Positions 1 through 64,000 of a DNA stretch of 64,000 nt are shown piece after piece. The stretch comes from Micromonospora rhizosphaerae (GTDB lineage Bacteria; Actinomycetota; Actinomycetes; Mycobacteriales; Micromonosporaceae): positions 6,324,001-6,388,000 of the forward strand of contig NZ_FMHV01000002.1 of the NCBI RefSeq assembly GCF_900091465.1, written 5' to 3'. The notes under the pieces were generated by a model. The model was not told the origin of the DNA. It searched no databases and saw nothing but the letters and a program-made list of their open reading frames with translations. The translations under genes were made by a program, and so were the position numbers. How positions within the stretch are numbered: the first letter of the stretch is position 1; the number at the start of each line of letters is the position of its first letter.

Positions 1-1
1 C

Positions 2-421
2 GTGGACACCGAGCGGGGGCTTCTGGTGCCGGTCATCCACAACGCCGGCGACCTCAACCTGGGCGGCATCGCCAAGCGGATCGCCGACCTGGCGGAGCGG
101 ACCCGGGCCAACAAGATCACCCCGGACGAGATCGCCGGTGCGACGTTCACGCTGACCAACACCGGCAGCCGAGGCGCGCTCTTCGACACCCCGATCGTGC
201 CGTCGCCGCAGTCGGCGATGCTCGGCACGGGCGCCGTGGTGAAGCGTCCGGTCGTGGTCAACGACCCGGAGCTGGGCGAGGTCGTCGCGGTCCGGTCGAT
301 GGTCTACCTGGCCCTGTCGTACGACCACCGGCTGATCGACGGCGCCGACGCCGCCCGCTTCCTGGTCGCGGTCAAGGAGCGGCTGGAGGCCGGTAACTTC
401 GAGGCCGAGCTGGGTCTTTAG
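2..421 (+). CDS. sucB: 2-oxoglutarate dehydrogenase E2 (dihydrolipoyl succinyltransferase), C-terminal part
   Basis: This is the last 139 residues of the E2 acyltransferase catalytic domain; the lipoyl and E1/E3-binding domains lie off the left edge. The family transfers succinyl (or acetyl) groups from lipoamide to CoA in the 2-oxoacid dehydrogenase core. The active-site motif SYDHRLIDG is present, with the catalytic His at visible residue 109 and Asp at 113. The family segment [18 protein letters not shown] is also clear. SucB rather than a pyruvate or branched-chain E2 is inferred, because actinomycete sucB is usually linked to TIGR01777, lipB and lipA, which occur further right. A strong hairpin follows the stop codon. 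Confidence 0.88.
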
Positions 422-438
422 CTCAACCGGTGACGCCC

Positions 439-475
439 GGAGGGGGGCGCGCGGCGTGCGCCGCGCGCCCCCTCC
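439..475. terminator. GC-rich hairpin after sucB
   Basis: An inverted repeat (439-455 against 460-475, one bulged G, 4-base loop) lies 18 bases after the sucB stop and just before the 3' end of the opposing dehydrogenase gene. It is placed to end transcription from both sides. Confidence 0.75.
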
Positions 476-495
476 GTCGTCCGGGGAGCTCCCGG

Positions 496-1443
496 TCAGC
501 TCCGCAGGTGCGCCTCGGAGACGTCCCAGAGCTCCTCCGCGGCCGCCGGATCGCGGGCGTACGGCGCGTAGCCGGTGCGGGTCCCGGGCTGGTTCGGCCC
601 GGCCTCCTGGCAGTCCTCGAAGTACCGCCCGCCGACGCCGTTGAGCAGCGGGGACGTGGCGACCAGCACCGAGGTGGCCGCGCCCTGCTCGGGGTTCTTC
701 CAACTGGGCTCCCCGCCGCCGCCGCTCTCCGCACGCAGCCGGGCCAGGTCCTCGTCGGTGATGTAGCGCTGGAGGTTGGTCCGGATCGCGCCCGGCATCA
801 GCGCGTTGGCGGTGATTCCGTCGTTCGCCCAGCGCCTGGTGACGTCCACCGCGAAGAGCACATTGGCCGTCTTGGACTGCCCGTACGCCGCCCACGGGTC
901 GTACGGCCGGCGCTGGAAGTGGATGTCTTCGAAGACGACCGGCGAGCGCAGGTGCGCCGACGAGCTGACCGAGACGACCCGCGCTCCCTCGGCGGCGGCC
1001 AGGGCGCGGTGCAGCCCGGTGGCCAGGGCGAAGTGGCCGAGGTGGTTGGTGGCGAACTGCATCTCCCAGCCCTGCGGCGTGCGCATCTCCGGCGTGGCCA
1101 TGATGCCCGCGTTGTTGACCAGGATGTGCAGCGGTCCGTCCCAGGTCCGAACGAACGCGGCCACCGACTCCGGGTCGGCGAGGTCCAGCGGGGCCACCAG
1201 GATCTGGTCGTTGCCGGTGGTGCCGGCAATGTCGGTGGCGGCCCGCTGGCCGGCCTCAGGATTGCGTACGGCGAGGGTGACGTCGGCCCCGGCGGCGGCG
1301 AGCGCCCGGGCGGTCTCCACGCCGATGCCTGACCCGCCGCCGGTGACGATGGCCCGCCGATTGGCGAGGTCGATCCCGCGTACCACCTCCATCGCGGTGG
1401 TCTCCCGGGAGAACGGCGTGCTGACGTGCGTACTGGTGGTCAT
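496..1443 (-). CDS. SDR family NAD(P)-dependent oxidoreductase (retinol dehydrogenase-like)
   Basis: A 315-residue classical-type short-chain dehydrogenase. It shows the cofactor motif TGGGSGIG at residues 34-41, NNAG near 110-113, a serine cluster near 160-162 and the catalytic YGQSK with Tyr187 and Lys191. Its length and the YGQSKTANVLF segment resemble retinol dehydrogenase/WWOX-like bacterial SDRs, often annotated as oxidoreductases of unknown substrate. The ATG at 1443 was chosen because homology starts about 30 residues later and a longer in-frame extension has no family features. It is convergent with sucB and divergent from the LtrA gene. Substrate is unknown. Confidence 0.85.
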   Translation of the reverse strand: MTTSTHVSTPFSRETTAMEVVRGIDLANRRAIVTGGGSGIGVETARALAAAGADVTLAVRNPEAGQRAATDIAGTTGNDQILVAPLDLADPESVAAFVRTWDGPLHILVNNAGIMATPEMRTPQGWEMQFATNHLGHFALATGLHRALAAAEGARVVSVSSSAHLRSPVVFEDIHFQRRPYDPWAAYGQSKTANVLFAVDVTRRWANDGITANALMPGAIRTNLQRYITDEDLARLRAESGGGGEPSWKNPEQGAATSVLVATSPLLNGVGGRYFEDCQEAGPNQPGTRTGYAPYARDPAAAEELWDVSEAHLRS

Positions 1444-1573
1444 GATCCATCCCTGTCGGTGGCTGCTGGACCCCGCGCTACCGGCGTTTTCCCACGCCAG
1501 ACCGGAGGTAACGCGCGCGCCGAGCTGTGCCGATTCCGGCCCCCGGCGGCCGGGGCGCTGAAAGACTCGGTCG

Positions 1574-2905
1574 GTGGGCGGCGACGGGTGGCGAAAGCGG
1601 CTCGGGCCCGCGGTGCCCATCGCCCCCGGCGCCCGGGTGGACCGGTTCGAGGTCTTCTTCGACCTGGTCTTCGTCTTTTCGTTCTTCATCATCACCCGGG
1701 CCACCGCCACGGACATCAACAGCACCAACCTGCTGCACGCCCTGCTGGTGCTCGCCGTGCTCTGGTGGTGCTGGGTCGTGCACAGCGTGGTCGCCACCCG
1801 GATCCGGCTGGGCGAGGGCTTCGTCCCGGTGCTGATGGTGGTCGGGATGGCCGCGCTGTTCACCTTCGCGCTGGCGCTCCCGCAGGCCTTCCGCACCCCC
1901 GAGAAGAACGCGGCCGGGCCGATGGTGGCGGCGCTCAGTTACGTGGTGATCCGGGTGGTGCACCTGGCCCTGTACCTGCACATCGTGCGGGACAACCCGC
2001 GCGAGCGGAAGCAGCTGCTCCGGTTCGGCCCGGAGCTGGTGATCAGCACCGGCCTGCTGCTCGTCGCCGCGCTGCTCCCGCCGCAGATCGCGGACACCGG
2101 CTGGGCCGGCCCCACCCGCGACGGGCTGTGGGCGGTGGTGGTTCTGCTCCAGTACGGCACCGGGCAATTCGTCGGCACCTGGGGTTGGAACGTCACCTCC
2201 GCCGAGCACTGGACCGAGCGGTACGACCTCATCCTGATCATCGCCCTCGGTGAGTCGGTCATCTCGGTCGGCGTCGGCAGCAACCTGCTCGGTCAGCCCC
2301 CGACTTGGCCGGCCGTCGCCGCCGCCATACTCGGCATCGTCTTCACCGCCGCGCTGTGGTGGGTGCACTACGACTGGGTGGGACCCGCCGCCCGGATCGC
2401 GCTGCACGCGGCGAAGGGCCAACCCCGGGTGAGGATGGCCCGGGACGCGTACGCCTACCTCTACCTGCCGATGATCGCCGGGATCATCATGTTCGCCCTG
2501 GGCGCCGAGCGGATCGTGCACATGATCGCCGATCCGCACGTCGGGCCGGAGGTGCAGGTGCACCCGCCCGCCGTACCGCTGCTCTTCGGCGGGGTGATGG
2601 TCTACCTCTGCGGCAACATGCTCTTCCAGCTCCGCACGCTGCACACGGTCACCTGGACCCGGGTGGGAACGCTGCTGGCGCTGGCCGCCGGCATCCCGAT
2701 CGGCGACCGGCTGCCGGGGCTGGCCACCCTCGGCCTGCTCACCGCCATCTGCGTGGGGCTGGTGGCGGTCGAGGTGGTGGCCTTCGCGGAGTCCCGGGAC
2801 GCCCTTCACCAGCTGGTGGTCCACGAGCGGACCAGCCACGAGCAGTACGAGTCGGGCTGGCGGGCCCGCTGGAACGAGCCGGAGCCCGGCGAGCCCTCGA
2901 CGTGA
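1574..2905 (+). CDS. Low temperature requirement protein A (LtrA) family membrane protein
   Basis: A 443-residue polytopic membrane protein of the LtrA family (Pfam PF06772). The N-terminal signature RFEVFFDLVFVFSF is present, followed by about ten to twelve hydrophobic helices. LtrA was named from a Listeria low-temperature phenotype; its biochemical role is not settled. The start is a GTG at 1574; a GTG near 1616 is possible. It stands alone, convergent with the next dehydrogenase. Two further paralogues lie at 16313 and 17504. Confidence 0.85.
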   Translation: MGGDGWRKRLGPAVPIAPGARVDRFEVFFDLVFVFSFFIITRATATDINSTNLLHALLVLAVLWWCWVVHSVVATRIRLGEGFVPVLMVVGMAALFTFALALPQAFRTPEKNAAGPMVAALSYVVIRVVHLALYLHIVRDNPRERKQLLRFGPELVISTGLLLVAALLPPQIADTGWAGPTRDGLWAVVVLLQYGTGQFVGTWGWNVTSAEHWTERYDLILIIALGESVISVGVGSNLLGQPPTWPAVAAAILGIVFTAALWWVHYDWVGPAARIALHAAKGQPRVRMARDAYAYLYLPMIAGIIMFALGAERIVHMIADPHVGPEVQVHPPAVPLLFGGVMVYLCGNMLFQLRTLHTVTWTRVGTLLALAAGIPIGDRLPGLATLGLLTAICVGLVAVEVVAFAESRDALHQLVVHERTSHEQYESGWRARWNEPEPGEPST

Positions 2906-2946
2906 GGTGGCCCCGGCTGACCCTGGAGCCGGTGGCTTGGGCACGG

Positions 2947-3954
2947 TCAGTGCCGGCGCCAGGCCAGGACGCCCACTGCCGCCCCGGTCAGACCTCCCGT
3001 AGCCACCAGTCGGTGCCGGGACAACCAGGCCTGTGCACTGTGGCTGTGCGACCGTGGGGTAAAGCTGCCGTGTGCCCCCTGGTCCTCGCCGCCCGGCCCG
3101 TCCACCGGGTGCCACAGGTTCGCCGGCCGGTCCGGCGGCGCGGGCCGGTCCGTCTGCTGCGAGTCGTACGCGGTGCGGGCCAGATAGCGGTCGAGCAGAC
3201 CGGGCACGATCCGGTTGGCGAGAATGGTCAACGCAGTGGGCGCCCCTACCCAGTATTCGCGCCGCCCGGGCCGGTCCGCGGCGGCCACGATGGCCCGGGC
3301 CGCGACCTCCGGCTCGTAGATCGGCGGCACCGGCTGGGCGCGCCGGGGCAGCCGGGACAGCAGCCAGTCGAACTGCGGCGTGTTGAGCGCCGGCAGGTGC
3401 ACCATCGTCACCTTGACCTTGCTCTTGTCGTGCAGCAGCTCGCACCGCAGCGACTCGGTGAACCCGACGACGGCGTGCTTGGCCCCGCAGTAGGCGGCCT
3501 GCAAGGGGATCCCCCGGTACGCCAGCGCCGATCCGACCTGCACGATCGTTCCGCGGTCGCGCGGGGTCATGTGGGCGAGCGCGACGCGGGTGCCGTGCAC
3601 GTAGCCGAGGTAGGTGACCTCGGTCGCGCGCCGGAACTCCTCGGGTCGGGTCTGCTGGAAGGGCGCGAAGACCGAGCTGAAGGCGTTGTTGATCCAGAGG
3701 TCGACCGGCCCCAGTTCGGCCGCCACCCGCTGCCCGGCCGCGACCACCTGGTCGTACTCGGCCATGTCCACCTCGATGGGCAGGGCCCGACTGCCGGCCG
3801 CCCGTACCTCTTCGGCGGCGGCGTCCAGCCCGGCGCGTCCTCGGGCCAGCAGCGCGATGGCGATCCCCCGCCTGGCGAGCAGCCGTGCGGTGGCCCGCCC
3901 CACCCCGGCGCTGGCGCCCGTGATCACCGCTACCCGTGCATCCTGCCTGCGCAT
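2947..3954 (-). CDS. SDR family oxidoreductase with C-terminal membrane anchor
   Basis: A 335-residue short-chain dehydrogenase with TGASAGVG at residues 12-19, Ser142 and the YCGAK catalytic motif (Tyr155, Lys159). NAG is replaced by NNAFSS. A 'RxxEYWVG' region and a proline-rich linker follow the catalytic domain. The last 20 residues form a hydrophobic segment ending in WRRH, which predicts a tail anchor. It is the last gene of a minus-strand run starting at 10712; the gap to the gene before it is 54 bases. Substrate is unknown. Confidence 0.82.
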   Translation of the reverse strand: MRRQDARVAVITGASAGVGRATARLLARRGIAIALLARGRAGLDAAAEEVRAAGSRALPIEVDMAEYDQVVAAGQRVAAELGPVDLWINNAFSSVFAPFQQTRPEEFRRATEVTYLGYVHGTRVALAHMTPRDRGTIVQVGSALAYRGIPLQAAYCGAKHAVVGFTESLRCELLHDKSKVKVTMVHLPALNTPQFDWLLSRLPRRAQPVPPIYEPEVAARAIVAAADRPGRREYWVGAPTALTILANRIVPGLLDRYLARTAYDSQQTDRPAPPDRPANLWHPVDGPGGEDQGAHGSFTPRSHSHSAQAWLSRHRLVATGGLTGAAVGVLAWRRH

Positions 3955-4008
3955 GTCGTCCCTCCCGGTCTCGCCCGTCAGCCCACTCCTACCCGCTGCT
4001 CGCGCATC

Positions 4009-4437
4009 TCATCGCCGGCCGCCCCGCCCCGAGCGGACCTGGCCGAGCCCACGCAGCCGAGTCCTCCGGCCGGTCCATCGCCGCGGGTGGCGGGCCGCGC
4101 CGAGGTCGAGCAGCATCCAGCCGCCGGCGATGGCGGTGTCGAGCAGGGCGAGTCGCCGCTGTCGCCGGTCGACGCCGGCGAGCGCCACGGCGGTCAGCGC
4201 GTGCAGCCCGTCCGCCGCCGCACCGACGGTGAGCACCGCGGGAGTCGGCCGGCGCAAGGTCAGCGCCGCCTGGGCCAGGTGCCGCACGCCGAGCACCCGC
4301 AGGGTCGCCACCGCGAGACCGGTGGGCCGGCCCAGCCGGCGCAGCACCCGGCGCGGCACGGCGCTCAGCGTGCCGCCCCAGACCAGTCGCGCGATCGCGC
4401 TGGTGTGCCAGACCGGCACCGCTGTCGTCGCGTCCAT
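4009..4437 (-). CDS. Hypothetical hydrophobic protein
   Basis: 142 residues with two or three hydrophobic stretches (about 40-60, 66-84 and 95-108) separated by arginine-rich segments, and a basic C-terminus. It lies 24 bases downstream of the enolase-superfamily gene and 54 bases upstream of the SDR, so it is probably co-transcribed. I do not recognise the family. It could be a small membrane partner of the neighbouring oxidoreductases. Confidence 0.6.
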   Translation of the reverse strand: MDATTAVPVWHTSAIARLVWGGTLSAVPRRVLRRLGRPTGLAVATLRVLGVRHLAQAALTLRRPTPAVLTVGAAADGLHALTAVALAGVDRRQRRLALLDTAIAGGWMLLDLGAARHPRRWTGRRTRLRGLGQVRSGRGGRR

Positions 4438-4461
4438 CGCGCCCTCCTCTCCTCGGCCGCC

Positions 4462-5541
4462 TCAGCGCACCCGGTACGTCTCCGTCTCGGCCGCGCGCAG
4501 CTCCAGCCCGTGGCCCGGTCGTTCCAACACCACCGGTACGCTGCCGCCGGTCGCGGGCGCCGCCCCGTCGAAGAACATCGACTCGATCCGGACGTGATCG
4601 TGGAACCACTCCATGTGCCGGAGGTTCGGCGTCGCGGCGGCCACCGGCAGGTGCTGCTGGGGTGCGCAGTGCGCCGAGACCTCCAGGCCCGACGCGGCGG
4701 CCACCGCCGCTGCCCGCAGGAACTCGGTGATGCCGCCGCACCGGGTGACGTCGATCTGCAGGCAGTCGACGTACGGGGCCATCCGCTGGAAGTAGACCAG
4801 GTCGAAGCCGTACTCGCCGGCCGTCACGTCGGGCAGGACCTGGTCGCGAACCAGTCCGAGGCCGGCCAGGTCGTCCGAGCTGACCGGCTCCTCGTACCAG
4901 CGCAGGTCGAGGTCGGCCGCGGCGCGGGCCACCCGGAGCGCCTGCTTGCGCTGGTAGGCGCCGTTCGCGTCGACGTACAGCTCGGCGTCGTCACCGATGC
5001 TGCGCCGGGCGGCGGCCATCCGGGCCAGGTCGCGGGAGACCTCGGTCCCCCCGGACTCACCGATCTTGATCTTCACGCGGGGGATGCCGTCGTCGTACAG
5101 CCAACCGGACAACTGCCGGTGCTGGCGCTCCGCGTCGTAGGTGGTGAACCCGCCGCTGGCGTACACCGGGACCTGGCGGCGGGCCGTGCCCAGCAGCCGG
5201 GCCAGCGGCAACCCGTGCCTGCGTGCCTTGAGGTCCCAGACCGCGCAGTCCGCCGCGGAGAGCGCCAGCCCCGCGACCCCCGGCCGTCCGGCGTTCCGCA
5301 ACGTCCGCTGCATGACTGACCAGATCGCCGGAACGTCGTCCGGGTCGAGCTCGGTCACCACCGGCGCGAACTGCTCGGCCACCACCGGGACCGCCGCGGC
5401 GGGCCCGTACGTCCAGCCGATCCCGGTGTGCCCGTCGGCCTCGGCCTGGACCAGCACCAGCGTGGTGCTGGTCCAGGCGAAGGTGCCGTCGCCCTCGGGC
5501 GCGTCGGTGGGCACCCGGTACGCCGTCGCGGTCAGTCGCAC
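4462..5541 (-). CDS. Enolase-superfamily enzyme (mandelate racemase/muconate lactonizing type)
   Basis: A 359-residue member of the enolase superfamily. Such enzymes abstract a proton alpha to a carboxylate with Mg2+ help. The KxK catalytic lysines are Lys157 and Lys159. The metal ligands fit Asp191 (DANGA), Glu217 (EEP) and Glu243 (GEYGF). Asp264 lies in IDVTRCGG and His291 in SAHCAP, the usual general acid/base dyad of the mandelate racemase group. A sugar-acid dehydratase or racemase is likely, but the substrate cannot be read from sequence. It starts 6 bases after the upstream oxidase stop, so they share a transcript. Confidence 0.85.
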   Translation of the reverse strand: MRLTATAYRVPTDAPEGDGTFAWTSTTLVLVQAEADGHTGIGWTYGPAAAVPVVAEQFAPVVTELDPDDVPAIWSVMQRTLRNAGRPGVAGLALSAADCAVWDLKARRHGLPLARLLGTARRQVPVYASGGFTTYDAERQHRQLSGWLYDDGIPRVKIKIGESGGTEVSRDLARMAAARRSIGDDAELYVDANGAYQRKQALRVARAAADLDLRWYEEPVSSDDLAGLGLVRDQVLPDVTAGEYGFDLVYFQRMAPYVDCLQIDVTRCGGITEFLRAAAVAAASGLEVSAHCAPQQHLPVAAATPNLRHMEWFHDHVRIESMFFDGAAPATGGSVPVVLERPGHGLELRAAETETYRVR

Positions 5542-5547
5542 CGGCGG

Positions 5548-8500
5548 TCACCGCGCCCTGCGCACTCGCGCGGCGAGCGCGACCGCCGGGGCGAGCGCGG
5601 CCAGGCCGACCGCCCCGACGGCGAGCAGACGGGCCGCTGGGGACGGCCCGGCGGGCCGCTCGGCCCACTGGCGTTCCGGGCGGGGCGACACCCGATCGGC
5701 GTGCAGGCCGGCGCGAAGCAGCTCGGCGAGATGGATCGCGGACCGGCCGTCGGCGGCGCCCTGTTCGACCTGGGTACGGCAGCTGAAGCCGTCGGCCAGG
5801 ATCACGTCGGTCTCGTCGGCGTCCCGTACGGCGGGCAGCAGCACCCGCTCGGCGCAGGCCTCGGAGACCTCGTAGTGCCCCTTCTCGAAGCCGAAGTTCC
5901 CGGCCAGCCCGCAGCAGCCGGAGTCGAGAAAGTCCGCCCGGACCCCGGCCTCGCTGAGCACCGCCTGGTCGGCGGCGGTGCCGAGGACGGCGTGCTGGTG
6001 GCAGTGGGTCTGGATCAGCGCGTGCGCGGGCAGGCGGGGCGGCCGCCAGCCCGGGGTGTGGTCGTGCAGCAGCTCGGCCAGGGTGGCCGTCTGCTTCTGC
6101 AGCCGGGTGACGTCCTCGTCGTCGGGGAAGAGTTCGTGGGCGTCGCTGCGGAACACCGCCGTGCAGGAGGGTTCCAGACCCACCACTGCGGTGCCGGCGC
6201 GCAGGTGGGGTCGGAGCACCTCCACCGTCCGCCGCAGGACCTTCTTCCCGATGCCGAGCTGTCCGGTGGAGATCCAGGTCAGCCCGCAGCAGACCGGCTG
6301 CTCCGGCACCCGCACCCGCCAGCCCGCCGCCTCCAGCACCTCGACCGCCGCCTGCGCGACGCCGGGGTGGAAGTGGTTGGTGAAGGTGTCCGGCCAGAGC
6401 AGCACCTCCCCGCGCGAGCCGTCGCCGGAGGGCCGCCGGTTGGCGAACCAGCGCTGGAAGGATTCCGGCGCGAAGACGGGGATCTTCCGACGCTGGTCGA
6501 TGCCGCCGACCAGCTTCGCGAGCTGACCCAACCCGGGGGCCTGGGTCAGCGCGTTCACCGCCCGGGGCGCCCGGGCGGCGACGGCGGCCGCCACCGGCAG
6601 CCACCCCATCGAGTAGTGGGGGCGGGGGCGAAGCCGGCCCCGGTAGTGGTGGGAGAGGAACTCCGCCTTGTACGTGGCCATGTCGACGTTGACCGGGCAG
6701 TCGGATTTGCAGCCCTTGCAGGCCAGGCAGAGGTCGAGGGCGTCGCGCACGGCCGTGGAGCGCCAGCCGTCGCCGATGGTGCCGCCCCGCGCGGTCCCGT
6801 CGAGCATCTCGAAGAGCAGCCGGGAACGGCCGCGGGTGGAGTGCTCCTCCTCCCGGGTGACCATGTAGGACGGACACATCACGCCGCCGTGCTGCCGCCG
6901 GCACATGCCGACGCCGACGCAGCGCAGCACCGCCCGACCGAAGCTGCCGGAGTCGTCGGGGTAGCGGAAGTCGGTCTCCCACCCGCCGTGGTTGTAGTCG
7001 ACGCCGAGCCGGAGCTGGCTGTCCAGCGGGTACGGCGCCACCAGCTTGCCCGGGTTCATCCGGTCGTCGGGGTCGAAGATGGCCTTGAACTGCCCGAACG
7101 CGCGGATCAGCCGGTCGCCGAAGATCTTCCCCAGCAGTTCGCCGCGGGCCTGCCCGTCACCGTGTTCCCCGGAGATGGAGCCGCCGTACGAGACCACCAG
7201 GTCCGCGGCGCGCTCGACGAACGAGCGGAACTGGCGTACGCCCTCCGCGGTCGTCATCTTGAACGGGATCCGGGTGTGTACGCACCCCTGCCCGAAGTGC
7301 CCGTACAGCGACGCCTTTTCGAAGCCGTACTCCCGATAGAGGCGCTCGAGATCCCGCAGGTAGTCGCCGAGCCGGTCCGGGGCGACCGCCGAGTCCTCCC
7401 AGCCCTCCCAGGTGTCGGGCTCATTCGGGACCCGGGCGGTCGCCCCGAGCCCGGCTTCGCGGACCAGCCACATCTGCTCCTCGTCGGCCTCGTCGTCGAA
7501 CCGGTGCACGCCCGGCCCGCCCTCGCGGCGCAGTCCCGTGAGCATCCGATGAGCGGCGGCGTCCGCCTCCTGGTCGGTGTCCCCGCCCATCTGGATCATG
7601 AGCCAGGCGCCATCCTCGGGCAGCTTGTGCAGGGCCGCCGGATGCAGGTTCTTGCGCTTCTCGAAGTTGATCAGCTTGTGGTCGATTCCCTCCAGCGCGA
7701 TCGGGCGGTACGGCAGGATCCGGGGTAGGTCGTCGGCCGCGGCGGCGATGTCCGGGTAGGACAGGAACACCATGGACTTGGCCCGCACCACCGGCAGCAG
7801 CTTCAGCCGGGCCCGCAGCACCGTGACCAGGGTCCCCTCGGAACCGACCAGCGCCTGGGCCAGGTTGAAGTTCTTCTCCGGCAGCAGGCTGTCCAGGTTG
7901 TATCCGGAGACCCGGCGCGGGATGTGGGGGAAGCGGGTGCGGATCTCCGCCAGGTACTCGTCCCGCAGGGCCCGCAACCGGGCGTAGATCTCGGCCTGGC
8001 GGCCACCGCGGCGCTGGATCTCGGCATACTGCTCGTCGGTGGTCTCGCCGACCCACATCCGGGTGCCGTCGTAGAGCAGCACCTCCATCTCGACGATGTT
8101 GTCGACCACCTTGCCGCTGTGCTGCGCGGACGATCCGCACGAGTTGTTGCCGATCATCCCGCCGATGGCGCAGCAGTCGTGGGTGGATGGCCGGGGACCA
8201 AACTCCAGTCCCTCGGGGGCCAGCAGTTCGTTGAGCGTGTCGAGCACGATCCCCGGCTCGACCAGGCAGGTGCGCGCCTCCCGGTCGACCTCCAGCAGCC
8301 GGTTGCAGTACTTCGACCAGTCGATGATCACGGCCACGTTGGTGACCTGCCCAGCCAGGCTGGTACCGCCGCCGCGGGAAAGCACCGGTGCGCCGTGCCG
8401 GCGGCAGACCGCGACGGCGGCCACCGCCGCCTCGACGGTCCGTGGCACCACCAGGCCGAGCGGCACCTCGCGGTAGTTGGAACCACCGGTGGAGTACGCC

Positions 8501-8679
8501 CCCCGTGAGCCGGCGTCGAAGCGCACCTCGCCGTCCACCGCGGCACGCAGATCGGCGGCGAGTGCGGCCAGGTCGACATCCTGCGCGGGCTCGGGCGGTC
8601 GCAGGACGGGCTCGGGCAGGGACACCGGCCTCGCGGCCGGAGCTGCCGTGCGTGCGGTGCCGGTGCCGCGCCGCGTCAT
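5548..8679 (-). CDS. FAD-linked oxidase fused to Fe-S (GlpC/CCG-type) domain, tail-anchored
   Basis: A 1043-residue D-lactate/glycolate-dehydrogenase-like fusion. Residues about 55-550 form a FAD-binding PCMH and FAD-oxidase C domain (GGGTSLAGQ, GGMIGNNSCGS, SGEHGDGQAR). This is followed by a ferredoxin-like motif with cysteines in CVGVGMCRR and CLACKGCKSDCPVN. Two CCG-type segments follow (CCGLTW and SGCCGLAGNFG). The last 25 residues are hydrophobic and end in RVRRAR, suggesting a membrane anchor. The start ATG overlaps the upstream stop (ATGA at 8679-8676). The open frame upstream of this ATG is antisense read-through of the TPP enzyme. It probably oxidises a 2-hydroxyacid and passes electrons to the membrane. 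Confidence 0.88.
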   Translation of the reverse strand: MTRRGTGTARTAAPAARPVSLPEPVLRPPEPAQDVDLAALAADLRAAVDGEVRFDAGSRGAYSTGGSNYREVPLGLVVPRTVEAAVAAVAVCRRHGAPVLSRGGGTSLAGQVTNVAVIIDWSKYCNRLLEVDREARTCLVEPGIVLDTLNELLAPEGLEFGPRPSTHDCCAIGGMIGNNSCGSSAQHSGKVVDNIVEMEVLLYDGTRMWVGETTDEQYAEIQRRGGRQAEIYARLRALRDEYLAEIRTRFPHIPRRVSGYNLDSLLPEKNFNLAQALVGSEGTLVTVLRARLKLLPVVRAKSMVFLSYPDIAAAADDLPRILPYRPIALEGIDHKLINFEKRKNLHPAALHKLPEDGAWLMIQMGGDTDQEADAAAHRMLTGLRREGGPGVHRFDDEADEEQMWLVREAGLGATARVPNEPDTWEGWEDSAVAPDRLGDYLRDLERLYREYGFEKASLYGHFGQGCVHTRIPFKMTTAEGVRQFRSFVERAADLVVSYGGSISGEHGDGQARGELLGKIFGDRLIRAFGQFKAIFDPDDRMNPGKLVAPYPLDSQLRLGVDYNHGGWETDFRYPDDSGSFGRAVLRCVGVGMCRRQHGGVMCPSYMVTREEEHSTRGRSRLLFEMLDGTARGGTIGDGWRSTAVRDALDLCLACKGCKSDCPVNVDMATYKAEFLSHHYRGRLRPRPHYSMGWLPVAAAVAARAPRAVNALTQAPGLGQLAKLVGGIDQRRKIPVFAPESFQRWFANRRPSGDGSRGEVLLWPDTFTNHFHPGVAQAAVEVLEAAGWRVRVPEQPVCCGLTWISTGQLGIGKKVLRRTVEVLRPHLRAGTAVVGLEPSCTAVFRSDAHELFPDDEDVTRLQKQTATLAELLHDHTPGWRPPRLPAHALIQTHCHQHAVLGTAADQAVLSEAGVRADFLDSGCCGLAGNFGFEKGHYEVSEACAERVLLPAVRDADETDVILADGFSCRTQVEQGAADGRSAIHLAELLRAGLHADRVSPRPERQWAERPAGPSPAARLLAVGAVGLAALAPAVALAARVRRAR

Positions 8680-10445
8680 GAACGCAGCTCGTTGATCTTG
8701 TCGCGGGCCACGGTGGCGAGCGTGGCGGCCTTGTGCGGCTGGCCGCGCAGGAACGCCTCGGTGAAGTGCTTGGCCTGCTCGTACCGGACCTTTCCCGGCA
8801 TCGGCGGCTCGTGCGGGTTGACGTCGCAGTCCACCAGGGCCGGGCCTGGGTGGGCCAGCGCCGCGCGAATCGCGTCCGGCAGCGCCTTCGGGTCGGTGAT
8901 TTTCGCGCCGTGCCCGCCGCACGCCCGCGCCCAGGCGCCGAAGTCCGCCTCCGGCTGCCGGTGCCGCACGGCGTACTCGGGGTAGCCCAGGACGATCTGC
9001 TCCCAGAGGATCTGGCCGTACGAGTTGTTGTTGTTGATGACCACCTTGATCGGCAGCTCGTGCCGCACCGCGGTGAGGAACTCGGCCATCAGCATGGCGA
9101 ATCCGCCGTCGCCGACGAACGCGATGACCTGCCGACCCGGGTACGCGTGCTGCATGGCGATCGCGTACGGCAGGCCGGGCGCCATGGTGGCGAGGTTGCC
9201 CGATAGGTAGAACTCCCGGCCGCCGCGGATGGTCCAGTGCCGGGCCGCCCAGGTGGCGATGGTGCCGGAGTCGCAGGTCAGGATTGCGTCCGAGGTGGCG
9301 GCCTGATCGACGCAGCTCATCAGGTACTGCGGGGCGATCGGGTCGCGGCTCGGGTCCTCCAACGCGGCCATGTCCGCGCGCCACGCGTCCCGCGCGCGCT
9401 GGTACTTCGTCAGGAAGGACCGGTCGGTGCGGGCCTGGAGCATCGGCAGCAGCTGCTGCAACGCCGGCCGGGCGTCGGCGGTGACCGGCGCGTCGACGGG
9501 CAACCGCAGGCCGATCAGGGTCGGGTCGATGTCGATCTGGACCACGCGGGCCTGGCCCGGCGAGGGCAGGTACTTCCCGTACGGGAAGGTGGTGCCCACC
9601 ATCAGCAGGGTGTCGCACTCCTCCATCAGCTCCTCGCTCGGCTTCGTGCCGAGCAGGCCGAGGCCGCCGGTGGTGAGCGGGTGGTCGTCCGGCACCACCT
9701 GCTTGCCGGACAGGGTCTTGACGATGGGGCTGGCCAGCGCCTCCGCCACGGCGAGCACCTCGTCCCGGGCGCCGCGGGCACCGATGCCGACCAGCATGGC
9801 GACCTTCTTGCCGGCGTTGAGCACCTCCGCCGCGCGGGCCAGCTCGACCTGGGCGGCCGGCAGCGGGGGCTGGGACACGATCGGGTTGCTCATCGCCGGC
9901 TCGCCCGGGCTGACGTGCCGGTACGGGTCCTCCCCGGCGATGGCCACCTGCACGTCGTTGGGGAAGGTCAGGTGGGCGACGCTCCGCTTGGCCAGGGCGT
10001 GGCGGATGGCGATGTCGACCACCCCGGGCACCTGCTGCGGGTTGGTGACCATCAGGTTGTAGGCCTCCGCGACGTCCTGGTAGAGCAGGTCGGCGTGCAC
10101 CTCCTGCTGGTAGTGCGAGCCGAGCACCGAGGTCTCCTGCATGCCGGTGAGGGCCAGCACCGGCACGTGGTCCAGCTTGGCGTCGTACAGCCCGTTGAGC
10201 AGGTGAATCGCGCCCGGCCCCGAGGTCGCGGTGCAGACGCCGAGGCGCCCGGTGGCCTTGGCGTAGCCGGTGGCCATGAAGGCCGCCGCCTCCTCGTGGT
10301 GCACCAGTACGAACTTGAGCTTCTCGCGCTGCCGCCGGAAGCCCTCCATCAGGCCGTTGATGCCGTCGCCGGGTAGACCGAAGACCGTGTCGACCCCCCA
10401 CGCCACCAGTCGCCGGGCCAGACTCTCGCCAACGATCTCCTGCAC
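8676..10445 (-). CDS. Thiamine pyrophosphate-dependent enzyme, pyruvate oxidase/pyruvate:quinone oxidoreductase-like
   Basis: A 589-residue TPP enzyme of the acetolactate synthase/PoxB fold. The N-terminal domain has the HHEEAAAFMA motif with the TPP-activating Glu. The central domain follows (VGIGARGA). The C-terminal TPP/Mg motif starts at GDGGFAMLMAEF and ends at the INNNNSYG asparagines. Length and motifs fit PoxB (pyruvate to acetate and CO2, electrons to quinone); other decarboxylases of this fold cannot be excluded. The GTG at 10445 has GGGAGG 6 bases upstream. The stop overlaps the FAD/Fe-S gene by ATGA, implying coupled translation. Confidence 0.84.
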   Translation of the reverse strand: MQEIVGESLARRLVAWGVDTVFGLPGDGINGLMEGFRRQREKLKFVLVHHEEAAAFMATGYAKATGRLGVCTATSGPGAIHLLNGLYDAKLDHVPVLALTGMQETSVLGSHYQQEVHADLLYQDVAEAYNLMVTNPQQVPGVVDIAIRHALAKRSVAHLTFPNDVQVAIAGEDPYRHVSPGEPAMSNPIVSQPPLPAAQVELARAAEVLNAGKKVAMLVGIGARGARDEVLAVAEALASPIVKTLSGKQVVPDDHPLTTGGLGLLGTKPSEELMEECDTLLMVGTTFPYGKYLPSPGQARVVQIDIDPTLIGLRLPVDAPVTADARPALQQLLPMLQARTDRSFLTKYQRARDAWRADMAALEDPSRDPIAPQYLMSCVDQAATSDAILTCDSGTIATWAARHWTIRGGREFYLSGNLATMAPGLPYAIAMQHAYPGRQVIAFVGDGGFAMLMAEFLTAVRHELPIKVVINNNNSYGQILWEQIVLGYPEYAVRHRQPEADFGAWARACGGHGAKITDPKALPDAIRAALAHPGPALVDCDVNPHEPPMPGKVRYEQAKHFTEAFLRGQPHKAATLATVARDKINELRS

Positions 10446-10529
10446 GTCACGCCTCCCACCACGGCCTGCGCGCCCCGCGGCGCGTTCCAATGCCTGGGCG
10501 GCTACCCGTGCCCGTTGGCGGCAAACCCG

Positions 10530-10712
10530 TCAGCCGCGGCGGCGTACGCAGGCGATCAGGAGACCGGCGGCCAGGCCGGCCAGCCCGAGCGTGATGGCCC
10601 TGCCCGAGACCGCCGATCGCAACTGGCCGAACCCCCGCCGGGGATCGACCACCGTGCCCGCCACGTCGCCGATCGTGCCGACGACCACGTCACCGATCCG
10701 ACCCCGCTTCAT
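10530..10712 (-). CDS. Small single-span membrane protein
   Basis: 60 residues: a basic start (MKRGRIGD), a short soluble segment and one C-terminal hydrophobic helix of about 18 residues ending in ACVRRRG. It lies 84 bases upstream of the TPP enzyme on the same strand and probably begins the run. Its hydrophobic helix plus Arg-rich tail resembles the tails of the downstream FAD/Fe-S oxidase and SDR. I do not recognise a family. Confidence 0.55.
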   Translation of the reverse strand: MKRGRIGDVVVGTIGDVAGTVVDPRRGFGQLRSAVSGRAITLGLAGLAAGLLIACVRRRG

Positions 10713-10921
10713 CGCCCACCCGTCCTCTCGCACCGGTCCTGCCGCCGGTACCCGGCCGCCCGGGCCGCAAACGGTCCGTAGTCCCGGGCGCCGGTGAAGC
10801 GGCAAGCTCCGGCTTGTCGCCGGTCCCGGCTCCGCCGCCGACCCCTGTCGGCCGCTCTGCCGCTGGCAGAATCCACCCCAGCCGGCTGGTCGACCCGGTC
10901 GCCGCACCGCATGCTGGGCTC

Positions 10922-11845
10922 GTGGTGATCTTCTCCGTTCAGGCCCGTCCCACCGACGGCGCGAGCTGGCTCGACCTCGCCCGCCGGGTCGAGGCGGCCG
11001 GCTTCGACGCCCTGCTCGCCGCCGATCACCCTGGCGACTGCGCGTCACCGTTCGTCGCCCTCGCCGCCGCGGCCGCGGTGACCTCGACCCTCGGCCTCGG
11101 CTCGTACGTCTCCAACGCCGGCGTCCGGGAGCCGATCCTGCTCGCCAGCGACGTGGCCACCCTGGAGGTGGTCTCCGGCGGTCGGGCCCGGCTCGGCCTC
11201 GGCGCCGGCCACACCCCTGCCGAGTGGCGGGCCGTCGGGCGCGAGCGCCCCGACGTCGCCGCCCGGGTACGCCGGTGCGTGGCCGTCGCCGAGGCCGTCC
11301 GGGACCTGCTGGCGGGCGAGGAGGTCACGGTCGAGACCGCGGAACTGGTCGCCCACGCGGCCAAACTGAACCAGCCGCGGCCCGTCCAGCGCCGGGTGCC
11401 GCTCACCATCGGTACGGCCAACTCCGCGCTGCTGCGCTGGGCCGGCGCGCACGCCGACGTGGTCGGCTTGAGCGGCTTCGGCCGGACCCTCGCCGACGGG
11501 CACAGCCACGAGGTGCGCTGGCGGGCCGACCAGATCGAGGCGCAGCTCGCCCACGTGGCGGCCGGGGCCGCCGGCCGAGCCGAGCCCCCGGCGCTGGAGG
11601 CCCTCGTCCAGCGGGTGATGGTCACCGACGACGCCGAGGCAGCCGCCGCGGAGCTGGCCGCCGACACCGGCCTGACCGTCGCCGAGTTGCTGGCCACCCC
11701 GTTCGTCCTGATCGGCACGCCGGACGAGATCGTCGACGCGGTCGCGGCCCACCAGCGTCGCTGGGGCATCACCCGCTTCGTGGTACGCGAAAACGCCCTA
11801 GACCCGCTCCGCGCCTTGCTGCCCCGTCTGACAGCCGCGGAGTGA
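10922..11845 (+). CDS. LLM-class (luciferase-like) F420-dependent oxidoreductase
   Basis: A 307-residue TIM-barrel protein of the luciferase-like monooxygenase family. Visible signatures are the N-terminal barrel (ARRVEAAGFDALLAADHP), ARLGLGAGHTPAEW, and a C-terminal segment with IGTPDEIVDAV. Actinobacterial members mostly use F420, and an F420:NADPH reductase lies at 57962, but cofactor and substrate are inferred. The GTG at 10922 is chosen because the barrel starts there. A CATGCT -10-like hexamer lies 6 bases before it, consistent with a leaderless transcript. Confidence 0.82.
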   Translation: MVIFSVQARPTDGASWLDLARRVEAAGFDALLAADHPGDCASPFVALAAAAAVTSTLGLGSYVSNAGVREPILLASDVATLEVVSGGRARLGLGAGHTPAEWRAVGRERPDVAARVRRCVAVAEAVRDLLAGEEVTVETAELVAHAAKLNQPRPVQRRVPLTIGTANSALLRWAGAHADVVGLSGFGRTLADGHSHEVRWRADQIEAQLAHVAAGAAGRAEPPALEALVQRVMVTDDAEAAAAELAADTGLTVAELLATPFVLIGTPDEIVDAVAAHQRRWGITRFVVRENALDPLRALLPRLTAAE

Positions 11846-11870
11846 CACGCCAACGAGGGCAAGCCGAGCA

Positions 11871-11974
11871 GCGTGCACGTTCTCGCGGTGAGATGATGTG
11901 CACGTTCGCACACACGACCACTGATGTGCGCGTACCTGCTCATGAGCTATGATGTGCACGGACGCGCACATAGG
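11871..11974 (+). promoter_or_regulatory. Phased operator-like repeats upstream of hipBA
   Basis: Three GATGTGC repeats start at 11895, 11923 and 11951, exactly 28 bases apart. The first and third extend into inverted repeats: TGTGC-N6-GCACA (11897-11912) and TGTGC-N8-GCACA (11953-11970). A degenerate fourth copy (GTGCACGTTC) begins at 11873. The last one sits against the ribosome-binding site of hipB. HipB autoregulates by binding several operators in E. coli, so these are probable HipB sites. Confidence 0.6.
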
Positions 11975-11981
11975 AGGGCCC

Positions 11982-12257
11982 GTGAGAATCGGCAGCGTTC
12001 GGGACCTGGGCCTCTACGTGCGTGATCGCCGCCGGGAACTCGGATTGACGCAGACCGGCCTCGCCGCAGAGGCCGGAGTCAGCCGCCGCTGGCTTTCAGA
12101 TCTTGAGGCAGGCAAGGAGAGCGCCGAGGTCGGCCTGGTGCTGCGTACGCTCGCGGCGCTGAACCTCATGGTCGACGCCGTGCCGTTGGAGACATTGCCC
12201 GGCACGGGGGTCGATCTCGATGATCTGTTGAGAAGGTTGGGCCCGAGTGATGGGTGA
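11982..12257 (+). CDS. hipB: HipB-like XRE family antitoxin/transcriptional regulator
   Basis: 91 residues with a canonical helix-turn-helix (LGLTQTGLAAEAGVSRRWLS, residues about 22-41) and the LEAGKESAEVGLVLRTLAAL follow-on typical of HipB. HipB neutralises the HipA kinase and represses the operon. The GTG at 11982 is preferred over upstream in-frame starts because AGGAGGG lies 4 bases before it. The 3' end overlaps hipA by 8-11 bases, indicating translational coupling. Repeated TGTGC sites lie directly upstream. Confidence 0.85.
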   Translation: MRIGSVRDLGLYVRDRRRELGLTQTGLAAEAGVSRRWLSDLEAGKESAEVGLVLRTLAALNLMVDAVPLETLPGTGVDLDDLLRRLGPSDG

Positions 12258-13554
12258 GTCGGACGACAAGCGGCTCGTCGTGCTCCATGACGGTCGGCGG
12301 GTGGGGGTGGTCAGCCAGGCCCGCGATGGACGGCTCAGCCTTGTGTACGACGACGACTGGCGCCGTTTCCCCCATGCCGCACCGCTGTCACTGTCCCTGC
12401 CGCTGACTGCGCGTATCCACGACGACAGCGCCGTCCGAGCGTATCTGTGGGGCCTGCTGCCGGACAGCGAGCGGGTGCTGGAACGCTGGGCACGCGACTA
12501 CCAGGTCTCCGCCCGCAATCCATTCGCCCTGCTACAGCATGTCGGTGAGGACTGCGCCGGCGCAGCACAGTTCGTGGCCCCGGATCGGGTGGACATGATG
12601 CTCACCGGCGAGGGAGGCGTCGAATGGATCAGCGATGACGAGATCGCCGAGCGACTTCGGGTGCTGCGGCGGGACCCTGCGTCCTGGCACCTCGCGCGCA
12701 CCGGCCAGTTCAGCCTTGCAGGCGCGCAGGCCAAGACGGCCCTTCACCGCGACACGGCATCGGGTCGGTGGGGGGATCCGTGGGGCTCGACACCCACGAC
12801 ACACATCATCAAGCCAGCAATCGCCGGTTTCGATGAACACGACCTGAACGAACACCTGTGCCTGCAGGCCGCGCGCCACGCTGCGCTCACCGTGGCGTCG
12901 TCCCAGGTGGTGGCGTTCGGCAGGGAGCGCGCGATCGTCATCGAACGGTACGACCGCTTGCAGGCAGCGGGAGGGGAGACGCTGCGCATCCACCAGGAGG
13001 ACATGTGCCAGGCCCTGGGTTTGCTGCCAACACAGAAGTACCAGAGCGAGGGCGGGCCGACACCGGAGCAGATCGTGGAGTTGCTCCGCCGCGAGGTGCA
13101 GCCAAGAGGTCGAAGCGAGATCGAGATCGGTCGTTTCATCGATGCGTTGGCATTCAACTGGCTCGTCGGCGGGACGGACGCGCACGCGAAGAACTATTCG
13201 ATCCTGCTGGCGGGCGGCCAGGTCCGGCTGGCACCGCTGTACGACATCGCGAGCGTGCTGCCCTACGACGACATGTACCTGCCGAAGCTGCGCCTGGCGA
13301 TGCGGATCGGCGGTGAGTATCGGATTGAGCGGATCAACGGCCGCCACTGGCGGCGCTTTGCCGCTGACAATGGGCTCGACCCAGAGTCGACGATCGAGCG
13401 AATTGATCAGTTGGCTGCCCGGGTGCCGCCGAGTTTCGCAGCGGCGGCGGCCGACGAATCCGTCAGGCAACTCAAGAGTTCTTTGCCGACCCTCCTCACC
13501 GCGCGCGTGTCCGCACTGGTCGAGCACTGCCGCCGCGCGCTCGTTCAGGGCTGA
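12247..13554 (+). CDS. hipA: HipA family serine/threonine kinase toxin
   Basis: About 434 residues, full length for the family. HipA phosphorylates glutamyl-tRNA synthetase in E. coli, blocking translation and promoting dormancy. Numbering from the ATG at 12250, the flexible P-loop SLAGAQAK is at residues 155-162. Other features are HIIKP, NEHLCLQ, the HQEDMCQALG helix, catalytic GGTDAHAKN with Asp310 and Asn315, and the Mg-binding YDIAS. All key residues are intact, so it should be active. Either GTG 12247 or ATG 12250 may start translation. Confidence 0.87.
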   Translation: MMGESDDKRLVVLHDGRRVGVVSQARDGRLSLVYDDDWRRFPHAAPLSLSLPLTARIHDDSAVRAYLWGLLPDSERVLERWARDYQVSARNPFALLQHVGEDCAGAAQFVAPDRVDMMLTGEGGVEWISDDEIAERLRVLRRDPASWHLARTGQFSLAGAQAKTALHRDTASGRWGDPWGSTPTTHIIKPAIAGFDEHDLNEHLCLQAARHAALTVASSQVVAFGRERAIVIERYDRLQAAGGETLRIHQEDMCQALGLLPTQKYQSEGGPTPEQIVELLRREVQPRGRSEIEIGRFIDALAFNWLVGGTDAHAKNYSILLAGGQVRLAPLYDIASVLPYDDMYLPKLRLAMRIGGEYRIERINGRHWRRFAADNGLDPESTIERIDQLAARVPPSFAAAAADESVRQLKSSLPTLLTARVSALVEHCRRALVQG

Positions 13555-13570
13555 GCTGGACGCAGGGCCA

Positions 13571-13700
13571 GGGAACGAGGTCCGCAGCAGGTTCGACTTG
13601 CCCGACGCGTTTGCGCCGAACACGTCAATGGACGGAAAGACATTCAGCTCCTCCCCGGCGGCGAGGGGATCGTCACGCGCAGGTGGGCTCGTCGCCCGAC
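13571..13700 (-). pseudogene. Remnant of an AAA/COG1106-type ATPase (Walker A fragment)
   Basis: Reading the minus strand, the frame gives EELNVFPSIDVFGANASGKSN followed by LLRT and then unrelated sequence running into the end of hipA. GANASGKSNLL is the Walker A motif typical of ATP-binding proteins of the COG1106/AAA_21 type, which include abortive-infection ATPases. The rest of the ATPase is missing and no credible start is seen, so this is a relic. It may mark where the hipBA block was joined to older sequence. The call rests on this one motif and its flanking context. Confidence 0.5.
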
Positions 13701-13743
13701 GCGCCCCTCCAAGGCTCAGGCGTCCGCTGGACAGGTCCGTCGC

Positions 13744-13756
13744 TAGGCTGGCTTTT
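13744..13756 (+). promoter_or_regulatory. Leaderless-type -10 box of the antitoxin gene
   Basis: TAGGCT at 13744-13749 is followed by 7 bases and then the GTG start, so the transcript would begin at or next to the start codon. Confidence 0.5.
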
Positions 13757-14032
13757 GTGGCCGAGGGTGAGCTTCGCACCATCACGCAGCGCGAGCTGCA
13801 CGACGACCTAGCCGCCATCCTGGAGGACGTGCAGCGTGGCCGGTCCTACGTCGTCACCCGCAACGACAGCCCAGCCGCGCGGCTTGTCCCGGTGGAGCGA
13901 CCAACCTTCACCTCACGAGCCGACGCGATGAGGGCGTTTGCCACGTCGCCCGTCCTCGACGCGCCAGCGTTACGCGCCGATCTCGACGCCGCCATAGATC
14001 AGGGCGGAGCCGCACTGTGGGACCGGCAGTAG
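13757..14032 (+). CDS. Phd/YefM family type II antitoxin, apparently orphan
   Basis: 91 residues starting with ELRTITQRELHDDLAAILED, the Phd/YefM DNA-binding fold, followed by VQRGRSYVVTRNDSPAARLVPV. The C-terminal part (about residues 55-91, including FATSPVLDAPALRADLDAAI) is the toxin-neutralising tail usually paired with a PIN-domain VapC toxin. No PIN-domain gene follows; the next 240 bases have no convincing toxin frame. The GTG start follows a TAGGCT box by 7 bases, so no ribosome-binding site is expected. It lies 200 bases after hipA. Confidence 0.75.
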   Translation: MAEGELRTITQRELHDDLAAILEDVQRGRSYVVTRNDSPAARLVPVERPTFTSRADAMRAFATSPVLDAPALRADLDAAIDQGGAALWDRQ

Positions 14033-14272
14033 GAGCGCTGGGGAATCGAAACCTGACTCTGGTGCCAGTGAGCGGTATGACTGTGAGTCATATTTATGAC
14101 GCAGAGGCATATCGCTTCGAGGGCTATTGGTGGTTCCAGCCCCCTCGGCGGTGACTTCGTCCCTGCGGCTCATCGACGCCGTCGGCGAAGCGCGGCTGCG
14201 GCCGTCCCGACCAGCAGGGTCGCCGCGGTTCCCGCCATCCACCGGATCGCCCGTTGCCGGCTGTCCCAGGCG
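14033..14272. other. Gap with short palindromes
   Basis: No gene is supported here. It holds ATGACT-GTG-AGTCAT (14077-14091) and TCATA-TT-TATGA (14088-14099), an AT-rich patch unlike its surroundings. Function is unknown; operator or att-site debris are possible. Confidence 0.35.
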
Positions 14273-14839
14273 TCAGCCCGATTTGTTGCGCCCTCGGCGG
14301 CCTCGCTTGATGCCTGGCGGGTCGGGCACAGCACTACTCAAGTTGTCCGGCCAGGTGACCTGGACGGCATCGTCGCGCTGGTAGTTCGCCGCCAGCTCGG
14401 TCAGTCGGCGGACGGCGTCGGTCAGTTGTTGGTCCGTCCACGGGAACGGATCCACGCTGACGCTGGCCCAGGCCCTGCGCGCCTCGGCACAGACACTCCG
14501 GCCGCCCTCGTGTTCGACGGCGTCGTGCACCACGCCGGCCATGATCTCTGCCAGGACCAGAGCTTCCCGATTCGCCTTGAGGAGGCGCTTGCTGCGCTCA
14601 CCAGCGTCATGGCGTTGCTTGCCGTCGACCACCCGCATGTTGGAAAACATGGCGCCACTCGCGATCGAGCCGAACACCCCGCCGGACATTCCAAGTTCGC
14701 GTTCCGTCACCACGTGAGCCAGGTCGTGCGGAACCCGGTGCTTCCTGTCGTAGCCGGGAAGCTCAAGGAGGACACCATCGCGACGGCGGATCGTGGCAAT
14801 CGTCGATCCGGCCTTGGCGCGGGCGAACTCGATGAGCAC
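14273..14839 (-). CDS. Conserved hypothetical protein with PHDLAH motif
   Basis: 188 residues. The core is LLELPGYDRKHRVPHDLAH, then VVTERELGMSGGVFGSIASG. I recall a conserved actinobacterial hypothetical family with this pattern but no known activity; the His-rich PHDLAH resembles a metal site. The C-terminus is basic (RGRRGRNKSG). It lies 101 bases downstream of a GntR-type regulator on the same strand, so the two are probably one unit. The GTG start at 14839 is weakly supported, with no clear ribosome-binding site. Confidence 0.6.
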   Translation of the reverse strand: MLIEFARAKAGSTIATIRRRDGVLLELPGYDRKHRVPHDLAHVVTERELGMSGGVFGSIASGAMFSNMRVVDGKQRHDAGERSKRLLKANREALVLAEIMAGVVHDAVEHEGGRSVCAEARRAWASVSVDPFPWTDQQLTDAVRRLTELAANYQRDDAVQVTWPDNLSSAVPDPPGIKRGRRGRNKSG

Positions 14840-14940
14840 GGCGAGATGGTGGCACCGGCGCCAGGGCCGAGCAATCGAATTTGGTAGCGACCACCCGGGC
14901 TGTGGAGACCGATCTAACGCAACCCGGCCCTGTCGGGCGG

Positions 14941-15168
14941 CTAGCTTTCCGGCCGCTCGGCGACGAAGACGCCAACGCCCTGCACACCTTCGACCAAGCC
15001 CTCTGTCCTGAGAGCGAAGATGGCTTGGCGGACGACGATGGTCGAGACTCCGTGCTCCTGACAGAGCTGAGCCGTTGAGGGGAGCTTGTCTCCCGGGGCG
15101 AGTTCACCGGACGCGATCTGCCCACGAAGGTGGTCGGCAAGCTGCGCCCATTTGGGCTTGGCGGGCAT
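14941..15168 (-). CDS. GntR family transcriptional regulator, DNA-binding domain only
   Basis: 75 residues making up a complete GntR winged helix: AQLADHLRGQIASGELAPGD, then KLPSTAQLCQEHGVSTIVVRQA and GLVEGVQGVGVFV. There is no effector domain, as in short regulators of integrative plasmids and of small actinobacterial gene clusters. The ATG at 15168 has GGGAG about 7 bases upstream. The 311-base divergent interval to the next plus-strand genes holds two inverted repeats that could be its operators. Confidence 0.82.
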   Translation of the reverse strand: MPAKPKWAQLADHLRGQIASGELAPGDKLPSTAQLCQEHGVSTIVVRQAIFALRTEGLVEGVQGVGVFVAERPES

Positions 15169-15479
15169 CTGTTCTCCCTGGTCTGCACCGCCATTTGAGC
15201 ACGTGCCAACTTGAGATGGCAACCGATGCCCGCTCATGCCTTGCTTTATATAAGCGGATATGTGATGCTGCCCTCGGCTGGCTCCCTGGTCTGCAAACCG
15301 GAGCTGGTCGCCCCGTGAAACACACCCGGTCGGCCGCTCCCCCGGTAGTCGGCCGGGTGCCACCCCCTGCCCGCGACCTGGCGTCGGCGGGCCCGTGAGC
15401 AGGCCCGGGGCGGGTGCCGGGCTCCGGCATACCGCCGACCCCGCCCGTCTCGGCGCCGCCCGACGAGGAAGGCGGTCCG
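15169..15479. promoter_or_regulatory. Divergent regulatory interval between the GntR gene and a small-gene operon
   Basis: Two inverted repeats stand out: TGCCA-N8-TGGCA at 15204-15221 and the near-palindrome GCTTTATATAAGC at 15243-15255, an AT-rich island in GC-rich sequence. Both lie upstream of the GntR start and are candidate operators or -10 regions. The rest shows no gene. Confidence 0.4.
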
Positions 15480-15650
15480 GTGCATCCAGTGATTGACCAG
15501 CCCATGGACGCGGTGGAAGAGGTGCTCGGCGAGCTGCCGATGCCGTGCTTCGTCACGGCGGAGGACGTCCAGCTCGCCGTCCGGGCGGTGGTCGACGAGC
15601 TGGTGGCGCGCGGCGACCGGCATGTCCGCGTACCCGATCGGTCGCGCTGA
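15480..15650 (+). CDS. Small hypothetical protein (first gene of a tiny-gene operon)
   Basis: 56 residues, acidic (DAVEEVLGELPMPCFVTAED, then VQLAVRAVVDELVARGD). It has a GTG start with GAGGAAGG 7 bases upstream. The end overlaps the next gene by 29 bases in another frame. The family is not recognised; the protein-like composition and position support a real gene. Confidence 0.5.
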   Translation: MHPVIDQPMDAVEEVLGELPMPCFVTAEDVQLAVRAVVDELVARGDRHVRVPDRSR

Positions 15651-15912
15651 GATGTGGCCGCGACGGAACGCGAAGCCGGTGCCGCTCGCGCCGCGCCACC
15701 GGCGGACCTGGCGGCGGTGGCGGCGCTGGTGTTCGTGCGGCCTGCGCTGGACGACGTGCCCCGACCGGCACGCGCCGGTGCCGACCGAGCCACCGGCCCC
15801 GCCGCCCAACGGCTGCTGGTGGGACGAGGTCACGCAGGCCTACCCGCAGGTCGGGCGAGTCGGCCGACTCACACCCGGGCAGACCTGGCGCGCCAACGGC
15901 GGTCGCCGGTGA
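15622..15912 (+). CDS. Small Cys/Trp/Arg-rich hypothetical protein
   Basis: 96 residues beginning MSAYPIGRAEMWPRRN, with a central RRTWRRWRRWCSCGLRWTTC block, a proline-rich stretch and a C-terminal VGRVGRLTPGQTWRANGGR. This pattern matches a conserved actinobacterial hypothetical family that I recall beside small helix-turn-helix regulators. The paired cysteines may bind metal. The stop overlaps the next start as GTGA (15909-15912), indicating coupled translation. Confidence 0.6.
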   Translation: MSAYPIGRAEMWPRRNAKPVPLAPRHRRTWRRWRRWCSCGLRWTTCPDRHAPVPTEPPAPPPNGCWWDEVTQAYPQVGRVGRLTPGQTWRANGGRR

Positions 15913-16169
15913 GCGGGCCACCCCCGCACCTGCCGATCCGCCCGCTCTGGCTCTGCCGGGCCTGCGCCGCCCCCTGGCCGTGCGCGACGGCCCGCCTCAC
16001 CCTCCTGCGGGAGTACGCCCATGACCGAGTCGCGCTACTGGTGTACCTGGGCGGCCTGCTGCACGACGCGGCCGGGCAACTGCACACCCTGAATCCACAC
16101 GACGCGCCCGAGCCGACGCAGCTCTTCGACCGCTTCCTCGGCTGGGCTTTGATTCGCCGGTTCCGCTGA
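15909..16169 (+). CDS. Small conserved hypothetical protein (CRxCAAPWPC type)
   Basis: 86 residues with LPIRPLWLCRACAAPWPCAT, then ARLTLLREYAHDRVALLVYL. The two-cysteine Trp-Pro motif followed by a helical region that ends in FDRFLGWA is shared by short actinobacterial proteins, sometimes annotated as flavin reductase without support. It is the last of three overlapping small genes. Function is unknown. Confidence 0.62.
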   Translation: MSGPPPHLPIRPLWLCRACAAPWPCATARLTLLREYAHDRVALLVYLGGLLHDAAGQLHTLNPHDAPEPTQLFDRFLGWALIRRFR

Positions 16170-16312
16170 TGGTGCAGGAGCTCACTTATTTGTCCGGCGT
16201 CGTCGGGCTCGGGCTCGGTCTTTCCAGTATGAGTGGATGGCGAGGCGCGGCCGGGCCGGTGCCCGTAGCCTGTCATCGGGCGAGGAGGGAGTGGCGGGTC
16301 CGGAGGACGTCG

Positions 16313-17500
16313 ATGGCAGCGGAACGCGGCACCAATGCGGCGGCTCCAGCCGAGCCGGATCCCGGGCGGCCGGCGTTCCTGGAACTCTTCTTCGACCTGG
16401 TCTACGTCTTTGCGCTGATCTCCCTGGTCAAGACGCTCGCTGTCGACCTGACCTTGACCGGCGTCGGGAAGACGCTGGTCCTGCTGCTCGCGTTCACCCT
16501 GGTCTGGGCGCTGACCACGTGGGCCGCAGACACCCTCGACCTGGCCCGGCCCGCGGTCCAGGTGCAGTTCATCGGGGTGGCGGCCGCCAGCCTGCTGCTG
16601 GCGGCCGCGGCGCCCGACGCGTACGACGAGCGCGGACTGCTCTTCGCGGTCACCTACCTGGCCATCCACCTCGGGTCGAGCATCTACTACCTCCTGCTCC
16701 TGCCGGATGCGGCCGAGCTGCGCCGCAGCGGCCGAATCTTGTTCTGGTACACCATCGCAGCAATCGGCTGGATCGGCGGCGGCCTGGCCGCCGGCCCCAC
16801 CCGCCTGATGTTCTGGGCGGCGACTGTCGGCGTGGAGTACGTCGCCGCCTCGTTCGGCTGGCCGGTGCCGCGGCTGGGGCGATCCCGGCCGCAGGAGTGG
16901 CGGCTGGTCGGCGGGCGGGTGGCCGAGCGGTACCGGCAGTTCATGATCATCGCGCTCGGCGCGTCCATCTTCGTGACCGGGACGACCTTCAGCCTGGGCG
17001 AGTACACGAGAGACCGGGCCTGGGCGCTCCTGGTGGTGTTCACGATCGTGGTGCTGACTTGGCGGATCTACATCTACCGGGCCGGCGAGCTGCTGACCGA
17101 CGCCATCGCGCGGTCGACGAACCCGTCGCTGCTCACCCAGTCCGCCGCGGTCACCCACCTGATCATGGTGGCCGGCATCGCCGGCACGGCGGTCACCAGC
17201 CACCTCGTCGTGGGGCGTCCCCTTGGCGAGACGCCGCCCTCCTGGGCTGCCGTCATCCTCGGCGGACCGGCGTTGTTCCTGGTCGGCCGCGGCGTGCTCG
17301 ACTACACGGTGTTCGGTCGGATCTCCCGGTCCCGGCTGGCCGGGCTGATCCTGCTGGCCGGCGTGGCGCCGGCCGCGTCCGTGCTGCCGCCGGTCGTGGT
17401 CGCGCTGCTCGCCATGACCATCCTGGCCCTGATCGCCGCGGCGAACCTGGTGAGCACCCGAGTGCACCCGCGCACGCCGATGCCACCGGCGCTCGGGTGA
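16313..17500 (+). CDS. LtrA family membrane protein (second copy)
   Basis: 395 residues. The LtrA signature ELFFDLVYVFALI lies at residues about 22-36, followed by many hydrophobic helices, including YLAIHLGSSIYYLLLL and the MIIALGASIFVTG segment equivalent to the family's IxLGE region. In this copy the usual Glu of LGE is replaced (LGAS). The ATG at 16313 has GGAGG 6 bases upstream. It is tail-to-tail with another LtrA gene, only 3 bases between the stops. Confidence 0.84.
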   Translation: MAAERGTNAAAPAEPDPGRPAFLELFFDLVYVFALISLVKTLAVDLTLTGVGKTLVLLLAFTLVWALTTWAADTLDLARPAVQVQFIGVAAASLLLAAAAPDAYDERGLLFAVTYLAIHLGSSIYYLLLLPDAAELRRSGRILFWYTIAAIGWIGGGLAAGPTRLMFWAATVGVEYVAASFGWPVPRLGRSRPQEWRLVGGRVAERYRQFMIIALGASIFVTGTTFSLGEYTRDRAWALLVVFTIVVLTWRIYIYRAGELLTDAIARSTNPSLLTQSAAVTHLIMVAGIAGTAVTSHLVVGRPLGETPPSWAAVILGGPALFLVGRGVLDYTVFGRISRSRLAGLILLAGVAPAASVLPPVVVALLAMTILALIAAANLVSTRVHPRTPMPPALG

Positions 17501-17503
17501 CCC

Positions 17504-18688
17504 TCACCCCGCCGGCACGGTGACCCGGACCAGCCGCGAGTGTGGGGCCAGGGTCTCCCAGACCAGAGTGAGCAGCAGGATCAGATTCGCCACGACCAGG
17601 ATGGCCAGCGGCGGAAGCAGCGCCATCGCGGGCGCGATGGCGCACAGCACCACGATCCCCAGCGCCCGGGACCAGAGGACCCGTCCGGTCAGCACGGCGT
17701 CGAACAGGCAACTCCCGAGCAGGAACAGGGCCGGTCCGCCGAGGATGGCGGCGATCCAGGCGGCTGGTGCCGCACTGAACGGCCGCTCGATGACCAGCGA
17801 GACGCTGGTCGAGCCCACAAGTACCCCGGCCACCATCACCAGATGGCTGTACGAGGTGGAGGTGCCGGGCCGAACTCGCTCCACCACGGTGACGGAGGGC
17901 GGTGCCAGGAGCTGCCGCACCCGGTGGAAGTAGAGCTGGAACAACACGACTGCGCTGACGAACGCGACGGCGCTCGCGGCCACCCGGCCGGCCTGGAAGC
18001 CACTGCCGGCCAGCCCCATGCCGGCGGTCAGGATCAGCTCGCCGAGCGAGATGAGGAAGATCTCCCGATGCCGCTCGGACAGGTGGGTGCCGGTGAAGAT
18101 CTGACTGGCGAGCTCAGTGCGGCCGAGTTTCGGCGTCGGCCAGCCGATCCGGGCCGATCCGAGGTCGACCGCCGCCGCGACCGACCAGAACAGCAGCCGG
18201 GCCGTTCCGTCCACGAACGCCCCGGCCACCCACGGCACCGCAGTGACGCCAAACCAGAAGAAGACACGGATGCTCCTGGCCTGGATCGGGCGGTTCACCC
18301 GGGTACCGGGGATGAGGACGGCGTCCCGGACGAGGTGGATGCCGAAGTACGCCGCGACGAGAAGCCACCCGTAGTCGGCGAAGGCGTGCGGCACCGCGAT
18401 CGCCATCAGCAGGGTGCCGAACATGACCGCCAGGACAGTGGCCTGGATGACCGGCAGCCGTGGGTTGAACAGGTCGGTGAGCCACGCGGTCAGTACCCAG
18501 ACCCACCAGGCGGCCATCAGCAGGACGGCGGTTTGGGCGGCGCCCCGGACGGTGAGGTCCTGGGCCAGGCCCGCCGAGAGCCTGGAGAGCATGAAGATGT
18601 AGACCAGGTCGAAGAAGAGTTCCAGGAACGTCGGATAGTCGGGCTCGCCGCGCCGGCGAAGGATCCGGGGTAGCGGGCTGGACGTCAC
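17504..18688 (-). CDS. LtrA family membrane protein (third copy)
   Basis: 394 residues with FLELFFDLVYIFML near the start, the FLISLGELILTAG segment with the conserved LGE, and about ten membrane helices. The GTG at 18688 (VTSSPLPRIL) is used because a GAGGAGG lies about 8 bases upstream and the longer frame has no family features. It is convergent with the 16313 copy and about as long, so the pair probably arose by duplication and inversion or by transfer as a pair. Biochemical role is unknown. Confidence 0.84.
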   Translation of the reverse strand: MTSSPLPRILRRRGEPDYPTFLELFFDLVYIFMLSRLSAGLAQDLTVRGAAQTAVLLMAAWWVWVLTAWLTDLFNPRLPVIQATVLAVMFGTLLMAIAVPHAFADYGWLLVAAYFGIHLVRDAVLIPGTRVNRPIQARSIRVFFWFGVTAVPWVAGAFVDGTARLLFWSVAAAVDLGSARIGWPTPKLGRTELASQIFTGTHLSERHREIFLISLGELILTAGMGLAGSGFQAGRVAASAVAFVSAVVLFQLYFHRVRQLLAPPSVTVVERVRPGTSTSYSHLVMVAGVLVGSTSVSLVIERPFSAAPAAWIAAILGGPALFLLGSCLFDAVLTGRVLWSRALGIVVLCAIAPAMALLPPLAILVVANLILLLTLVWETLAPHSRLVRVTVPAG

Positions 18689-18806
18689 CGCGTCTGCCTC
18701 CTCTGGCACGCCGCACCGGGGAAGCGGAGGCGGTCTCCCCGCCAACCTACAAAACCGGGGATCACCGGAGAGCCTGAATGAGGAGCCGGGGCGCAGGCGC
18801 TGGTGC

Positions 18807-18843
18807 TTGACCTCGAGAGCACTCCAAGTCGAACACTGACGGC
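18807..18843 (+). promoter_or_regulatory. MerR-type promoter of the aldo/keto reductase
   Basis: A TTGACC -35 box (18807-18812) is separated by 19 bases from AACACT (18832-18837). The long spacer holds the imperfect dyad CCTCGAG-agca-CTCCAAG typical of MerR-family activators. The -10 box lies 6 bases before the ATG, predicting a leaderless mRNA. No MerR gene is in the window. Confidence 0.6.
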
Positions 18844-19845
18844 ATGACGATGACACGGACACTTGGCCGCAGCGGCATCGAGGTCAGCGCGGTCGGCATG
18901 GGGTGCTGGGCGATCGGCGGTCTACTCTGGGGCGACGACAGGCAGCCGTTCGGCTGGGGCGAGGTCGACGACGACGAGTCGGTCCGGACCATCCATCGGG
19001 CACTCGACCTGGGCGTCACCCTTTTCGACACGGCCAGCATCTACGGCGCCGGGCACAGCGAGCGGGTCCTCGCCCGCGCGCTCGCCGACCGTCGCGACCG
19101 CGCGGTGATCGCGACCAAGTTCGGCAACCGCTCCGACGAGACCACCCGGCGGTGGAGCGGCACCGACGCCGGCCCGGCGTACGCGGTGACCAGCCTGGAG
19201 GAATCCCTGCGCCGGCTCGGCACCGACCACGTCGACCTCTACCAACTGCACCTCGGCGACCTGCCGGCGTCCGCCGCGCTCGACCTGGTCGACACCCTGG
19301 AGGCCCTGGTCACCCAGGGCAAGATCCGGGCGTACGGCTGGAGCACCGACAATCCGTCGTCGGCGCGGGCGTTCGCGGAGGCGGGACCGCACTGCGCCGC
19401 GATTCAGCACGACGAGTCGGTGCTCAAGGACAACGCCGACATGCTGGCGCTCTGCGACGCGCTCGACCTGGCCAGCCTCAACCGCGGTCCGCTCGCGATG
19501 GGCCTGCTCACCGGCTCGACGCGGGCGATCGGGCGGAACGACGTGCGCGGGGTGGCCCCGGAGTGGCTGGTCTGGTTCACCGACGGCCGCCCGACCCCGG
19601 AGTGGTCCGCCCGGCTCGCCCAGATCCGGGAGGCGCTGACCGCCGACGGTCGCACCCTCGCCCAGGGTGCGCTGGGCTGGCTGCTGGCCCGCAGCCCGCG
19701 GACGGTGCCCATCCCGGGCTGCCGGACGGTGGCCCAGGCCGAGGAGAACTTCGCCACGCTCGCGCTCGGACCGCTGCCCGACGAGGCGTTCGCCGAGGTG
19801 GAGCGGCTCCTGGCCGACCTGCGCCCGGCGGCCGCCACACGCTGA
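18844..19845 (+). CDS. Aldo/keto reductase
   Basis: A 333-residue NADPH-dependent aldo/keto reductase. The catalytic tetrad fits Asp62 and Tyr67 (FDTASIYG), Lys92 (ATKFG) and His136 (YQLHLGD). The substrate is probably an aldehyde or ketone and is not specified by sequence. The start ATG coincides with the predicted transcription start of a MerR-type promoter with a 19-base spacer, so expression is likely induced by a small electrophile or redox signal. It is divergent from the third LtrA gene. Confidence 0.87.
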   Translation: MTMTRTLGRSGIEVSAVGMGCWAIGGLLWGDDRQPFGWGEVDDDESVRTIHRALDLGVTLFDTASIYGAGHSERVLARALADRRDRAVIATKFGNRSDETTRRWSGTDAGPAYAVTSLEESLRRLGTDHVDLYQLHLGDLPASAALDLVDTLEALVTQGKIRAYGWSTDNPSSARAFAEAGPHCAAIQHDESVLKDNADMLALCDALDLASLNRGPLAMGLLTGSTRAIGRNDVRGVAPEWLVWFTDGRPTPEWSARLAQIREALTADGRTLAQGALGWLLARSPRTVPIPGCRTVAQAEENFATLALGPLPDEAFAEVERLLADLRPAAATR

Positions 19846-19975
19846 TTCATTCACGTCATCAGGTCGGTAGCGCACGAGCAGCCGGCTACCCACCCGTCGA
19901 CCGCCACGGGCAGACCGGAACCCGAAGTGCCGCATCCCACTCAACGCATCCAAGCCGGGCTCCGTACCTGAAGAT

Positions 19976-20881
19976 ATGAGCATGCGGATCCTCATGGCCG
20001 GCGTGTCCGGCTTCCTCGGCACCCGGCTGGTCGACCGGCTCACCTCGGACGGGCACCAGGTCGTCCGGCTGGTCCGACGGCCGCCGCGCACCCCCGACGA
20101 GCGGCAGTGGAAGCCGTCCGCCGCGGAGCTCGACCCGGCGGTGGTCGCCGACGCCGACGCGGTGGTCAACCTGGCCGGCGCCGGCGTCGGCGACAAGCGG
20201 TGGAACGACGAGTACCGGAAGCTGATCCGGTCCAGCCGGGTGGACAGCACCACCACCCTGGCCATCACCATCGCCGGCCTGCCCGCCGAGGACCGACCCG
20301 CCGTCTTCCTCAACTCCTCCGCCGTCGGCTGGTACGGCAACACCGGCGACCGGGTGGTCGAGGAGGATTCGCCGGCGGGCGAGGGCTTCCTGGCCGACGT
20401 CTGCCGGGTCTGGGAGGCCGCGACCCGGCCGGCCGAGGACGCCGGCGTACGCGTGGTCCGGCTGCGCACCGGGCTGCCGCTGCACCGCGCGGGCGGGATG
20501 CTCAAGCCGCAACTGCTCCCGTTCAAGCTCGGCGTCGCCGGCCGGCTGGGCAGCGGCCGGCAGTGGCTGCCGTGGATCTCGATGCGGGACTGGCTGGACG
20601 CGGCGGCGTTCCTGCTGGACCGGGACGACCTGGCCGGCCCGGTCAACGTCGTCGGCCCGAACCCGGTCACCAACGCCGAGTTCACGAAGGAGCTGGCCCG
20701 CCAGCTGCACCGGCCGGCGATCATCCCGATCCCCGCACTGGCCCTGAAGATCACCCTCGGCGGCTTCGCCCACGAGGCCCTCACCAGCGCCCGGGTCCTC
20801 CCCGGCGTCCTGTCAAGGGCCGGCCTCACCTACCACCACCCCGACCTCCCCACCGCCCTCCACGCCGCCCTCACCGAGTGA
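19976..20881 (+). CDS. TIGR01777 family NAD-dependent epimerase-like protein
   Basis: A 301-residue extended SDR. The N-terminal nucleotide-binding motif is GVSGFLGTRL, followed by VVNLAGAGVGDKRW, NSSAVGWYGNTGD and VVRLRTGLPL, all diagnostic of the TIGR01777/YfcH family (cell-division-inhibitor-like sugar epimerase; role unproven). In many actinomycetes this gene sits between sucB and lipB. Here an IS110 element begins within about 15-25 bases of its stop. Confidence 0.87.
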   Translation: MSMRILMAGVSGFLGTRLVDRLTSDGHQVVRLVRRPPRTPDERQWKPSAAELDPAVVADADAVVNLAGAGVGDKRWNDEYRKLIRSSRVDSTTTLAITIAGLPAEDRPAVFLNSSAVGWYGNTGDRVVEEDSPAGEGFLADVCRVWEAATRPAEDAGVRVVRLRTGLPLHRAGGMLKPQLLPFKLGVAGRLGSGRQWLPWISMRDWLDAAAFLLDRDDLAGPVNVVGPNPVTNAEFTKELARQLHRPAIIPIPALALKITLGGFAHEALTSARVLPGVLSRAGLTYHHPDLPTALHAALTE

Positions 20882-20904
20882 AAGACATCCCAGGAGCTTG
20901 AATG

Positions 20905-22152
20905 TCAAGCAGCGGCCTCGTTGAGGTGATGCGACCAGGCGGTCGCCTCGTCGTAGAGCGCGCCGGTTTTGAGGCATCCGTGCAGGATGCCGACGAGCCG
21001 GTTGGCGAGTTGCCGCAGCGCGGCGTTGTAGCTGGCGCCGCGGGCGCGTTGCCGGTCGTAGTAGGCGCGGGCGCCGGGCGAGGTGTTCAGCGACGCGAAC
21101 GCTTGGGTCATCAGCGCGTCGATGAGCCGGTCGTTGTGCACGAACCGGGCAGCGACGGTGCGTTTCTTACCCGAGGCGCGGGTGATCGGGCTGGTGCCGG
21201 CGTAGTTCTTGCGGGCCTTGGCCGAGGTGTAGCGGTCGGCCGCGTCGCCGAACTCGGCGAGCACCCGGGCGCCGAGGATCGTGCCCAGTCCCGGTTGGGA
21301 CAGGATGATCTCAGCGTCCGGGTGCTGGCCAAAATAGGCCTCGACCTGCCCTTGCAGGGCCTTGACCTGCTCGTTGAGCGTGCCCAGGACCGCGATCAGC
21401 GCCCGGACCGAGGCGGCGTAGGCGGCGGTGACCACGGCGGGCTGGCTGAGGTGCTCGGCGCGCAGGACGGCCTGAATCGCTGCGGCCTTGGCCGGGATGT
21501 CGCGGCGGCGGGCCCGTTTGAGGGCCGCGCTGATCTGGCTGATGCTCAGCCTCGCGGCGCTGGCCGGGTCCGGGGCCCTGGCCAGCAACTCAAGGGTGTC
21601 GGCGGCGTCGAGATCGTCAAACGCGGCCAACGCGGCAGGGAAGTACTCCCGCAACGCGTGCCGCAACCGCTGGCTGGCGCGGGTGCGTTCCCAGATCAGT
21701 GTCTTGTGCATCCGGGCGACCACCTTGACCGCCTCGGATCCGGCACTGTCACCGGCGACCCGGCGCAGTTGGTGGCCGTCGGTACGGACCATGTCGGCCA
21801 GCATGTGCGCGTCGGCGGCGTCGCTCTTGGCACCGGACACCCCGAGACGGTCACGGTAACGGGCCGCCTGCAACGGATTGACCGCCAACACGGTGTACCC
21901 CGCCGCGATCAACGCCTGCACCCACGGCCCTCGGTCGGTCTCGATCCCAATCGTGACCTGCCCGGCGCCGTCGGCGTCCTCGCCGAGCTGCGCGCCGATC
22001 ATCGCGTGCAGTCGCGTGATCCCTGCGACGCCCTCGGGCAACCTGGCCCTGGCCAGGGTGCGCCCAGCCGCATCCATCAACTCAACGTCGTGATGGTCTT
22101 CGGCCCAGTCATCTCCCACGAACAGCACCGCGTCTCCCGCCTCCGATCGCAA
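20905..22152 (-). CDS. IS110 family transposase (DEDD recombinase)
   Basis: 415 residues. The N-terminal RuvC-like DEDD domain shows Asp in FVGDDWAEDHHDVEL, Glu in IGIETDRGPW and Asp in GAKSDAADAHMLAD. A coiled middle follows, then the C-terminal Transposase_20 domain with SQPGLGTILGARVLAEFGD and YAGTSPITRASGKK, which includes the catalytic serine. It appears intact and full length. IS110 enzymes of this type use a non-coding bridge RNA from the element to choose target and donor. Confidence 0.9.
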   Translation of the reverse strand: MRSEAGDAVLFVGDDWAEDHHDVELMDAAGRTLARARLPEGVAGITRLHAMIGAQLGEDADGAGQVTIGIETDRGPWVQALIAAGYTVLAVNPLQAARYRDRLGVSGAKSDAADAHMLADMVRTDGHQLRRVAGDSAGSEAVKVVARMHKTLIWERTRASQRLRHALREYFPAALAAFDDLDAADTLELLARAPDPASAARLSISQISAALKRARRRDIPAKAAAIQAVLRAEHLSQPAVVTAAYAASVRALIAVLGTLNEQVKALQGQVEAYFGQHPDAEIILSQPGLGTILGARVLAEFGDAADRYTSAKARKNYAGTSPITRASGKKRTVAARFVHNDRLIDALMTQAFASLNTSPGARAYYDRQRARGASYNAALRQLANRLVGILHGCLKTGALYDEATAWSHHLNEAAA

Positions 22153-22370
22153 ACACGGTCAGTAGCCGGCAGGAGAACCATCAGCGACCTAATGAAGCAG
22201 TGCTCACGCCACAACCGGGCGGGCACGACATCCCATCAGCGATCAACTCTCCTCACCGACCGGCAGGGGCACGATCTTTCATCAGGACTCGACGTCCAGG
22301 AACAGCAAGTGCTCACCCGCCGGCGGCTACCTACCCACCAGGAGTTTGCCGGATGGCTCACTCCCAGAAC
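22153..22370 (-). ncRNA. Candidate bridge-RNA region of the IS110 element
   Basis: This non-coding stretch lies directly upstream of the transposase, where IS110-group bridge RNAs are encoded. It holds two related 20-base segments (starting about 22220 and 22266) sharing GGGCACGA and CATCAG, and two copies of GTGCTCAC. These could form the target- and donor-binding loops. This is inferred from position and internal repetition; no fold was computed. Confidence 0.35.
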
Positions 22371-22378
22371 TCATTAGG

Positions 22379-22420
22379 AGGGGCCCCCTGTTAACGCCTC
22401 GTGCATCGCAGGGGGCCCCT
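22379..22420. terminator. Strong hairpin with T-tract, probable repeated intergenic element
   Basis: A perfect 12-base stem (22379-22390 against 22409-22420) with an 18-base loop is followed by TTTT on the plus strand. It lies between the IS element and the 3' end of the esterase gene. Similar AGGGGCCCC hairpins ending in TTAAC are, from memory, common between genes in Micromonospora. Confidence 0.75.
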
Positions 22421-22432
22421 TTTAACACCTGG

Positions 22433-23635
22433 TCAGCAGCCGATGACCCAGTAGTTGGGAGCGGTCTGTTTGAGGGTGGTCGTGTAGAAGGTGTTGTAGA
22501 GGCCCATGTTCTGGTTGCTGCCGAGGGCGTACGCGTAGCCGCCGGACTGGTAGGCGCGACCGGCCGTGACGTGCGCGTAGTTGCTGGCGGTGACGCAGAC
22601 CGGAGAGGTGGTCGGCGTCGGGCTCGGGCTCGCCGTCGGGGTCGGGCTCGGGGCGGTCCCGCCGTCGAGGCCGAAGAAGAGCGCGTCCCGGTAGGTCGAG
22701 CAGATGGTGTCCAGGAAGTACGACGTGGCGGTGCCGCACTGGTCGGTCGCGGAGCCGGGGTCGACCGGCGTGCCGTGCCCCATGCCGGAGACCCGGAAGA
22801 GGCGGACCGCGTCGCTGCCGTACACCTCGAGGCTGGTGCCGGCGGGCAGCGACGCCGTACTGGTCGGGGTCTGCGAGACGCCGAGCACGTTGGTCCACTG
22901 GTCGCGGGACTCGGCGGCGTTCAGCGGCGCGACGGTGGTGTCCGAGGTGCCGTGCCAGATCGCCACCCGCGGCCGCCGGCCGGCATACCCCGAGTACGCG
23001 GCCCGCACCAGGTCGCCCCACTGCGCCGGGGTCTTGTCCACCCCCGGGTTCATGCAGGAGTACGCGCTGGCGGTGCTGGTGGCGCAGCGGTAGGGCAGGC
23101 CGGCGATGACCGAGCCGGCGGCGAAGACGTCGGGGTACGTGGCCAGCATGACCGCGCTCATCGCCCCGCCCGCGGAGAGCCCGCTGACGAAGATCCGGCT
23201 CGAATCGACCCCGTAGCTGGTCTTCGCGTAGTCGACCATCTGCTTGACCGACAGTGCCTCGCCCTGGCCGCGCGCGGTGTCCCCGGTCTGGAACCAGCTG
23301 AAGCAGGAGTTGGCGTTGTTGGCCGTCTTCTGCTCGGGCACGATCAGGGCGAACTGCCACAGGTCGGCGTACTTCCGCCAGCCCGAGTTGGTGAAGTAGC
23401 CCGACGCGTTCTGGGTGCAGCCGTGCAGCAGGACCACGGCGGGCGCGCCCGCCGGCAGGCCGTCGGGGCGGTAGGCGTACATGCTCAGGTTGCCGGGGTT
23501 GGAGCCGAAGCCGGTCACCTGGGTGAGCGTGGCGGCCTGGGCCGGCACGGCGACGGCGAAAAGCGCGGCCGGGGCCAGCACGGCGCCGGCGACCGCCCCG
23601 GCGAGTCGGATGGGTATGGATGAGGAGCGGCGCAC
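22433..23635 (-). CDS. Secreted PHB depolymerase-type esterase with C-terminal module
   Basis: 400 residues. A signal peptide with Arg-rich start and hydrophobic core ends at about AVPAQAA. The alpha/beta-hydrolase domain (esterase, PHB depolymerase family) has the oxyanion segment VVLLHGCTQNA, nucleophile GLSAGG, Asp in WHGTSD and His in GMGHGTPVD. A Pro/Thr/Ser linker leads to a 55-residue C-terminal module (ASNYAHVTAGRAYQSGG) that may bind polymer. The GTG at 23635 has GGGAGG 5 bases upstream. Likely substrates are polyhydroxyalkanoate or acetylated/feruloylated polysaccharide. Confidence 0.83.
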   Translation of the reverse strand: MRRSSSIPIRLAGAVAGAVLAPAALFAVAVPAQAATLTQVTGFGSNPGNLSMYAYRPDGLPAGAPAVVLLHGCTQNASGYFTNSGWRKYADLWQFALIVPEQKTANNANSCFSWFQTGDTARGQGEALSVKQMVDYAKTSYGVDSSRIFVSGLSAGGAMSAVMLATYPDVFAAGSVIAGLPYRCATSTASAYSCMNPGVDKTPAQWGDLVRAAYSGYAGRRPRVAIWHGTSDTTVAPLNAAESRDQWTNVLGVSQTPTSTASLPAGTSLEVYGSDAVRLFRVSGMGHGTPVDPGSATDQCGTATSYFLDTICSTYRDALFFGLDGGTAPSPTPTASPSPTPTTSPVCVTASNYAHVTAGRAYQSGGYAYALGSNQNMGLYNTFYTTTLKQTAPNYWVIGC

Positions 23636-23813
23636 GGCGACCTCCCGTTGCGGATTGTGAACTGGGTCACCCCCGAATTGCCGAGAGGTTACGTCCGGGT
23701 TGCCGTCGGCCGACATGGCCCGGAGAACCACATTTGTCGATGTCCGAATATGGCGGACGCGGACGTGGCGCGCTCAGCTTTCGTGTCTGACCGGCCTGTC
23801 CGGGTCCGGTTGG

Positions 23814-23826
23814 TAACGTCCGCTGC
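23814..23826 (+). promoter_or_regulatory. Leaderless-type -10 box
   Basis: TAACGT (23814-23819) lies 7 bases before the GTG start of the membrane glycosyltransferase-like gene. Confidence 0.45.
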
Positions 23827-25650
23827 GTGCCGTCCTCCCCGTCCGTGACCACCGGTCCGTCGCCCGCGTCCCCGCCCGTCACCCGGGACCGTCGCGCCGA
23901 CCTGATCGTGGCGGTGGCCGCGCTGGCCCTGGCGGGCTGGGTCACCAGCGGGCTGTGGTGGGACCCGAACCGCCGGGCGATCACGGTCAACTCCAGCGAC
24001 CAGGCGCTCTTCGAGTGGCTGCTGGCCTTCGGCGGGCACGCGCTCACCCACGGGGAGAACCCGTTCTTCACCCACTTGATCAACGTCCCGGACGGGGTCA
24101 ACCTCGCGGTCAACACCTCGATCACCGTGTACGCGGGGGTCTTCGCGCCGCTGACCTATCTGATCGGGCCGCCCGCGACGTTCCTGGTGATCCTTACCCT
24201 CAACCTGGCCGCCACCGCACTGACCTGGTACTGGTTGCTCAGCCGACACCTGGTCCGCAGCCGGCTCGCGGCCGGGGCGGGGGCGCTTTTCATCGCCTAC
24301 TGCCCGGCGATGGTGTCGCACGCCAACGCCCACCTGAACTGGACCGCGGGCTGGCTGGTGCCGCTGCTGATCTGGGGTGTCTTCCGGCTGCGCCGCCCGG
24401 GCAACGCGATACGCGGCGGCATCCTGCTCGGTGTGCTGGTGGCGATCGCCTTCTCGATCGCCGCCGAGGGGCTCTTCTTCACCGCGCTCGCGATCGCCCT
24501 CTTCCTCATCGTCTGGGCCCTGCACCCGGCCCGGCGCGCCGAGGTACGCGCCGCGCTGCCCGCCTTCCTGCGCGGGCTCGGCGTGACCGCGCTGGTCGCG
24601 GGGGTGTTGCTGGCGTACCCGCTCTGGCTGCACTTCGCCGGGCCGCAACGCTTCCACGGCACCGGCTTCGACCCGCTGATCCACTCCGAGGACATCGCCG
24701 CCTACGGGTCGTACCCGCGCCGGTCGCTGGCCGGGTGGGCCGGGCTGGGCACCTCGCTCGCGCCGAACCCGACCGAGGAGAACTCCTTCTTCGGCATCCC
24801 GCTGCTGCTGCTCGCGGTCGCCTGTTTCGGGCTGCTCTGGCGGCGGGCCGACCGGGCGTTCCGGGCCACGCTCCTGGCGCTGGGCGTCACCGCCGTCGTT
24901 TTCGCGGTGCTCTCCTGGGGGCCGAGGGCCAAGTGGCACGGCCGGCGCACGGACCAGTTGCTGCCGTTCGGGGTGCTCGACAACCTGCCGGTGGTCAACG
25001 CCGCGCTGCCCTCCCGGCTGGCGCTGGTGGTGGCGCCGGTGATCGGGCTGCTGCTCGCGTACGCGGTGGAACGGCTGCGCGCCGAGCCGCCCCGGCACCG
25101 CTCGACCGAGCTGGCCTGGACGCTCGGCTTCGCGGCCGCGCTGCTGCCGCTGCTGCCCACCCCGCTGCTGACCAGCGTCCGTGAGCCGATCCCGAGGTTC
25201 ATCACCGCCGGCACCTGGAAGCAGCACGTCTCCCCCGGCGGCGTGCTCACCCCGCTGCCGCTGACCATCGACGTCACGCCGGACGGCCAGCGCTGGCAGG
25301 CGTACGCCCTGGCCCACCGGCAGGGCGAGTTCCGCATCCCGGCCGGCTTCTTCCTCGGCCCCGGCGGCCCGGACGGCCGGGGCCGGATCGGGCCGCCGCC
25401 GCGCACCTTCGACTCGCTCATGGACCAGGCCGGGCGGACGAAGCTGGTCCCGATCATCACCGACGGCAGCATCAAGCAGTCCCTGACCGACCTGCACTAC
25501 TGGAAGGTCGAGGCGGTGGTCCTGCCGGACCGGGTGCACGGCGCCAAGTACGACGTCGACGAGGAGGCCCTGCGCCGCACCGCCACCGCCCTCCTCGGCC
25601 CGCCGCAACGCATCGACGACGTCTGGCTCTGGAAGGTCCCCCCACCCTGA
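23827..25650 (+). CDS. Large integral membrane protein, GT-C glycosyltransferase-like
   Basis: 607 residues with about eleven to thirteen hydrophobic helices and a C-terminal extracytoplasmic domain of about 150 residues. After the first helix, ITVNSSDQALFEWLLAFGGH is followed by NPFFTHLINVPDGVNL, a layout shared by actinobacterial membrane proteins often annotated as glycosyltransferases. No catalytic residue can be assigned with certainty. It ends 56 bases before lipB. Confidence 0.65.
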   Translation: MPSSPSVTTGPSPASPPVTRDRRADLIVAVAALALAGWVTSGLWWDPNRRAITVNSSDQALFEWLLAFGGHALTHGENPFFTHLINVPDGVNLAVNTSITVYAGVFAPLTYLIGPPATFLVILTLNLAATALTWYWLLSRHLVRSRLAAGAGALFIAYCPAMVSHANAHLNWTAGWLVPLLIWGVFRLRRPGNAIRGGILLGVLVAIAFSIAAEGLFFTALAIALFLIVWALHPARRAEVRAALPAFLRGLGVTALVAGVLLAYPLWLHFAGPQRFHGTGFDPLIHSEDIAAYGSYPRRSLAGWAGLGTSLAPNPTEENSFFGIPLLLLAVACFGLLWRRADRAFRATLLALGVTAVVFAVLSWGPRAKWHGRRTDQLLPFGVLDNLPVVNAALPSRLALVVAPVIGLLLAYAVERLRAEPPRHRSTELAWTLGFAAALLPLLPTPLLTSVREPIPRFITAGTWKQHVSPGGVLTPLPLTIDVTPDGQRWQAYALAHRQGEFRIPAGFFLGPGGPDGRGRIGPPPRTFDSLMDQAGRTKLVPIITDGSIKQSLTDLHYWKVEAVVLPDRVHGAKYDVDEEALRRTATALLGPPQRIDDVWLWKVPPP

Positions 25651-25694
25651 GGGCGGTGAGGCGGCTCACGGGGGGCGGCGAGGGCGGGCGGGTC

Positions 25695-25706
25695 TAGGCT
25701 GGTGCC
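25695..25706 (+). promoter_or_regulatory. Leaderless-type -10 box of lipB
   Basis: TAGGCT (25695-25700) lies 6 bases before the lipB GTG. Confidence 0.5.
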
Positions 25707-26354
25707 GTGAGTGTGACGACTTCCGGGCTGACCGCCGTGCACGCCGGTCTGCTCGACTACCAGAGCGCGTGGGACGAGCAGCGGCGGCTGCACGAGGCCG
25801 TGGTGGCCGGCGAGCAGGGCGACACCGTGCTGCTGCTGGAGCATCCCAGCGTCTACACGGCGGGCAAGCGCACCGAGCCGTGGGACCGCCCGATGGACGG
25901 CACCCCGGTGATCGACGTGGACCGGGGCGGCAAGATCACCTGGCACGGCCCCGGGCAGCTCGTCGGCTACCCGATCGTCAAGCTCCCCGACCCGGTGGAC
26001 GTGGTCGCGTACGTCCGGCGCACCGAGCAGATGCTGATCGACGTCTGCGCCGAGTTCGGGCTGGCCGCCGGCCGGATCGAGGGGCGCAGCGGCGTCTGGG
26101 TGCCGGAGGACGACCGGGGGCCGGCCCGCAAGGTGGCGGCCATCGGCATCCGGGTGGCCCGCGGGGTGACCCTGCACGGCTTCTCGATCAACTGTGACTG
26201 CGACCTGACGTACTTCGACCGGATCGTGCCGTGCGGCATCCGCGACGCGGGCGTCACCTCGCTGACCGCCGAGCTGGGCCGCCCGGTCGCCGTCGCCGAC
26301 GTGCTCCCGGTGGTCGAGCGCCACCTGCCGACCCTGATCACGGTGGAAGCCTGA
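25707..26354 (+). CDS. lipB: Lipoyl(octanoyl) transferase LipB
   Basis: 215 residues. LipB moves the octanoyl group from acyl carrier protein to the lipoyl domains of SucB-type enzymes. The family signature [19 protein letters not shown] is intact; the catalytic pair is Cys176 (VPCGIRDAG) and Lys142 (ARKVAAIG). It leads a short operon: the VOC gene starts 3 bases after its stop and nadE follows. LipA, the next enzyme in the pathway, lies at 29395. Confidence 0.95.
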
Positions 26355-26357
26355 CGG

Positions 26358-26750
26358 GTGCGGATCGATCTCGTCACCCTCGTCGTCGCGGAGTACGACC
26401 CGGCCATCGACTTCTTCACCGAGGTGCTCGGCTTCGAACTGGTCGAGGACAAGCCGTCGCTGACCAACGACGGCCGCCCGAAGCGCTGGGTGGTGGTCCG
26501 CCCGCCGGGCGCGCAGACCGGCCTGCTGCTGGCCCGCGCCGACGGCGAACGGCAGCAGGCCGTGGTCGGCGACCAGGTCGCCGGCCGGGTCGGCTTCTTC
26601 CTCCGGGTCGACGACTTCGAGGCCGCCTACCGGCGGATGCGCGAGGCGAACGTCGAGTTCGTGAAGCCCCCGCGCACCGAGCCCTACGGCCGGGTCGCGG
26701 TCTTCCGCGACATCGAGGGCAACCCCTGGGACCTGCTCGGCCCCGCCTGA
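26358..26750 (+). CDS. VOC family protein (glyoxalase/bleomycin-resistance fold)
   Basis: 130 residues with paired beta-alpha-beta-beta-beta modules: VTLVVAEYDPAIDFFTEVLGF in the first and FRDIEGNPWDLL in the second. The metal and substrate are not readable. It is translationally close to lipB (3-base gap) and 18 bases before nadE, so it belongs to the same transcript. Confidence 0.84.
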   Translation: MRIDLVTLVVAEYDPAIDFFTEVLGFELVEDKPSLTNDGRPKRWVVVRPPGAQTGLLLARADGERQQAVVGDQVAGRVGFFLRVDDFEAAYRRMREANVEFVKPPRTEPYGRVAVFRDIEGNPWDLLGPA

Positions 26751-26768
26751 CCCCCGGAAGGACCCCCG

Positions 26769-27650
26769 ATGACCGACGTGATGTCGACGCAGCAGCAGAT
26801 CGCCGACGAACTCCAGGTGACCGCCACCTTCGACGCGCACCAGGAGATCGAGCACCGAGTCGTCTTCCTCGCCGACCGCCTGGTCGACACCGGGCTGACG
26901 GCGCTGGTCCTGGGCATCAGCGGCGGAGTGGACTCCACCACCGCCGGCCGGCTCTGCCAGCTCGCGGCCGAACGCGCCCGCGCCGCCGGCCACCCGGCCA
27001 TCTTCGTCGCGATGCGACTGCCGTACGGCGTGCAGGCCGACGAGCACCACGCCCAGGCGGCGCTGGAGTTCATCCGGGCCGACCGGGTGCTGACGGTAGA
27101 CGTCAAGCCGGCCAGCGACGCCGCCCTGGACGCACTGGTGGCCGGCGGGCTGACCTTCCGGGACGCCGCCCAGCAGGACTTCGTGCACGGCAACATCAAG
27201 GCCCGGCAGCGCATGATCGCCCAGTACGCGGTGGCCGGGGCGATGGACGGGCTGGTCGTCGGCACCGACCACGCCGCCGAGGCGGTCACCGGCTTCTTCA
27301 CCAAGCACGGCGACGGCGCGGCGGACGTCGTACCGCTGACCGGGCTGACCAAGCGTCGGGTGCGGGCGATCGCCCAGGCGCTCGGCGCTCCCGCCGAACT
27401 GGTCGGCAAGGCGCCCACCGCCGACCTGGAGAGCCTGGCCCCGGGCCGGCTCGACGAGGACGCCCTCGGCCTGGCGTACGAGCACATCGACGACTACCTG
27501 GAGGGCCGGCCGGTCCCGACGGAGGTCGAGCAGGCGCTGGTCGCCCGCTACCGGGCCACCGACCACAAGCGGTGCCTCCCGCTCGCGCCGTTGGGTGCGG
27601 GCCCGGCCGGGGATCCGGTCACGGTTCGGGCTTCCGGCCGCTCGCGCTGA
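26769..27650 (+). CDS. nadE: NH3-dependent NAD+ synthetase
   Basis: 293 residues. It has only the synthetase domain: P-loop GISGGVDSTT at residues 49-58, MRLPYGVQADE, VVGTDHAAEAVTGFFTKHGDGAAD and TKRRVRAIAQALGAP. This matches the E. coli-type enzyme (about 275 residues), which amidates deamido-NAD with free ammonia. A second, glutamine-dependent synthetase is at 52458. The C-terminus (VTVRASGRSR) is slightly extended. Confidence 0.92.
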   Translation: MTDVMSTQQQIADELQVTATFDAHQEIEHRVVFLADRLVDTGLTALVLGISGGVDSTTAGRLCQLAAERARAAGHPAIFVAMRLPYGVQADEHHAQAALEFIRADRVLTVDVKPASDAALDALVAGGLTFRDAAQQDFVHGNIKARQRMIAQYAVAGAMDGLVVGTDHAAEAVTGFFTKHGDGAADVVPLTGLTKRRVRAIAQALGAPAELVGKAPTADLESLAPGRLDEDALGLAYEHIDDYLEGRPVPTEVEQALVARYRATDHKRCLPLAPLGAGPAGDPVTVRASGRSR

Positions 27651-27662
27651 TCCGGGCCCGCA

Positions 27663-27688
27663 ACCAGGGCTCCGGTGGCCACCCTGGT
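27663..27688. terminator. Small hairpin between convergent nadE and aspS
   Basis: ACCAGGG and CCCTGGT (7 bases each) enclose a 12-base loop containing GGTGGCCACC. It lies between two convergent stops 45 bases apart. Confidence 0.4.
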
Positions 27689-27694
27689 CTGCGG

Positions 27695-28981
27695 CTACGG
27701 CGTCAGCCGGTGCAGATCGCGGGGGAAGGCGGTGACCTCGCGGACGTTGGCCGCGCCGGTCAGCCGGGCGACGAAGCGTTCCAGCCCGATGGCGAAGCCG
27801 CCGTGCGGCGGCATGCCGTGCCGGAAGGCGTCCACATAGCCGGCGTACGGCTCGACCGGCTCGCCGCGCGCGGCGAGCGCGGCCAGGTAGTCGTCGTACC
27901 GGTGCAGCCGCTGCCCGCCGGTGACCAGCTCCAGCCCCCGGAACAGCAGGTCAAACCCGTTGGAGTACGCCGGCCGGGCCGGGTCCGGGTGGGTGTAGAA
28001 GGGCCGCTTCGCCATCGGGTACCCGGTGACGAAGAGGAAGTCGGAGCCGTGCTCCTTCCGGGCCCACTCCCCCAGCGCCCGCTCGTGAGCCGGGGCGAGG
28101 TCCGGCTCGTCGGCCGGCGCCCCGGCGATCTTCAGCGCCTCGGTGAAGTGCACGGTGGGGATCTCGGCGGGCACCTCCGGGGCGGTCACCCCGAGGGTGG
28201 CCAGCGCCGCCCCGGCGCGGTCGCCGACCGCGTCCAGCATCCCGGCGAGGGTGTCCCGCAGCACGCGCATCACGTCCCGGTGGTCGGTGATGAAGCCCAG
28301 TTCGACGTCGAGCGAGGTGTACTGGGCCAGGTGCCGGACGGTGTCGTGCGGCTCGGCCCGGAACACCGGCCCGACCTCATAGACCCGTTCGAAGACGCCG
28401 ACCATGAGCTGCTTGTAGAACTGCGGTGACTGCGCGAGGTACGCGGGCCGGCCGAACCAGTCCAGCGCGAAGACATTGGCTCCGCTCTCGGTGGACGAGG
28501 CGACCACCTTCGGGGTGTGGATCTCCACGAAGTCGTGGGCGTCCAGGGCGGCCCGGAACCCGGCCACACTCGCCGCCGAGATGCGCAGCGCCGCCGACCG
28601 CGACGGGTGGCGCAGCGCGGTCGGGGCGTTGTCCAGCTGGGTGGGCAGGGTCGCGGTGAGCGCCGGCCGGTACAGGTCGAACGGGGGCGGGACGGCGGGC
28701 GCGCCGAGCGGTCGTACCGCCGGGTCGGTGAGCTCGACCCCGGCGGGCGCGGTGTCGTTCGCGACCACCGTGCCGGTGACCTCGATGACGCTCTCCTCGG
28801 TGAGCTGCTCCAGCTCGGCGCGGGCGGCCGGGTCGGTGACCACCACCTGGGCCAGGCCCGCGGCGTCCCGCACGATCAGGAAGGCCACCGACTTGAGCAG
28901 CCGGCGGCGGTGCACCCAGCCGGCGACCCGCACGGTCTCGCCGACATGGGCGGTGAGCTGGGTGGAAAGGATGCGTTGCAC
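27695..28981 (-). CDS. aspS: Aspartate--tRNA ligase, archaeal/nondiscriminating type
   Basis: 428 residues, much shorter than the 580-600-residue bacterial AspRS because it lacks the GAD insertion. An N-terminal OB-fold anticodon domain (VGETVRVAGWVHRRRLLKSV) is followed by the class II core. Motif 2 is FRAEPHDTVRHLAQYTSLDVE and motif 3 is GGFAIGLERFV. This archaeal-type enzyme often charges both tRNA-Asp and tRNA-Asn. The GTG at 28981 has GGAGG 8 bases upstream. A T-box leader with an aspartate specifier lies in the 5' region. Confidence 0.9.
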   Translation of the reverse strand: MQRILSTQLTAHVGETVRVAGWVHRRRLLKSVAFLIVRDAAGLAQVVVTDPAARAELEQLTEESVIEVTGTVVANDTAPAGVELTDPAVRPLGAPAVPPPFDLYRPALTATLPTQLDNAPTALRHPSRSAALRISAASVAGFRAALDAHDFVEIHTPKVVASSTESGANVFALDWFGRPAYLAQSPQFYKQLMVGVFERVYEVGPVFRAEPHDTVRHLAQYTSLDVELGFITDHRDVMRVLRDTLAGMLDAVGDRAGAALATLGVTAPEVPAEIPTVHFTEALKIAGAPADEPDLAPAHERALGEWARKEHGSDFLFVTGYPMAKRPFYTHPDPARPAYSNGFDLLFRGLELVTGGQRLHRYDDYLAALAARGEPVEPYAGYVDAFRHGMPPHGGFAIGLERFVARLTGAANVREVTAFPRDLHRLTP

Positions 28982-29257
28982 GGCGGTTACCTCCTCGATC
29001 AATCGCAACGCGATCCCCGGGAGGTGTGGGCGAGCGGGTCCTCGCGGTGCCACCACACCTTCGCCCCCCGCGTCAGCGGGGAGCCTCGTTCGTCGCCTGG
29101 TAACCGGGGCCAGCCGGGCGGGCTCTACTGGGCGCGGGCGCCGTTCTTCCCGCAGCTCGGGAGGGTCTTCGCGCGCCGGGACCAGACCGCCTCGCAGCAA
29201 CCGGCGGCTCTCTGGACTGGCGGGACCGGTGCGCTACTCGGCTCCGTCGTCGCTGTT
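28982..29257 (-). promoter_or_regulatory. T-box riboswitch (tRNA-Asp specific), translational type
   Basis: Read on the minus strand, Stem I has GACGACGGAGCCGAGTA, the AGAGAGC bulge and a GGTTGCTG loop. The 5' AGTA and 3' GAAGAC are joined by a GCGC-CCGG/CCGG-GCGC helix. The specifier after GAA is GAC (29167-29165), an Asp codon. The T-box core TGGCACCGCGA is at 29052-29042 and is closed by AGGTGTGG/CCACACCT. An alternative helix pairs CCTCC and GATC with GATC and GGAGG, masking the aspS ribosome-binding site. Uncharged tRNA-Asp should therefore switch translation on. Confidence 0.85.
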
Positions 29258-29263
29258 GCCGAG

Positions 29264-29269
29264 ACCGTA
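29264..29269 (-). promoter_or_regulatory. -10 box of the T-box/aspS transcript
   Basis: TACGGT (minus strand) lies about 7 bases before the start of Stem I, placing the transcript start near 29257. It is divergent from the lipA promoter. Confidence 0.5.
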
Positions 29270-29381
29270 GCACCCGATCGCCGTGCGTGTGACGCCGATA
29301 TTTCGCCGCTGGTGTCCGGTGTCACATGGTCTGGGGCGTGACGCCGGTCGCCCGAGGTCCATCGACGGCCACCGTCGGGCG

Positions 29382-29394
29382 TAGGCTCGGCCTT
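29382..29394 (+). promoter_or_regulatory. Leaderless-type -10 box of lipA
   Basis: TAGGCT (29382-29387) lies 7 bases before the lipA GTG. Confidence 0.5.
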
Positions 29395-30384
29395 GTGACG
29401 ATCGAGCACTCCGCGCCGAAGACTGAGCAGCCTGCGCGCACCGCGACGGTCGCCCCCGAGGGGCGGCGGATGCTGCGAATCGAGGCGCGCAACGCCGAGA
29501 CGCCGATCGAGCGCAAGCCGCCGTGGATCAAGGTCAAGGCCAAGATGGGGCCGGAGTACACCCAGCTGCGCGGGCTGGTCTCGCGCGAGGGGCTGCACAC
29601 CGTCTGCCAGGAGGCCGGCTGCCCCAACATCTACGAGTGCTGGGAGGACCGGGAGGCCACCTTCCTCATCGGTGGCGACCAGTGCACCCGGCGCTGCGAC
29701 TTCTGCCAGATCGACACCGGCAAGCCGGCCGAGTTCGACGCCGACGAGCCCCGCCGGGTCGCCGAGTCGGTCGCCGCGATGGGCCTGCGCTACGCCACCA
29801 TCACCGGCGTCGCCCGCGACGACCTGCCCGACGGCGGCGCCTGGCTCTACGCCGAGACGGTCCGGCAGATCCACGCCCTGCAGTCCGGCTGCGGCGTCGA
29901 GCTGCTGATCCCCGACTTCAACGCGATCCCCGAGCAACTCGCCGAGGTGTTCAGCTCCCGGCCGGAGGTGCTCGCGCACAACGTCGAGACGGTGCCGCGG
30001 ATCTTCAAGCGGATCCGACCGGCGTTCCGCTACGAGCGCTCGCTGGACGTGATCCGGCAGGCCCGCGCCGCCGGGCTGGTCACCAAGAGCAACCTGATCC
30101 TGGGCATGGGCGAGGAGCGGGCCGAGGTCTCCCAGGCGCTGCGCGACCTGCACGAGGCCGGCTGCGAGCTGATCACCATCACCCAGTACCTCCGCCCCTC
30201 CCCCCGGCACCACCCGGTCCTCCGCTGGGTCAAGCCGGAGGAGTTCGTCGAGCTGCGCGAGGAGGCCGAGGAGATCGGCTTCGCCGGCGTGATGAGCGGG
30301 CCGCTGGTGCGCTCGTCGTACCGGGCCGGGCGGCTCTACCGGCAGGCCCTGGAGGCCCGCGAGGCGGTCACCACCGCCGGCTGA
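29395..30384 (+). CDS. lipA: Lipoyl synthase LipA
   Basis: 329 residues. LipA is a radical SAM enzyme that inserts two sulfurs into octanoyl groups. The auxiliary cluster cysteines are Cys71, Cys76 and Cys82 ([12 protein letters not shown]); the radical SAM cluster is Cys97, Cys101 and Cys104 (CTRRCDFC). A C-terminal [12 protein letters not shown] supplies the family's conserved serine. The GTG at 29395 is chosen over an upstream in-frame start because of the TAGGCT box 7 bases before it and the family length. Confidence 0.95.
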
Positions 30385-30443
30385 GCCGGCCAATCCCGTG
30401 TCACCGGCCGTCCGCCGGTGCTCCGGATGCCATGATCACGGGC

Positions 30444-32024
30444 ATGACCGCGGGGGTACGCCAGGAGCCGCGCGAGGCCAGAGGCCCGCGCACGCCCCGG
30501 CGTCCCCGGCTGCCGGTGCTGTTCACCCTGCTCGCCGCCCTCGCCGGGGTCGGCTACCGGCTAGCCCTGCTGCTGGCGGACGCCCCGCCGACCAACAGCG
30601 ACGAGGCGACGATGGGGCTCGCCGCCCTGCACATCGCCCGCGGCCAGGAGTTCCCGGTCTGGTTCTACGGCCAGGCGTACATGGGGACGCTGGAGGCGTA
30701 CCTGGCCGCACCGGTCTTCGCGGTGGCCGGGCCCTCGGTGCTCGCGCTGCGGCTGCCCACCCTCGCGCTCTACGCGCTCTTCCTCGCCCTGATCTGGCGG
30801 CTGACCCGGCGACTCGGCGGGGACCGGTGGTTCGCCCTGCTGGTCGTCGGCTTCCTCGCCCTCGGCTCGGACCGGATCGTCAAGAACCAGTTGATCGCCG
30901 GTGGCGGCTACCCCGAGCTGAACCCGGCCGGCGTCGGCCTCGCCCTGCTCACCCTCGACCTCTGCGCCGGGCGGCCGGGAGCCCGACTGACCCGCTGGGC
31001 GGCCTGGGGGCTGATCTCCGGGTTGATGATCTGGGTCGACCCGCTGCTGCTGCCGTACATCGTCGCGACCGGCGTGGTGCTGATGGTGTGGCGCCGGCGA
31101 GAGCTGGCCGGCCGCGCCGGCCTGGTGGTCGGCGCCGCGACCCTGCTGGGGGCGGCACCGATGCTGCTGGACAGCGTCCGGCACGGGCGCAACCCCCTGG
31201 CGGCCGTCCTGGCCGCCGGCGGCGGGGACGCGGCGGCCGGTTGGGGCGAGCGGCTGCACGGCGGGCTGGTGCTCGGGCCGTCGCTGGGCATGGGCCTCTG
31301 CGCGCCGAACCACTGCGCCACCTGGCAGCTCTGGTGGGCGGCGGTGTTCCCGATCCTGCTCGTCCTCGCCGCCTGCACCGCCTGGCACACCCTCCACGAC
31401 CGTCCGGTCTCGGTCACGGACGGGGCGCGGGCGGCGGTGCGGCTCGCGCTGGTGCTGGCGGCGGCGGCGGTGCTCGGGGCGTACACGGTCAGCAGCGCGG
31501 CCGGGCGGACCCCGATGGAGAGCGCCCGTTACCTCTCCTGCCTGGCGATCGCCACGCCGGCCCTGCTCTGGCCGCTCTGGGCGGCGGCGCGCCGCCGGTC
31601 GGCCGCCCGGATCGTCGCGGTGGCCGTGCTGGCGGCCCTGCTCGGCACGGCCGCCGTCGCCACCCACGGCGCGGTCGGCACCGTGCCGGCCACCCACGCC
31701 GAGGCCGCCCGGCACCGCGCGCTGGTCGACACCCTGCGGCAGCTCGCCGTACGGCAGGTACGAGGGGGCTACTGGACCTGCAACCGGCTCACCTTCGCCA
31801 GCGGCGAGGACGTGGTCTGCGCGGTGGTCGACGACGAGCTGCGGCCGGGCCACGACCGCTACCCGGCGTACCGGCGGGCGGTGGAGCGGGCCGCCGCCCC
31901 GGCCTGGGTCGCCCCCGCGGGCTCACCGCTTGCCGCCCGCCTCGATCACCGCCTGGGACCGAAACCCGGCGACCTGAAGCTGGTCACGATCGACGGCTGG
32001 CGCATCTACGTGCCGCGCGGCTGA
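30444..32024 (+). CDS. Integral membrane protein, glycosyltransferase 39-like
   Basis: 526 residues. Early segments TNSDEATMGLAALHIARGQE and FPVWFYGQAYMGTLEAY match the first-loop pattern of GT-C/GT39-type mannosyltransferase-like proteins, where an acidic residue after the first helix is catalytic (Asp/Glu in SDEA). About eleven helices follow, then a C-terminal domain ending in the WRIYVPRG fold edge. An ATG at 30432 is an alternative start. Its 3' end overlaps the convergent LuxR-type gene by 19 bases. Confidence 0.72.
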   Translation: MTAGVRQEPREARGPRTPRRPRLPVLFTLLAALAGVGYRLALLLADAPPTNSDEATMGLAALHIARGQEFPVWFYGQAYMGTLEAYLAAPVFAVAGPSVLALRLPTLALYALFLALIWRLTRRLGGDRWFALLVVGFLALGSDRIVKNQLIAGGGYPELNPAGVGLALLTLDLCAGRPGARLTRWAAWGLISGLMIWVDPLLLPYIVATGVVLMVWRRRELAGRAGLVVGAATLLGAAPMLLDSVRHGRNPLAAVLAAGGGDAAAGWGERLHGGLVLGPSLGMGLCAPNHCATWQLWWAAVFPILLVLAACTAWHTLHDRPVSVTDGARAAVRLALVLAAAAVLGAYTVSSAAGRTPMESARYLSCLAIATPALLWPLWAAARRRSAARIVAVAVLAALLGTAAVATHGAVGTVPATHAEAARHRALVDTLRQLAVRQVRGGYWTCNRLTFASGEDVVCAVVDDELRPGHDRYPAYRRAVERAAAPAWVAPAGSPLAARLDHRLGPKPGDLKLVTIDGWRIYVPRG

Positions 32025-34921
32025 GGCACACCCGCGGGGTCCCGCTCCAGGAGGCCGAGGCGGTGGGCCAGGGCGGCGGCCTCGACCCGGTTGCTGACGT
32101 CGAGCTTGGCGATGATCCGCGAGACGTGCACGCTGGCCGTCTTCGGCGAGATGAAGAGCTGCTCGGCGATCCGGCTGTTGCTGTGCCCCTCGGCGACCAG
32201 CCGCAGCACCTCCTGCTCACGGGAGGTGAGCAGGTCGGGGCCGGGGCGGCCCCCGCCCCGCAGCCCGACCCGGCGGGCCAGGGTGGCGGCCTGCTCGGCG
32301 AGCGGCCGCGCGCCGAGCCGGTCGGCGATCTCCCCGGCCTCCCGCACCGCCGAGGCCACCGTGTCCCGCTCCCCCGCGGCGGCGGCCGCCTCGGCCAGCC
32401 CGAGCAGCGCCCGACCCAGCGGGTACGGCTGCCCGTTCGCCCGCCACCCGTCGACCGCCGCCCGCCAGGCGGGCAGCGCCGTGCCGCCGGCCGCCAGGAT
32501 CGCGGTGACCTGGGCGGCGTGCGCCCGTTCCGCCGGATAGCGGACGGGCAGGGCGGCGGCCATCGTAAACACCTCGGCGGCGAGGTCGGCGTCCGCGACC
32601 AGCGCGGCGGTACGGGCGACGGCGCTGAGCACGGGCCACCCCTCTCGGGGCTGCTCGGGCAGGCGCTCGTCGGCCAGAGCGGTACGGGCCGCCCGCACCG
32701 CCTCGACCTTGTCGTCCGCCGCCAGCGCGGCCTCGATTCGCAGCTCGTGCAGCGGAAGCCGGTGGTTCGGCCAGAGGTACGGCCGGGCGAGGAAGGCCAG
32801 CGCGCGGCTGACCAGCTCGTCGGCGGCCGGGTGCGCCCGGGCCAGCCGCAGCCCGGCCCGCAGCTGGAGCCAGTGCAGGCCGGAGACCCCGGGCGGGTCG
32901 ATTCGGGCCGCCTCGGCGCAGGCCCCGTCGGCCTCGTCCCAGCGCCCCAGCGCGATCAGCGCCTCGGCCCGGTTCGACAGCAGGTACGCCCCCGTGGAGC
33001 GGCTGATCCCGACCCGGCGCGCCTCGGTCACCCCGGCGGCGGCCGCCTCCTCCGACTCGGCGTAGCGGCCCAGCTCGAAGAGCACGTCGGAGAGGTGGAC
33101 GAGCGCGCTGACCAGCGCCGGCGCGTTGCCCTCCGCGCGGCCCCGGGCCTCCGCCCGGCGCAGCTCGGCCAGCCCCAGGTCGGGGGTCTTGTCGGCGCGG
33201 CAGAGCAGGGCGATCCGCAGCAGCGCCACGTCCTCGCCGCGCGCTTCGGCGGCGGCTATCGCCTCCGCGGCGACCGGGGCGGCCTGCTCCGAATCGACCT
33301 TCATCAGGTACGCCGCGATGTCGGCGAGAAGCCCGACCCGCTCCCGCCCGTCCGGCACCCCGGCGGCCAGCCGGTACGCCTCGCGCAGCTCGGCGGCGCC
33401 GTCGCTCTTGCCGAGCACGGCCAGCAGCCGACCCCGGCGGGCCAGCAGCCGGGCGGCGCGCAGCGGCTCGGCGTCGGTGTCCACCTCGGCCAGCGCGGCC
33501 CGGGTGAGGGTGACCGCGCGGCTGTAGTCCCCGGCGGTGGTCGCCGCGTCGAGCGTCTCCTCCAGCACCCGGAGGTGGTCCATGCCCAGCCGGTCGGCGG
33601 CGTCCGGCACCAGCTCCCAGAGCTCCAGCACCCGTTCCAGCAGCCGGCTCTGCTCCGCGTACGCGTACCGGTCGGCGGCCGCGCAGGCCGCGGCGCGGGC
33701 GGTGACCAGGGCCCGGCGGTGGTCGTGCGCGGCGTACCAGTGGTGGGCGATCTCGGCCGGGGCGCGGCCGGCGGCCACCAGGTGCGGCTGCGCCTCGATC
33801 GCGGCGGCGTACCGGGCGTGCAGCCGGGCGTGCTCACCGGGCAGCAGCTCGTCGTGGACGGCCTCGCGGACGAGGGCGTGCCGGAACTCGTAGTCGCCGT
33901 CCGGGTCGGCCACCACGAGCTGAGCGGCCACGGCGGAGCGGAGCGCGTCCTCCAGCTCGTGCTCGGGCAGGCCGGCGACCTCGGCGAGGAGCTGATGGGC
34001 GAAGCGGGTGCCGCCGGCGGCGGCGATCCGCAGCACCCGCTGGGCCGGCTCGGGCAGCCGGTCGACGCGGGCGAGCAGCAGGTCCCGCAGGGTCTCCGGC
34101 AGCGCGGCGCAGCCGACCGGGTTGCCGGCGGCGGCCAGTTCCTCAATGAAGAAGGGGTTGCCCTGGGTCCGAGTGTGGACGTCGTCGACGGCCCGGGCGG
34201 CGGGTTCCCCGCCGAGCAGGTCGGCCAGGATCGCGGCGGTGCCGTCCCGGTCGAGCCGGCCCAGCTCGACCCGCTCGACGCCCCGGGCCCGGTCCAGCTC
34301 GGCGAGGAACGGGCGCAGCGGGTGGCCGCGGTGCAGCTCGTCGGTGCGGTAGGTGCAGATCAGCAACAGCCGGGCGGACCGGGCCGCCCGGACCAGGAAG
34401 CCGATCAGGTCCCGGGTGGACCGGTCGGCCCAGTGCAGGTCCTCGATCATCAGCACCAGCGGCTGCCCGGTGGCGATCCGCTGGAACAGGTCGGCGACCA
34501 GGTCGAACAGGTAGCCGCGCGGAGTGTCCGTCACGGGCAGGCCGGTGGGTGCCGCGACGCCGGCCGGCACTCGGGCCAGCTCGGGCAGCAGCCGGGCGAA
34601 CTCCGCCTCGTACCCCTCGAAGACGCCCGGGCCGTCGCGGCGCAGCACCTCGCGCAGCGCGGCGGCGAACGGCGCGAAGGGCAGGCCGGCCTCGCCCAGT
34701 TCGAGGCACTGGCCGACCAGCACCCGGGCTCCGGCGTCGGTGGCCAGGACGCCGAACTCCTCCAGGAGCCGGGTCTTGCCGACGCCGGCCTCCCCGCCGA
34801 CCAGGACGGTGGTGGGCTCCCCGGCGCGGGCCCGGCCGAGCGCGTCGCGCAGCGCCGCCACCTCGGGCTGGCGGCCGACGAGGACGGTGCTGGCGGCGCG
34901 TACGGTCACGGCATCGAGCAT
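32006..34921 (-). CDS. LuxR family regulator with AAA ATPase domain (LAL type)
   Basis: 971 residues: Walker A GGEAGVGKTR near residues 43-52, Walker B LVLMIEDLHW near 160, a long tetratricopeptide-like helical region, and a C-terminal LuxR helix-turn-helix (LTSREQEVLRLVAEGHSNSR). LAL regulators activate catabolic or secondary-metabolite genes in response to ATP and a ligand. An in-frame GTG at 35140 overlaps the stop of the upstream 56-residue gene (GTGA) and would add a 73-residue Pro/Ala-rich extension. I prefer the ATG at 34921. The target is unknown. Confidence 0.85.
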   Translation of the reverse strand: MLDAVTVRAASTVLVGRQPEVAALRDALGRARAGEPTTVLVGGEAGVGKTRLLEEFGVLATDAGARVLVGQCLELGEAGLPFAPFAAALREVLRRDGPGVFEGYEAEFARLLPELARVPAGVAAPTGLPVTDTPRGYLFDLVADLFQRIATGQPLVLMIEDLHWADRSTRDLIGFLVRAARSARLLLICTYRTDELHRGHPLRPFLAELDRARGVERVELGRLDRDGTAAILADLLGGEPAARAVDDVHTRTQGNPFFIEELAAAGNPVGCAALPETLRDLLLARVDRLPEPAQRVLRIAAAGGTRFAHQLLAEVAGLPEHELEDALRSAVAAQLVVADPDGDYEFRHALVREAVHDELLPGEHARLHARYAAAIEAQPHLVAAGRAPAEIAHHWYAAHDHRRALVTARAAACAAADRYAYAEQSRLLERVLELWELVPDAADRLGMDHLRVLEETLDAATTAGDYSRAVTLTRAALAEVDTDAEPLRAARLLARRGRLLAVLGKSDGAAELREAYRLAAGVPDGRERVGLLADIAAYLMKVDSEQAAPVAAEAIAAAEARGEDVALLRIALLCRADKTPDLGLAELRRAEARGRAEGNAPALVSALVHLSDVLFELGRYAESEEAAAAGVTEARRVGISRSTGAYLLSNRAEALIALGRWDEADGACAEAARIDPPGVSGLHWLQLRAGLRLARAHPAADELVSRALAFLARPYLWPNHRLPLHELRIEAALAADDKVEAVRAARTALADERLPEQPREGWPVLSAVARTAALVADADLAAEVFTMAAALPVRYPAERAHAAQVTAILAAGGTALPAWRAAVDGWRANGQPYPLGRALLGLAEAAAAAGERDTVASAVREAGEIADRLGARPLAEQAATLARRVGLRGGGRPGPDLLTSREQEVLRLVAEGHSNSRIAEQLFISPKTASVHVSRIIAKLDVSNRVEAAALAHRLGLLERDPAGVPQPRGT

Positions 34922-35136
34922 GCCATGACGGCCGCGAGTGCCGTCCCCGCCGACCGGTCGGTCTCCGGGGCTCGCCGGACCGGGCCCGGCCGCCCCCGTG
35001 GCGGCCGGACCGGCCTCGCCGACCGGCGCCGGCCGGTCGGGCGGCAGCACCCGCGCCGCGCCGCGGTCGACCCGTCCGGCGGCGGGCGGCGCCGGCGGCG
35101 CGGCGGCCGGTCGGGCGACCGGCTGGGCGGGGGCGG

Positions 35137-35307
35137 TCACCGGCGGGTGTCGGTGGTCCGGGCGGCGTGGTGGCGCCGGCCGAGCCAGCCGCGCGGGTGG
35201 CGGCGGGGCAGCGCCCGGGCGAGCCGGTCCGCGGCCGCGTCGGCCTGCAGCTCGGCGGCGTGGGTGCGGTGGATGGTGAGTAGGAGGTCTGCGTCGTTGC
35301 CGAACAT
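35137..35307 (-). CDS. Small basic protein upstream of the LAL regulator
   Basis: 56 residues (MFGNDADLLLTIHRTHAAEL, then an Ala/Arg-rich tail with RHPRGWLGRRHH). A GGGGAA lies about 6 bases upstream of the ATG. Short actinobacterial proteins with this N-terminus are known to me as hypotheticals. Its stop overlaps a possible GTG start of the LAL gene, so the two may be coupled. Confidence 0.55.
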   Translation of the reverse strand: MFGNDADLLLTIHRTHAAELQADAAADRLARALPRRHPRGWLGRRHHAARTTDTRR

Positions 35308-35519
35308 CTCGGTTCCCCTGTCGTGCGGTGTCTTTCGCTGTCGACACTGACTCTCCGCGCGAAGGTGGCCCCGGGGCATGGGTGCGCCGCCTGATCTTCG
35401 CCCCGTCCCCCTCCTTACTCCGCCTCCTCAGCGGGTGGGCGGCGACGTAAGGTACTCAGCCGCGCGGGACCGAGTGCCGGAAGGGACGGCCGCGGATCAA
35501 CGGCGGGCGCGGCGACCAC

Positions 35520-35532
35520 TAGACTCTGCGGT
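35520..35532 (+). promoter_or_regulatory. Leaderless-type -10 box
   Basis: TAGACT (35520-35525) lies 7 bases before the ATG of the DUF4191 gene. Confidence 0.5.
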
Positions 35533-36222
35533 ATGGCAAAGCCCCAGGAGAAGGTCTCGTTCGGCCAGCGGCTGAAGCAGATCGGGATGGTGTTCCGGTT
35601 CACCGCCAAGCAGGACAGGTGGTTCGCGCCACTGGCCGCCGCGGCGGTGCTGATCCCGCTCGCGCTCACCGTGGTCGCGGTGATCCTCTGGGGCTGGATC
35701 TACCTGCCGATCGGCATCCTGCTCACCCTGCTCGCCGTGCTGATCGTGCTCAACCTGCGGTCCAACAAGGCGATGATGAACGCCGCCGAGGGGCAGCCCG
35801 GCGCGGCGGCGCAGATCATGGAGAGCATGCGCGGCGACTGGCGGGTGACGCCGGCCGTCAGCTCCACCACCCAGATGGACATGGTGCACCTGGTGATCGG
35901 CCGACCCGGCGTGATTCTGCTGGCCGAGGGGAACCCGCAGCGGGTCCGCGGCCTGCTCGGCCAGGAGAAGCGGCGGCTGGCCAAGGTGATCGGCACCGCC
36001 CCGCTGCACGACTACATGATCGGCCAGGGCGAGGACGAGCTGCCGATCCGCAAGCTGCGGATGACCCTGATGCGGCTGCCGCGCAGCCTCTCCCCCAAGG
36101 ACGTCAACGCGCTGGACAAGCGGCTCAAGGCGCTCACCGCCCGCCCGCAGATGCCGAAGGGCGCGATCCCGAAGAACATGCGCCCCCCACGCGGCGCCTT
36201 CCGCCAGACCCGCGGCCGCTGA
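35533..36222 (+). CDS. DUF4191 domain membrane protein
   Basis: 229 residues. A short cytoplasmic start (FGQRLKQIGMVFRFTAKQDR) is followed by two adjacent transmembrane helices (about 35-75), then a soluble domain of about 150 residues with VHLVIGRPGVILLAEGNPQR. This is the DUF4191 family, conserved in actinomycetes between lipA and glnA, as here. Function is unknown; lipid or envelope roles are only guesses. Confidence 0.85.
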   Translation: MAKPQEKVSFGQRLKQIGMVFRFTAKQDRWFAPLAAAAVLIPLALTVVAVILWGWIYLPIGILLTLLAVLIVLNLRSNKAMMNAAEGQPGAAAQIMESMRGDWRVTPAVSSTTQMDMVHLVIGRPGVILLAEGNPQRVRGLLGQEKRRLAKVIGTAPLHDYMIGQGEDELPIRKLRMTLMRLPRSLSPKDVNALDKRLKALTARPQMPKGAIPKNMRPPRGAFRQTRGR

Positions 36223-36235
36223 CCCGCTCCCCCGC

Positions 36236-36311
36236 CCGCGATCTTGCAGTTTCGGCGGCCACTTTGCGCTGTTTCACGTCGTTTGTCGGCACCGGAAGTG
36301 CAAGATCGCGG
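36236..36311. repeat. Intergenic inverted repeat (CCGCGATCTTGCA type)
   Basis: A perfect 13-base inverted repeat (36236-36248 against 36299-36311) with a 50-base interior lies between the convergent DUF4191 and RDD genes. It may act as a terminator. I recall this arm sequence as a recurrent intergenic element of Micromonospora. Confidence 0.6.
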
Positions 36312-36314
36312 ACC

Positions 36315-36719
36315 TCAGGGGCGGGGGGCGTCGGTGATGACCGAGCCGGTGAGGCGGTCGTGGAGGCCGCGGCGGTGGCCGTCCATGATCAGGGGCGGCA
36401 CGGCCAGGGCCAGCAGTACGCCGCGGAGCAGGGCGCGGATCAGGCCGATCCGGCCGCCGTCGGCCCAGGCGACGCAGCGGATCCGGGCGATGTACATGCC
36501 GGGGGTCTGGGCGAAGAGGCCGAGGAAGAAGCCGTACTCGAGGATCAGCACCAGCACCGGCGCCCAGCCGTCCCGCATCGGGTCGGCGAAGAAGTTGGAC
36601 ACCAGCAGACAGAGCACCCAGTCGATGACCAGCGCCCCGAACCGGCGGCCCAGGCTCGGCGGGGTGAAGTCGGGGTCTGCGGCGGGCGGCACCGGTGCCG
36701 GGTCATGGGGGTTGGTCAC
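36315..36719 (-). CDS. RDD family membrane protein
   Basis: 134 residues. The RDD domain begins at SLGRRFGALVIDWVLCLLVS (Arg and Asp of the signature), followed by FFLGLFAQTPGMYIARIRCV and a final helix ending in GLHDRLTGSVIT. It has three predicted membrane spans. The GTG at 36719 was chosen from a TACCCT -10-like box 8 bases upstream and normal family length. RDD proteins have been linked to ion transport; here it is the usual neighbour of glnA1. Confidence 0.82.
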   Translation of the reverse strand: MTNPHDPAPVPPAADPDFTPPSLGRRFGALVIDWVLCLLVSNFFADPMRDGWAPVLVLILEYGFFLGLFAQTPGMYIARIRCVAWADGGRIGLIRALLRGVLLALAVPPLIMDGHRRGLHDRLTGSVITDAPRP

Positions 36720-36909
36720 AGCGGTCAAGGGTAGCCAGGGGCACCGGACCGTCCGGCGGAGGCCGTCGCGGCGGGTGACAAGCGACGGATCCGCATCCCC
36801 CGTCAATTCGGGCCAAAGGCATCAATTGGCGGTACATCGTCGCTGTCGGTATCGTCCGAACGGAGATCCGGAGGTGCCTGAGCGGCCGAGATGACGCTCC
36901 GCGAGGGAC

Positions 36910-36947
36910 GTAACACGGCAGAAACAAAGGAGACACGGCCGGGCAAC
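36910..36947 (+). promoter_or_regulatory. GlnR-type binding box upstream of glnA
   Basis: GTAAC-N6-GAAAC-N6-GACAC-N6-GCAAC matches the actinomycete GlnR pattern gTnAC-N6-GaAAc twice in tandem with exact 6-base spacing. The first half (36910-36925) is perfect; the second (36932-36947) is degenerate. It lies 60 bases before the glnA start. Confidence 0.75.
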
Positions 36948-37006
36948 CCCACGGTCATAGCGTCGCCAGGAGCCCAGCCACCGGAGTGGACGTGCCAGGA
37001 GGACAT

Positions 37007-38431
37007 GTGTTTGCCAACCCCGAGGAACTCCTGCGATACCTCAGGAACGAGGACGTGAAGTTCGTCGACGTACGTTTCTGTGACCTGCCCGGCGTGATGC
37101 AGCACTTCAACCTGCCGGTCGAGTCCGTGTCCGACGAACTCTTCACCGAGGGCCTCGCGTTCGACGGCTCGTCGATCCGTGGCTTCCAGGCGATCCACGA
37201 GTCGGACATGCTCCTGCTCCCGGACGTCGCCACCGCCTTCATCGACCCGTTCCGGGCGCAGAAGACGCTCGCGCTGAACTTCTTCATCCACGACCCGTTC
37301 ACCCGGGAGGCGTACTCCCGGGACCCGCGGAACGTGGCGAAGAAGGCCGAGGCGTACCTGGCGGCGAGCGGCATCGCCGACACCGCGTACTTCGGCCCCG
37401 AGGCGGAGTTCTACATCTTCGACTCGATCCGCCACGAGACCGCGCCGAACCGGGCCTTCTACTACATCGACTCCATCGAGGGCGCCTGGAACACCGGCCG
37501 CGAGGAGGAGGGCGGCAACCGGGGCTACAAGACCGCCTACAAGGGTGGTTACTTCCCGGTGCCGCCGGTCGACCACTACGCCGACCTGCGCGACAAGATC
37601 GTGCGCCGGATGGTCGACACCGGCTTCACCGTGGAGCGCTCGCACCACGAGGTCGGCACCGCCGGTCAGGCCGAGATCAACTACAAGTTCTCCACCCTGC
37701 TGCACGCCGGTGACCAGCTCCAGCTCTTCAAGTACCTCGTGAAGAACGAGGCCTGGGCCAACGGCAAGACGGCCACCTTCATGCCGAAGCCGCTCTTCGG
37801 CGACAACGGCTCCGGCATGCACACCCACCAGAGCCTCTGGCTGAACGGCGAGCCGCTGTTCTACGACGAGACCGGCTACGCCGGCCTGTCGGACACCGCT
37901 CGCTGGTACATCGGCGGTCTGCTCCACCACGCCCCGTCGCTGCTGGCCTTCACCAACCCGACGGTCAACTCGTACCGCCGCCTGGTGCCGGGCTTCGAGG
38001 CGCCGGTCAACCTGGTGTACTCGCAGCGCAACCGCTCCGCCTGCACCCGAATCCCGGTGACCGGCAGCAACCCGAAGGCCAAGCGGGTCGAGTTCCGGGT
38101 GCCGGACCCGTCGGCGAACGTCTACCTCGCCTTCTCGGCGATGCTGATGGCCGGCCTGGACGGCATCAAGAACAAGATCGAGCCGCCGGCGCCGATCGAC
38201 AAGGACCTGTACGACCTGCCGCCGGAGGAGTGGGGCGACGTCAAGCAGGTGCCGGGCTCGCTGCCCGAGGTGCTCGACGCGCTCGAGGCCGACCACGACT
38301 ACCTGCTCGACGGCGGCGTCTTCACGCCGGACCTGATCTCCACCTGGGTGGAGTGGAAGCGGACCAACGAGGTCGACCCGGTGCGCCTGCGCCCGACCCC
38401 GCACGAGTTCGCGATGTATTTCGACTGCTGA
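37007..38431 (+). CDS. glnA: Glutamine synthetase type I (GlnA1, adenylylatable)
   Basis: 474 residues, exactly the size of GSI-beta enzymes. It makes glutamine from glutamate, ammonia and ATP as a dodecamer. Seen are [11 protein letters not shown], the metal-site [20 protein letters not shown], and the adenylylation motif DLYDLPPEE with Tyr402. The GTG at 37007 follows AGGAGG by 4 bases; an upstream GTG would only add seven residues. Regulation is likely twofold: GlnR at 36910 and GlnE (44123) acting on Tyr402. Confidence 0.95.
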
Positions 38432-38460
38432 GCAGCCTTCGACTGGTGACCACCAGCTAC

Positions 38461-38500
38461 CGGCCGGGCCGGCTCCGCGATCGCGGGGCCGGCCCGGCCG
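38461..38500. terminator. Long hairpin after glnA
   Basis: A 13-base perfect stem (38461-38473 against 38488-38500) encloses the palindrome CCGCGATCGCGG and is followed by TTTCC. It sits between two convergent genes and should end both transcripts. Confidence 0.78.
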
Positions 38501-38521
38501 TTTCCGTACGCCGTGACGCGC

Positions 38522-38986
38522 TCAGCGGGCGAGCAGTGCGTCCAGCTTGGTGAAGGAGCTGCCCCAGCCCTGCTCGGCACCGGTCCGGACGTCCACGGGG
38601 AACGGGCCCTGCCGCAGCACCAGGCGCGTCTTGTCGCCGGGCTCCTCGTGGAACTCCAGCCGCAAGGTCATCCGGGTGCCGTCGGGCAGGCCGGGGAAGT
38701 CCTTGACCTCCTCGTAGCCGACCAGCAGCTCGTGCTCGACGACCTCGCTGAAGATGCCGTCGCCCGGCGAGGTCATGTTCGGGTCCTCGTCATTGACCAT
38801 GACGAAGCGCTGGTGCCCGCCGACCCGGACGTCCATGTCGACGGTGTCCCGCGGCACCGACCAACCGACCGGGCCGAACCACTGGGCGAACTGGTCCGGG
38901 TCGGTGAACGCGCGCCAGACCAGCTTGCGCGGGGCGTCGAAGACGCGGGTGATGACGAGTTCCTCGGTCGCCGTGGTCTCGGTCAT
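38522..38986 (-). CDS. SRPBCC/AHSA1 domain protein
   Basis: 154 residues of the START-like AHSA1 fold: ITRVFDAPRKLVWRAFTDPD, then QFAQWFGPVGW and a C-terminal TRLVLRQGPFP. Such proteins bind hydrophobic ligands and are usually paired with an ArsR-type repressor, as here (16-base gap). Probably stress- or ligand-responsive; the ligand is unknown. Confidence 0.85.
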   Translation of the reverse strand: MTETTATEELVITRVFDAPRKLVWRAFTDPDQFAQWFGPVGWSVPRDTVDMDVRVGGHQRFVMVNDEDPNMTSPGDGIFSEVVEHELLVGYEEVKDFPGLPDGTRMTLRLEFHEEPGDKTRLVLRQGPFPVDVRTGAEQGWGSSFTKLDALLAR

Positions 38987-39002
38987 GGTGTTGTCCTCTC
39001 TG

Positions 39003-39362
39003 TCACTGCTCGCTCTGCTCGGTCTGTGCCTGCTGCATCCGCTTGAGGTGGGCGTCGAGCCGGTCGAAGTTCGTGTCCCAGAACTGCCGATAGCGCTCCA
39101 TCCAGGCCGTCGCCTCGCGCAGCGGCTCCGGGTTGAGACTGCTGGAGCGCCACTGGGCGCTGCGGGCCCGAGTGATCAGGCCGGCCTGCTCGAGCACCTT
39201 GAGGTGCCGCGAGATGGCCGGGAGGCTGATCGCGAACGGCTCGGCGAGCTCCGTGACGGTGGCGTCCCCCTCGGCCAGCCGGGCGAGGATCGCCCGGCGG
39301 GTCGGGTCCGCCAGCGCCGCGAAGATGACGCTGAGTCGATCACCTGGCACTTGTATAACCAC
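39003..39362 (-). CDS. ArsR family transcriptional regulator
   Basis: 119 residues with a complete winged helix (FAALADPTRRAILARLAEGD, VTELAEPFAISLPAISRHLK, VLEQAGLITRAR). There is no CxC metal site; this subfamily controls AHSA1 genes. The start may be the GTG at 39362 or the in-frame GTG at 39350. A dyad directly upstream is a likely operator, so the operon is probably self-repressed. Confidence 0.85.
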   Translation of the reverse strand: MVIQVPGDRLSVIFAALADPTRRAILARLAEGDATVTELAEPFAISLPAISRHLKVLEQAGLITRARSAQWRSSSLNPEPLREATAWMERYRQFWDTNFDRLDAHLKRMQQAQTEQSEQ

Positions 39363-39365
39363 CTT

Positions 39366-39386
39366 GTTAATTAACGGATGCGTTAA
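39366..39386 (-). promoter_or_regulatory. Operator-like dyad upstream of the ArsR gene
   Basis: TTAACG-N4-CGTTAA (39371-39386) overlaps the palindrome GTTAATTAAC (39366-39375), an AT-rich patch just upstream of the regulator. Confidence 0.55.
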
Positions 39387-39553
39387 ACATAGGCCCGGCG
39401 GTGCGGGCCGTCAAGCCCTTCCGGCTTGTTCGCGTCGGCGTGTGAGTGCCTTCCGGAGTCCCTTTGGAGCTGCCCGCACAGGCGGGGCACCTGACGGAGG
39501 GCCGGACCAGAGCACGTCGGGCGTACCTGGCCACCCCGGCCGCGGATCCTCGA

Positions 39554-41065
39554 TCAGGCCCGCCGAGCCTGCCTGGCCCGCCAGGCCAGCGCCGCCCGGG
39601 CCCCCAACACCACGAGCACCAGCACCAGCGCGGTCATCGCGATGGCGCCCGGGGCCTTGGTGTACCGGGCCAGGCCGCTGCCGTCCGGCAGGGTGAGGAA
39701 GGAGGCCACCGCGCAGGGCAGCACGAACCACACCGTGCGCCGCACCGACACCGTGGCCACCGCCAGCACGGCCAGTGGCCAGGTGGCGTACCAGGGGTGG
39801 AAGGCCGGGCCGAGCAGGACCGTGGCGGCCAGCGCCAGTCCTGCCCCGGTCAGGGTCACCCGCGGTCGGGCGGCGGCCAGCCGGGCCACCCGCTGCCGGG
39901 CGTCGTTGAGCCGGCGCAGCGACGTCCAGGCCCACCACCAGAGCGCCATCAGCAGCGCCGCGAGCAGCACCAGCGCGACCATCCGGGCCACCGGCACCGC
40001 GTCGGGCTCCCGGCCGACCAGGGCACCGGCGTAGTCGACGACGAAGCCCACCGCGGTCGGCGGGGAGGTCCACTGCTCGGAGTCGCCGCTGCGGGCCAGG
40101 CCGCGGACCCAGCCGAAGCCCAGCCCGGTCACCAGCGACGTGACCAGCAGCGCGGCCACCACTCCCCCGGCCAGCCAGGCGGCGTCCCGCAGCAGCGCCC
40201 GTACCGTGTAGCGGCCCGACACCGCGGCGAGCGCGGCGAACGGGAGCACCACCACCGCGACGGCCTTCACCGCGACCGCCAGCCCGAGCAGCACCCCGGC
40301 GACCAGCAGCGCCCGCGGTCTGCCGGGCAGCCGGACCAGCACCAGCAGGCCGAACAGGAGCAGGCCGAGCAGCAGCGCGTCGTTGTGCGGGCCGCCGACC
40401 AGGTGCACGCCGACCAGCGGGCAGGCCAGCGCCAGCCAGGCCGCCCGCCGGGTCGGCACCCCGGCGGCCCGGGCCAGCCCGGGCAGGCACAGCGCGGCCA
40501 GCAGCAGCCCCGCCACGGCCAGGGCCCGCAGCAGCGCGACCGCGCCGACCAGGCCGCCACCGAGGACCACCGCCAGCCCGGCCAGCAGCACGAAGAACGG
40601 CCCGTACGGCGCCGGGGTGTCCCGCCAGATCGGCGCGACCGCGTGCGCCCAGGGACAGCCGGCCGCCGCCACCCCCACCCGGTACGGATCAATGCCCTCC
40701 GTCCAGGCCCAGCCCTGGCAGACGTACGAGTAGACATCCCGGCTGCCCACCGGCGGCGCGGCCAGCAGCGGCAGGAGCCAGAGCCCGGCGGTCAGGTACG
40801 CCCAGCGAGTCGACGGTGCGCCCCGCCGCAGCGACCACCAGGCGCCCACCATCAGGGCGCTGCCGACCAGCCAACAGCCGACGCTCCACGGCCCGTGCGC
40901 GCCCCGCCAGATGCCGACCGGCGTGGAGCTGACCGCGTCGGTGGGCAGCGCCCCGCCCAGCCAGCCGGCAACCGTCAGCAGCACGGCGCCGACCAGCCCC
41001 GCGTAGCGCGCGGCCCAGGCCCGGCCGGGCCCGTCGGCCGCTGCGCCGCGGTCGGTCACCGGCAC
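39554..41065 (-). CDS. mptB: Polyprenol-phosphate-mannose alpha-1,6-mannosyltransferase, MptB type (second copy)
   Basis: 503 residues, twelve to thirteen helices, GT-C fold. PVGSRDVYSYVCQG, IWRDTPAPYGPFFVLLAG and VGGPHNDALLLGLLL match MptA/MptB of mycobacteria and corynebacteria, which extend the mannan core of lipomannan at the outer membrane face. The acceptor in this organism is unknown. It starts 6 bases after the stop of the first copy. Confidence 0.82.
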   Translation of the reverse strand: MPVTDRGAAADGPGRAWAARYAGLVGAVLLTVAGWLGGALPTDAVSSTPVGIWRGAHGPWSVGCWLVGSALMVGAWWSLRRGAPSTRWAYLTAGLWLLPLLAAPPVGSRDVYSYVCQGWAWTEGIDPYRVGVAAAGCPWAHAVAPIWRDTPAPYGPFFVLLAGLAVVLGGGLVGAVALLRALAVAGLLLAALCLPGLARAAGVPTRRAAWLALACPLVGVHLVGGPHNDALLLGLLLFGLLVLVRLPGRPRALLVAGVLLGLAVAVKAVAVVVLPFAALAAVSGRYTVRALLRDAAWLAGGVVAALLVTSLVTGLGFGWVRGLARSGDSEQWTSPPTAVGFVVDYAGALVGREPDAVPVARMVALVLLAALLMALWWWAWTSLRRLNDARQRVARLAAARPRVTLTGAGLALAATVLLGPAFHPWYATWPLAVLAVATVSVRRTVWFVLPCAVASFLTLPDGSGLARYTKAPGAIAMTALVLVLVVLGARAALAWRARQARRA

Positions 41066-41071
41066 CTCTCC

Positions 41072-42487
41072 TCAGTCGGCGGGGGCCGGTTGGCGGGCCG
41101 CCCGAGCCGACCGTACCAACCGGACGGCGACCACGATCACCAGCAGCGTCATCAGCAGCGCACCGGGCGTCCTGGTGTACCGGGGCAGGCCCGTGCCGTC
41201 GGGCAGGATCAGGAACAACGAGACCAGGGCGACCACGAGGTACCACTTCTCCCGCAGCGGCGCGGTGGCGGCGAGCACGGCCAGCGGCCAGGTCCAGTAC
41301 CAGGGATGCACGACCGGGGAGAGGGAGACCGTCAGGGCCAACGCCAGGCCCGCGTGGTAGAGCGGGTCCCGGGTGCGGGCCCGGAACCAGAGCCACACCA
41401 GCAGCACGGCCAGGAGCACCACGGCGATTCCGCGGGTCACCGGGAGCGCGTCGACGTGCGCCCCGAACAGCGCCGCTATGGAGCCGGCCGCCTGCCCGAC
41501 CGCGGTCGGCGGGGAGGTCCAGGCGATCGCCACGCCACCCTGCGACAGCCCGCCGACCCAGCCGAAGTCCAGGCCCCCGGCGAAGGTCACTCCGACCACC
41601 GTGGCGACGGCCGCGCCGACCACCCACCCGCCGTCGCGGATCAGCGTCCGGATCGAGTACGGCCCGACCATCGCCGCGAGCGCCCCGAAGGGCACCACGA
41701 CCAGCGCGGTCGGCTTGATCGCCACGGCGACGCCGAGCAGCGCGCCCCCGGCCAGCAGCGGCCCGGGGCGTCCCGGCCGGGACGCCACCACGGCCAGCCC
41801 GCCGACCACCGCGGCGATCATCAGCGCGTCGTTGTGCGGCCCGCCGATCAGGTGGATGGCGACCAGCGGGCAGGCCAGCGTCAGCCAGAGCGCCCGCTCG
41901 ACCGGTACGCCGCAGCGGCGGGCCAGCGCCGGCAGGGCGCACGCCGTCAGTGCCACCCCGGCCAGGGCGAGCACCCGGAACACCACGACGCTGGCGATCA
42001 GCGAGCCGGTCGCCTTCACCACCGTGCCGGCGATGATGACGAAGAGCGGCCCGTACGGTGCCGGAGAGTCCCGCCAGATGTAGGAGATGGTGTCCAGCCA
42101 CGGGCACGGCAGCGTGGAGACCCCGTGCTCGTACGGGCTGATCCCGTTGGCGTAGCTGGCGCCCTGGCAGGCGTACGCGTAGACGTCGCGGCTGCCGAAC
42201 GGGGGCGCGAGCAGCATCGGCAGCAGCCAGAGCCCGGCGGTGACCAGGGCCCACCGAGCCGATGGCACCCGGTCCCGCAGGGACCACCAGGCCCAGGCCA
42301 TCAGCCCGGTGCCGACCAGCCACGCGCCGATGACCAGGGGTCCGTGCCGGCCCTGCCAGATGAGGACCGGGTTGGTGCGCAACGGGGATGAGGGATGGGC
42401 GCCACCGAGGAAGGCGGCCAGGGCGAGCAGCAGCGACCCGGCGAACCCCGAGTAGCGGATGAGGCGGTGATGGTCCACGGTCAGCAT
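41072..42487 (-). CDS. mptB: Polyprenol-phosphate-mannose alpha-1,6-mannosyltransferase, MptB type (first copy)
   Basis: 471 residues with the same signatures as its neighbour: PFGSRDVYAYACQG, YIWRDSPAPYGPLFVIIAG and IGGPHNDALMIAAV, plus a conserved WTSPPTAVG loop. The two copies are clear tandem paralogues. The ATG overlaps the stop of the upstream membrane gene (ATGCTGA), so it is translationally coupled. The role is likely mannosylation of envelope lipoglycan. Confidence 0.82.
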   Translation of the reverse strand: MLTVDHHRLIRYSGFAGSLLLALAAFLGGAHPSSPLRTNPVLIWQGRHGPLVIGAWLVGTGLMAWAWWSLRDRVPSARWALVTAGLWLLPMLLAPPFGSRDVYAYACQGASYANGISPYEHGVSTLPCPWLDTISYIWRDSPAPYGPLFVIIAGTVVKATGSLIASVVVFRVLALAGVALTACALPALARRCGVPVERALWLTLACPLVAIHLIGGPHNDALMIAAVVGGLAVVASRPGRPGPLLAGGALLGVAVAIKPTALVVVPFGALAAMVGPYSIRTLIRDGGWVVGAAVATVVGVTFAGGLDFGWVGGLSQGGVAIAWTSPPTAVGQAAGSIAALFGAHVDALPVTRGIAVVLLAVLLVWLWFRARTRDPLYHAGLALALTVSLSPVVHPWYWTWPLAVLAATAPLREKWYLVVALVSLFLILPDGTGLPRYTRTPGALLMTLLVIVVAVRLVRSARAARQPAPAD

Positions 42488-44130
42488 TGTCCGGACGGCC
42501 GCAGCGAGCTGCTGACCCGGTACTCCCCCGGCGCGCTGACCCGCACCGTCACGAAGCCGTCGGCGGCGGCGGTCAGGCAGCCGTCCGGGCCACTCAGGGT
42601 CAGCCAGCGGGACCACCGCACCCGGACCGGCACGTCGCCGGGCCGGTCCGTGGTGAACCGCATCCCGCCCTGGTCGGAGGCGAGCAGCCGACCCGGCGCG
42701 CCGACCAGCGGCGTCGGGTCGACCACCGCGTACAGCCGCCACGTCGGGTCCCGCCAGACCTCCCGCAGGTAGGGCTGACCGGCCTGGACCAGGTCGGCCT
42801 CCGCGCGCCCCCACCGATCCAGCGGACGGTCCGGGGCCAGCGCCACGTAGCTGACCGCCTCCCGGCGCAGCCACCCGGCGTAGGAGCCGGCGTTCAGGCC
42901 GTCGGCGTAGAAGAGCGGGTTGCGGTCGGTGTCGGCCTGCCGTTCCCAGCCGCGGGCCAGTGGCACGGTCGGCGGCACGTACGCCGACTCCCAGTGGTCC
43001 CGCAGCGGCACCACCTCGACCCGGCCCACCGGCTGGCGCCGGGCCAGCTCGTCGACGAGCGGCCGGTAGACGGCGGCCGCGCTCTCCGCCGAGCCCGCCC
43101 GGGCCACGTCGCTGGTCATCACCGGCGACTGCCACCAGACCGTGGCGGCGAGCAGCCCGGCCAGCCACGGGCCGGGCAGCGGCGCGTACCCGGCGAGCAG
43201 CGGCAGCGCGAAGAGCATCGGCAGTCGCAGCGCGTTGGAACCGATCGGGCTGGGCAGGTAGAACGCCGCGACGAGGAGCAACACGGTGAGCACGGCGCCG
43301 ACGCGCAGCACCCGACGGCGGCGGGGTACGACGAAGAACACCAGCACGGCCAGGGCGACGTTGATCCGCATCGACTCGGCGGAGTACGGCTGGGTCCCGC
43401 CGTTGCCGAAGAGCACCGCCATCGGGGCCAGGGCGAGCGCCGGCGCGAGGCAGAGCACGAGGCTCTCCGCCAGCGGCCGGTCGGCCCGCCAGCCGCCGGG
43501 CAGCGGTCGGCCCGGTCCGGCGCCGCCCCGCAGGCTGCCGAGGAGCAGCGCCGCCCCGGCCAGGCCGGTGAAGAGACCGGCGACCGGGCTGGCCCAGGTG
43601 GCGAGCGCGGCGAGCAGGGCGGCCAGCACCAGCCGCAGCGGCCGGGCCGGCCGGGCCGCGCTCACCGCGCACAGGGCGAGCAGACCGAACGCCAGGCCGA
43701 CCGCGAAGGTGATCCGGCCGCTGGCCAGGTTGCCGACCAGCACCACCGCGCCGAGCACCCCGGCGAGCACCGGACGCCGGGCCCGGTGCCGGACGAAGAG
43801 CCAACCCAGGGCCGCGGCGGCCACCACGGCGGCGAGCGCGCCCAGCGGCCGTACCCCGAGCCACGCGCCGAGCCGGGCGGTGAACAGGCTGTAGCCGTAC
43901 TGGTTCACCCCGCCGTACCAGCCGAAGTCGATCGGCGCGCCGCCGTGGCGCTCGACGAACCCGGCCCGGGCGACCTGGGCCGCCAGGTCCGTGCCCATCG
44001 GCGGGGCGAGCAGGAACGCCGCCGCGAGCAGCAGCGCCGCCGCGGTGGCCGGAAGCCAGCCGGGCAGGGACCGGGGCTCGGTGCGGGAATCGGCGCGGGC
44101 GGGGACTGGGCGGGTGAGCGCGTCAGGCAT
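42481..44130 (-). CDS. Integral membrane protein of the glnE-mptB operon
   Basis: 549 residues: about ten hydrophobic helices up to about residue 325, then an extracytoplasmic domain of about 220 residues. The periplasmic loop after helix 1 (DLAAQVARAGFVERHGGAPI and WYGGVNQYGYS) resembles the acceptor loop of membrane glycosyltransferases, but I do not recognise a family. Both ends overlap neighbours (ATGCCTGA with glnE and ATGCTGA with mptB). A lipoglycan assembly role is inferred from context only. Confidence 0.68.
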   Translation of the reverse strand: MPDALTRPVPARADSRTEPRSLPGWLPATAAALLLAAAFLLAPPMGTDLAAQVARAGFVERHGGAPIDFGWYGGVNQYGYSLFTARLGAWLGVRPLGALAAVVAAAALGWLFVRHRARRPVLAGVLGAVVLVGNLASGRITFAVGLAFGLLALCAVSAARPARPLRLVLAALLAALATWASPVAGLFTGLAGAALLLGSLRGGAGPGRPLPGGWRADRPLAESLVLCLAPALALAPMAVLFGNGGTQPYSAESMRINVALAVLVFFVVPRRRRVLRVGAVLTVLLLVAAFYLPSPIGSNALRLPMLFALPLLAGYAPLPGPWLAGLLAATVWWQSPVMTSDVARAGSAESAAAVYRPLVDELARRQPVGRVEVVPLRDHWESAYVPPTVPLARGWERQADTDRNPLFYADGLNAGSYAGWLRREAVSYVALAPDRPLDRWGRAEADLVQAGQPYLREVWRDPTWRLYAVVDPTPLVGAPGRLLASDQGGMRFTTDRPGDVPVRVRWSRWLTLSGPDGCLTAAADGFVTVRVSAPGEYRVSSSLRPSGQC

Positions 44131-47100
44131 CAAACACCCGCTCCATCGCCGCCCGGGACCGCCGGCCGGTGCGCAGGTACTCGTCGAGGAACTCGCCCGG
44201 GTCGTCCCGCCCGAGCAGCCGGACCACCCCGGCCAGCTCGAAGCCGTGCCGGGGCAGCTGGTCGCCGGCCCGGCCGCGGACCAGCATCAGCGCGTTGCGG
44301 ACCTGCGCGGCCAGGGTCCAGCCGGCGGCCATCGCGGCGGCGTCGTCGGCGTCCACCAGTCCGGCGTCCCGGGCCGCGGCGAGCGCGTCGAGGGTACGGG
44401 TGCCGCGCAGCGCCGGCAGCCGGCCGGCGTGCCGGAGCTGGAGCAGCTGCACCGCCCACTCGACGTCGGCCAGGCCGCCCCGGCCGAGCTTGGTGTGGGT
44501 GGCCGGGTCGGCGCCGCGGGGCAGCCGCTCGGTCTCCACCCGGGCCTTGATCCGGCGGATCTCCACCCCCTGCTCGCGGGTCAGCCCGTCGGCCGGGTAG
44601 CGCACCGGGTCGATCATCGCCTCGAACTCGGCGCCCAGGTCGGCGTCGCCGCAGACGAACCGGGCGCGCAGCAGCGCCTGCGCCTCCCACACCTTCGACC
44701 AGCGGGCGTAGTACTGCGCGTACGCGGCGAGGCTGCGCACCAGCGGGCCCTGCCGCCCCTCCGGGCGCAGGTCGGCGTCCACCCCGAGCGGCGGGTCGGG
44801 AGCGGGCACGCCGAGCAGCCGGCGCAACTCCTCGGCGATCGCGTGGGCGGCCGCGCTGGCCGCGCTCTCGCTGGCCCCGGCCGGCGGGTCGTAGACGAAG
44901 AGCACGTCGGCGTCGGAGAGGTAGTTGGACTCGTACCCGCCCAGCCGGCCCATGCCGATCACCGCGAACCGCAGCCCGGGCAACGCCGGCTGGGCGGCCC
45001 GGGCGGTACGCAGCGCGGCGGCCAGGGTGGCGTCGGTGACGTCCGACAGCGCGGCGCCCACGGCGGTGACGTCGGCGAGCGTCGGCGCCGGCCCGGGGCG
45101 TGCGCCGGGCTGCGCGGCGCGGGGTCCGCGCTCGGCGAGCGGGGCGAGCGCGCCGGCCCGGCTGAGCACGTCGGCGCAGGCGAGCCGGACCAGTTCGCGG
45201 CGGCGCAGCGCGCGTACCGCCCGGGTGGCCTGCTCCGGGTCGGCGTGCCGGGCCGCGGCGGCCGTGAAGCCCTCGCAGAGCACCTCCCGCTGGCGCGGGG
45301 TCAGCTCGCTGTCCTCGGCCAGCAGCCGCAGCGCCTCCGGCTCCCGGGCCAGCAGATCGGCCGCGTACCGGGACAGCGCGAGGACCCGGGCCAGCCGGCG
45401 GGCCACCGGCCCCTCGTCGCGCAGCAGGCGGAGGTACCAGGGGGTGCTGCCGAGCTTCTCGGAGACCTGCCGGTAGTTGAGCAGCCCCCGGTCCGGCTCG
45501 GGCGCGTCGGCGAACTCGCTGAGCAGCACCGGCAGCAGGGTCCGCTGGATCGCGGCGGTCCGGCTCACCCCGCCGGTGAGGGCCTGGAGGTGACGCAGCG
45601 CCCCGGCCGGGTCGGCGAAGCCGAGGATCTCCAGCCGGTGCCGGGCCGCCTCCGGGGTGAGCCGCAGCCCGTCGGCGGGGACCCGGGCCACCGCCTCCAG
45701 CAGCGGCCGGTAGAGCAGCTTGGCGTGCAGCCGGCGTACCTCGGTGGCGTGGGTGACCCACTCGGCGCGGAACTCCTCGACGGCGCTGCGGCCCGGGGTG
45801 GCCGTGTAGCCGAGCGCGGCGGCCAGCCAGCGCAGGGCGGCCGGCTCGGTCGGCACGGTGTGGGTGCGACGCAGGGCCTGCAGCTGGAGCCGGTGTTCGA
45901 CGCCGCGCAGGAAGCGGTAACCGCGCAGCAGCGCCTCCCCGTCGGCCCGGCCGACGTAGCCGCCGGCGACCAGCGCGCGCAGCGCCGGGATGGTGCCCGG
46001 GGCCCGGAGCGACTCGTCGCCCCGGCCGTGCACCAGTTGCAGCAGCTGGACGGCGAACTCGATGTCCCGCAGCCCGCCCGGGCCGCGCTTGATCTCCCGC
46101 TCCAGCTCCTTCGGCGGAACGCTGTCGATGATCTTCCGGCGCATCGAGCGGACGTCCTCGACCGCCTCCGGACGCTCGGCGGCCCGCCAGACCAGCGGCG
46201 CGAGCTGGTCGATCCACTCCCGGCCCAGGTCGAGGTCACCGGCCGCCGGCCGGGCCTTGAGCAACGCCTGGAACTCCCAGGTCCGGGCCCAGCGCCGGTA
46301 GTAGGCCAGGTGGCTGGCGAGGGTACGGACCAGCGGCCCCCGGTTGCCCTCGGGGCGCAGCGCGGCGTCGACCGGCCAGGCGACCAGCCCGCAGACGTGG
46401 ATCAGCCGGGTGGCGACCGTGGTGGCGGCGGTCAGGTCGGCGTCGTCGGCGGCGACGAAGATGACGTCCACGTCCGAGACGTAGTTCAGCTCGTCGCCGC
46501 CGCACTTGCCCATCGCCACCACGGCCAGCCGGGGTCGCGGCGTCCCGTCCGGCAGCTCGCCCACCGCGATCTCGTACGCGGCCGCGAGGGTGGCGTCGGC
46601 GAGCGCGGAGAGCGCCGCCATGGTCTGCTCCAGGCCCCGGCCGCCGGTCAGGTCGGCCGCCGCGATCCGCAGCAGCGCCAGCCGGTACGCCTGCCGAAGC
46701 ACCGCGACCGGCCCGTTTGCGGCGGTCAGCCGGGCGGCGGCGGCCAGATCGAGCCGGCCCTCGGCGGTGGGGGCGAGCCCGTCCGGGGCGGTGGCCAGCA
46801 CCGACCACTGCGCCGGGTTGGCCACCAGGTGATCGCCGAGCGCCGAGGAGGCGCCCAACACGGCGATCAGTCGGCGACGCAGCCCCGGGTCGTCGTGCAA
46901 CGCGTCGAGCACCGCCGGCTTGTCGGCGGCGCGGCGTTCCGCCTCGACCAGGCGGTGCAGCTGACGAAGGGCCAGGTCCGGATCGGCGGCCCGGGAGAGG
47001 GCGGCCAGCAGCTCGGCGGCGCGCTCGTCGGTCGGCTCCTGCTCGTCGGGGCGCCACAGCCCGAGCCCGTCCGGGCCGAGCAGGTCGGCGGCCCGGGCGC

Positions 47101-47164
47101 CGCCGTCCCCCTCCGCGGTGCCGAAGCCGTACCGGGCGAGGCGTGCCCTCGTCGGTCGGGTCAT
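44123..47164 (-). CDS. glnE: Glutamine synthetase adenylyltransferase/deadenylase GlnE
   Basis: 1013 residues, full length. Two nucleotidyltransferase domains are visible: an N-terminal deadenylylating one (GKCGGDELNYVSDVDVIFVA) and a C-terminal adenylylating one (GRLGGYESNYLSDADVLFVY), joined by the regulatory GlnE linker. GlnE adds AMP to the tyrosine of GlnA1 when nitrogen is ample. It starts 1 base after the upstream amidotransferase stop and overlaps the next gene. The M. tuberculosis order glnA1, glnE, glnA2 is conserved. Confidence 0.95.
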   Translation of the reverse strand: MTRPTRARLARYGFGTAEGDGGARAADLLGPDGLGLWRPDEQEPTDERAAELLAALSRAADPDLALRQLHRLVEAERRAADKPAVLDALHDDPGLRRRLIAVLGASSALGDHLVANPAQWSVLATAPDGLAPTAEGRLDLAAAARLTAANGPVAVLRQAYRLALLRIAAADLTGGRGLEQTMAALSALADATLAAAYEIAVGELPDGTPRPRLAVVAMGKCGGDELNYVSDVDVIFVAADDADLTAATTVATRLIHVCGLVAWPVDAALRPEGNRGPLVRTLASHLAYYRRWARTWEFQALLKARPAAGDLDLGREWIDQLAPLVWRAAERPEAVEDVRSMRRKIIDSVPPKELEREIKRGPGGLRDIEFAVQLLQLVHGRGDESLRAPGTIPALRALVAGGYVGRADGEALLRGYRFLRGVEHRLQLQALRRTHTVPTEPAALRWLAAALGYTATPGRSAVEEFRAEWVTHATEVRRLHAKLLYRPLLEAVARVPADGLRLTPEAARHRLEILGFADPAGALRHLQALTGGVSRTAAIQRTLLPVLLSEFADAPEPDRGLLNYRQVSEKLGSTPWYLRLLRDEGPVARRLARVLALSRYAADLLAREPEALRLLAEDSELTPRQREVLCEGFTAAAARHADPEQATRAVRALRRRELVRLACADVLSRAGALAPLAERGPRAAQPGARPGPAPTLADVTAVGAALSDVTDATLAAALRTARAAQPALPGLRFAVIGMGRLGGYESNYLSDADVLFVYDPPAGASESAASAAAHAIAEELRRLLGVPAPDPPLGVDADLRPEGRQGPLVRSLAAYAQYYARWSKVWEAQALLRARFVCGDADLGAEFEAMIDPVRYPADGLTREQGVEIRRIKARVETERLPRGADPATHTKLGRGGLADVEWAVQLLQLRHAGRLPALRGTRTLDALAAARDAGLVDADDAAAMAAGWTLAAQVRNALMLVRGRAGDQLPRHGFELAGVVRLLGRDDPGEFLDEYLRTGRRSRAAMERVFDA

Positions 47165-47165
47165 C

Positions 47166-47933
47166 TCAGTGCCCGAGCAGCGGCAGACTGCGGCGGGTCG
47201 GGTCGTCGTCCAGCTCGCCGAGCGCGAGGGCGGCAAACCGGATGGCGAACGGCTGCCAGACCTCCTCGACGTCGACCATCACCCGGTCGCAGGCGGCCAC
47301 CACCAGCTCCGGGTCGTAGCCCAGCTCGGCGAGGAGCTGGGAGTCCCGCGCCCACTCGGCGATCATCGCGGTGTCGCACTCGATGTGGAACTGCAGCCCC
47401 CAGGCCCGGTCACCCAGCCGGAACGCCTGGTGCGGGTAGCGGGTGGAGGCGGCGAGCAGCGTCGCGCCCCGGGGCAGCTCGGTGATCTCGTCGGAGTGCC
47501 ACTGGAGCACGTCCGGGATCAGCGGGACGTACCGGAAGAGCGGGTCGGCCTCGGCGGCGTCCCGCTTGCCGACCACCGCGGGGCCGACCTCGGGGCCGGA
47601 CGGGCTCCGCTCCACCAGGCCGGCGTGCGCGGTGGCGAGCAGCTGCGCGCCGAGGCAGATGCCGAGAGTGGGCAGCCGGTGCCGGACCGCCTTGCGCAGC
47701 AGCCCCTCGAGGGCCGAAAACCAGGGCGCGCCGGGGCTGCCGTCCGGCAGCGGGTACGCCTGCTGCTCGCCGCCGAGGACCACCAGCGCGGCGTATCCCT
47801 CCAGGTCGGCGGGGAGTTCCTCGCCGGCGTGCGGGCGGAGCACCCGCAGCTGGAGTCCCCCCTCGGTCAGCCATTCCCCCAGCCGGCGGAGGTCGTCGGT
47901 CGGGTCGTTCTCGATCACCAGCGCGGTCGCCAC
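47166..47933 (-). CDS. Class I glutamine amidotransferase-like protein
   Basis: 255 residues with the GATase1 triad: Cys in GICLGAQLLA and His/Glu in GLQFHIECD. LVVLGGEQQAYP is the usual oxyanion region. Single-domain proteins of this type (GMP synthase-like) have unknown acceptors. It is the first gene of a five-gene operon with glnE. The GTG at 47933 follows TAGCCT by 7 bases. Confidence 0.84.
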   Translation of the reverse strand: MATALVIENDPTDDLRRLGEWLTEGGLQLRVLRPHAGEELPADLEGYAALVVLGGEQQAYPLPDGSPGAPWFSALEGLLRKAVRHRLPTLGICLGAQLLATAHAGLVERSPSGPEVGPAVVGKRDAAEADPLFRYVPLIPDVLQWHSDEITELPRGATLLAASTRYPHQAFRLGDRAWGLQFHIECDTAMIAEWARDSQLLAELGYDPELVVAACDRVMVDVEEVWQPFAIRFAALALGELDDDPTRRSLPLLGH

Positions 47934-48012
47934 GACGTCGAGGCTATCCCGTGCGCCGACCGCCCCCCGGAACGGCTCGGCCGGGTTGCGGCGACGGTTA
48001 GGCTGTGCCGCT
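47934..48012. promoter_or_regulatory. Divergent leaderless promoters
   Basis: TAGCCT (47946-47941, minus) lies 7 bases from the amidotransferase GTG, and TAGGCT (47999-48004, plus) lies 8 bases from the LD-carboxypeptidase GTG. Both operons thus start from one 79-base interval. Confidence 0.55.
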
Positions 48013-48936
48013 GTGATCGAGACCGTCCTGCCACCCGTCCTGCGCCCCGGCGACACGGTGATGCTGGTGTCGCCGTCCGGCCCGACCCGGCCCGAGCGGG
48101 TGGCCCGGGGCATCGAGCTGCTCACCGGCTGGGGGCTGCGGCCGGTGCTGGCGCCGAACGCGTACGCCCGGCAGGGCTATCTGGCCGGCGGGGACGAGCT
48201 GCGCGCGGCCGACCTGAACGCGGCCTTCGCCGATCCGGAGGTGCGCGGGGTGATCTGCACCCGGGGCGGCTACGGCGCGCAGCGGGTGGTCGACCTGATC
48301 GACATGGACGCCGTCCGCCGGGACCCGAAGGTGGTCGCGGGCTTCTCCGACATCACCGCCCTGCAGTTCGCCCTCTGGCGCGGCGCCCGCCTCGCCAGCG
48401 TGCACGGCCCGGGCGCGGCCTGGCTGGACGACCGGACCCCACCCCGGTCGGCGGAGTCGCTGCACGCCGCGCTGATGACCACCGAGCCGGTCACCGTCGC
48501 CGCCGTGGCCGAGGAGGAGACCTTCCGGGTACGCGTACCCGGCCGGGCCGTCGGGCCGCTGCTCGGCGGCAACCTCTGCCTGATCACCGCCTCGATCGGC
48601 ACCCCGGACATGCCCGACCTGACCGGGGCGGTGCTGCTGGTCGAGGAGGTGCAGGAGCCGCCGTACAAGGTCGACCGGATGCTCACCCACCTGCGCCGCT
48701 GCGGCGCGCTGGACGGCATCGCCGGGGTGGCGGTCGGCCAGTTCACCGACTGCGCGGACGGCTGGGAAACGCAGGTCGCCGACGTGCTCACCGAGCGCCT
48801 CGGCGACCTGGGGGTCCCGGTCCTCGGCGGCCTCCCGATCGGCCACGGCGTCGGCCAGCTCACGGTCCCCGTCGGCACCGCGGCCACCCTCGACGCCGAC
48901 GCCGGCACCCTGACGGTCTCCCCCGCCGTCCACTGA
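48013..48936 (+). CDS. LD-carboxypeptidase (peptidase family S66)
   Basis: 307 residues. It has the N-terminal GDTVMLVSPSGP, nucleophile Ser in VVAGFSDITAL, the Glu in LLVEEVQEPPYKVDRML, and His in LPIGHGVGQ, matching the S66 Ser-Glu-His triad. The family removes the terminal D-Ala from murein tetrapeptides (LdcA) or detoxifies microcin-type conjugates (MccF). Murein recycling is the likelier role. It is divergent from the glnE operon. Confidence 0.88.
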   Translation: MIETVLPPVLRPGDTVMLVSPSGPTRPERVARGIELLTGWGLRPVLAPNAYARQGYLAGGDELRAADLNAAFADPEVRGVICTRGGYGAQRVVDLIDMDAVRRDPKVVAGFSDITALQFALWRGARLASVHGPGAAWLDDRTPPRSAESLHAALMTTEPVTVAAVAEEETFRVRVPGRAVGPLLGGNLCLITASIGTPDMPDLTGAVLLVEEVQEPPYKVDRMLTHLRRCGALDGIAGVAVGQFTDCADGWETQVADVLTERLGDLGVPVLGGLPIGHGVGQLTVPVGTAATLDADAGTLTVSPAVH

Positions 48937-48967
48937 CCCCACCCCACCCGGCCCGGCCCGGCCCGCT

Positions 48968-49022
48968 GATCATGAAGTTGTTGTCGCGACTCGCCGGGGC
49001 GGCTGACAACAACTTCATGATC
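48968..49022. repeat. Intergenic inverted repeat (GATCATGAAGTTGTTGTC type)
   Basis: A perfect 18-base inverted repeat (48968-48985 against 49005-49022) around a 19-base loop lies downstream of the LD-carboxypeptidase gene. The AT-rich arms are unlike local sequence. I recall it as a recurrent Micromonospora intergenic element. Confidence 0.7.
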
Positions 49023-49169
49023 GACGAGGGGAGTCGGGTGCGAGCGAAGGCGGTTTGTCCGGGTGGCCGGGTGGGTTGCCAGCGCGTTCATAGGGTCCTG
49101 ACGGGTTTCCTCCAGCCGCGACCGTCACTGTCGGTGACGTCATCGCACCACGGACAACCTGGAGGACTG

Positions 49170-49625
49170 ATGTCCCGCACGATTTCCAAGAAGCACCTGC
49201 TGGCCGGCCTGGCCGCCGCCGGAGTGCTCGGCGTGGGGATCGCCGCCCCCACGGTGGCGTTCGCCGACGACGCGACCCCGACGCCGAGCGCGAGCAGCAG
49301 CGACCAGGGCACCGACCGGCAGCAGCAGCGGGCCGACCGGCAGGCCGAGTTCGCCGAGGCGCTCGCCAAGGAGCTGGGCGTCCCCACCGACAAGGTCACC
49401 GCGGCCCTGGCGAAGCTGCGCGAGCAGCACCAGGCCGACCGCCCCGAACGGCCCTCCGGCGAGGACCGGCAGGCGCAGCTCAAGGAACGGCTGGACCAGG
49501 CCGTCAAGGACGGCAAGCTCACCCAGGAGCAGGCCGACGCGATCACCAAGGCCGTCGAGGCCGGCGTCTTCCCGGGCCCGGGCGGCCGCGGCCACCACGC
49601 CCCGGAGGGTACGACCGACAAGTGA
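49170..49625 (+). CDS. Secreted hypothetical protein
   Basis: 151 residues. A signal peptide (KKHLLAGLAAAGVLGVGIAA, cleavage near VAFADD) is followed by a Thr/Pro/Ser spacer, a charged helical region (EALAKELGVPTDKVTAALAK) and a second helix pair (DGKLTQEQADAITKAVEAG). The repeated helix-turn-helix-like pattern occurs in exported actinobacterial hypotheticals. GGAGG lies 4 bases before the ATG. Function is unknown. Confidence 0.72.
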   Translation: MSRTISKKHLLAGLAAAGVLGVGIAAPTVAFADDATPTPSASSSDQGTDRQQQRADRQAEFAEALAKELGVPTDKVTAALAKLREQHQADRPERPSGEDRQAQLKERLDQAVKDGKLTQEQADAITKAVEAGVFPGPGGRGHHAPEGTTDK

Positions 49626-49631
49626 GCAGGA

Positions 49632-49667
49632 GCCGTCCGCCCCGGCTGCCTGGCCGGGGCGGACGGC
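49632..49667. terminator. Perfect 14-base hairpin between convergent genes
   Basis: GCCGTCCGCCCCGG (49632-49645) pairs with its complement at 49654-49667 across an 8-base loop, between the secreted protein and VOC genes. Confidence 0.8.
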
Positions 49668-49675
49668 GCCCGGTC

Positions 49676-50056
49676 TCACCCCTGGTCGGCGGGCGGGGGC
49701 GTGAAGACGCCGAGGTGGTTGCCCGACGGGTCGCGCAGGTGGGCGAAGGTGAGCCCGCTCGGCGCGGTCCGCAGCGGCACCAGGACCTTGCCACCGGCCG
49801 CCTCGGCCCGGCGGCAGGTCTCCGCCACGTCGGCGACCTCCGCGTAGAAGATCGCGTAGTTCGGCGACTTTCCGTCGGTGGCCCGGATGGCCCCGCCGAT
49901 CCCCTCGCCCGCGCCGGCCTCCGTCACCCGGTACGACCCGCCCGGGCCGCCCTGCTCCTCGAAGGTCCAGCCGAACAGCTCGCCGTAGAACTTCTCGGCC
50001 TCCGCCGGCCGGTCGGAGCCGATCTCGAACCAGGTGATCCCGTTGGTCGTGGCCAT
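49676..50056 (-). CDS. VOC family protein
   Basis: 126 residues: ITWFEIGSDRPAEAEKFYGE, LFGWTFEEQ, then YAIFYAEVADVAETCRRAEA and FAHLRDPSGNHLGVF. This is the CFP-27/antigen-like VOC subgroup common in actinomycetes. The ATG at 50056 has GGGAGG 6 bases upstream. It lies 104 bases downstream of the WYL regulator on the same strand, so the regulator may control it. Confidence 0.84.
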   Translation of the reverse strand: MATTNGITWFEIGSDRPAEAEKFYGELFGWTFEEQGGPGGSYRVTEAGAGEGIGGAIRATDGKSPNYAIFYAEVADVAETCRRAEAAGGKVLVPLRTAPSGLTFAHLRDPSGNHLGVFTPPPADQG

Positions 50057-50160
50057 GGACTGCCTCCCGTTTCGTCGCGCCGACCGGTCGGCCGGCGTCC
50101 TCGCACGAACCAGCCTCGACCCTGTCTGCGACAGCGTCGTGTCGGTGTTTCCCGACGAAC

Positions 50161-50853
50161 TCAGACCAGGCTGAGCCGGCGGACCACCCGCTCGGGGATG
50201 TCCAGGTCGCCGGGGCGCAGCTCCCGGGTCACCGCCTCCGACAGCGGATGCACCGAGACGATCCGGTCGGTGCGGAAACAGCGCAGCCCGTCGCGAAGCC
50301 GACACCAGGCCACCAGGTACCAGTGCGTGGGGTTGCCGAGGTAGCCGAGCGGCTCCACGTCGCGTACGGAATCCGCGCCGGTGCGGTCCGCGTACCGGAG
50401 GCGGAGCACCCGTCGCGCGGCGACCGCGTCGGCGACGGCGGCCGGGACGGGCGTGGCCGGGCCGGCGCCGATCAGGTGCACCCGGCCAGCCAGCCGGTGC
50501 GCCTCGGCCACGCCGGCGGCCGGCATCACCGCGATCAGCTTGCGCAGCGCGGCGCCGGCGGCCGACACGAACGGCGTCCCGCCGAGCCGGTGCAGCGCCA
50601 CCGCCATCGCGACCGCCTCGCCGGCGGTCAGGTTGACCGGCGGGAGGGTGTGCGCGCGGTCGACCACGTAGCCGCCGGTGCGGCCCGGCTGGGCCCAGAT
50701 CGGCACGCCGGAGGCCTGCAACGCGGCGATGTCCCGCTCGATTGTGCGGGCGCTGACCTCGAAGCGCTCGGCCAGCCAGCGGGCGCTACGCGGCCGCGGC
50801 GACACCGCCCGCAACTCCTCCACCAACGCGTAGAGACGATCCGTCCGGTTCAC
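50161..50853 (-). CDS. HTH/WYL domain transcriptional regulator
   Basis: 230 residues. An N-terminal HTH_11 winged helix (RLYALVEELRAVSPRPRSAR, WLAERFEVSARTIERDIAAL) is followed by a WYL-type sensor domain (LRLRYADRTG, HWYLVAWCRLRDGLRCFRTD). Such proteins respond to small or nucleic-acid ligands. The GTG start is 7 bases after TAGCTT. The likely target is the downstream VOC gene. Confidence 0.85.
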   Translation of the reverse strand: MNRTDRLYALVEELRAVSPRPRSARWLAERFEVSARTIERDIAALQASGVPIWAQPGRTGGYVVDRAHTLPPVNLTAGEAVAMAVALHRLGGTPFVSAAGAALRKLIAVMPAAGVAEAHRLAGRVHLIGAGPATPVPAAVADAVAARRVLRLRYADRTGADSVRDVEPLGYLGNPTHWYLVAWCRLRDGLRCFRTDRIVSVHPLSEAVTRELRPGDLDIPERVVRRLSLV

Positions 50854-50866
50854 GCCCCGCAAGCTA
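50854..50866 (-). promoter_or_regulatory. Leaderless-type -10 box of the WYL regulator
   Basis: TAGCTT (50866-50861) lies 7 bases before the GTG. Confidence 0.45.
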
Positions 50867-50892
50867 ATCCCGGGGTACGACAGACCCTCGAG

Positions 50893-52242
50893 CTATAGCG
50901 AGAGGTAGCGCTGCCGCTCGTACGGGGTGACCTCGCGGCGGTACTGCTCCCACTCGGCCCGCTTGTTGCGCAGGAAGTAATCGAAGACGTGCTCGCCGAG
51001 CACCTCGGCGACCAGTTCCGAGCCGGCCATCACGTCGATCGCCTCGGCCAGGTTCTCCGGCAGCGCCTCGTATCCCATCGCGCGGCGCTCGGCGCTGGTC
51101 AGCGACCAGACGTCGTCCTCCGCGCCCGGGGGCAGCTCGTAGCCCTCCTCGATGCCCTTGAGGCCGGCCCCGAGCATTACCGCGAAGGCCAGGTAGGGGT
51201 TGGTCGCCGAGTCCAGCGAGCGGACCTCCACCCGGGCCGAGTTCGGCTTCCCGTACGCCGGCACCCGGACCAGCGCCGAGCGGTTGAGGTGACCCCAGCA
51301 GACGTACGCCGGGCTCTCGGTGATCCGGTCCGGCAGCGCCTGCGGGAAGAGCCGCTTGTACGAGTTGACCCACTGGTTGGTGACCGCGGTGTACTCCCGG
51401 GCGTGCCGGAGCAGGCCGGCGATGAACGACTTCGCCACCTTGGAGAGCTTCATCGGGTCGCCGGGGTCGTGGAAGGCGTTGCGCTCCCCCTCGAAGAGCG
51501 ACAGGTGGGTGTGCATGCCGTTGCCGGGCTGGTCGGTGAAGGGCTTCGGCATGAAGCTGGCCTGCACCCCGGTGGAGAGCGCCACCTCCTTGACCACGTG
51601 CCGGAAGGTCATGATGTTGTCCGCGGTGGTCAGCGCGTCGGCGTAGCGCAGGTCGATCTCCTGCTGGCCGGGGGCGACCTCATGGTGGCTGAACTCCACC
51701 GAGATGCCGATCCGCTCGAGGGCGAGCACGGCCTGGCGGCGGAAGTCCCGCGCGACGGCGTGGGTGGTGTGCTCGAAGTACCCGCCGGTGTCCACCGGGG
51801 TGGGCACCGAGCCGTCCATCGGGCCGTTCTCCAGCAGGAAGAACTCGATCTCGGGGTGGGTGTAGAAGGTGAAGCCCTTCTCGGCGGCCTTGGACAGCGC
51901 CCGGCGCAGTACGTGCCGCGGATCCGCCCAGGACGGGGTGCCGTCGGGGAGCAGGATGTCGCAGAACATCCGGGCGCTCTCGCCGCTCACCCCGCCCTCG
52001 AACGGGAAGACCTGGAAGGTGGTTGGGTCGGGCATGGCCACCATGTCGGACTCGTACACCCGGGCGAAGCCCTCGATCGCCGAGCCGTCGAAGCCGATCC
52101 CCTCATCGAAGGCCGCCTCCAGCTCGGCCGGGGCGACCGACACGCTCTTGAGCGTGCCGAGCACGTCGGTGAACCACAGCCGGACGAACCGGATGTCCCG
52201 CTCTTCCAGCGTACGGAGGACGAACTCCTGCTGACGGTCCAC
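50893..52242 (-). CDS. glnA2: Glutamine synthetase family protein GlnA2 (non-adenylylated)
   Basis: 449 residues, GSI-alpha type. FDGSAIEGFARVYESDM, HPEIEFFLLENG, GNGMHTHLSLFEG and the NRSALVRVPAYG active-site loop are intact. The adenylylation site is missing: the equivalent region reads DDVWSLTSAERRA with no tyrosine. It should therefore escape GlnE. The GTG at 52242 has GGGG 5 bases upstream. Gene order relative to glnE matches M. tuberculosis glnA2. Whether it makes glutamine or a gamma-glutamyl amide cannot be settled here. Confidence 0.88.
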   Translation of the reverse strand: MDRQQEFVLRTLEERDIRFVRLWFTDVLGTLKSVSVAPAELEAAFDEGIGFDGSAIEGFARVYESDMVAMPDPTTFQVFPFEGGVSGESARMFCDILLPDGTPSWADPRHVLRRALSKAAEKGFTFYTHPEIEFFLLENGPMDGSVPTPVDTGGYFEHTTHAVARDFRRQAVLALERIGISVEFSHHEVAPGQQEIDLRYADALTTADNIMTFRHVVKEVALSTGVQASFMPKPFTDQPGNGMHTHLSLFEGERNAFHDPGDPMKLSKVAKSFIAGLLRHAREYTAVTNQWVNSYKRLFPQALPDRITESPAYVCWGHLNRSALVRVPAYGKPNSARVEVRSLDSATNPYLAFAVMLGAGLKGIEEGYELPPGAEDDVWSLTSAERRAMGYEALPENLAEAIDVMAGSELVAEVLGEHVFDYFLRNKRAEWEQYRREVTPYERQRYLSL

Positions 52243-52457
52243 TTCAACCCCTCGCGACACTGTCTTCCGAGACCGGCCGGGCCGGTCCGGCCTGACCGCC
52301 CAGTCTCCACCGGGCTCGTTACGCCGACGTTACGCGACCAGCCCGCGGCCCGTCCTCCCCGTGTCCCGCCGCACGGACCGCCCGGGACGTACCGGGGTGG
52401 CCAGGGTCTCCCGCGTCCGGCCGTGTCGGGGTCCCCGGGCTGGGGCAAGATGAGGAC

Positions 52458-54218
52458 ATGCCCACGCTGCGTCTCGCCCTGTGCCAGGTCAACCCCACCG
52501 TCGGTGACATCGACGGCAATGCCGACCTGGTCCGCGGCTGGACCCGCAAGGCCGCCGACGCCGGCGCCCAGCTCGCGCTCTTCCCCGAGCTGATGCTGAC
52601 CGGTTACCCGGTCGAGGACCTGGTCTTCCGCCGGTCCTTCGTCGCCGCGTCGAAGGCCGCGCTGGAGCGGCTCGCCGCCGACCTGGCCGCCGACGGGCTC
52701 GGCGAGCTGCCGGTCATGGTCGGCTACCTGGACGCGGACGGCCCGCCGCAGGTCAGCGCCGACGCCGAGCCGGGCCGGGGTGCCCGAAACGCCGCCGCGC
52801 TACTGTACCGGGGCAAGATCGTCGCCACCTACTTCAAGCACCACCTGCCCAACTACGGGGTCTTCGACGAGGACCGCTACTTCGTGCCGGGCGACACGCT
52901 GACCGTGGTCCGGATCGGCGGGGTGGACGTGGCGCTGACCATCTGCGAGGACCTCTGGCAGGCGGGTGGCCCGTTCGCCGTCGCCCGGCAGGCCGGCGTG
53001 GGCCTGGTGCTCAACATCAACGGCTCGCCGTACGAGCTGAACAAGGACGACATCCGGCTGCCGCTGGTCCGCCGCCGGGCCGCCGAGGCCGCGGCCACCA
53101 TCGCGTACGTCAACATGATCGGCGGCCAGGACGAGCTGGTCTTCGACGGCGACTCGATGATCGTCAGCGCGGAGGGCCAGCTGCTCACCCGGGCGCCGCA
53201 GTTCGTCGAGCACCTGCTGGTGCACGACGTCGAGCTGCCGCCGGCGAAGGAGCCGGTGGACCGCGAGGAGGAGCTGGCCGACGGGATGCGGGTGGTCCGG
53301 GTCAAGGTCAGCGACACGCTGCCCGCCCCCACCGGCGAGGTCGCGGTCGGCGGCATCATCGAGCCGGTCGCCGACGAGGCCGAGGTGTGGCAGGCGCTGG
53401 TGCTGGGCCTGCGCGACTACGTCAACAAGAACCACTTCCCATCGTTGGTGCTCGGCCTCTCCGGCGGGATCGACTCGGCGGTGTCGGCGGCCATCGCGGT
53501 GGACGCGCTCGGCCCGGAGCGGGTGGTGGGCGTGTCGCTGCCCAGCCAGCACTCCTCGGAGCACTCCCGGGCGGACGCGGAGGAGTTGGCCAAGCGCACC
53601 GGGCTGGACTACCGGATCCAGCCGATCCAGCCCATGGTGGACGCCTTCCTGGCCAACATGTCGCTCTCCGGCGTGGCCGTGGAGAACCTTCAGGCCCGGG
53701 TCCGCGGCGTCATCCTGATGGCGCTGTCGAACCAGGAGGGCCACCTGGTCCTCACCACCGGCAACAAGAGCGAGTTGGCGGTCGGCTACTCCACCCTGTA
53801 CGGCGACTCGGTGGGTGGCTACAACCCGGTCAAGGACGTCTGGAAGACGCTGATCTGGCGGCTGGCCAAGTGGCGCAACGCGGACGCCGCCCAGCGTGGC
53901 GAGACCGCCCCGATCCCGGAGAGCTCAATCGGCAAGGCGCCCTCGGCCGAGCTGAGCCCGGGCCAGCTGGACAGCGACACCCTGCCGGCCTACGACGTGC
54001 TCGACCCGATCCTGATCGGCTACGTCGACGGCGACCTCGGCCGGGACGGGCTGATCGAGTCGGGCCACGACCCGGCGGTGGTCGACAAGGTGCTGCGGAT
54101 GGTGGATACCGCCGAGTACAAGCGGCGCCAGTCCGCCCCGGGCACGAAGATCTCGCACAAGGCGTTCGGGCGGGACCGCCGCCTGCCGATCACCAACCGC
54201 TGGCGGGAACACGGCTGA
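52458..54218 (+). CDS. nadE: Glutamine-dependent NAD+ synthetase
   Basis: 586 residues. The N-terminal nitrilase-like glutaminase has Glu44 (FPELMLTGYP), a Lys in TYFKHHLPNYG and Cys163 (TICEDLW). The C-terminal synthetase has the P-loop GLSGGIDSAVS and TTGNKSELAVGYSTLYGD. It amidates deamido-NAD using ammonia channelled from glutamine. Placement beside glnA2 fits glutamine use. A CAAGAT box lies 6 bases before the ATG. It coexists with the ammonia-type enzyme at 26769. Confidence 0.94.
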   Translation: MPTLRLALCQVNPTVGDIDGNADLVRGWTRKAADAGAQLALFPELMLTGYPVEDLVFRRSFVAASKAALERLAADLAADGLGELPVMVGYLDADGPPQVSADAEPGRGARNAAALLYRGKIVATYFKHHLPNYGVFDEDRYFVPGDTLTVVRIGGVDVALTICEDLWQAGGPFAVARQAGVGLVLNINGSPYELNKDDIRLPLVRRRAAEAAATIAYVNMIGGQDELVFDGDSMIVSAEGQLLTRAPQFVEHLLVHDVELPPAKEPVDREEELADGMRVVRVKVSDTLPAPTGEVAVGGIIEPVADEAEVWQALVLGLRDYVNKNHFPSLVLGLSGGIDSAVSAAIAVDALGPERVVGVSLPSQHSSEHSRADAEELAKRTGLDYRIQPIQPMVDAFLANMSLSGVAVENLQARVRGVILMALSNQEGHLVLTTGNKSELAVGYSTLYGDSVGGYNPVKDVWKTLIWRLAKWRNADAAQRGETAPIPESSIGKAPSAELSPGQLDSDTLPAYDVLDPILIGYVDGDLGRDGLIESGHDPAVVDKVLRMVDTAEYKRRQSAPGTKISHKAFGRDRRLPITNRWREHG

Positions 54219-54374
54219 CCCGAACCTCCCGACGGCCGGTGCTGGGCAAGCCGGCTCCGGCCGCGGGCGGGGAGTGAAATCCTCCACTGCGCCCTGCCGC
54301 CGGCCCGTCGTCCGGTGGGACGATCGCGGCGGAACCCGGGGACCGCGAAGGCGGCCTCGAGGAAGGAGAGAGTC

Positions 54375-55220
54375 ATGGTGGAGTCCACCCCGACCGAGGT
54401 GACCGCCCTCTACGGCGGGCCGGCCACCCGACGGGTCCGCACCCGCGACCTGATCGCCGCCAAGGAACGCGGCGAGCGCTGGGCGATGCTCACCTCGTAC
54501 GACCAGTACACCGCCTCGATCTTCGACCAGGCGGGGATCCCGGTGCTGCTGGTCGGCGACTCGGCCGCGAACAACGTCTTCGGCTACGAGACCACCCTGC
54601 CGGTGACCGCCGAGGAGCTGCTGCCGCTGGTCCGCGCGGTGGTACGGGCGACCCGGCACTCGCTGATCGTCGGCGACCTGCCCTTCGGCTCGTACGAGGA
54701 GGGCCCGACGCAGGCACTGCGCACCGCGGTGCGGTTCATGAAGGAGGGCGGCTGCCACGCGGTGAAGCTCGAGGGCGGCCGGCGCTGCGCCGACCAGATC
54801 GCGGCGATCGTCGGCGCCGGCATCCCGGTGATGGCGCACATCGGTTTCACCCCGCAGAGCGAGCACACCCTGGGCGGCTACCGGGTGCAGGGGCGGGGGG
54901 ACACGGCGGACGAGGTGATCGCCGACGCCCGGGCGGTGGCCGAGGCGGGCGCGTTCGCGGTGGTGCTGGAGATGGTGCCCGGCGAGGTGGCCAAGCGGAT
55001 CACCCACGAGCTGCGGATCCCGACGGTCGGCATCGGCGCGGGCCCGGACACCGACGCCCAGGTGCTGGTCTGGCAGGACATGGCCGGCCTGCGCACCGGC
55101 AAGGCGCCACGCTTCGTCAAGCGCTACGCCGACCTCGCCGGCGCCCTCACCGACGCGACCCGCCGCTTCGCTGAGGAGGTACGCGGCGGCGAGTTCCCCG
55201 CCGCCGAGCACACCTTCTGA
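54375..55220 (+). CDS. panB: 3-methyl-2-oxobutanoate hydroxymethyltransferase PanB
   Basis: 281 residues. The first step of pantothenate/CoA synthesis: transfer of a hydroxymethyl group to 2-oxoisovalerate. The signature [18 protein letters not shown], the metal-site [21 protein letters not shown] and AHIGFTPQS are present. GGAGAG lies about 6 bases before the ATG. It follows nadE by 156 bases. Confidence 0.95.
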
Positions 55221-55224
55221 CAGT

Positions 55225-55260
55225 GGCCGGGCGGTGCGGCTCCGGCCGCGCCGCCCGGCC
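55225..55260. terminator. Hairpin after panB
   Basis: GGCCGGGCGG (55225-55234) pairs with CCGCCCGGCC (55251-55260), with an inner GCGGC/GCCGC pair. It lies between two convergent genes. Confidence 0.8.
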
Positions 55261-55279
55261 CACGGCGCGCCGGCCGGTG

Positions 55280-55723
55280 TCACACCACGCAGAACTCGTT
55301 GCCCTCCGGGTCGGCCAACTGGACCGAGTAGTGGTCGTTCTCCGGCGCGTCCATCCCGCCGAGCACCCGCGCCCCGAGCGGCAGCAACCGGGCCACCTCC
55401 GCGTCGACGCGGGATCGCCGGATGGCCAACGGAACCCCTCTCCCGCCGCCGACCTTCAGATCGATGTGCAGTCGGTTCTTGATCGACTTCTGCTCGGGCA
55501 CCGGTTGGAACCAGATCCTCGGCCCGGCTCCGGTGGGATCCTCCAGCCGGTCCGCGCAGTCACCCTCGCCGAGCTCCTCCGGCGGGATCCCGATGGACAG
55601 GTACCAGTCCCGCCAGGTTGGGTACCCGTCCGGCGGTGGCTGCGGTCGATACCGCAACGCCTCCGCCCAGAACGCGACGAGCCGTGCCGGCTCCCGACAA
55701 TCGATCACCAGTTGCCACTCCAT
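55280..55723 (-). CDS. VOC family protein (glyoxalase-like domain)
   Basis: 147 residues: LVIDCREPARLVAFWAEALR, then WFQPVPEQKSIKNRLHIDLK and VQLADPEGNEFCVV. This is the PF18029-type glyoxalase-like family widespread in actinomycetes. No metal ligands can be firmly named. The ATG at 55723 matches family length; the longer frame upstream has no homology features. Confidence 0.8.
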   Translation of the reverse strand: MEWQLVIDCREPARLVAFWAEALRYRPQPPPDGYPTWRDWYLSIGIPPEELGEGDCADRLEDPTGAGPRIWFQPVPEQKSIKNRLHIDLKVGGGRGVPLAIRRSRVDAEVARLLPLGARVLGGMDAPENDHYSVQLADPEGNEFCVV

Positions 55724-55803
55724 ACGGCGATGATGCCGCCCGGTTACGACAGCCGATCGAGATGAGCTCGGCCGTCGACGCCACAGTTGTCGTACACCTG
55801 TAC

Positions 55804-55815
55804 TAGCCTGACGCC
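55804..55815 (+). promoter_or_regulatory. Leaderless-type -10 box
   Basis: TAGCCT (55804-55809) lies 6 bases before the GTG of the DUF222-HNH gene; a TTGTCG about 18 bases upstream may be the -35. Confidence 0.5.
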
Positions 55816-57165
55816 GTGATCGATGAGCTGGCGCGAGCCGATGCGGCGCTACGGTCGTGCTTGGGCCGGCCGGCATGGGCAATGCCCGAGCCGGACCTCG
55901 TCGATGCCCTCGACGCGGTGCACACCTTGGGGCAGCGCGTTGCGGCAGTGCAGCTGGCGCTGGTACGGGAGCTCGACGGGAGGGGCGTCGCCGTGGCGCA
56001 GGGCGCCTCGTCGACGGCGGTCTGGCTGCGCGACAGGCTGCGGCTCACCGTGCCGGCGGCCCGCCGACTGGTCGATCTCGCCGCCGCGCTCCACGAAGGC
56101 TCCCCCGCGGTCCGTGACGCCCTCGCCGATGGCCGGGTCGACGCGGCTCAGGCCCAGGTGATCACCGAGACCACGGCCGTCGTACGCGCGGAGGCCGGCC
56201 CTGCGGCGGGCGAAAAGTCGGTCGGCCTCCTCGTCGAATGGGCCGGGCAGTTCGACCCGTTCGCGCTGCGCAAGCTCGGCGCCCGGATTCTCGACCACGT
56301 CGCCCCGGAGGTTGCCGAGGCTGCCACCGGCCGGGCGCTGGAGGCCGAGGCCGCCCGCGCGGCCCGCAATCGCCACCTCACCCTCGCCGAGCTGCGGGAT
56401 GGCCGCCTCCGCCTGACCGGCAGCCTCGATGCCGAGGCGGCGGCCCTACTTCGCGCGGCGCTGGACCCGCTGACCGCCCCGTCCGGGCTGGACGACACCC
56501 GCTCCCCCGGGCAACGCCGTCACGACGCGCTCGGCGACATCTGTCGACTCGCCTTGCGCACCGCTGAGTTGCCAGAGCACGGCGGTGACTCCGCCCAGAT
56601 GGTCGTCACCACGTCCTACGACGCTGTCGTCGGTCAGCTCGGGGCCGGGACCCTTGACACCGGGCTGTCCCTGACGCCGGAGACGGTCCGGCGGTTGGCC
56701 TGCGACGCCGCCATCCTGCCCGCCGTGCTCGGCGGCGCCGGTCAGGTGCTGGACGTCGGCCGGCAACGCCGTCTCATCGCAGGACCGCTCCGCCGGGCGC
56801 TGGTCCTGCGGGACCGAGGCTGCGTCTTCCCCGGTTGCGACCGCCCGCCCCGCTGGTGCGAGGGCCACCAAATCCGACACTGGTCGGACGGCGGCGGCAC
56901 CACTCTGGACAATTCAGTTTTGCTCTGCCGGCACCATCACCGCCAAATCCATCACCACGGCTGGCAGGTCCGGCTCGCCGCCGACGGGCACCCTGAGTTC
57001 GTCCCGCCCGCCTGGCTCGACCTGCAGCGCCGCCCCCGCCGTAGCCGCCACCACCAACGCACGTACCTGCGCCAACAACCCGCTCCGACCTCCCTGGCAG
57101 GGACGGCACCGCGCACCACCGCGCGGCCTCCCGGCCGACCGTCGGCCCGTCCCCGGCCGCCATGA
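55816..57165 (+). CDS. DUF222 domain HNH endonuclease (13E12 repeat family)
   Basis: 449 residues. The DUF222 region (about 20-300) precedes an HNH nuclease motif: RDRGCVFPGCDRPPRWCEGH, HWSDGGGTTLDNSVLLCRHH, HRQIHHHGW, with paired cysteines for zinc and the catalytic His. Such genes are multicopy in actinomycetes, some near mobile elements. The Pro/Arg-rich C-terminus is disordered. The nuclease looks intact; biological role is unknown. Confidence 0.86.
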   Translation: MIDELARADAALRSCLGRPAWAMPEPDLVDALDAVHTLGQRVAAVQLALVRELDGRGVAVAQGASSTAVWLRDRLRLTVPAARRLVDLAAALHEGSPAVRDALADGRVDAAQAQVITETTAVVRAEAGPAAGEKSVGLLVEWAGQFDPFALRKLGARILDHVAPEVAEAATGRALEAEAARAARNRHLTLAELRDGRLRLTGSLDAEAAALLRAALDPLTAPSGLDDTRSPGQRRHDALGDICRLALRTAELPEHGGDSAQMVVTTSYDAVVGQLGAGTLDTGLSLTPETVRRLACDAAILPAVLGGAGQVLDVGRQRRLIAGPLRRALVLRDRGCVFPGCDRPPRWCEGHQIRHWSDGGGTTLDNSVLLCRHHHRQIHHHGWQVRLAADGHPEFVPPAWLDLQRRPRRSRHHQRTYLRQQPAPTSLAGTAPRTTARPPGRPSARPRPP

Positions 57166-57236
57166 CGGGTGAGCAGCCCTCTGCCGACGGCGGTCCGCCG
57201 ACAACCAACGGGACAAACTCGACCGCCGGATTGGTG

Positions 57237-57248
57237 TACGTTGCGGCG
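57237..57248 (+). promoter_or_regulatory. Leaderless-type -10 box
   Basis: TACGTT (57237-57242) lies 6 bases before the ATG of the DUF402 gene. Confidence 0.5.
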
Positions 57249-57878
57249 ATGATCTTCGAGCCGGGACAGGTCATCACCCGTCGCTACCTGCGCGGCCGCT
57301 GGTGCACGTGGGTGCAGCCCATGCGGGTGGTCTCCGACGACACGCACGGCCTACTGCTCTGGCATCCGGCCGGTAGCGACTTCGCCCGGCTCGTCGACGC
57401 CGACGGCAACACCCAGCACGAGATCACTCTCGACCAGATGCGCGATCCGAAGCTGACCATTCTTACCTGGCAGGAATACGACATCCTGGTGCTCATGCCG
57501 CCAGCAGCGGCGTACTCGGTGTGGTGGTTCTTCCGCGACGGCGTCTTCGCCGGCTGGTACGTCAACCTGGAGGAGCCGTATGTCCGACGGCCCGACGGCG
57601 TCGACACCACCGACCTGGTCCTCGACCTCGTCGTGACGCCGCAGCGGCAGTGGGAGTGGAAGGACACCGACGAGTTCGCCGAGCGCATCGGGAATCCGCT
57701 CTACTTCGACCGGGCGACCGCCGACGCCGCCCGCGCCGAGGGGGAACGGCTCATCAAACTCATCGAAACGGGCGAGTTCCCGTTCGACGGCACATACACC
57801 GACTTCGTTCCAGACCTGCACTGGGCGCCGCTGCGGCTGTCACCGAATTTCGAGGCGACGACGGTCCCGACGAGCTGA
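57249..57878 (+). CDS. DUF402 domain protein
   Basis: 209 residues. The middle SVWWFFRDGVFAGWYVNLEE followed by DLVLDLVVTPQRQWEWKDTDE is the DUF402 core (FomD-like fold), which holds metal-binding Asp and Glu residues. Relatives hydrolyse nucleotide derivatives such as CMP-phosphonate or act in nucleotide housekeeping. The ATG at 57249 is preferred because of the box 6 bases upstream. Confidence 0.8.
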   Translation: MIFEPGQVITRRYLRGRWCTWVQPMRVVSDDTHGLLLWHPAGSDFARLVDADGNTQHEITLDQMRDPKLTILTWQEYDILVLMPPAAAYSVWWFFRDGVFAGWYVNLEEPYVRRPDGVDTTDLVLDLVVTPQRQWEWKDTDEFAERIGNPLYFDRATADAARAEGERLIKLIETGEFPFDGTYTDFVPDLHWAPLRLSPNFEATTVPTS

Positions 57879-57961
57879 CCGGATACGTGCCTGCCCGGGG
57901 TCGATCCGCCACCAACCCTCGGCGTCAGGAGCCGAGGCTCACCTGGTCGGGATCCTGACCG

Positions 57962-58660
57962 TCACAGGTCGGTGACCCGGATGCCGGCGTGCGCCTTGTA
58001 GCGCTTGTTGATGGCGATCAGGTTGGCGGTGAACGCCTCGATCTGGTGGGCGTTGCGCAGCCGGCCGGCGTAGATGCCGCGCATGCCGGGGATCCTTGCG
58101 GCGAGCGCGGCGACCACGCCGGCCAACTCCCGGTCCTCGGTGCAGATCAGCACGTCGAGGTCGATCCGGTCGACCTCCGGGTCGGCCAGCAACGGCGCGC
58201 TGACGTGGTTGAACGCGGCGCACACCCGGGAGTCCGGCAGCAGTCCGGCGGCCTGCTGGACGGCGCTGCCCTCGGGGACGGTGAGCGCGTACGGGCCCTG
58301 CTTGTCGAAGCCCAGCGGGTTGACGCAGTCCACGACGATCTTGCCGGCGAGCGGCCCGGCCAGCGCGCCGACCGTGGCGGCGTGCCCGTCCCACGGCACC
58401 GCGATGATCACCACGTCGCTGCGCCGGGACACCTCGTCGTTGTCGGCGCCGGCCACGTCGGCTCCGGCCGGGACGCCGGGCAGCGCGGCGATCTCCGCGG
58501 CGGCCTGCGCGGCCCGCTCCGCCGAACGGGAGCCGATCAGGACGGTCTGCCCGGCCCGGGCGAACCGGTAGGCGAGACCTCGCCCCTGGTCGCCGGTGCC
58601 ACCGATGATGCCGACGGTCAGCCCGGAGACGTCGGGCAGTGTGGTCGCGTCGTAAGCCAT
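57962..58660 (-). CDS. NADPH-dependent F420 reductase (F420H2:NADP+ oxidoreductase)
   Basis: 232 residues. The N-terminal Rossmann motif TVGIIGGTGDQGRGLAYRFA, then LIGSRSAERA, VVIIAVPWDGH and VVDCVNPLGF match the Fno/NpdG family that moves hydride between F420 and NADP. An LLM-class oxidoreductase at 10922 is a possible user of F420H2. The ATG at 58660 follows GAGGAT by about 5 bases. Confidence 0.88.
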   Translation of the reverse strand: MAYDATTLPDVSGLTVGIIGGTGDQGRGLAYRFARAGQTVLIGSRSAERAAQAAAEIAALPGVPAGADVAGADNDEVSRRSDVVIIAVPWDGHAATVGALAGPLAGKIVVDCVNPLGFDKQGPYALTVPEGSAVQQAAGLLPDSRVCAAFNHVSAPLLADPEVDRIDLDVLICTEDRELAGVVAALAARIPGMRGIYAGRLRNAHQIEAFTANLIAINKRYKAHAGIRVTDL

Positions 58661-58731
58661 GCGGTCATCCTCGCAAAGGTCTCCGGCTGGCAGTGCGGCC
58701 GGCCACTGTGACAATCCCCGCTGGCGGCGGG

Positions 58732-60165
58732 TCAGGCGCGCTCGAAGAGGACCTTGCGCTGCGCCGGGTCGGCGGTCACCAGGCGGACCAGGATCCGCTC
58801 GCCGAGCGGCAGTTCGCCGGTGCAGCGGGCGCGCACCGGCGGCTGGTCCAGGGCCACCGTGCCGCCAGGCGGGCGGCCCGGCTTCGACTGGCCGTTCAGC
58901 GACGCGTCCACGTCCAGCACTGCAGCCTCGAAGGTTTCCCCTACCCGATGCTCCAGCAGCACCGCCTCGGCCAACTCGATGGCACCCCGGGCGGCCGCCG
59001 ACGCGGTCCGGTCGGTGGTCGACATCACCTCCGGCAGCTTCGGCAGCGCCGCGCGCGCCCAGTCGGGCACCGGCCGGCCTTCGTGCAGGGCCAGGCAGAC
59101 CTCGGTCGCGTACCGGTCGGCCAGCCGGCGCAGCGGCGCCGTGACATGCGCGTACGCGGCTCCGACCCCGCCGTGCTCCGGCTGCTCGGGCAACTCCCCG
59201 TCGAAGGCGGTGTACGCGGCGCCGCGCATCAGCTCGGCGGCCTGGTCGATGAACGCCGCCGCCCGGGGCTGTGAGGCGTCCAGCCGGACGAGGACCTCGC
59301 CCACCCCGAGCCCGTCCGGCCAGTCCACGCCGAGCGGGGCGGCGGCGAGCCGGAGCCGGTCGACCGCCTCCGGCTTCGGCGACGGCATGGTGCGCAGCAG
59401 CCCGATCCGGCCGGCGAGCATGATGTCCGCCGCGGCCATCCCGGTGAGCAGGGAGATCTGCGCGTTGTGGTCCTCCATCGGCCCCGGCCCACGCAGCACC
59501 AGCCGCCAGCCGTCGCCGTCCGGTTCGACGTCCTGCTCCGGCAGCGGCAGGTTGATCGCGCCCCGGCGGAACCCACGGGCGGCGAGCAGGCCGCCGATCT
59601 CGGGCAGCAGGGCGATCGGCTCGGGCAGCCGGCCGACGTCGGCGTCGGCCTGTACGCCGGCGTAGTCCAGCTTGGCGCGGCTGCGTACCCGGGCGCGTTC
59701 CAGGGCGACGGCAACCGTGTCACCGTCGGGATCGAGGTCGATGGTCCAGAGCACGGCCGCCCGGTCCTCGTCGGGCAGCAGGCTGGCCGCGCCCTCGCTG
59801 AGCGTGTGCGGGTGCAGCGGCACGTTGCCGTCGGGCAGGTAGACCGTCTGCCCGCGACGCCAGGTCTCCTCCTCCAGCGGGCCGCCGGGGCGTACGTGGG
59901 TGGCCACGTCGGCGATCGCGTACCGCACCCGGAAGCCGCCACCGGGACGGCGGCTGAGGTGCATGGCCTGGTCAAGGTCGCGCGAGGTCGCCGGATCGAC
60001 CGTGACGAACGGGACGTCGGTCCGGTCGGCGACGGCCGGCAGCGGTGCGGCCGCCGCCTCGTCCGCCTCGCGCTGCGCCGCGGCCGGAAAGCCCTTCGGC
60101 AGTCCCAGCTCGCGCCGTAGCGCGCCGAAGTCGATGCGGGGCGCCAGTACGCGTCGGATCACCAC
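58732..60165 (-). CDS. RNB domain ribonuclease (RNase II/R-type catalytic domain)
   Basis: 477 residues. The catalytic RNB segment [12 protein letters not shown] is at residues 57-68 with Asp57, Asp63 and Asp65, followed by [26 protein letters not shown] and [12 protein letters not shown]. The N-terminal cold-shock domains of RNase R/II are absent, and a short OB-like end follows. It degrades single-stranded RNA 3' to 5' in relatives. The compact form is common in actinobacteria. Confidence 0.88.
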
Positions 60166-60242
60166 GCGGTCAATCCTGACAGCGCGGCGCGTGATCCGCT
60201 CACCGGCGTGGCGTTCGGCCGATCAGCGGCGGATCGCGGCTC

Positions 60243-61286
60243 TCAGCCGGCGGCCTTCCGGATGCTCCCCGGCTTGATGGTCGATCGGCCGGCGACCACT
60301 CGCTTACCAGGGGGCTTCCGGGCGGCGACGCTCCGCTTGGTGGTGGCGGTGGAGGTGCTTGTCCCGGCCGCCCGGCGCGTTGCGGTCGACGCCGCGGGTG
60401 TCGCCTTCTTCGCCGCCGCCTTGCGAGTAGCGGTCGACGAGGTACCGGTGGCCTTCTTCACGGGTGCCCTCGTCGCCGCGGCCTTCCGGGCGCCGGCGGT
60501 GGGCCGGGTCGTCGCGGCCTTCTTGGCGGTCGCCTTCTTCGCCGGGGCCTTCTTCGCTGCCGTGGTCTTCTTCGCCGCCGCGCCGGTCTTCTTGACCGTG
60601 GCGGTCGTCTTCTTGGCCGTGGCGGTGACCTTGCGGGCGCCCGCGGTCTTGGCGGGCGCCTTCTTCGCGGGCGCCTTCTTCGCGGGCGCCTTCTTCGCGG
60701 GCGCCTTCGCGGCCACCTTCTTGGCCGGCGCCTTCTTCGCGGCGGCCTTCGTGACCGGCCCCTTCTTCGCAGGCGCCTTCCTCGCCGCCGTGGTCTTCTT
60801 GGCTGCCGCCTTCTTGGCCGGCGCCTTCTTCGCGGCGGCCTTCGTGGCCGGCGCCTTCTTCGCGGGCGCCTTCCTCGCCGCCGTGGTCTTCTTCGCGGGC
60901 GCCTTCTTGGCGGGCGCCTTCCTCGCGGCCGTGGTCTTCTTGGCTGCCGCCTTCTTGGCCGGCGCCTTCTTCGCGGCGGCCTTCGTGGCCGGCGCCTTCT
61001 TCGCGGTTGCCTTCTTCGCGGGCGCCTTCTTCACGGTGGCCTTCGTGACGGGGGCCTTCGTCGCGGCGGTCCTGGTCGCCGCGGCCTTCTTGGCGACCGC
61101 CGTCTTCGCCGGAACCCGACCGGCGCCGGCGCCGGAGGCGTTCGCGGACGCCCTGGTGACCGTCGCCTTCCTCACCGTGCCGGGCCGGCGCGCCGCAGCG
61201 GTCCGGGTCGCGCTCGCGGCGGCGGTCTTCTTCGCGGTCGTACGTCTGGCGGCCGGGCGGGTGGTGGCCTTTTGTGCTTCGGCCAT
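60243..61286 (-). CDS. Histone H1-like, Lys/Ala/Pro-rich nucleoid protein
   Basis: 347 residues made almost only of Ala, Lys, Pro, Thr and Arg, with dozens of PAKKA/TAAKK units. It resembles eukaryotic H1 C-terminal tails and bacterial HupB/H1-like tails. There is no folded HU domain. It likely binds and compacts DNA. A 141-base direct duplication (start 60780 and 60921) shows recent internal expansion. The plus-strand frame of this region is only its antisense shadow. The ATG at 61286 follows GGGAAC. Confidence 0.83.
60780..61007. repeat. 141-base offset direct duplication within the H1-like gene
   Basis: An ~86-base segment at 60780 recurs at 60921 with about one mismatch, a 47-codon step. 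It encodes [17 protein letters not shown] units and is prone to slippage. Confidence 0.7.
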
Positions 61287-61362
61287 CTCGGTTCCCTCCT
61301 TGGGGACGTGCTCTCGCCCTCGCGGAGCACGGGGTGCCTCGGCGCGGGCCGTCCCGCGCCGT

Positions 61363-61566
61363 CTACCTCTCCTCCCCGGCCCAACGGGCGTCCTCCGCCT
61401 CCCACGCTTCGTTGCGCTCCCGCACCCTCTGCAGGGCGTTCTCCGCGTCGGCGGCTGAGGCGTACGGTCCGAGAACGTGCTTGGCAGGGCACACGTCGGC
61501 ATCGGTCTCGACCCGGTGGTGTCGGGTGCACCAGTAGTAGCGCGCACCACGTCCGCTGTCGCTCAT
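61363..61566 (-). CDS. Small conserved protein (YYWCxxHH type)
   Basis: 67 residues: [40 protein letters not shown]. The Cys/His pattern and the LGPYxSxADAE end resemble short actinobacterial hypotheticals with a SPOR-like tail. Function is unknown. It lies 76 bases upstream of the H1-like gene on the same strand, so it may share regulation. Confidence 0.68.
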
Positions 61567-61894
61567 GAGATCACTGTGCACCGGGACGCCTCCGGCCGCC
61601 ACCGGATCGCCAGAAATGTCGCCGATGTCCTCCACAGTAGACCGGCTGCCGGCCACCGGGCACCGGAACGGGGAAACTCCCGGCGCAAGCCGGCGGCGGC
61701 GTCTCGCCCAGGTCGTACCCCCGGCCGGCCGGCGCGTGCCAGGGCGAGCTGGCCCCGGCCGGCGACGGTCGCCTCCGCCGGCACGGCCGAATCCGGCAGC
61801 CGTCGCTGGCCCACAAGAGCAGCCGCAACTCTGCGGCCCGATCGGCTGAACGGCCGGTTCCCGCGTCGGCCGTCGCTCGGCAGGATCGGGTGCC
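61567..61894. other. 328-base gap without a gene
   Basis: GC-rich and proline/arginine-coding in all frames. Nothing beyond the two flanking divergent promoters is seen; CAGGAT at 61881-61886 is 8 bases before the M48 gene's GTG. Confidence 0.4.
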
Positions 61895-63169
61895 GTGATC
61901 AACACGACGGCGGGGACGGACGCCTGCCCGCGCTGCGGTGCGTCCATGGTGTCGGTGCGGGACGCAACGCCGTGGTGCGCCGGTTGCGAGTGGGACCTCG
62001 ACGCGTACGACCGGGCGCGGCGCCCCCGCGAGTTCGGCTGGACCTGGGTGGACCGGTCGACCTGGCGGCTGGCGTACCGGATGACCGGGCGGCAGTTCGA
62101 CCGGCTGGTCGGGCGACCGCTGGACGGTGCCCGGTCCGGCGCCGCCCGCGTGGTGACCGCGGTCGCCTCGGTGCTGCTCCTTGCCGGGGTGCTCGCCCTC
62201 GCCACGACCGGGGTGTGGCTGATCGTCGCCTTCCCGTTCCCGAACCTGTCGGTGGTGCTCGGCGTCGCGCTGCTCGGCCTCGCGTACGCGCTCCGGCCCC
62301 GCTTCGACCGCTTGAACGAGGACCTGGAGGTGCTCTCCCGGGATCGGGCACCGGAACTCTTCGCCCTGGTGGACGAGGTGGCGGCGGCGATCGGCGCGCC
62401 GACCCCGCAGATCGTCGGGGTGGACGGCGACATCAACGCGTACACGCACCTGGTCGGCGTGCGTCGACGGCGGGTGCTCTGCCTCGGGCTGCCGTTGTGG
62501 GGTTCGCTGCCGGCGCAGGAGCGGGTGGCCCTGCTCGGTCACGAGCTGGGCCACTTCGTCAACGGCGACCCGCGCCGGGCGCTGCTCGTCCAGCCCGCCT
62601 TCACCATGCTCGGCTCCGCCGCCGACCTGGTTCGTCCGGTGCGGACCGTCTCCGGCGGGGGCATCCTGGAGCTGGCCGGCCTGGCGCTGGCGCACACCGT
62701 GCAGTGGGTACTGTCCCGGCTGCTCTTCACCGCGCACCTGGTGCTGGTCTGCGTCGCCTTGCGGGACAGCCAGCGCGCCGAGTACCTGGCCGACGAGCTG
62801 GCGGCGCGGGTGGCGGGTTCGGCAGCCGCGACCCGCATGCTCGACTCCCTGCTCGCCGAGGAGTCCATTGCGCTCGCCGTACGCAGGGAGTCGCGGGCCG
62901 GGCACGGTCCGGACCGGTGGCGGGCGGCGGTGGCGGAGTCCCGCGCCGCCGCGGCGGCCCGGCTGCCGCTGCTGCGGCAGCTGTCGGTGCGGGACGAGGC
63001 GTCGCTGTTCGCCTCGCATCCGCCCAGCGGATTGCGGCGGCGGCTGCTGGAGGCCCGGCCGTGGCACGACCCGAGGGTGGTGCTGACCGACGACCGGATG
63101 GCGCGGATCGATGCCCAGCTGGCCCGGGAGTACGAACGGGTCCGCCGGACGGTGAGCTGGTCGGCCTGA
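61895..63169 (+). CDS. M48 family metallopeptidase with zinc ribbon
   Basis: 424 residues. An N-terminal zinc ribbon (CPRCGASM and CAGCEWD) is followed by two membrane helices (about 85-125) and an M48 (HtpX/Ste24-like) protease domain with HELGH at residues 216-220 and the later EYLADELAA Glu/Asp region. Two further hydrophobic segments follow. It likely cleaves membrane proteins for quality control. Confidence 0.87.
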   Translation: MINTTAGTDACPRCGASMVSVRDATPWCAGCEWDLDAYDRARRPREFGWTWVDRSTWRLAYRMTGRQFDRLVGRPLDGARSGAARVVTAVASVLLLAGVLALATTGVWLIVAFPFPNLSVVLGVALLGLAYALRPRFDRLNEDLEVLSRDRAPELFALVDEVAAAIGAPTPQIVGVDGDINAYTHLVGVRRRRVLCLGLPLWGSLPAQERVALLGHELGHFVNGDPRRALLVQPAFTMLGSAADLVRPVRTVSGGGILELAGLALAHTVQWVLSRLLFTAHLVLVCVALRDSQRAEYLADELAARVAGSAAATRMLDSLLAEESIALAVRRESRAGHGPDRWRAAVAESRAAAAARLPLLRQLSVRDEASLFASHPPSGLRRRLLEARPWHDPRVVLTDDRMARIDAQLAREYERVRRTVSWSA

Positions 63170-63278
63170 CCGGCGGCGCCACCGGATGTCGGCGCCGTAA
63201 CCCGCACACCGGTCCGAACGACGACGGTTGCGCCGCTGGGAAGCCTGGGGCGACGTCACCGCTGCCAGGCCGGGCCGG

Positions 63279-63575
63279 TCAGGCGCCGGACGGCACCGGG
63301 TGCGACGGCGTGACGCCGGCCGGTTGCGGCGCCGCCGGCCGGGCCGCCCGGATCCCGTACGCGAGCACGTACGGCGTGCAGGCCAGGTAGAAGACGGGTT
63401 CCACCGCCACCAGGGTCGGTGATGAGGAACTGCTCCCACTCCGTCGGGCGGGGCAGCCCGAATGACGAGTCCGTCCAGCAGGTGAAGAGCCAGAGCGGGG
63501 CCGAGACCCGAAGATGGCTCTTCCAGCAGCAGCTCTTGGTCCGCTTCAACGTCTGACGGTTGGTCCAGGTCAAAC
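63279..63575 (-). pseudogene. Frameshifted small membrane protein
   Basis: Minus-strand frame one reads RVSAPLWLFTCWTDSSFGLP and then PTEWEQFLITD; the protein-like sequence then continues in another frame as TLVAVEPVFYLACTPYVLAYGIRAARP to a TGA at 63281-63279. The junction is near 63411-63425. The two halves together look like one membrane protein, so this is a frameshift or a sequencing error. The start is unclear. It is immediately downstream of the DUF3592-like gene. Confidence 0.45.
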
Positions 63576-63592
63576 CGACCTCGTCCGGCTCG

Positions 63593-64000
63593 TCAGGGCA
63601 TGCCCGCGTATCGGAGTGGGAGCGGAGGTCGGGGCCGGCGCCACGCAACGTAGGTCAGGATGCCGAATGTGACCAGAAGTGCCACCGCGACGAGGATGAT
63701 GAACCATCGGGATTGATCGCTAGCCTCGCGCACCCTGAGGCAAGGGTTGTTCTTGGCGTGGTGGACGCCGATGTGCTCACCGGTACTCACAGCCCGGTTC
63801 GCGTCGACCGTAACGCGCAGGCGTGATTCACACGCCTCGCCACGATTTGTAGTGAACTGAACTGTCAGGAAGGTTCTAGCTCCGAGACGCTCGACGTCCA
63901 GCACCTCGGCGACTGCCTCCGATCCCCGACGCTCGTCTGCGATCGACGATGTGGCTAGCGCCGTGAGCGCAATCGCAAAGACCAGACCGAACGTCGAGAA
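63593..64000 (-). CDS. DUF3592-like membrane protein, 5' end off the window
   Basis: The visible 135 residues begin inside an N-terminal hydrophobic helix (TFGLVFAIALTALATSS), continue through an extracytoplasmic domain of about 75 residues, and end with a second helix (WFIILVAVALLVTFGIL) and WRRPRPPLPL. This two-helix layout with VHHAKNNPCLRV fits DUF3592. Function is unknown. The frame is open to the right edge, so the start lies outside. Confidence 0.6.
   Translation of the reverse strand, partial: FSTFGLVFAIALTALATSSIADERRGSEAVAEVLDVERLGARTFLTVQFTTNRGEACESRLRVTVDANRAVSTGEHIGVHHAKNNPCLRVREASDQSRWFIILVAVALLVTFGILTYVAWRRPRPPLPLRYAGMP

Follow-up and report, generated by a model that had tools for sequence, protein, structure and literature searches.

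Introduction

Earlier surveys reported actinobacterial T-boxes on ileS (PMC1262725, PMC2494555), and those of the translational type (PMC1262725; Sherwood 2015 via PMC7583486) share the T-box core with the aspS2 leaders described below and, as these appear to, have a helix that masks the Shine-Dalgarno (SD) sequence and no terminator; some of them also have a short Stem I with the specifier in its apical loop, as some aspS2 leaders seem to. A few translational T-boxes with a long Stem I have been recorded (PMC7583486). The aspS2 leaders differ from the translational ileS elements in being matched to Asp rather than Ile, in that 65 of 90 carry a long Stem I, recognized by AGAGA plus GAAGAC, and in having G-C rather than G-U as the basal pair of helix A2.

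Two further systems are relevant. In Firmicutes, too, Asp T-boxes are found on one of several aspS genes, as in Clostridium acetobutylicum, where one of three aspS genes has such an element (PMC2494555), and GAC is the usual Asp specifier, with a frequency of 0.94 in TBDB (PMC7778990). These elements belong to a different phylum and are presumed to be of the terminator type. Glycine-type T-boxes (glyQ/glyQS) lack Stem II; they share a long Stem I, the missing Stem II, and a purine after the specifier with 26 of the aspS2 leaders, which are distinguished by their Asp specificity, their apparently translational mode, and the G-C pair at the base of A2. On the side of the enzyme, the archaeal-type, nondiscriminating AspRS2 of Thermus and Deinococcus (1n9w; PMC4206432) belongs to the same sequence family, has the same H and P residues, and coexists with a bacterial AspRS, whereas the Micromonospora gene appears to be T-box controlled and its genome is without an AsnRS. 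In the literature searched we found no actinobacterial Asp T-box described; TBDB covered Actinobacteria with its class II model (PMC7778990) and may list the leader. As far as we searched, the replacement of G-U by G-C in aspS2 T-boxes and the restriction of C after the specifier to leaders with Stem II are new.

Results and discussion

A T-box leader ahead of a second aspS gene

The window, a stretch of 64,000 nucleotides from Micromonospora rhizosphaerae, contains on its minus strand a leader of about 275 nt (29256-28982, by reading of the sequence) ahead of the GTG start of aspS2 at 28981. Very probably this leader is a T-box riboswitch specific for tRNA-Asp, and the translation that it controls is that of a second AspRS, of the archaeal type. 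The features are as follows.

29264..29269, minus strand: candidate -10 box TACGGT, directly before the leader (sequence read)
29155..29254, minus strand: Stem I, long form (Rfam match, alignment, covariation), with base GC/GC and GGAG/CTCC and the GA (K-turn) motif, an AGTA/GAA specifier loop, and a double T-loop tip
29254-29242, minus strand: AGCGACGACGGAG (sequence read)
29238-29235, minus strand: AGTA (sequence read)
29209..29213, minus strand: AGAGA, in 75/80 leaders, consensus as in PMC7583486, section 6
29192..29196, minus strand: second T-loop TGCGA (UGxRA), in the GGTTGCTGCGA loop (sequence read)
29170-29165, minus strand: GAA followed by the specifier GAC (Asp, 29165..29167); the next base, 29164, is C
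29118..29153, minus strand: Stem II with S-turn (GAAGAA / AGTAGA), by reading; missing in part of the family
29096..29117, minus strand: candidate Stem IIA/B pseudoknot (CCGG/CCGG and CTGG/CCAG), pairing inferred from the sequence
29063..29084, minus strand: Stem III, flanked by the purine string GAACG (29091-29087) and AA (29061-29060)
29023..29059, minus strand: antisequestrator, with helix A1 (29059-29053/29029-29023) and helix A2 (29045-29041/29034-29030)
29052-29046, minus strand: antisequestrator bulge TGGCACC, the 7-nt UGGNACC between A1 and A2
29045 and 29030, minus strand: base pair G29045-C29030 at the base of A2, G-C in place of G-U
28989..29025, minus strand: sequestrator, ACCTCC (29025-29020) with GGAGGT (28994-28989), inner hairpin 29014-29002
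28989..28995, minus strand: Shine-Dalgarno AGGAGGT (sequence read), conserved in alignment A2
27695..28981, minus strand: aspS2, archaeal-type AspRS of 428 aa, GTG start (28981-28979)

Every element that the initial annotation had named for a T-box leader was found on the minus strand. Stem I has a GAC specifier that fits the AspRS gene, and a UGGNACC bulge lies between A1 and A2. The Asp specifier after GAA is present as claimed, and GAAGAC recurs in 75 of 80 related leaders. In leaders L011-L013 the candidate -10 position is occupied by the hexamer TAGCGT.

The covariance model search proposed for the leader gave a divided result. RF00230 matches 29259-29023 over the full model (1-219) with 49.9 bits and an E value of 4.8e-10 in 501 bases (cmscan), or 1.6e-9 on a whole-genome basis, but the gathering score is 93 bits, about twice that of the leader, and a default Rfam scan of the window lists no T-box here because the score lies below this cut-off. 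A T-box match at an E value of 0.01 or better was obtained in 100 of 121 Micromonosporaceae genomes and a match above the gathering score in none of the 121, those on ileS included; 29 of 159 genomes in the phylum have a match above it. The sub-cut-off score is a property of Micromonosporaceae T-boxes. We rejected the reading of a missing Rfam match as absence of a T-box, the core being present in 19 of 20 matchless aspS2 leaders that were fetched.

Conservation and covariation

The related set consisted of 80 aspS2 leaders, the best 80 of 199 loci in a scan of named genomes. The strict core GTGGNACCNCG occurs in 78 of them, and in 79 if one wobble is allowed, and AGAGA plus GAAGAC in 75. These counts are the unbiased ones; the rows of alignment A1 were picked for AGAGA plus GAAGAC and those of alignment A2 by the core pattern, so that the invariance of those motifs in the two alignments follows from the choice of rows. 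UGxRA played no part in the picking of rows, and all 51 rows of A1 have it after AGAGA. None of the five leaders without AGAGA plus GAAGAC has a long Stem I: in three from Micromonospora (L064, L079, and L089) a TTAAGAAGGGGCCC-like repeat hairpin stands in place of Stem I, in a fourth (L031, also Micromonospora) both Stem I and the core have been lost to the repeat hairpin, and in L092 Stem I is much shortened. The repeat-hairpin leaders are a natural loss of the sensor. In L014 this TTAAGAAGGGGCCC-like hairpin was seen within the Stem II region.

For Stem I we aligned 50 of the 75 leaders, at less than 92% identity, together with the window; 96.6% of cells are paired and both sides have changed in 12 of 25 pairs, a level reached in 0 of 500 shuffles. 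Among 35 leaders with short spacing, Stem III, A1, and A2 have 97.7% of cells paired and changes on both sides in 8 of 21 pairs, a level reached by a single one of 500 shuffles; seven of the eight covarying pairs lie in Stem III (7/9 of its pairs), one in A1, and none in A2, which is invariant among the 35, and the number of further pair types in Stem III and the antisequestrator is no better than in shuffles (90/500). The sequestrator is likewise well paired, in 93.2% of cells against 31-63% when slid and in 96.7% for its outer helix, within which no both-side changes were seen; they are confined to the inner hairpin (2/11 pairs), where shuffles do as well. The SD can hardly change, and sequestrator pairing is therefore the weaker evidence. 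Folding energy was rejected as evidence, since the full leader does no better on it than shuffles (z +0.47); the 3' part gives z -1.21, and the sequestrator is part of the minimum free energy (MFE) fold there.

Distribution and reduced forms

AspRS2 (E 1e-60 or better) is encoded in 92 of 121 Micromonosporaceae genomes, and in 66 of the 92 an Rfam T-box match lies no more than 600 bases upstream of the gene and on its strand. We read 90 of the 92 leaders, leaving out two gene pieces (G034 and G123). The core is kept in 89 of the 90, of which 65 have a long Stem I, 23 a short one, and 1 a specifier with AGAGA not found; the remaining leader is without the core. An archaeal-type AspRS at E 1e-80 was found in 9 of 296 sampled phylum genomes, two of them of the window's own genus, and in the seven phylum relatives outside the family no T-box core is present in about 420 bases upstream of the AspRS gene. 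In L141, another phylum member, an archaeal-type AspRS gene without T-box core directly follows an adenylation/carrier-protein gene (function by reading) and is a possible self-resistance copy. The expectation that actinobacterial T-boxes mostly serve ileS held good; 20 other family T-boxes, fetched from 75 listed, all precede ileS-like open reading frames (ORFs), and 10 of 10 tested ORFs exceed the ileS cut-off. At two further loci (L193 and L194) a Stem I-like Rfam match precedes an ileS-like ORF, and the UGGNACC core is unreadable, with GGTTCAC instead.

The 23 short leaders, which are without the long Stem I, all contain TGAC(G/A), a motif present in 17% of shuffled segments. Many of them present TGAC in a small hairpin loop, and throughout the 23 GAC seems to belong to such a hairpin, although the hairpin finder favored another one in G143 and in several members of groups g28 and g52. 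By pattern search the Stem II S-turn is kept in 5 of the 23 (G038, G068, G090, G103, and G109) and missing in 18. Any tRNA sensing by these 18 would have to do without both the elbow contact and Stem II; alternatively, the 18 may be decaying.

AspRS2 and its genome context

The description of the enzyme as an archaeal-type AspRS was borne out: AspRS2 (428 aa) scores 541 bits against NF003483 (PRK05159), the cut-off of which is 353, and some of its residues resemble those of a relative that is nondiscriminating. This relative, AspRS2 of T. thermophilus (1n9w), is the nearest solved structure and is filed as non-discriminating; the two enzymes have in common an H and a P, which are replaced by W and K in the archaeal enzyme 1b8a. 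The H and P, which we take to be marks of nondiscriminating AspRS, are each retained in 88 of 90 family AspRS2 proteins. With the nondiscriminating model TIGR00458, the score was 342.9, below the cut-off of 368.4. The genome encodes a second AspRS, of the bacterial type (644 aa), as do 119 of 121 family genomes in all, and GatB; a profile search found no AsnRS above cut-off. Asn-tRNA is therefore presumably made through Asp-tRNA-Asn, and with a bacterial-type AspRS and GatB present and no AsnRS, AspRS2 looks like a second enzyme induced by tRNA-Asp and is probably nondiscriminating.

A reading compatible with this one, which we consider possible but rather doubtful, is that AspRS2 serves chiefly as a reserve enzyme resisting AspRS inhibitors, with the T-box as its alarm. 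A divergent second AspRS copy under apparent charging control, alongside the bacterial AspRS, would suit such a role, as would the T-box-free gene of L141 behind its adenylation/carrier-protein gene; the Micromonospora aspS2, however, sits by nadE, lipB, and lipA, and no biosynthetic cluster appears among the ORFs in 24000-34000.

Probable translational control and its alternatives

We suggest that the GUC anticodon of uncharged tRNA-Asp would pair with the GAC specifier while its elbow contacts the double T-loop at the Stem I tip and its GCCA end pairs with the UGGC bulge. The bound tRNA would hold the antisequestrator, the SD would be freed, and more AspRS2 would be made; with Asp-tRNA, the ACCUCC/GGAGGU helix could form and less AspRS2 would result. 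AspRS2 may in addition charge tRNA-Asn, for GatCAB. The binding of tRNA, the switch and its direction, and the charging of tRNA-Asn are all inferred, the tRNA itself fitting well: the tRNA-Asp gene at L147 has the anticodon GUC and the discriminator G and is complementary to GAC and to the UGGC bulge, which reads UGGC in 73 of 89 family aspS2 leaders and UGGU in 16. A cluster of 11 tRNA genes at L146 (G000:C2, about 2.66 Mb) includes a second tRNA-Asp-like gene and a gene with a four-base gttg anticodon.

By reading, no U-run follows the leader hairpins in the window or in 23 further leader ends, and the absence of a visible terminator, together with a helix complementary to the SD, points to translational control. 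The pairing partner of the SD is the antisequestrator's 3' arm, and the MFE, or default, fold of the 3' region contains the sequestrator. The calculated switching is slight. Between the two states, the unpaired probability of the SD rises from 0.42 to 0.58 in the window and, as a median over 80 leaders, from 0.47 to 0.58, with a gain above 0.3 in 8 of the 80; forcing the antisequestrator has a median cost of 0 kcal/mol, and in the nearest-neighbor model the states are about equal without tRNA. The helix masking the ribosome-binding site, as initially annotated, is thus present and conserved but shows little covariation and weak calculated switching, and a translational switch is plausible on this modeling. 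About 34 extra bases, with another hairpin, precede the start codon in 33 of 79 related leaders (L019 and L021, for example), and in 30 of these 33 longer-spaced leaders the SD is AGGAG, not AGGAGGT.

We consider it quite improbable that the T-box acts by transcription attenuation or mRNA decay instead of by masking the SD. A long Stem I with a double T-loop is typical of transcriptional T-boxes, although a few translational ones have it too (PMC7583486, section 16), and the calculated exposure of the SD is nearly unchanged between states; against these points stand the lack of a U-run behind any leader hairpin that was read and the retention of the SD complement, with the outer helix paired in 96.7% of cells and the whole sequestrator paired well above the slid controls. 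Translational control by tRNA-Asp remains our preferred reading. The notion that the leader also senses tRNA-Asn, which shares the discriminator G and whose GUU anticodon could form a G-U pair with the first specifier base, is very improbable, since GAC fully pairs only with GUC, three Watson-Crick pairs are the rule in T-boxes (PMC7583486, section 6), GAAGAC is kept in 75 of 80 leaders and TGAC in 23 of 23 short family leaders, and no AAC specifier was read in the five exceptions among the 80, all of them without a long Stem I. The initial proposal of Asn sensing is accordingly not upheld, and any link to Asn is indirect, through the probable charging of tRNA-Asn by AspRS2.

The basal pair of helix A2

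The G-U pair at the base of A2 has been described as a conserved, steric sensor that rejects 3'-aminoacyl tRNA (PMC7583486). In the family aspS2 leaders this pair is G-C in 87 of 89 and G-U in 2, both in one genus (G084 and G104), whose third member has G-C; on the tree this is one change. In a first set, whose species overlap with those of the 89, all 99 leaders parsed of 101 had G-C, and we dropped the claim of an invariant G-C once more genera were included. The parser takes any pair; the row pattern fixed much of the 5' strand and left the 3' C free. The ileS T-boxes have G-U in 25 of 25 cases (22 from the family and 3 from other families of the order), and base composition is an unlikely cause of the G-C pair, as the same family's ileS elements keep G-U. 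Among T-boxes of far actinobacterial relatives, 22 parsed of 30 gave G-U in 17, A-U in 4, and G-C in 1, with the eight unparsed ones read as U by eye; the A-U and G-C cases mean that G-U is not obligatory.

It is an unlikely, and here tentative, interpretation that the aspS2 T-boxes form a class in which the amino acid gate has been rebuilt, with the G-U sensor nearly fixed as G-C, and the sensor shrunk stepwise. Were the gate rebuilt, charged Asp-tRNA would meet weaker rejection, or rejection by no more than the purines of Stem III, and a graded reading of tRNA-Asp would take the place of a sharp charged/uncharged switch. The stepwise shrinkage would have taken place within this one gene family and led to forms that lack both the double T-loop and Stem II.

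The base after the specifier and Stem II

In T-boxes with a long Stem I, the base that follows the specifier is reported to be a purine stacked on the codon-anticodon pairs, a need that Stem II lessens (PMC7583486). This base is C in the window; of the 51 rows of alignment A1, 42 have C and 9 have A. GAAGAC is readable in 66 family leaders, of which 37 combine C with Stem II, 26 have A and no Stem II, 3 have A and Stem II, and none has C without Stem II; the named set comprises 66 leaders with C and Stem II and 9 with A and no Stem II. In the family aspS2 leaders, C follows the specifier only where Stem II exists. Stem II was called by a spacing of more than 95 bases, with one leader read per genus and G139, which has an insert, set to "no Stem II" by hand; the S-turn pattern was discarded as a means of calling it after conflicting with the spacing in 13 long rows. 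On a tree built from frames taken by tblastn, the link between Stem II and the next base rests on 3 independent supported pairs (7 on all branches) and is not significant (p 0.25), because three pairs are too few. For a single gene of a single specificity, then, T-boxes with a long Stem I, others that lack Stem II, and strongly reduced ones together offer a natural series on domain roles. Such variants make testable both the A2 G-U pair as aminoacyl sensor and the idea that Stem II relaxes the demand for a purine next to the specifier.

Two minor observations concern the rest of the window. Positions 22381-22394 and 61020-61033 match the end of the TTAAGAAGGGGCCC-like repeat with two mismatches, a weak signal (0.16 matches expected, two in 1 of 100 shuffles), and Rfam places an Ms_AS-4 sRNA at 21217-21298 on the plus strand, with 64.7 bits against a cut-off of 50.
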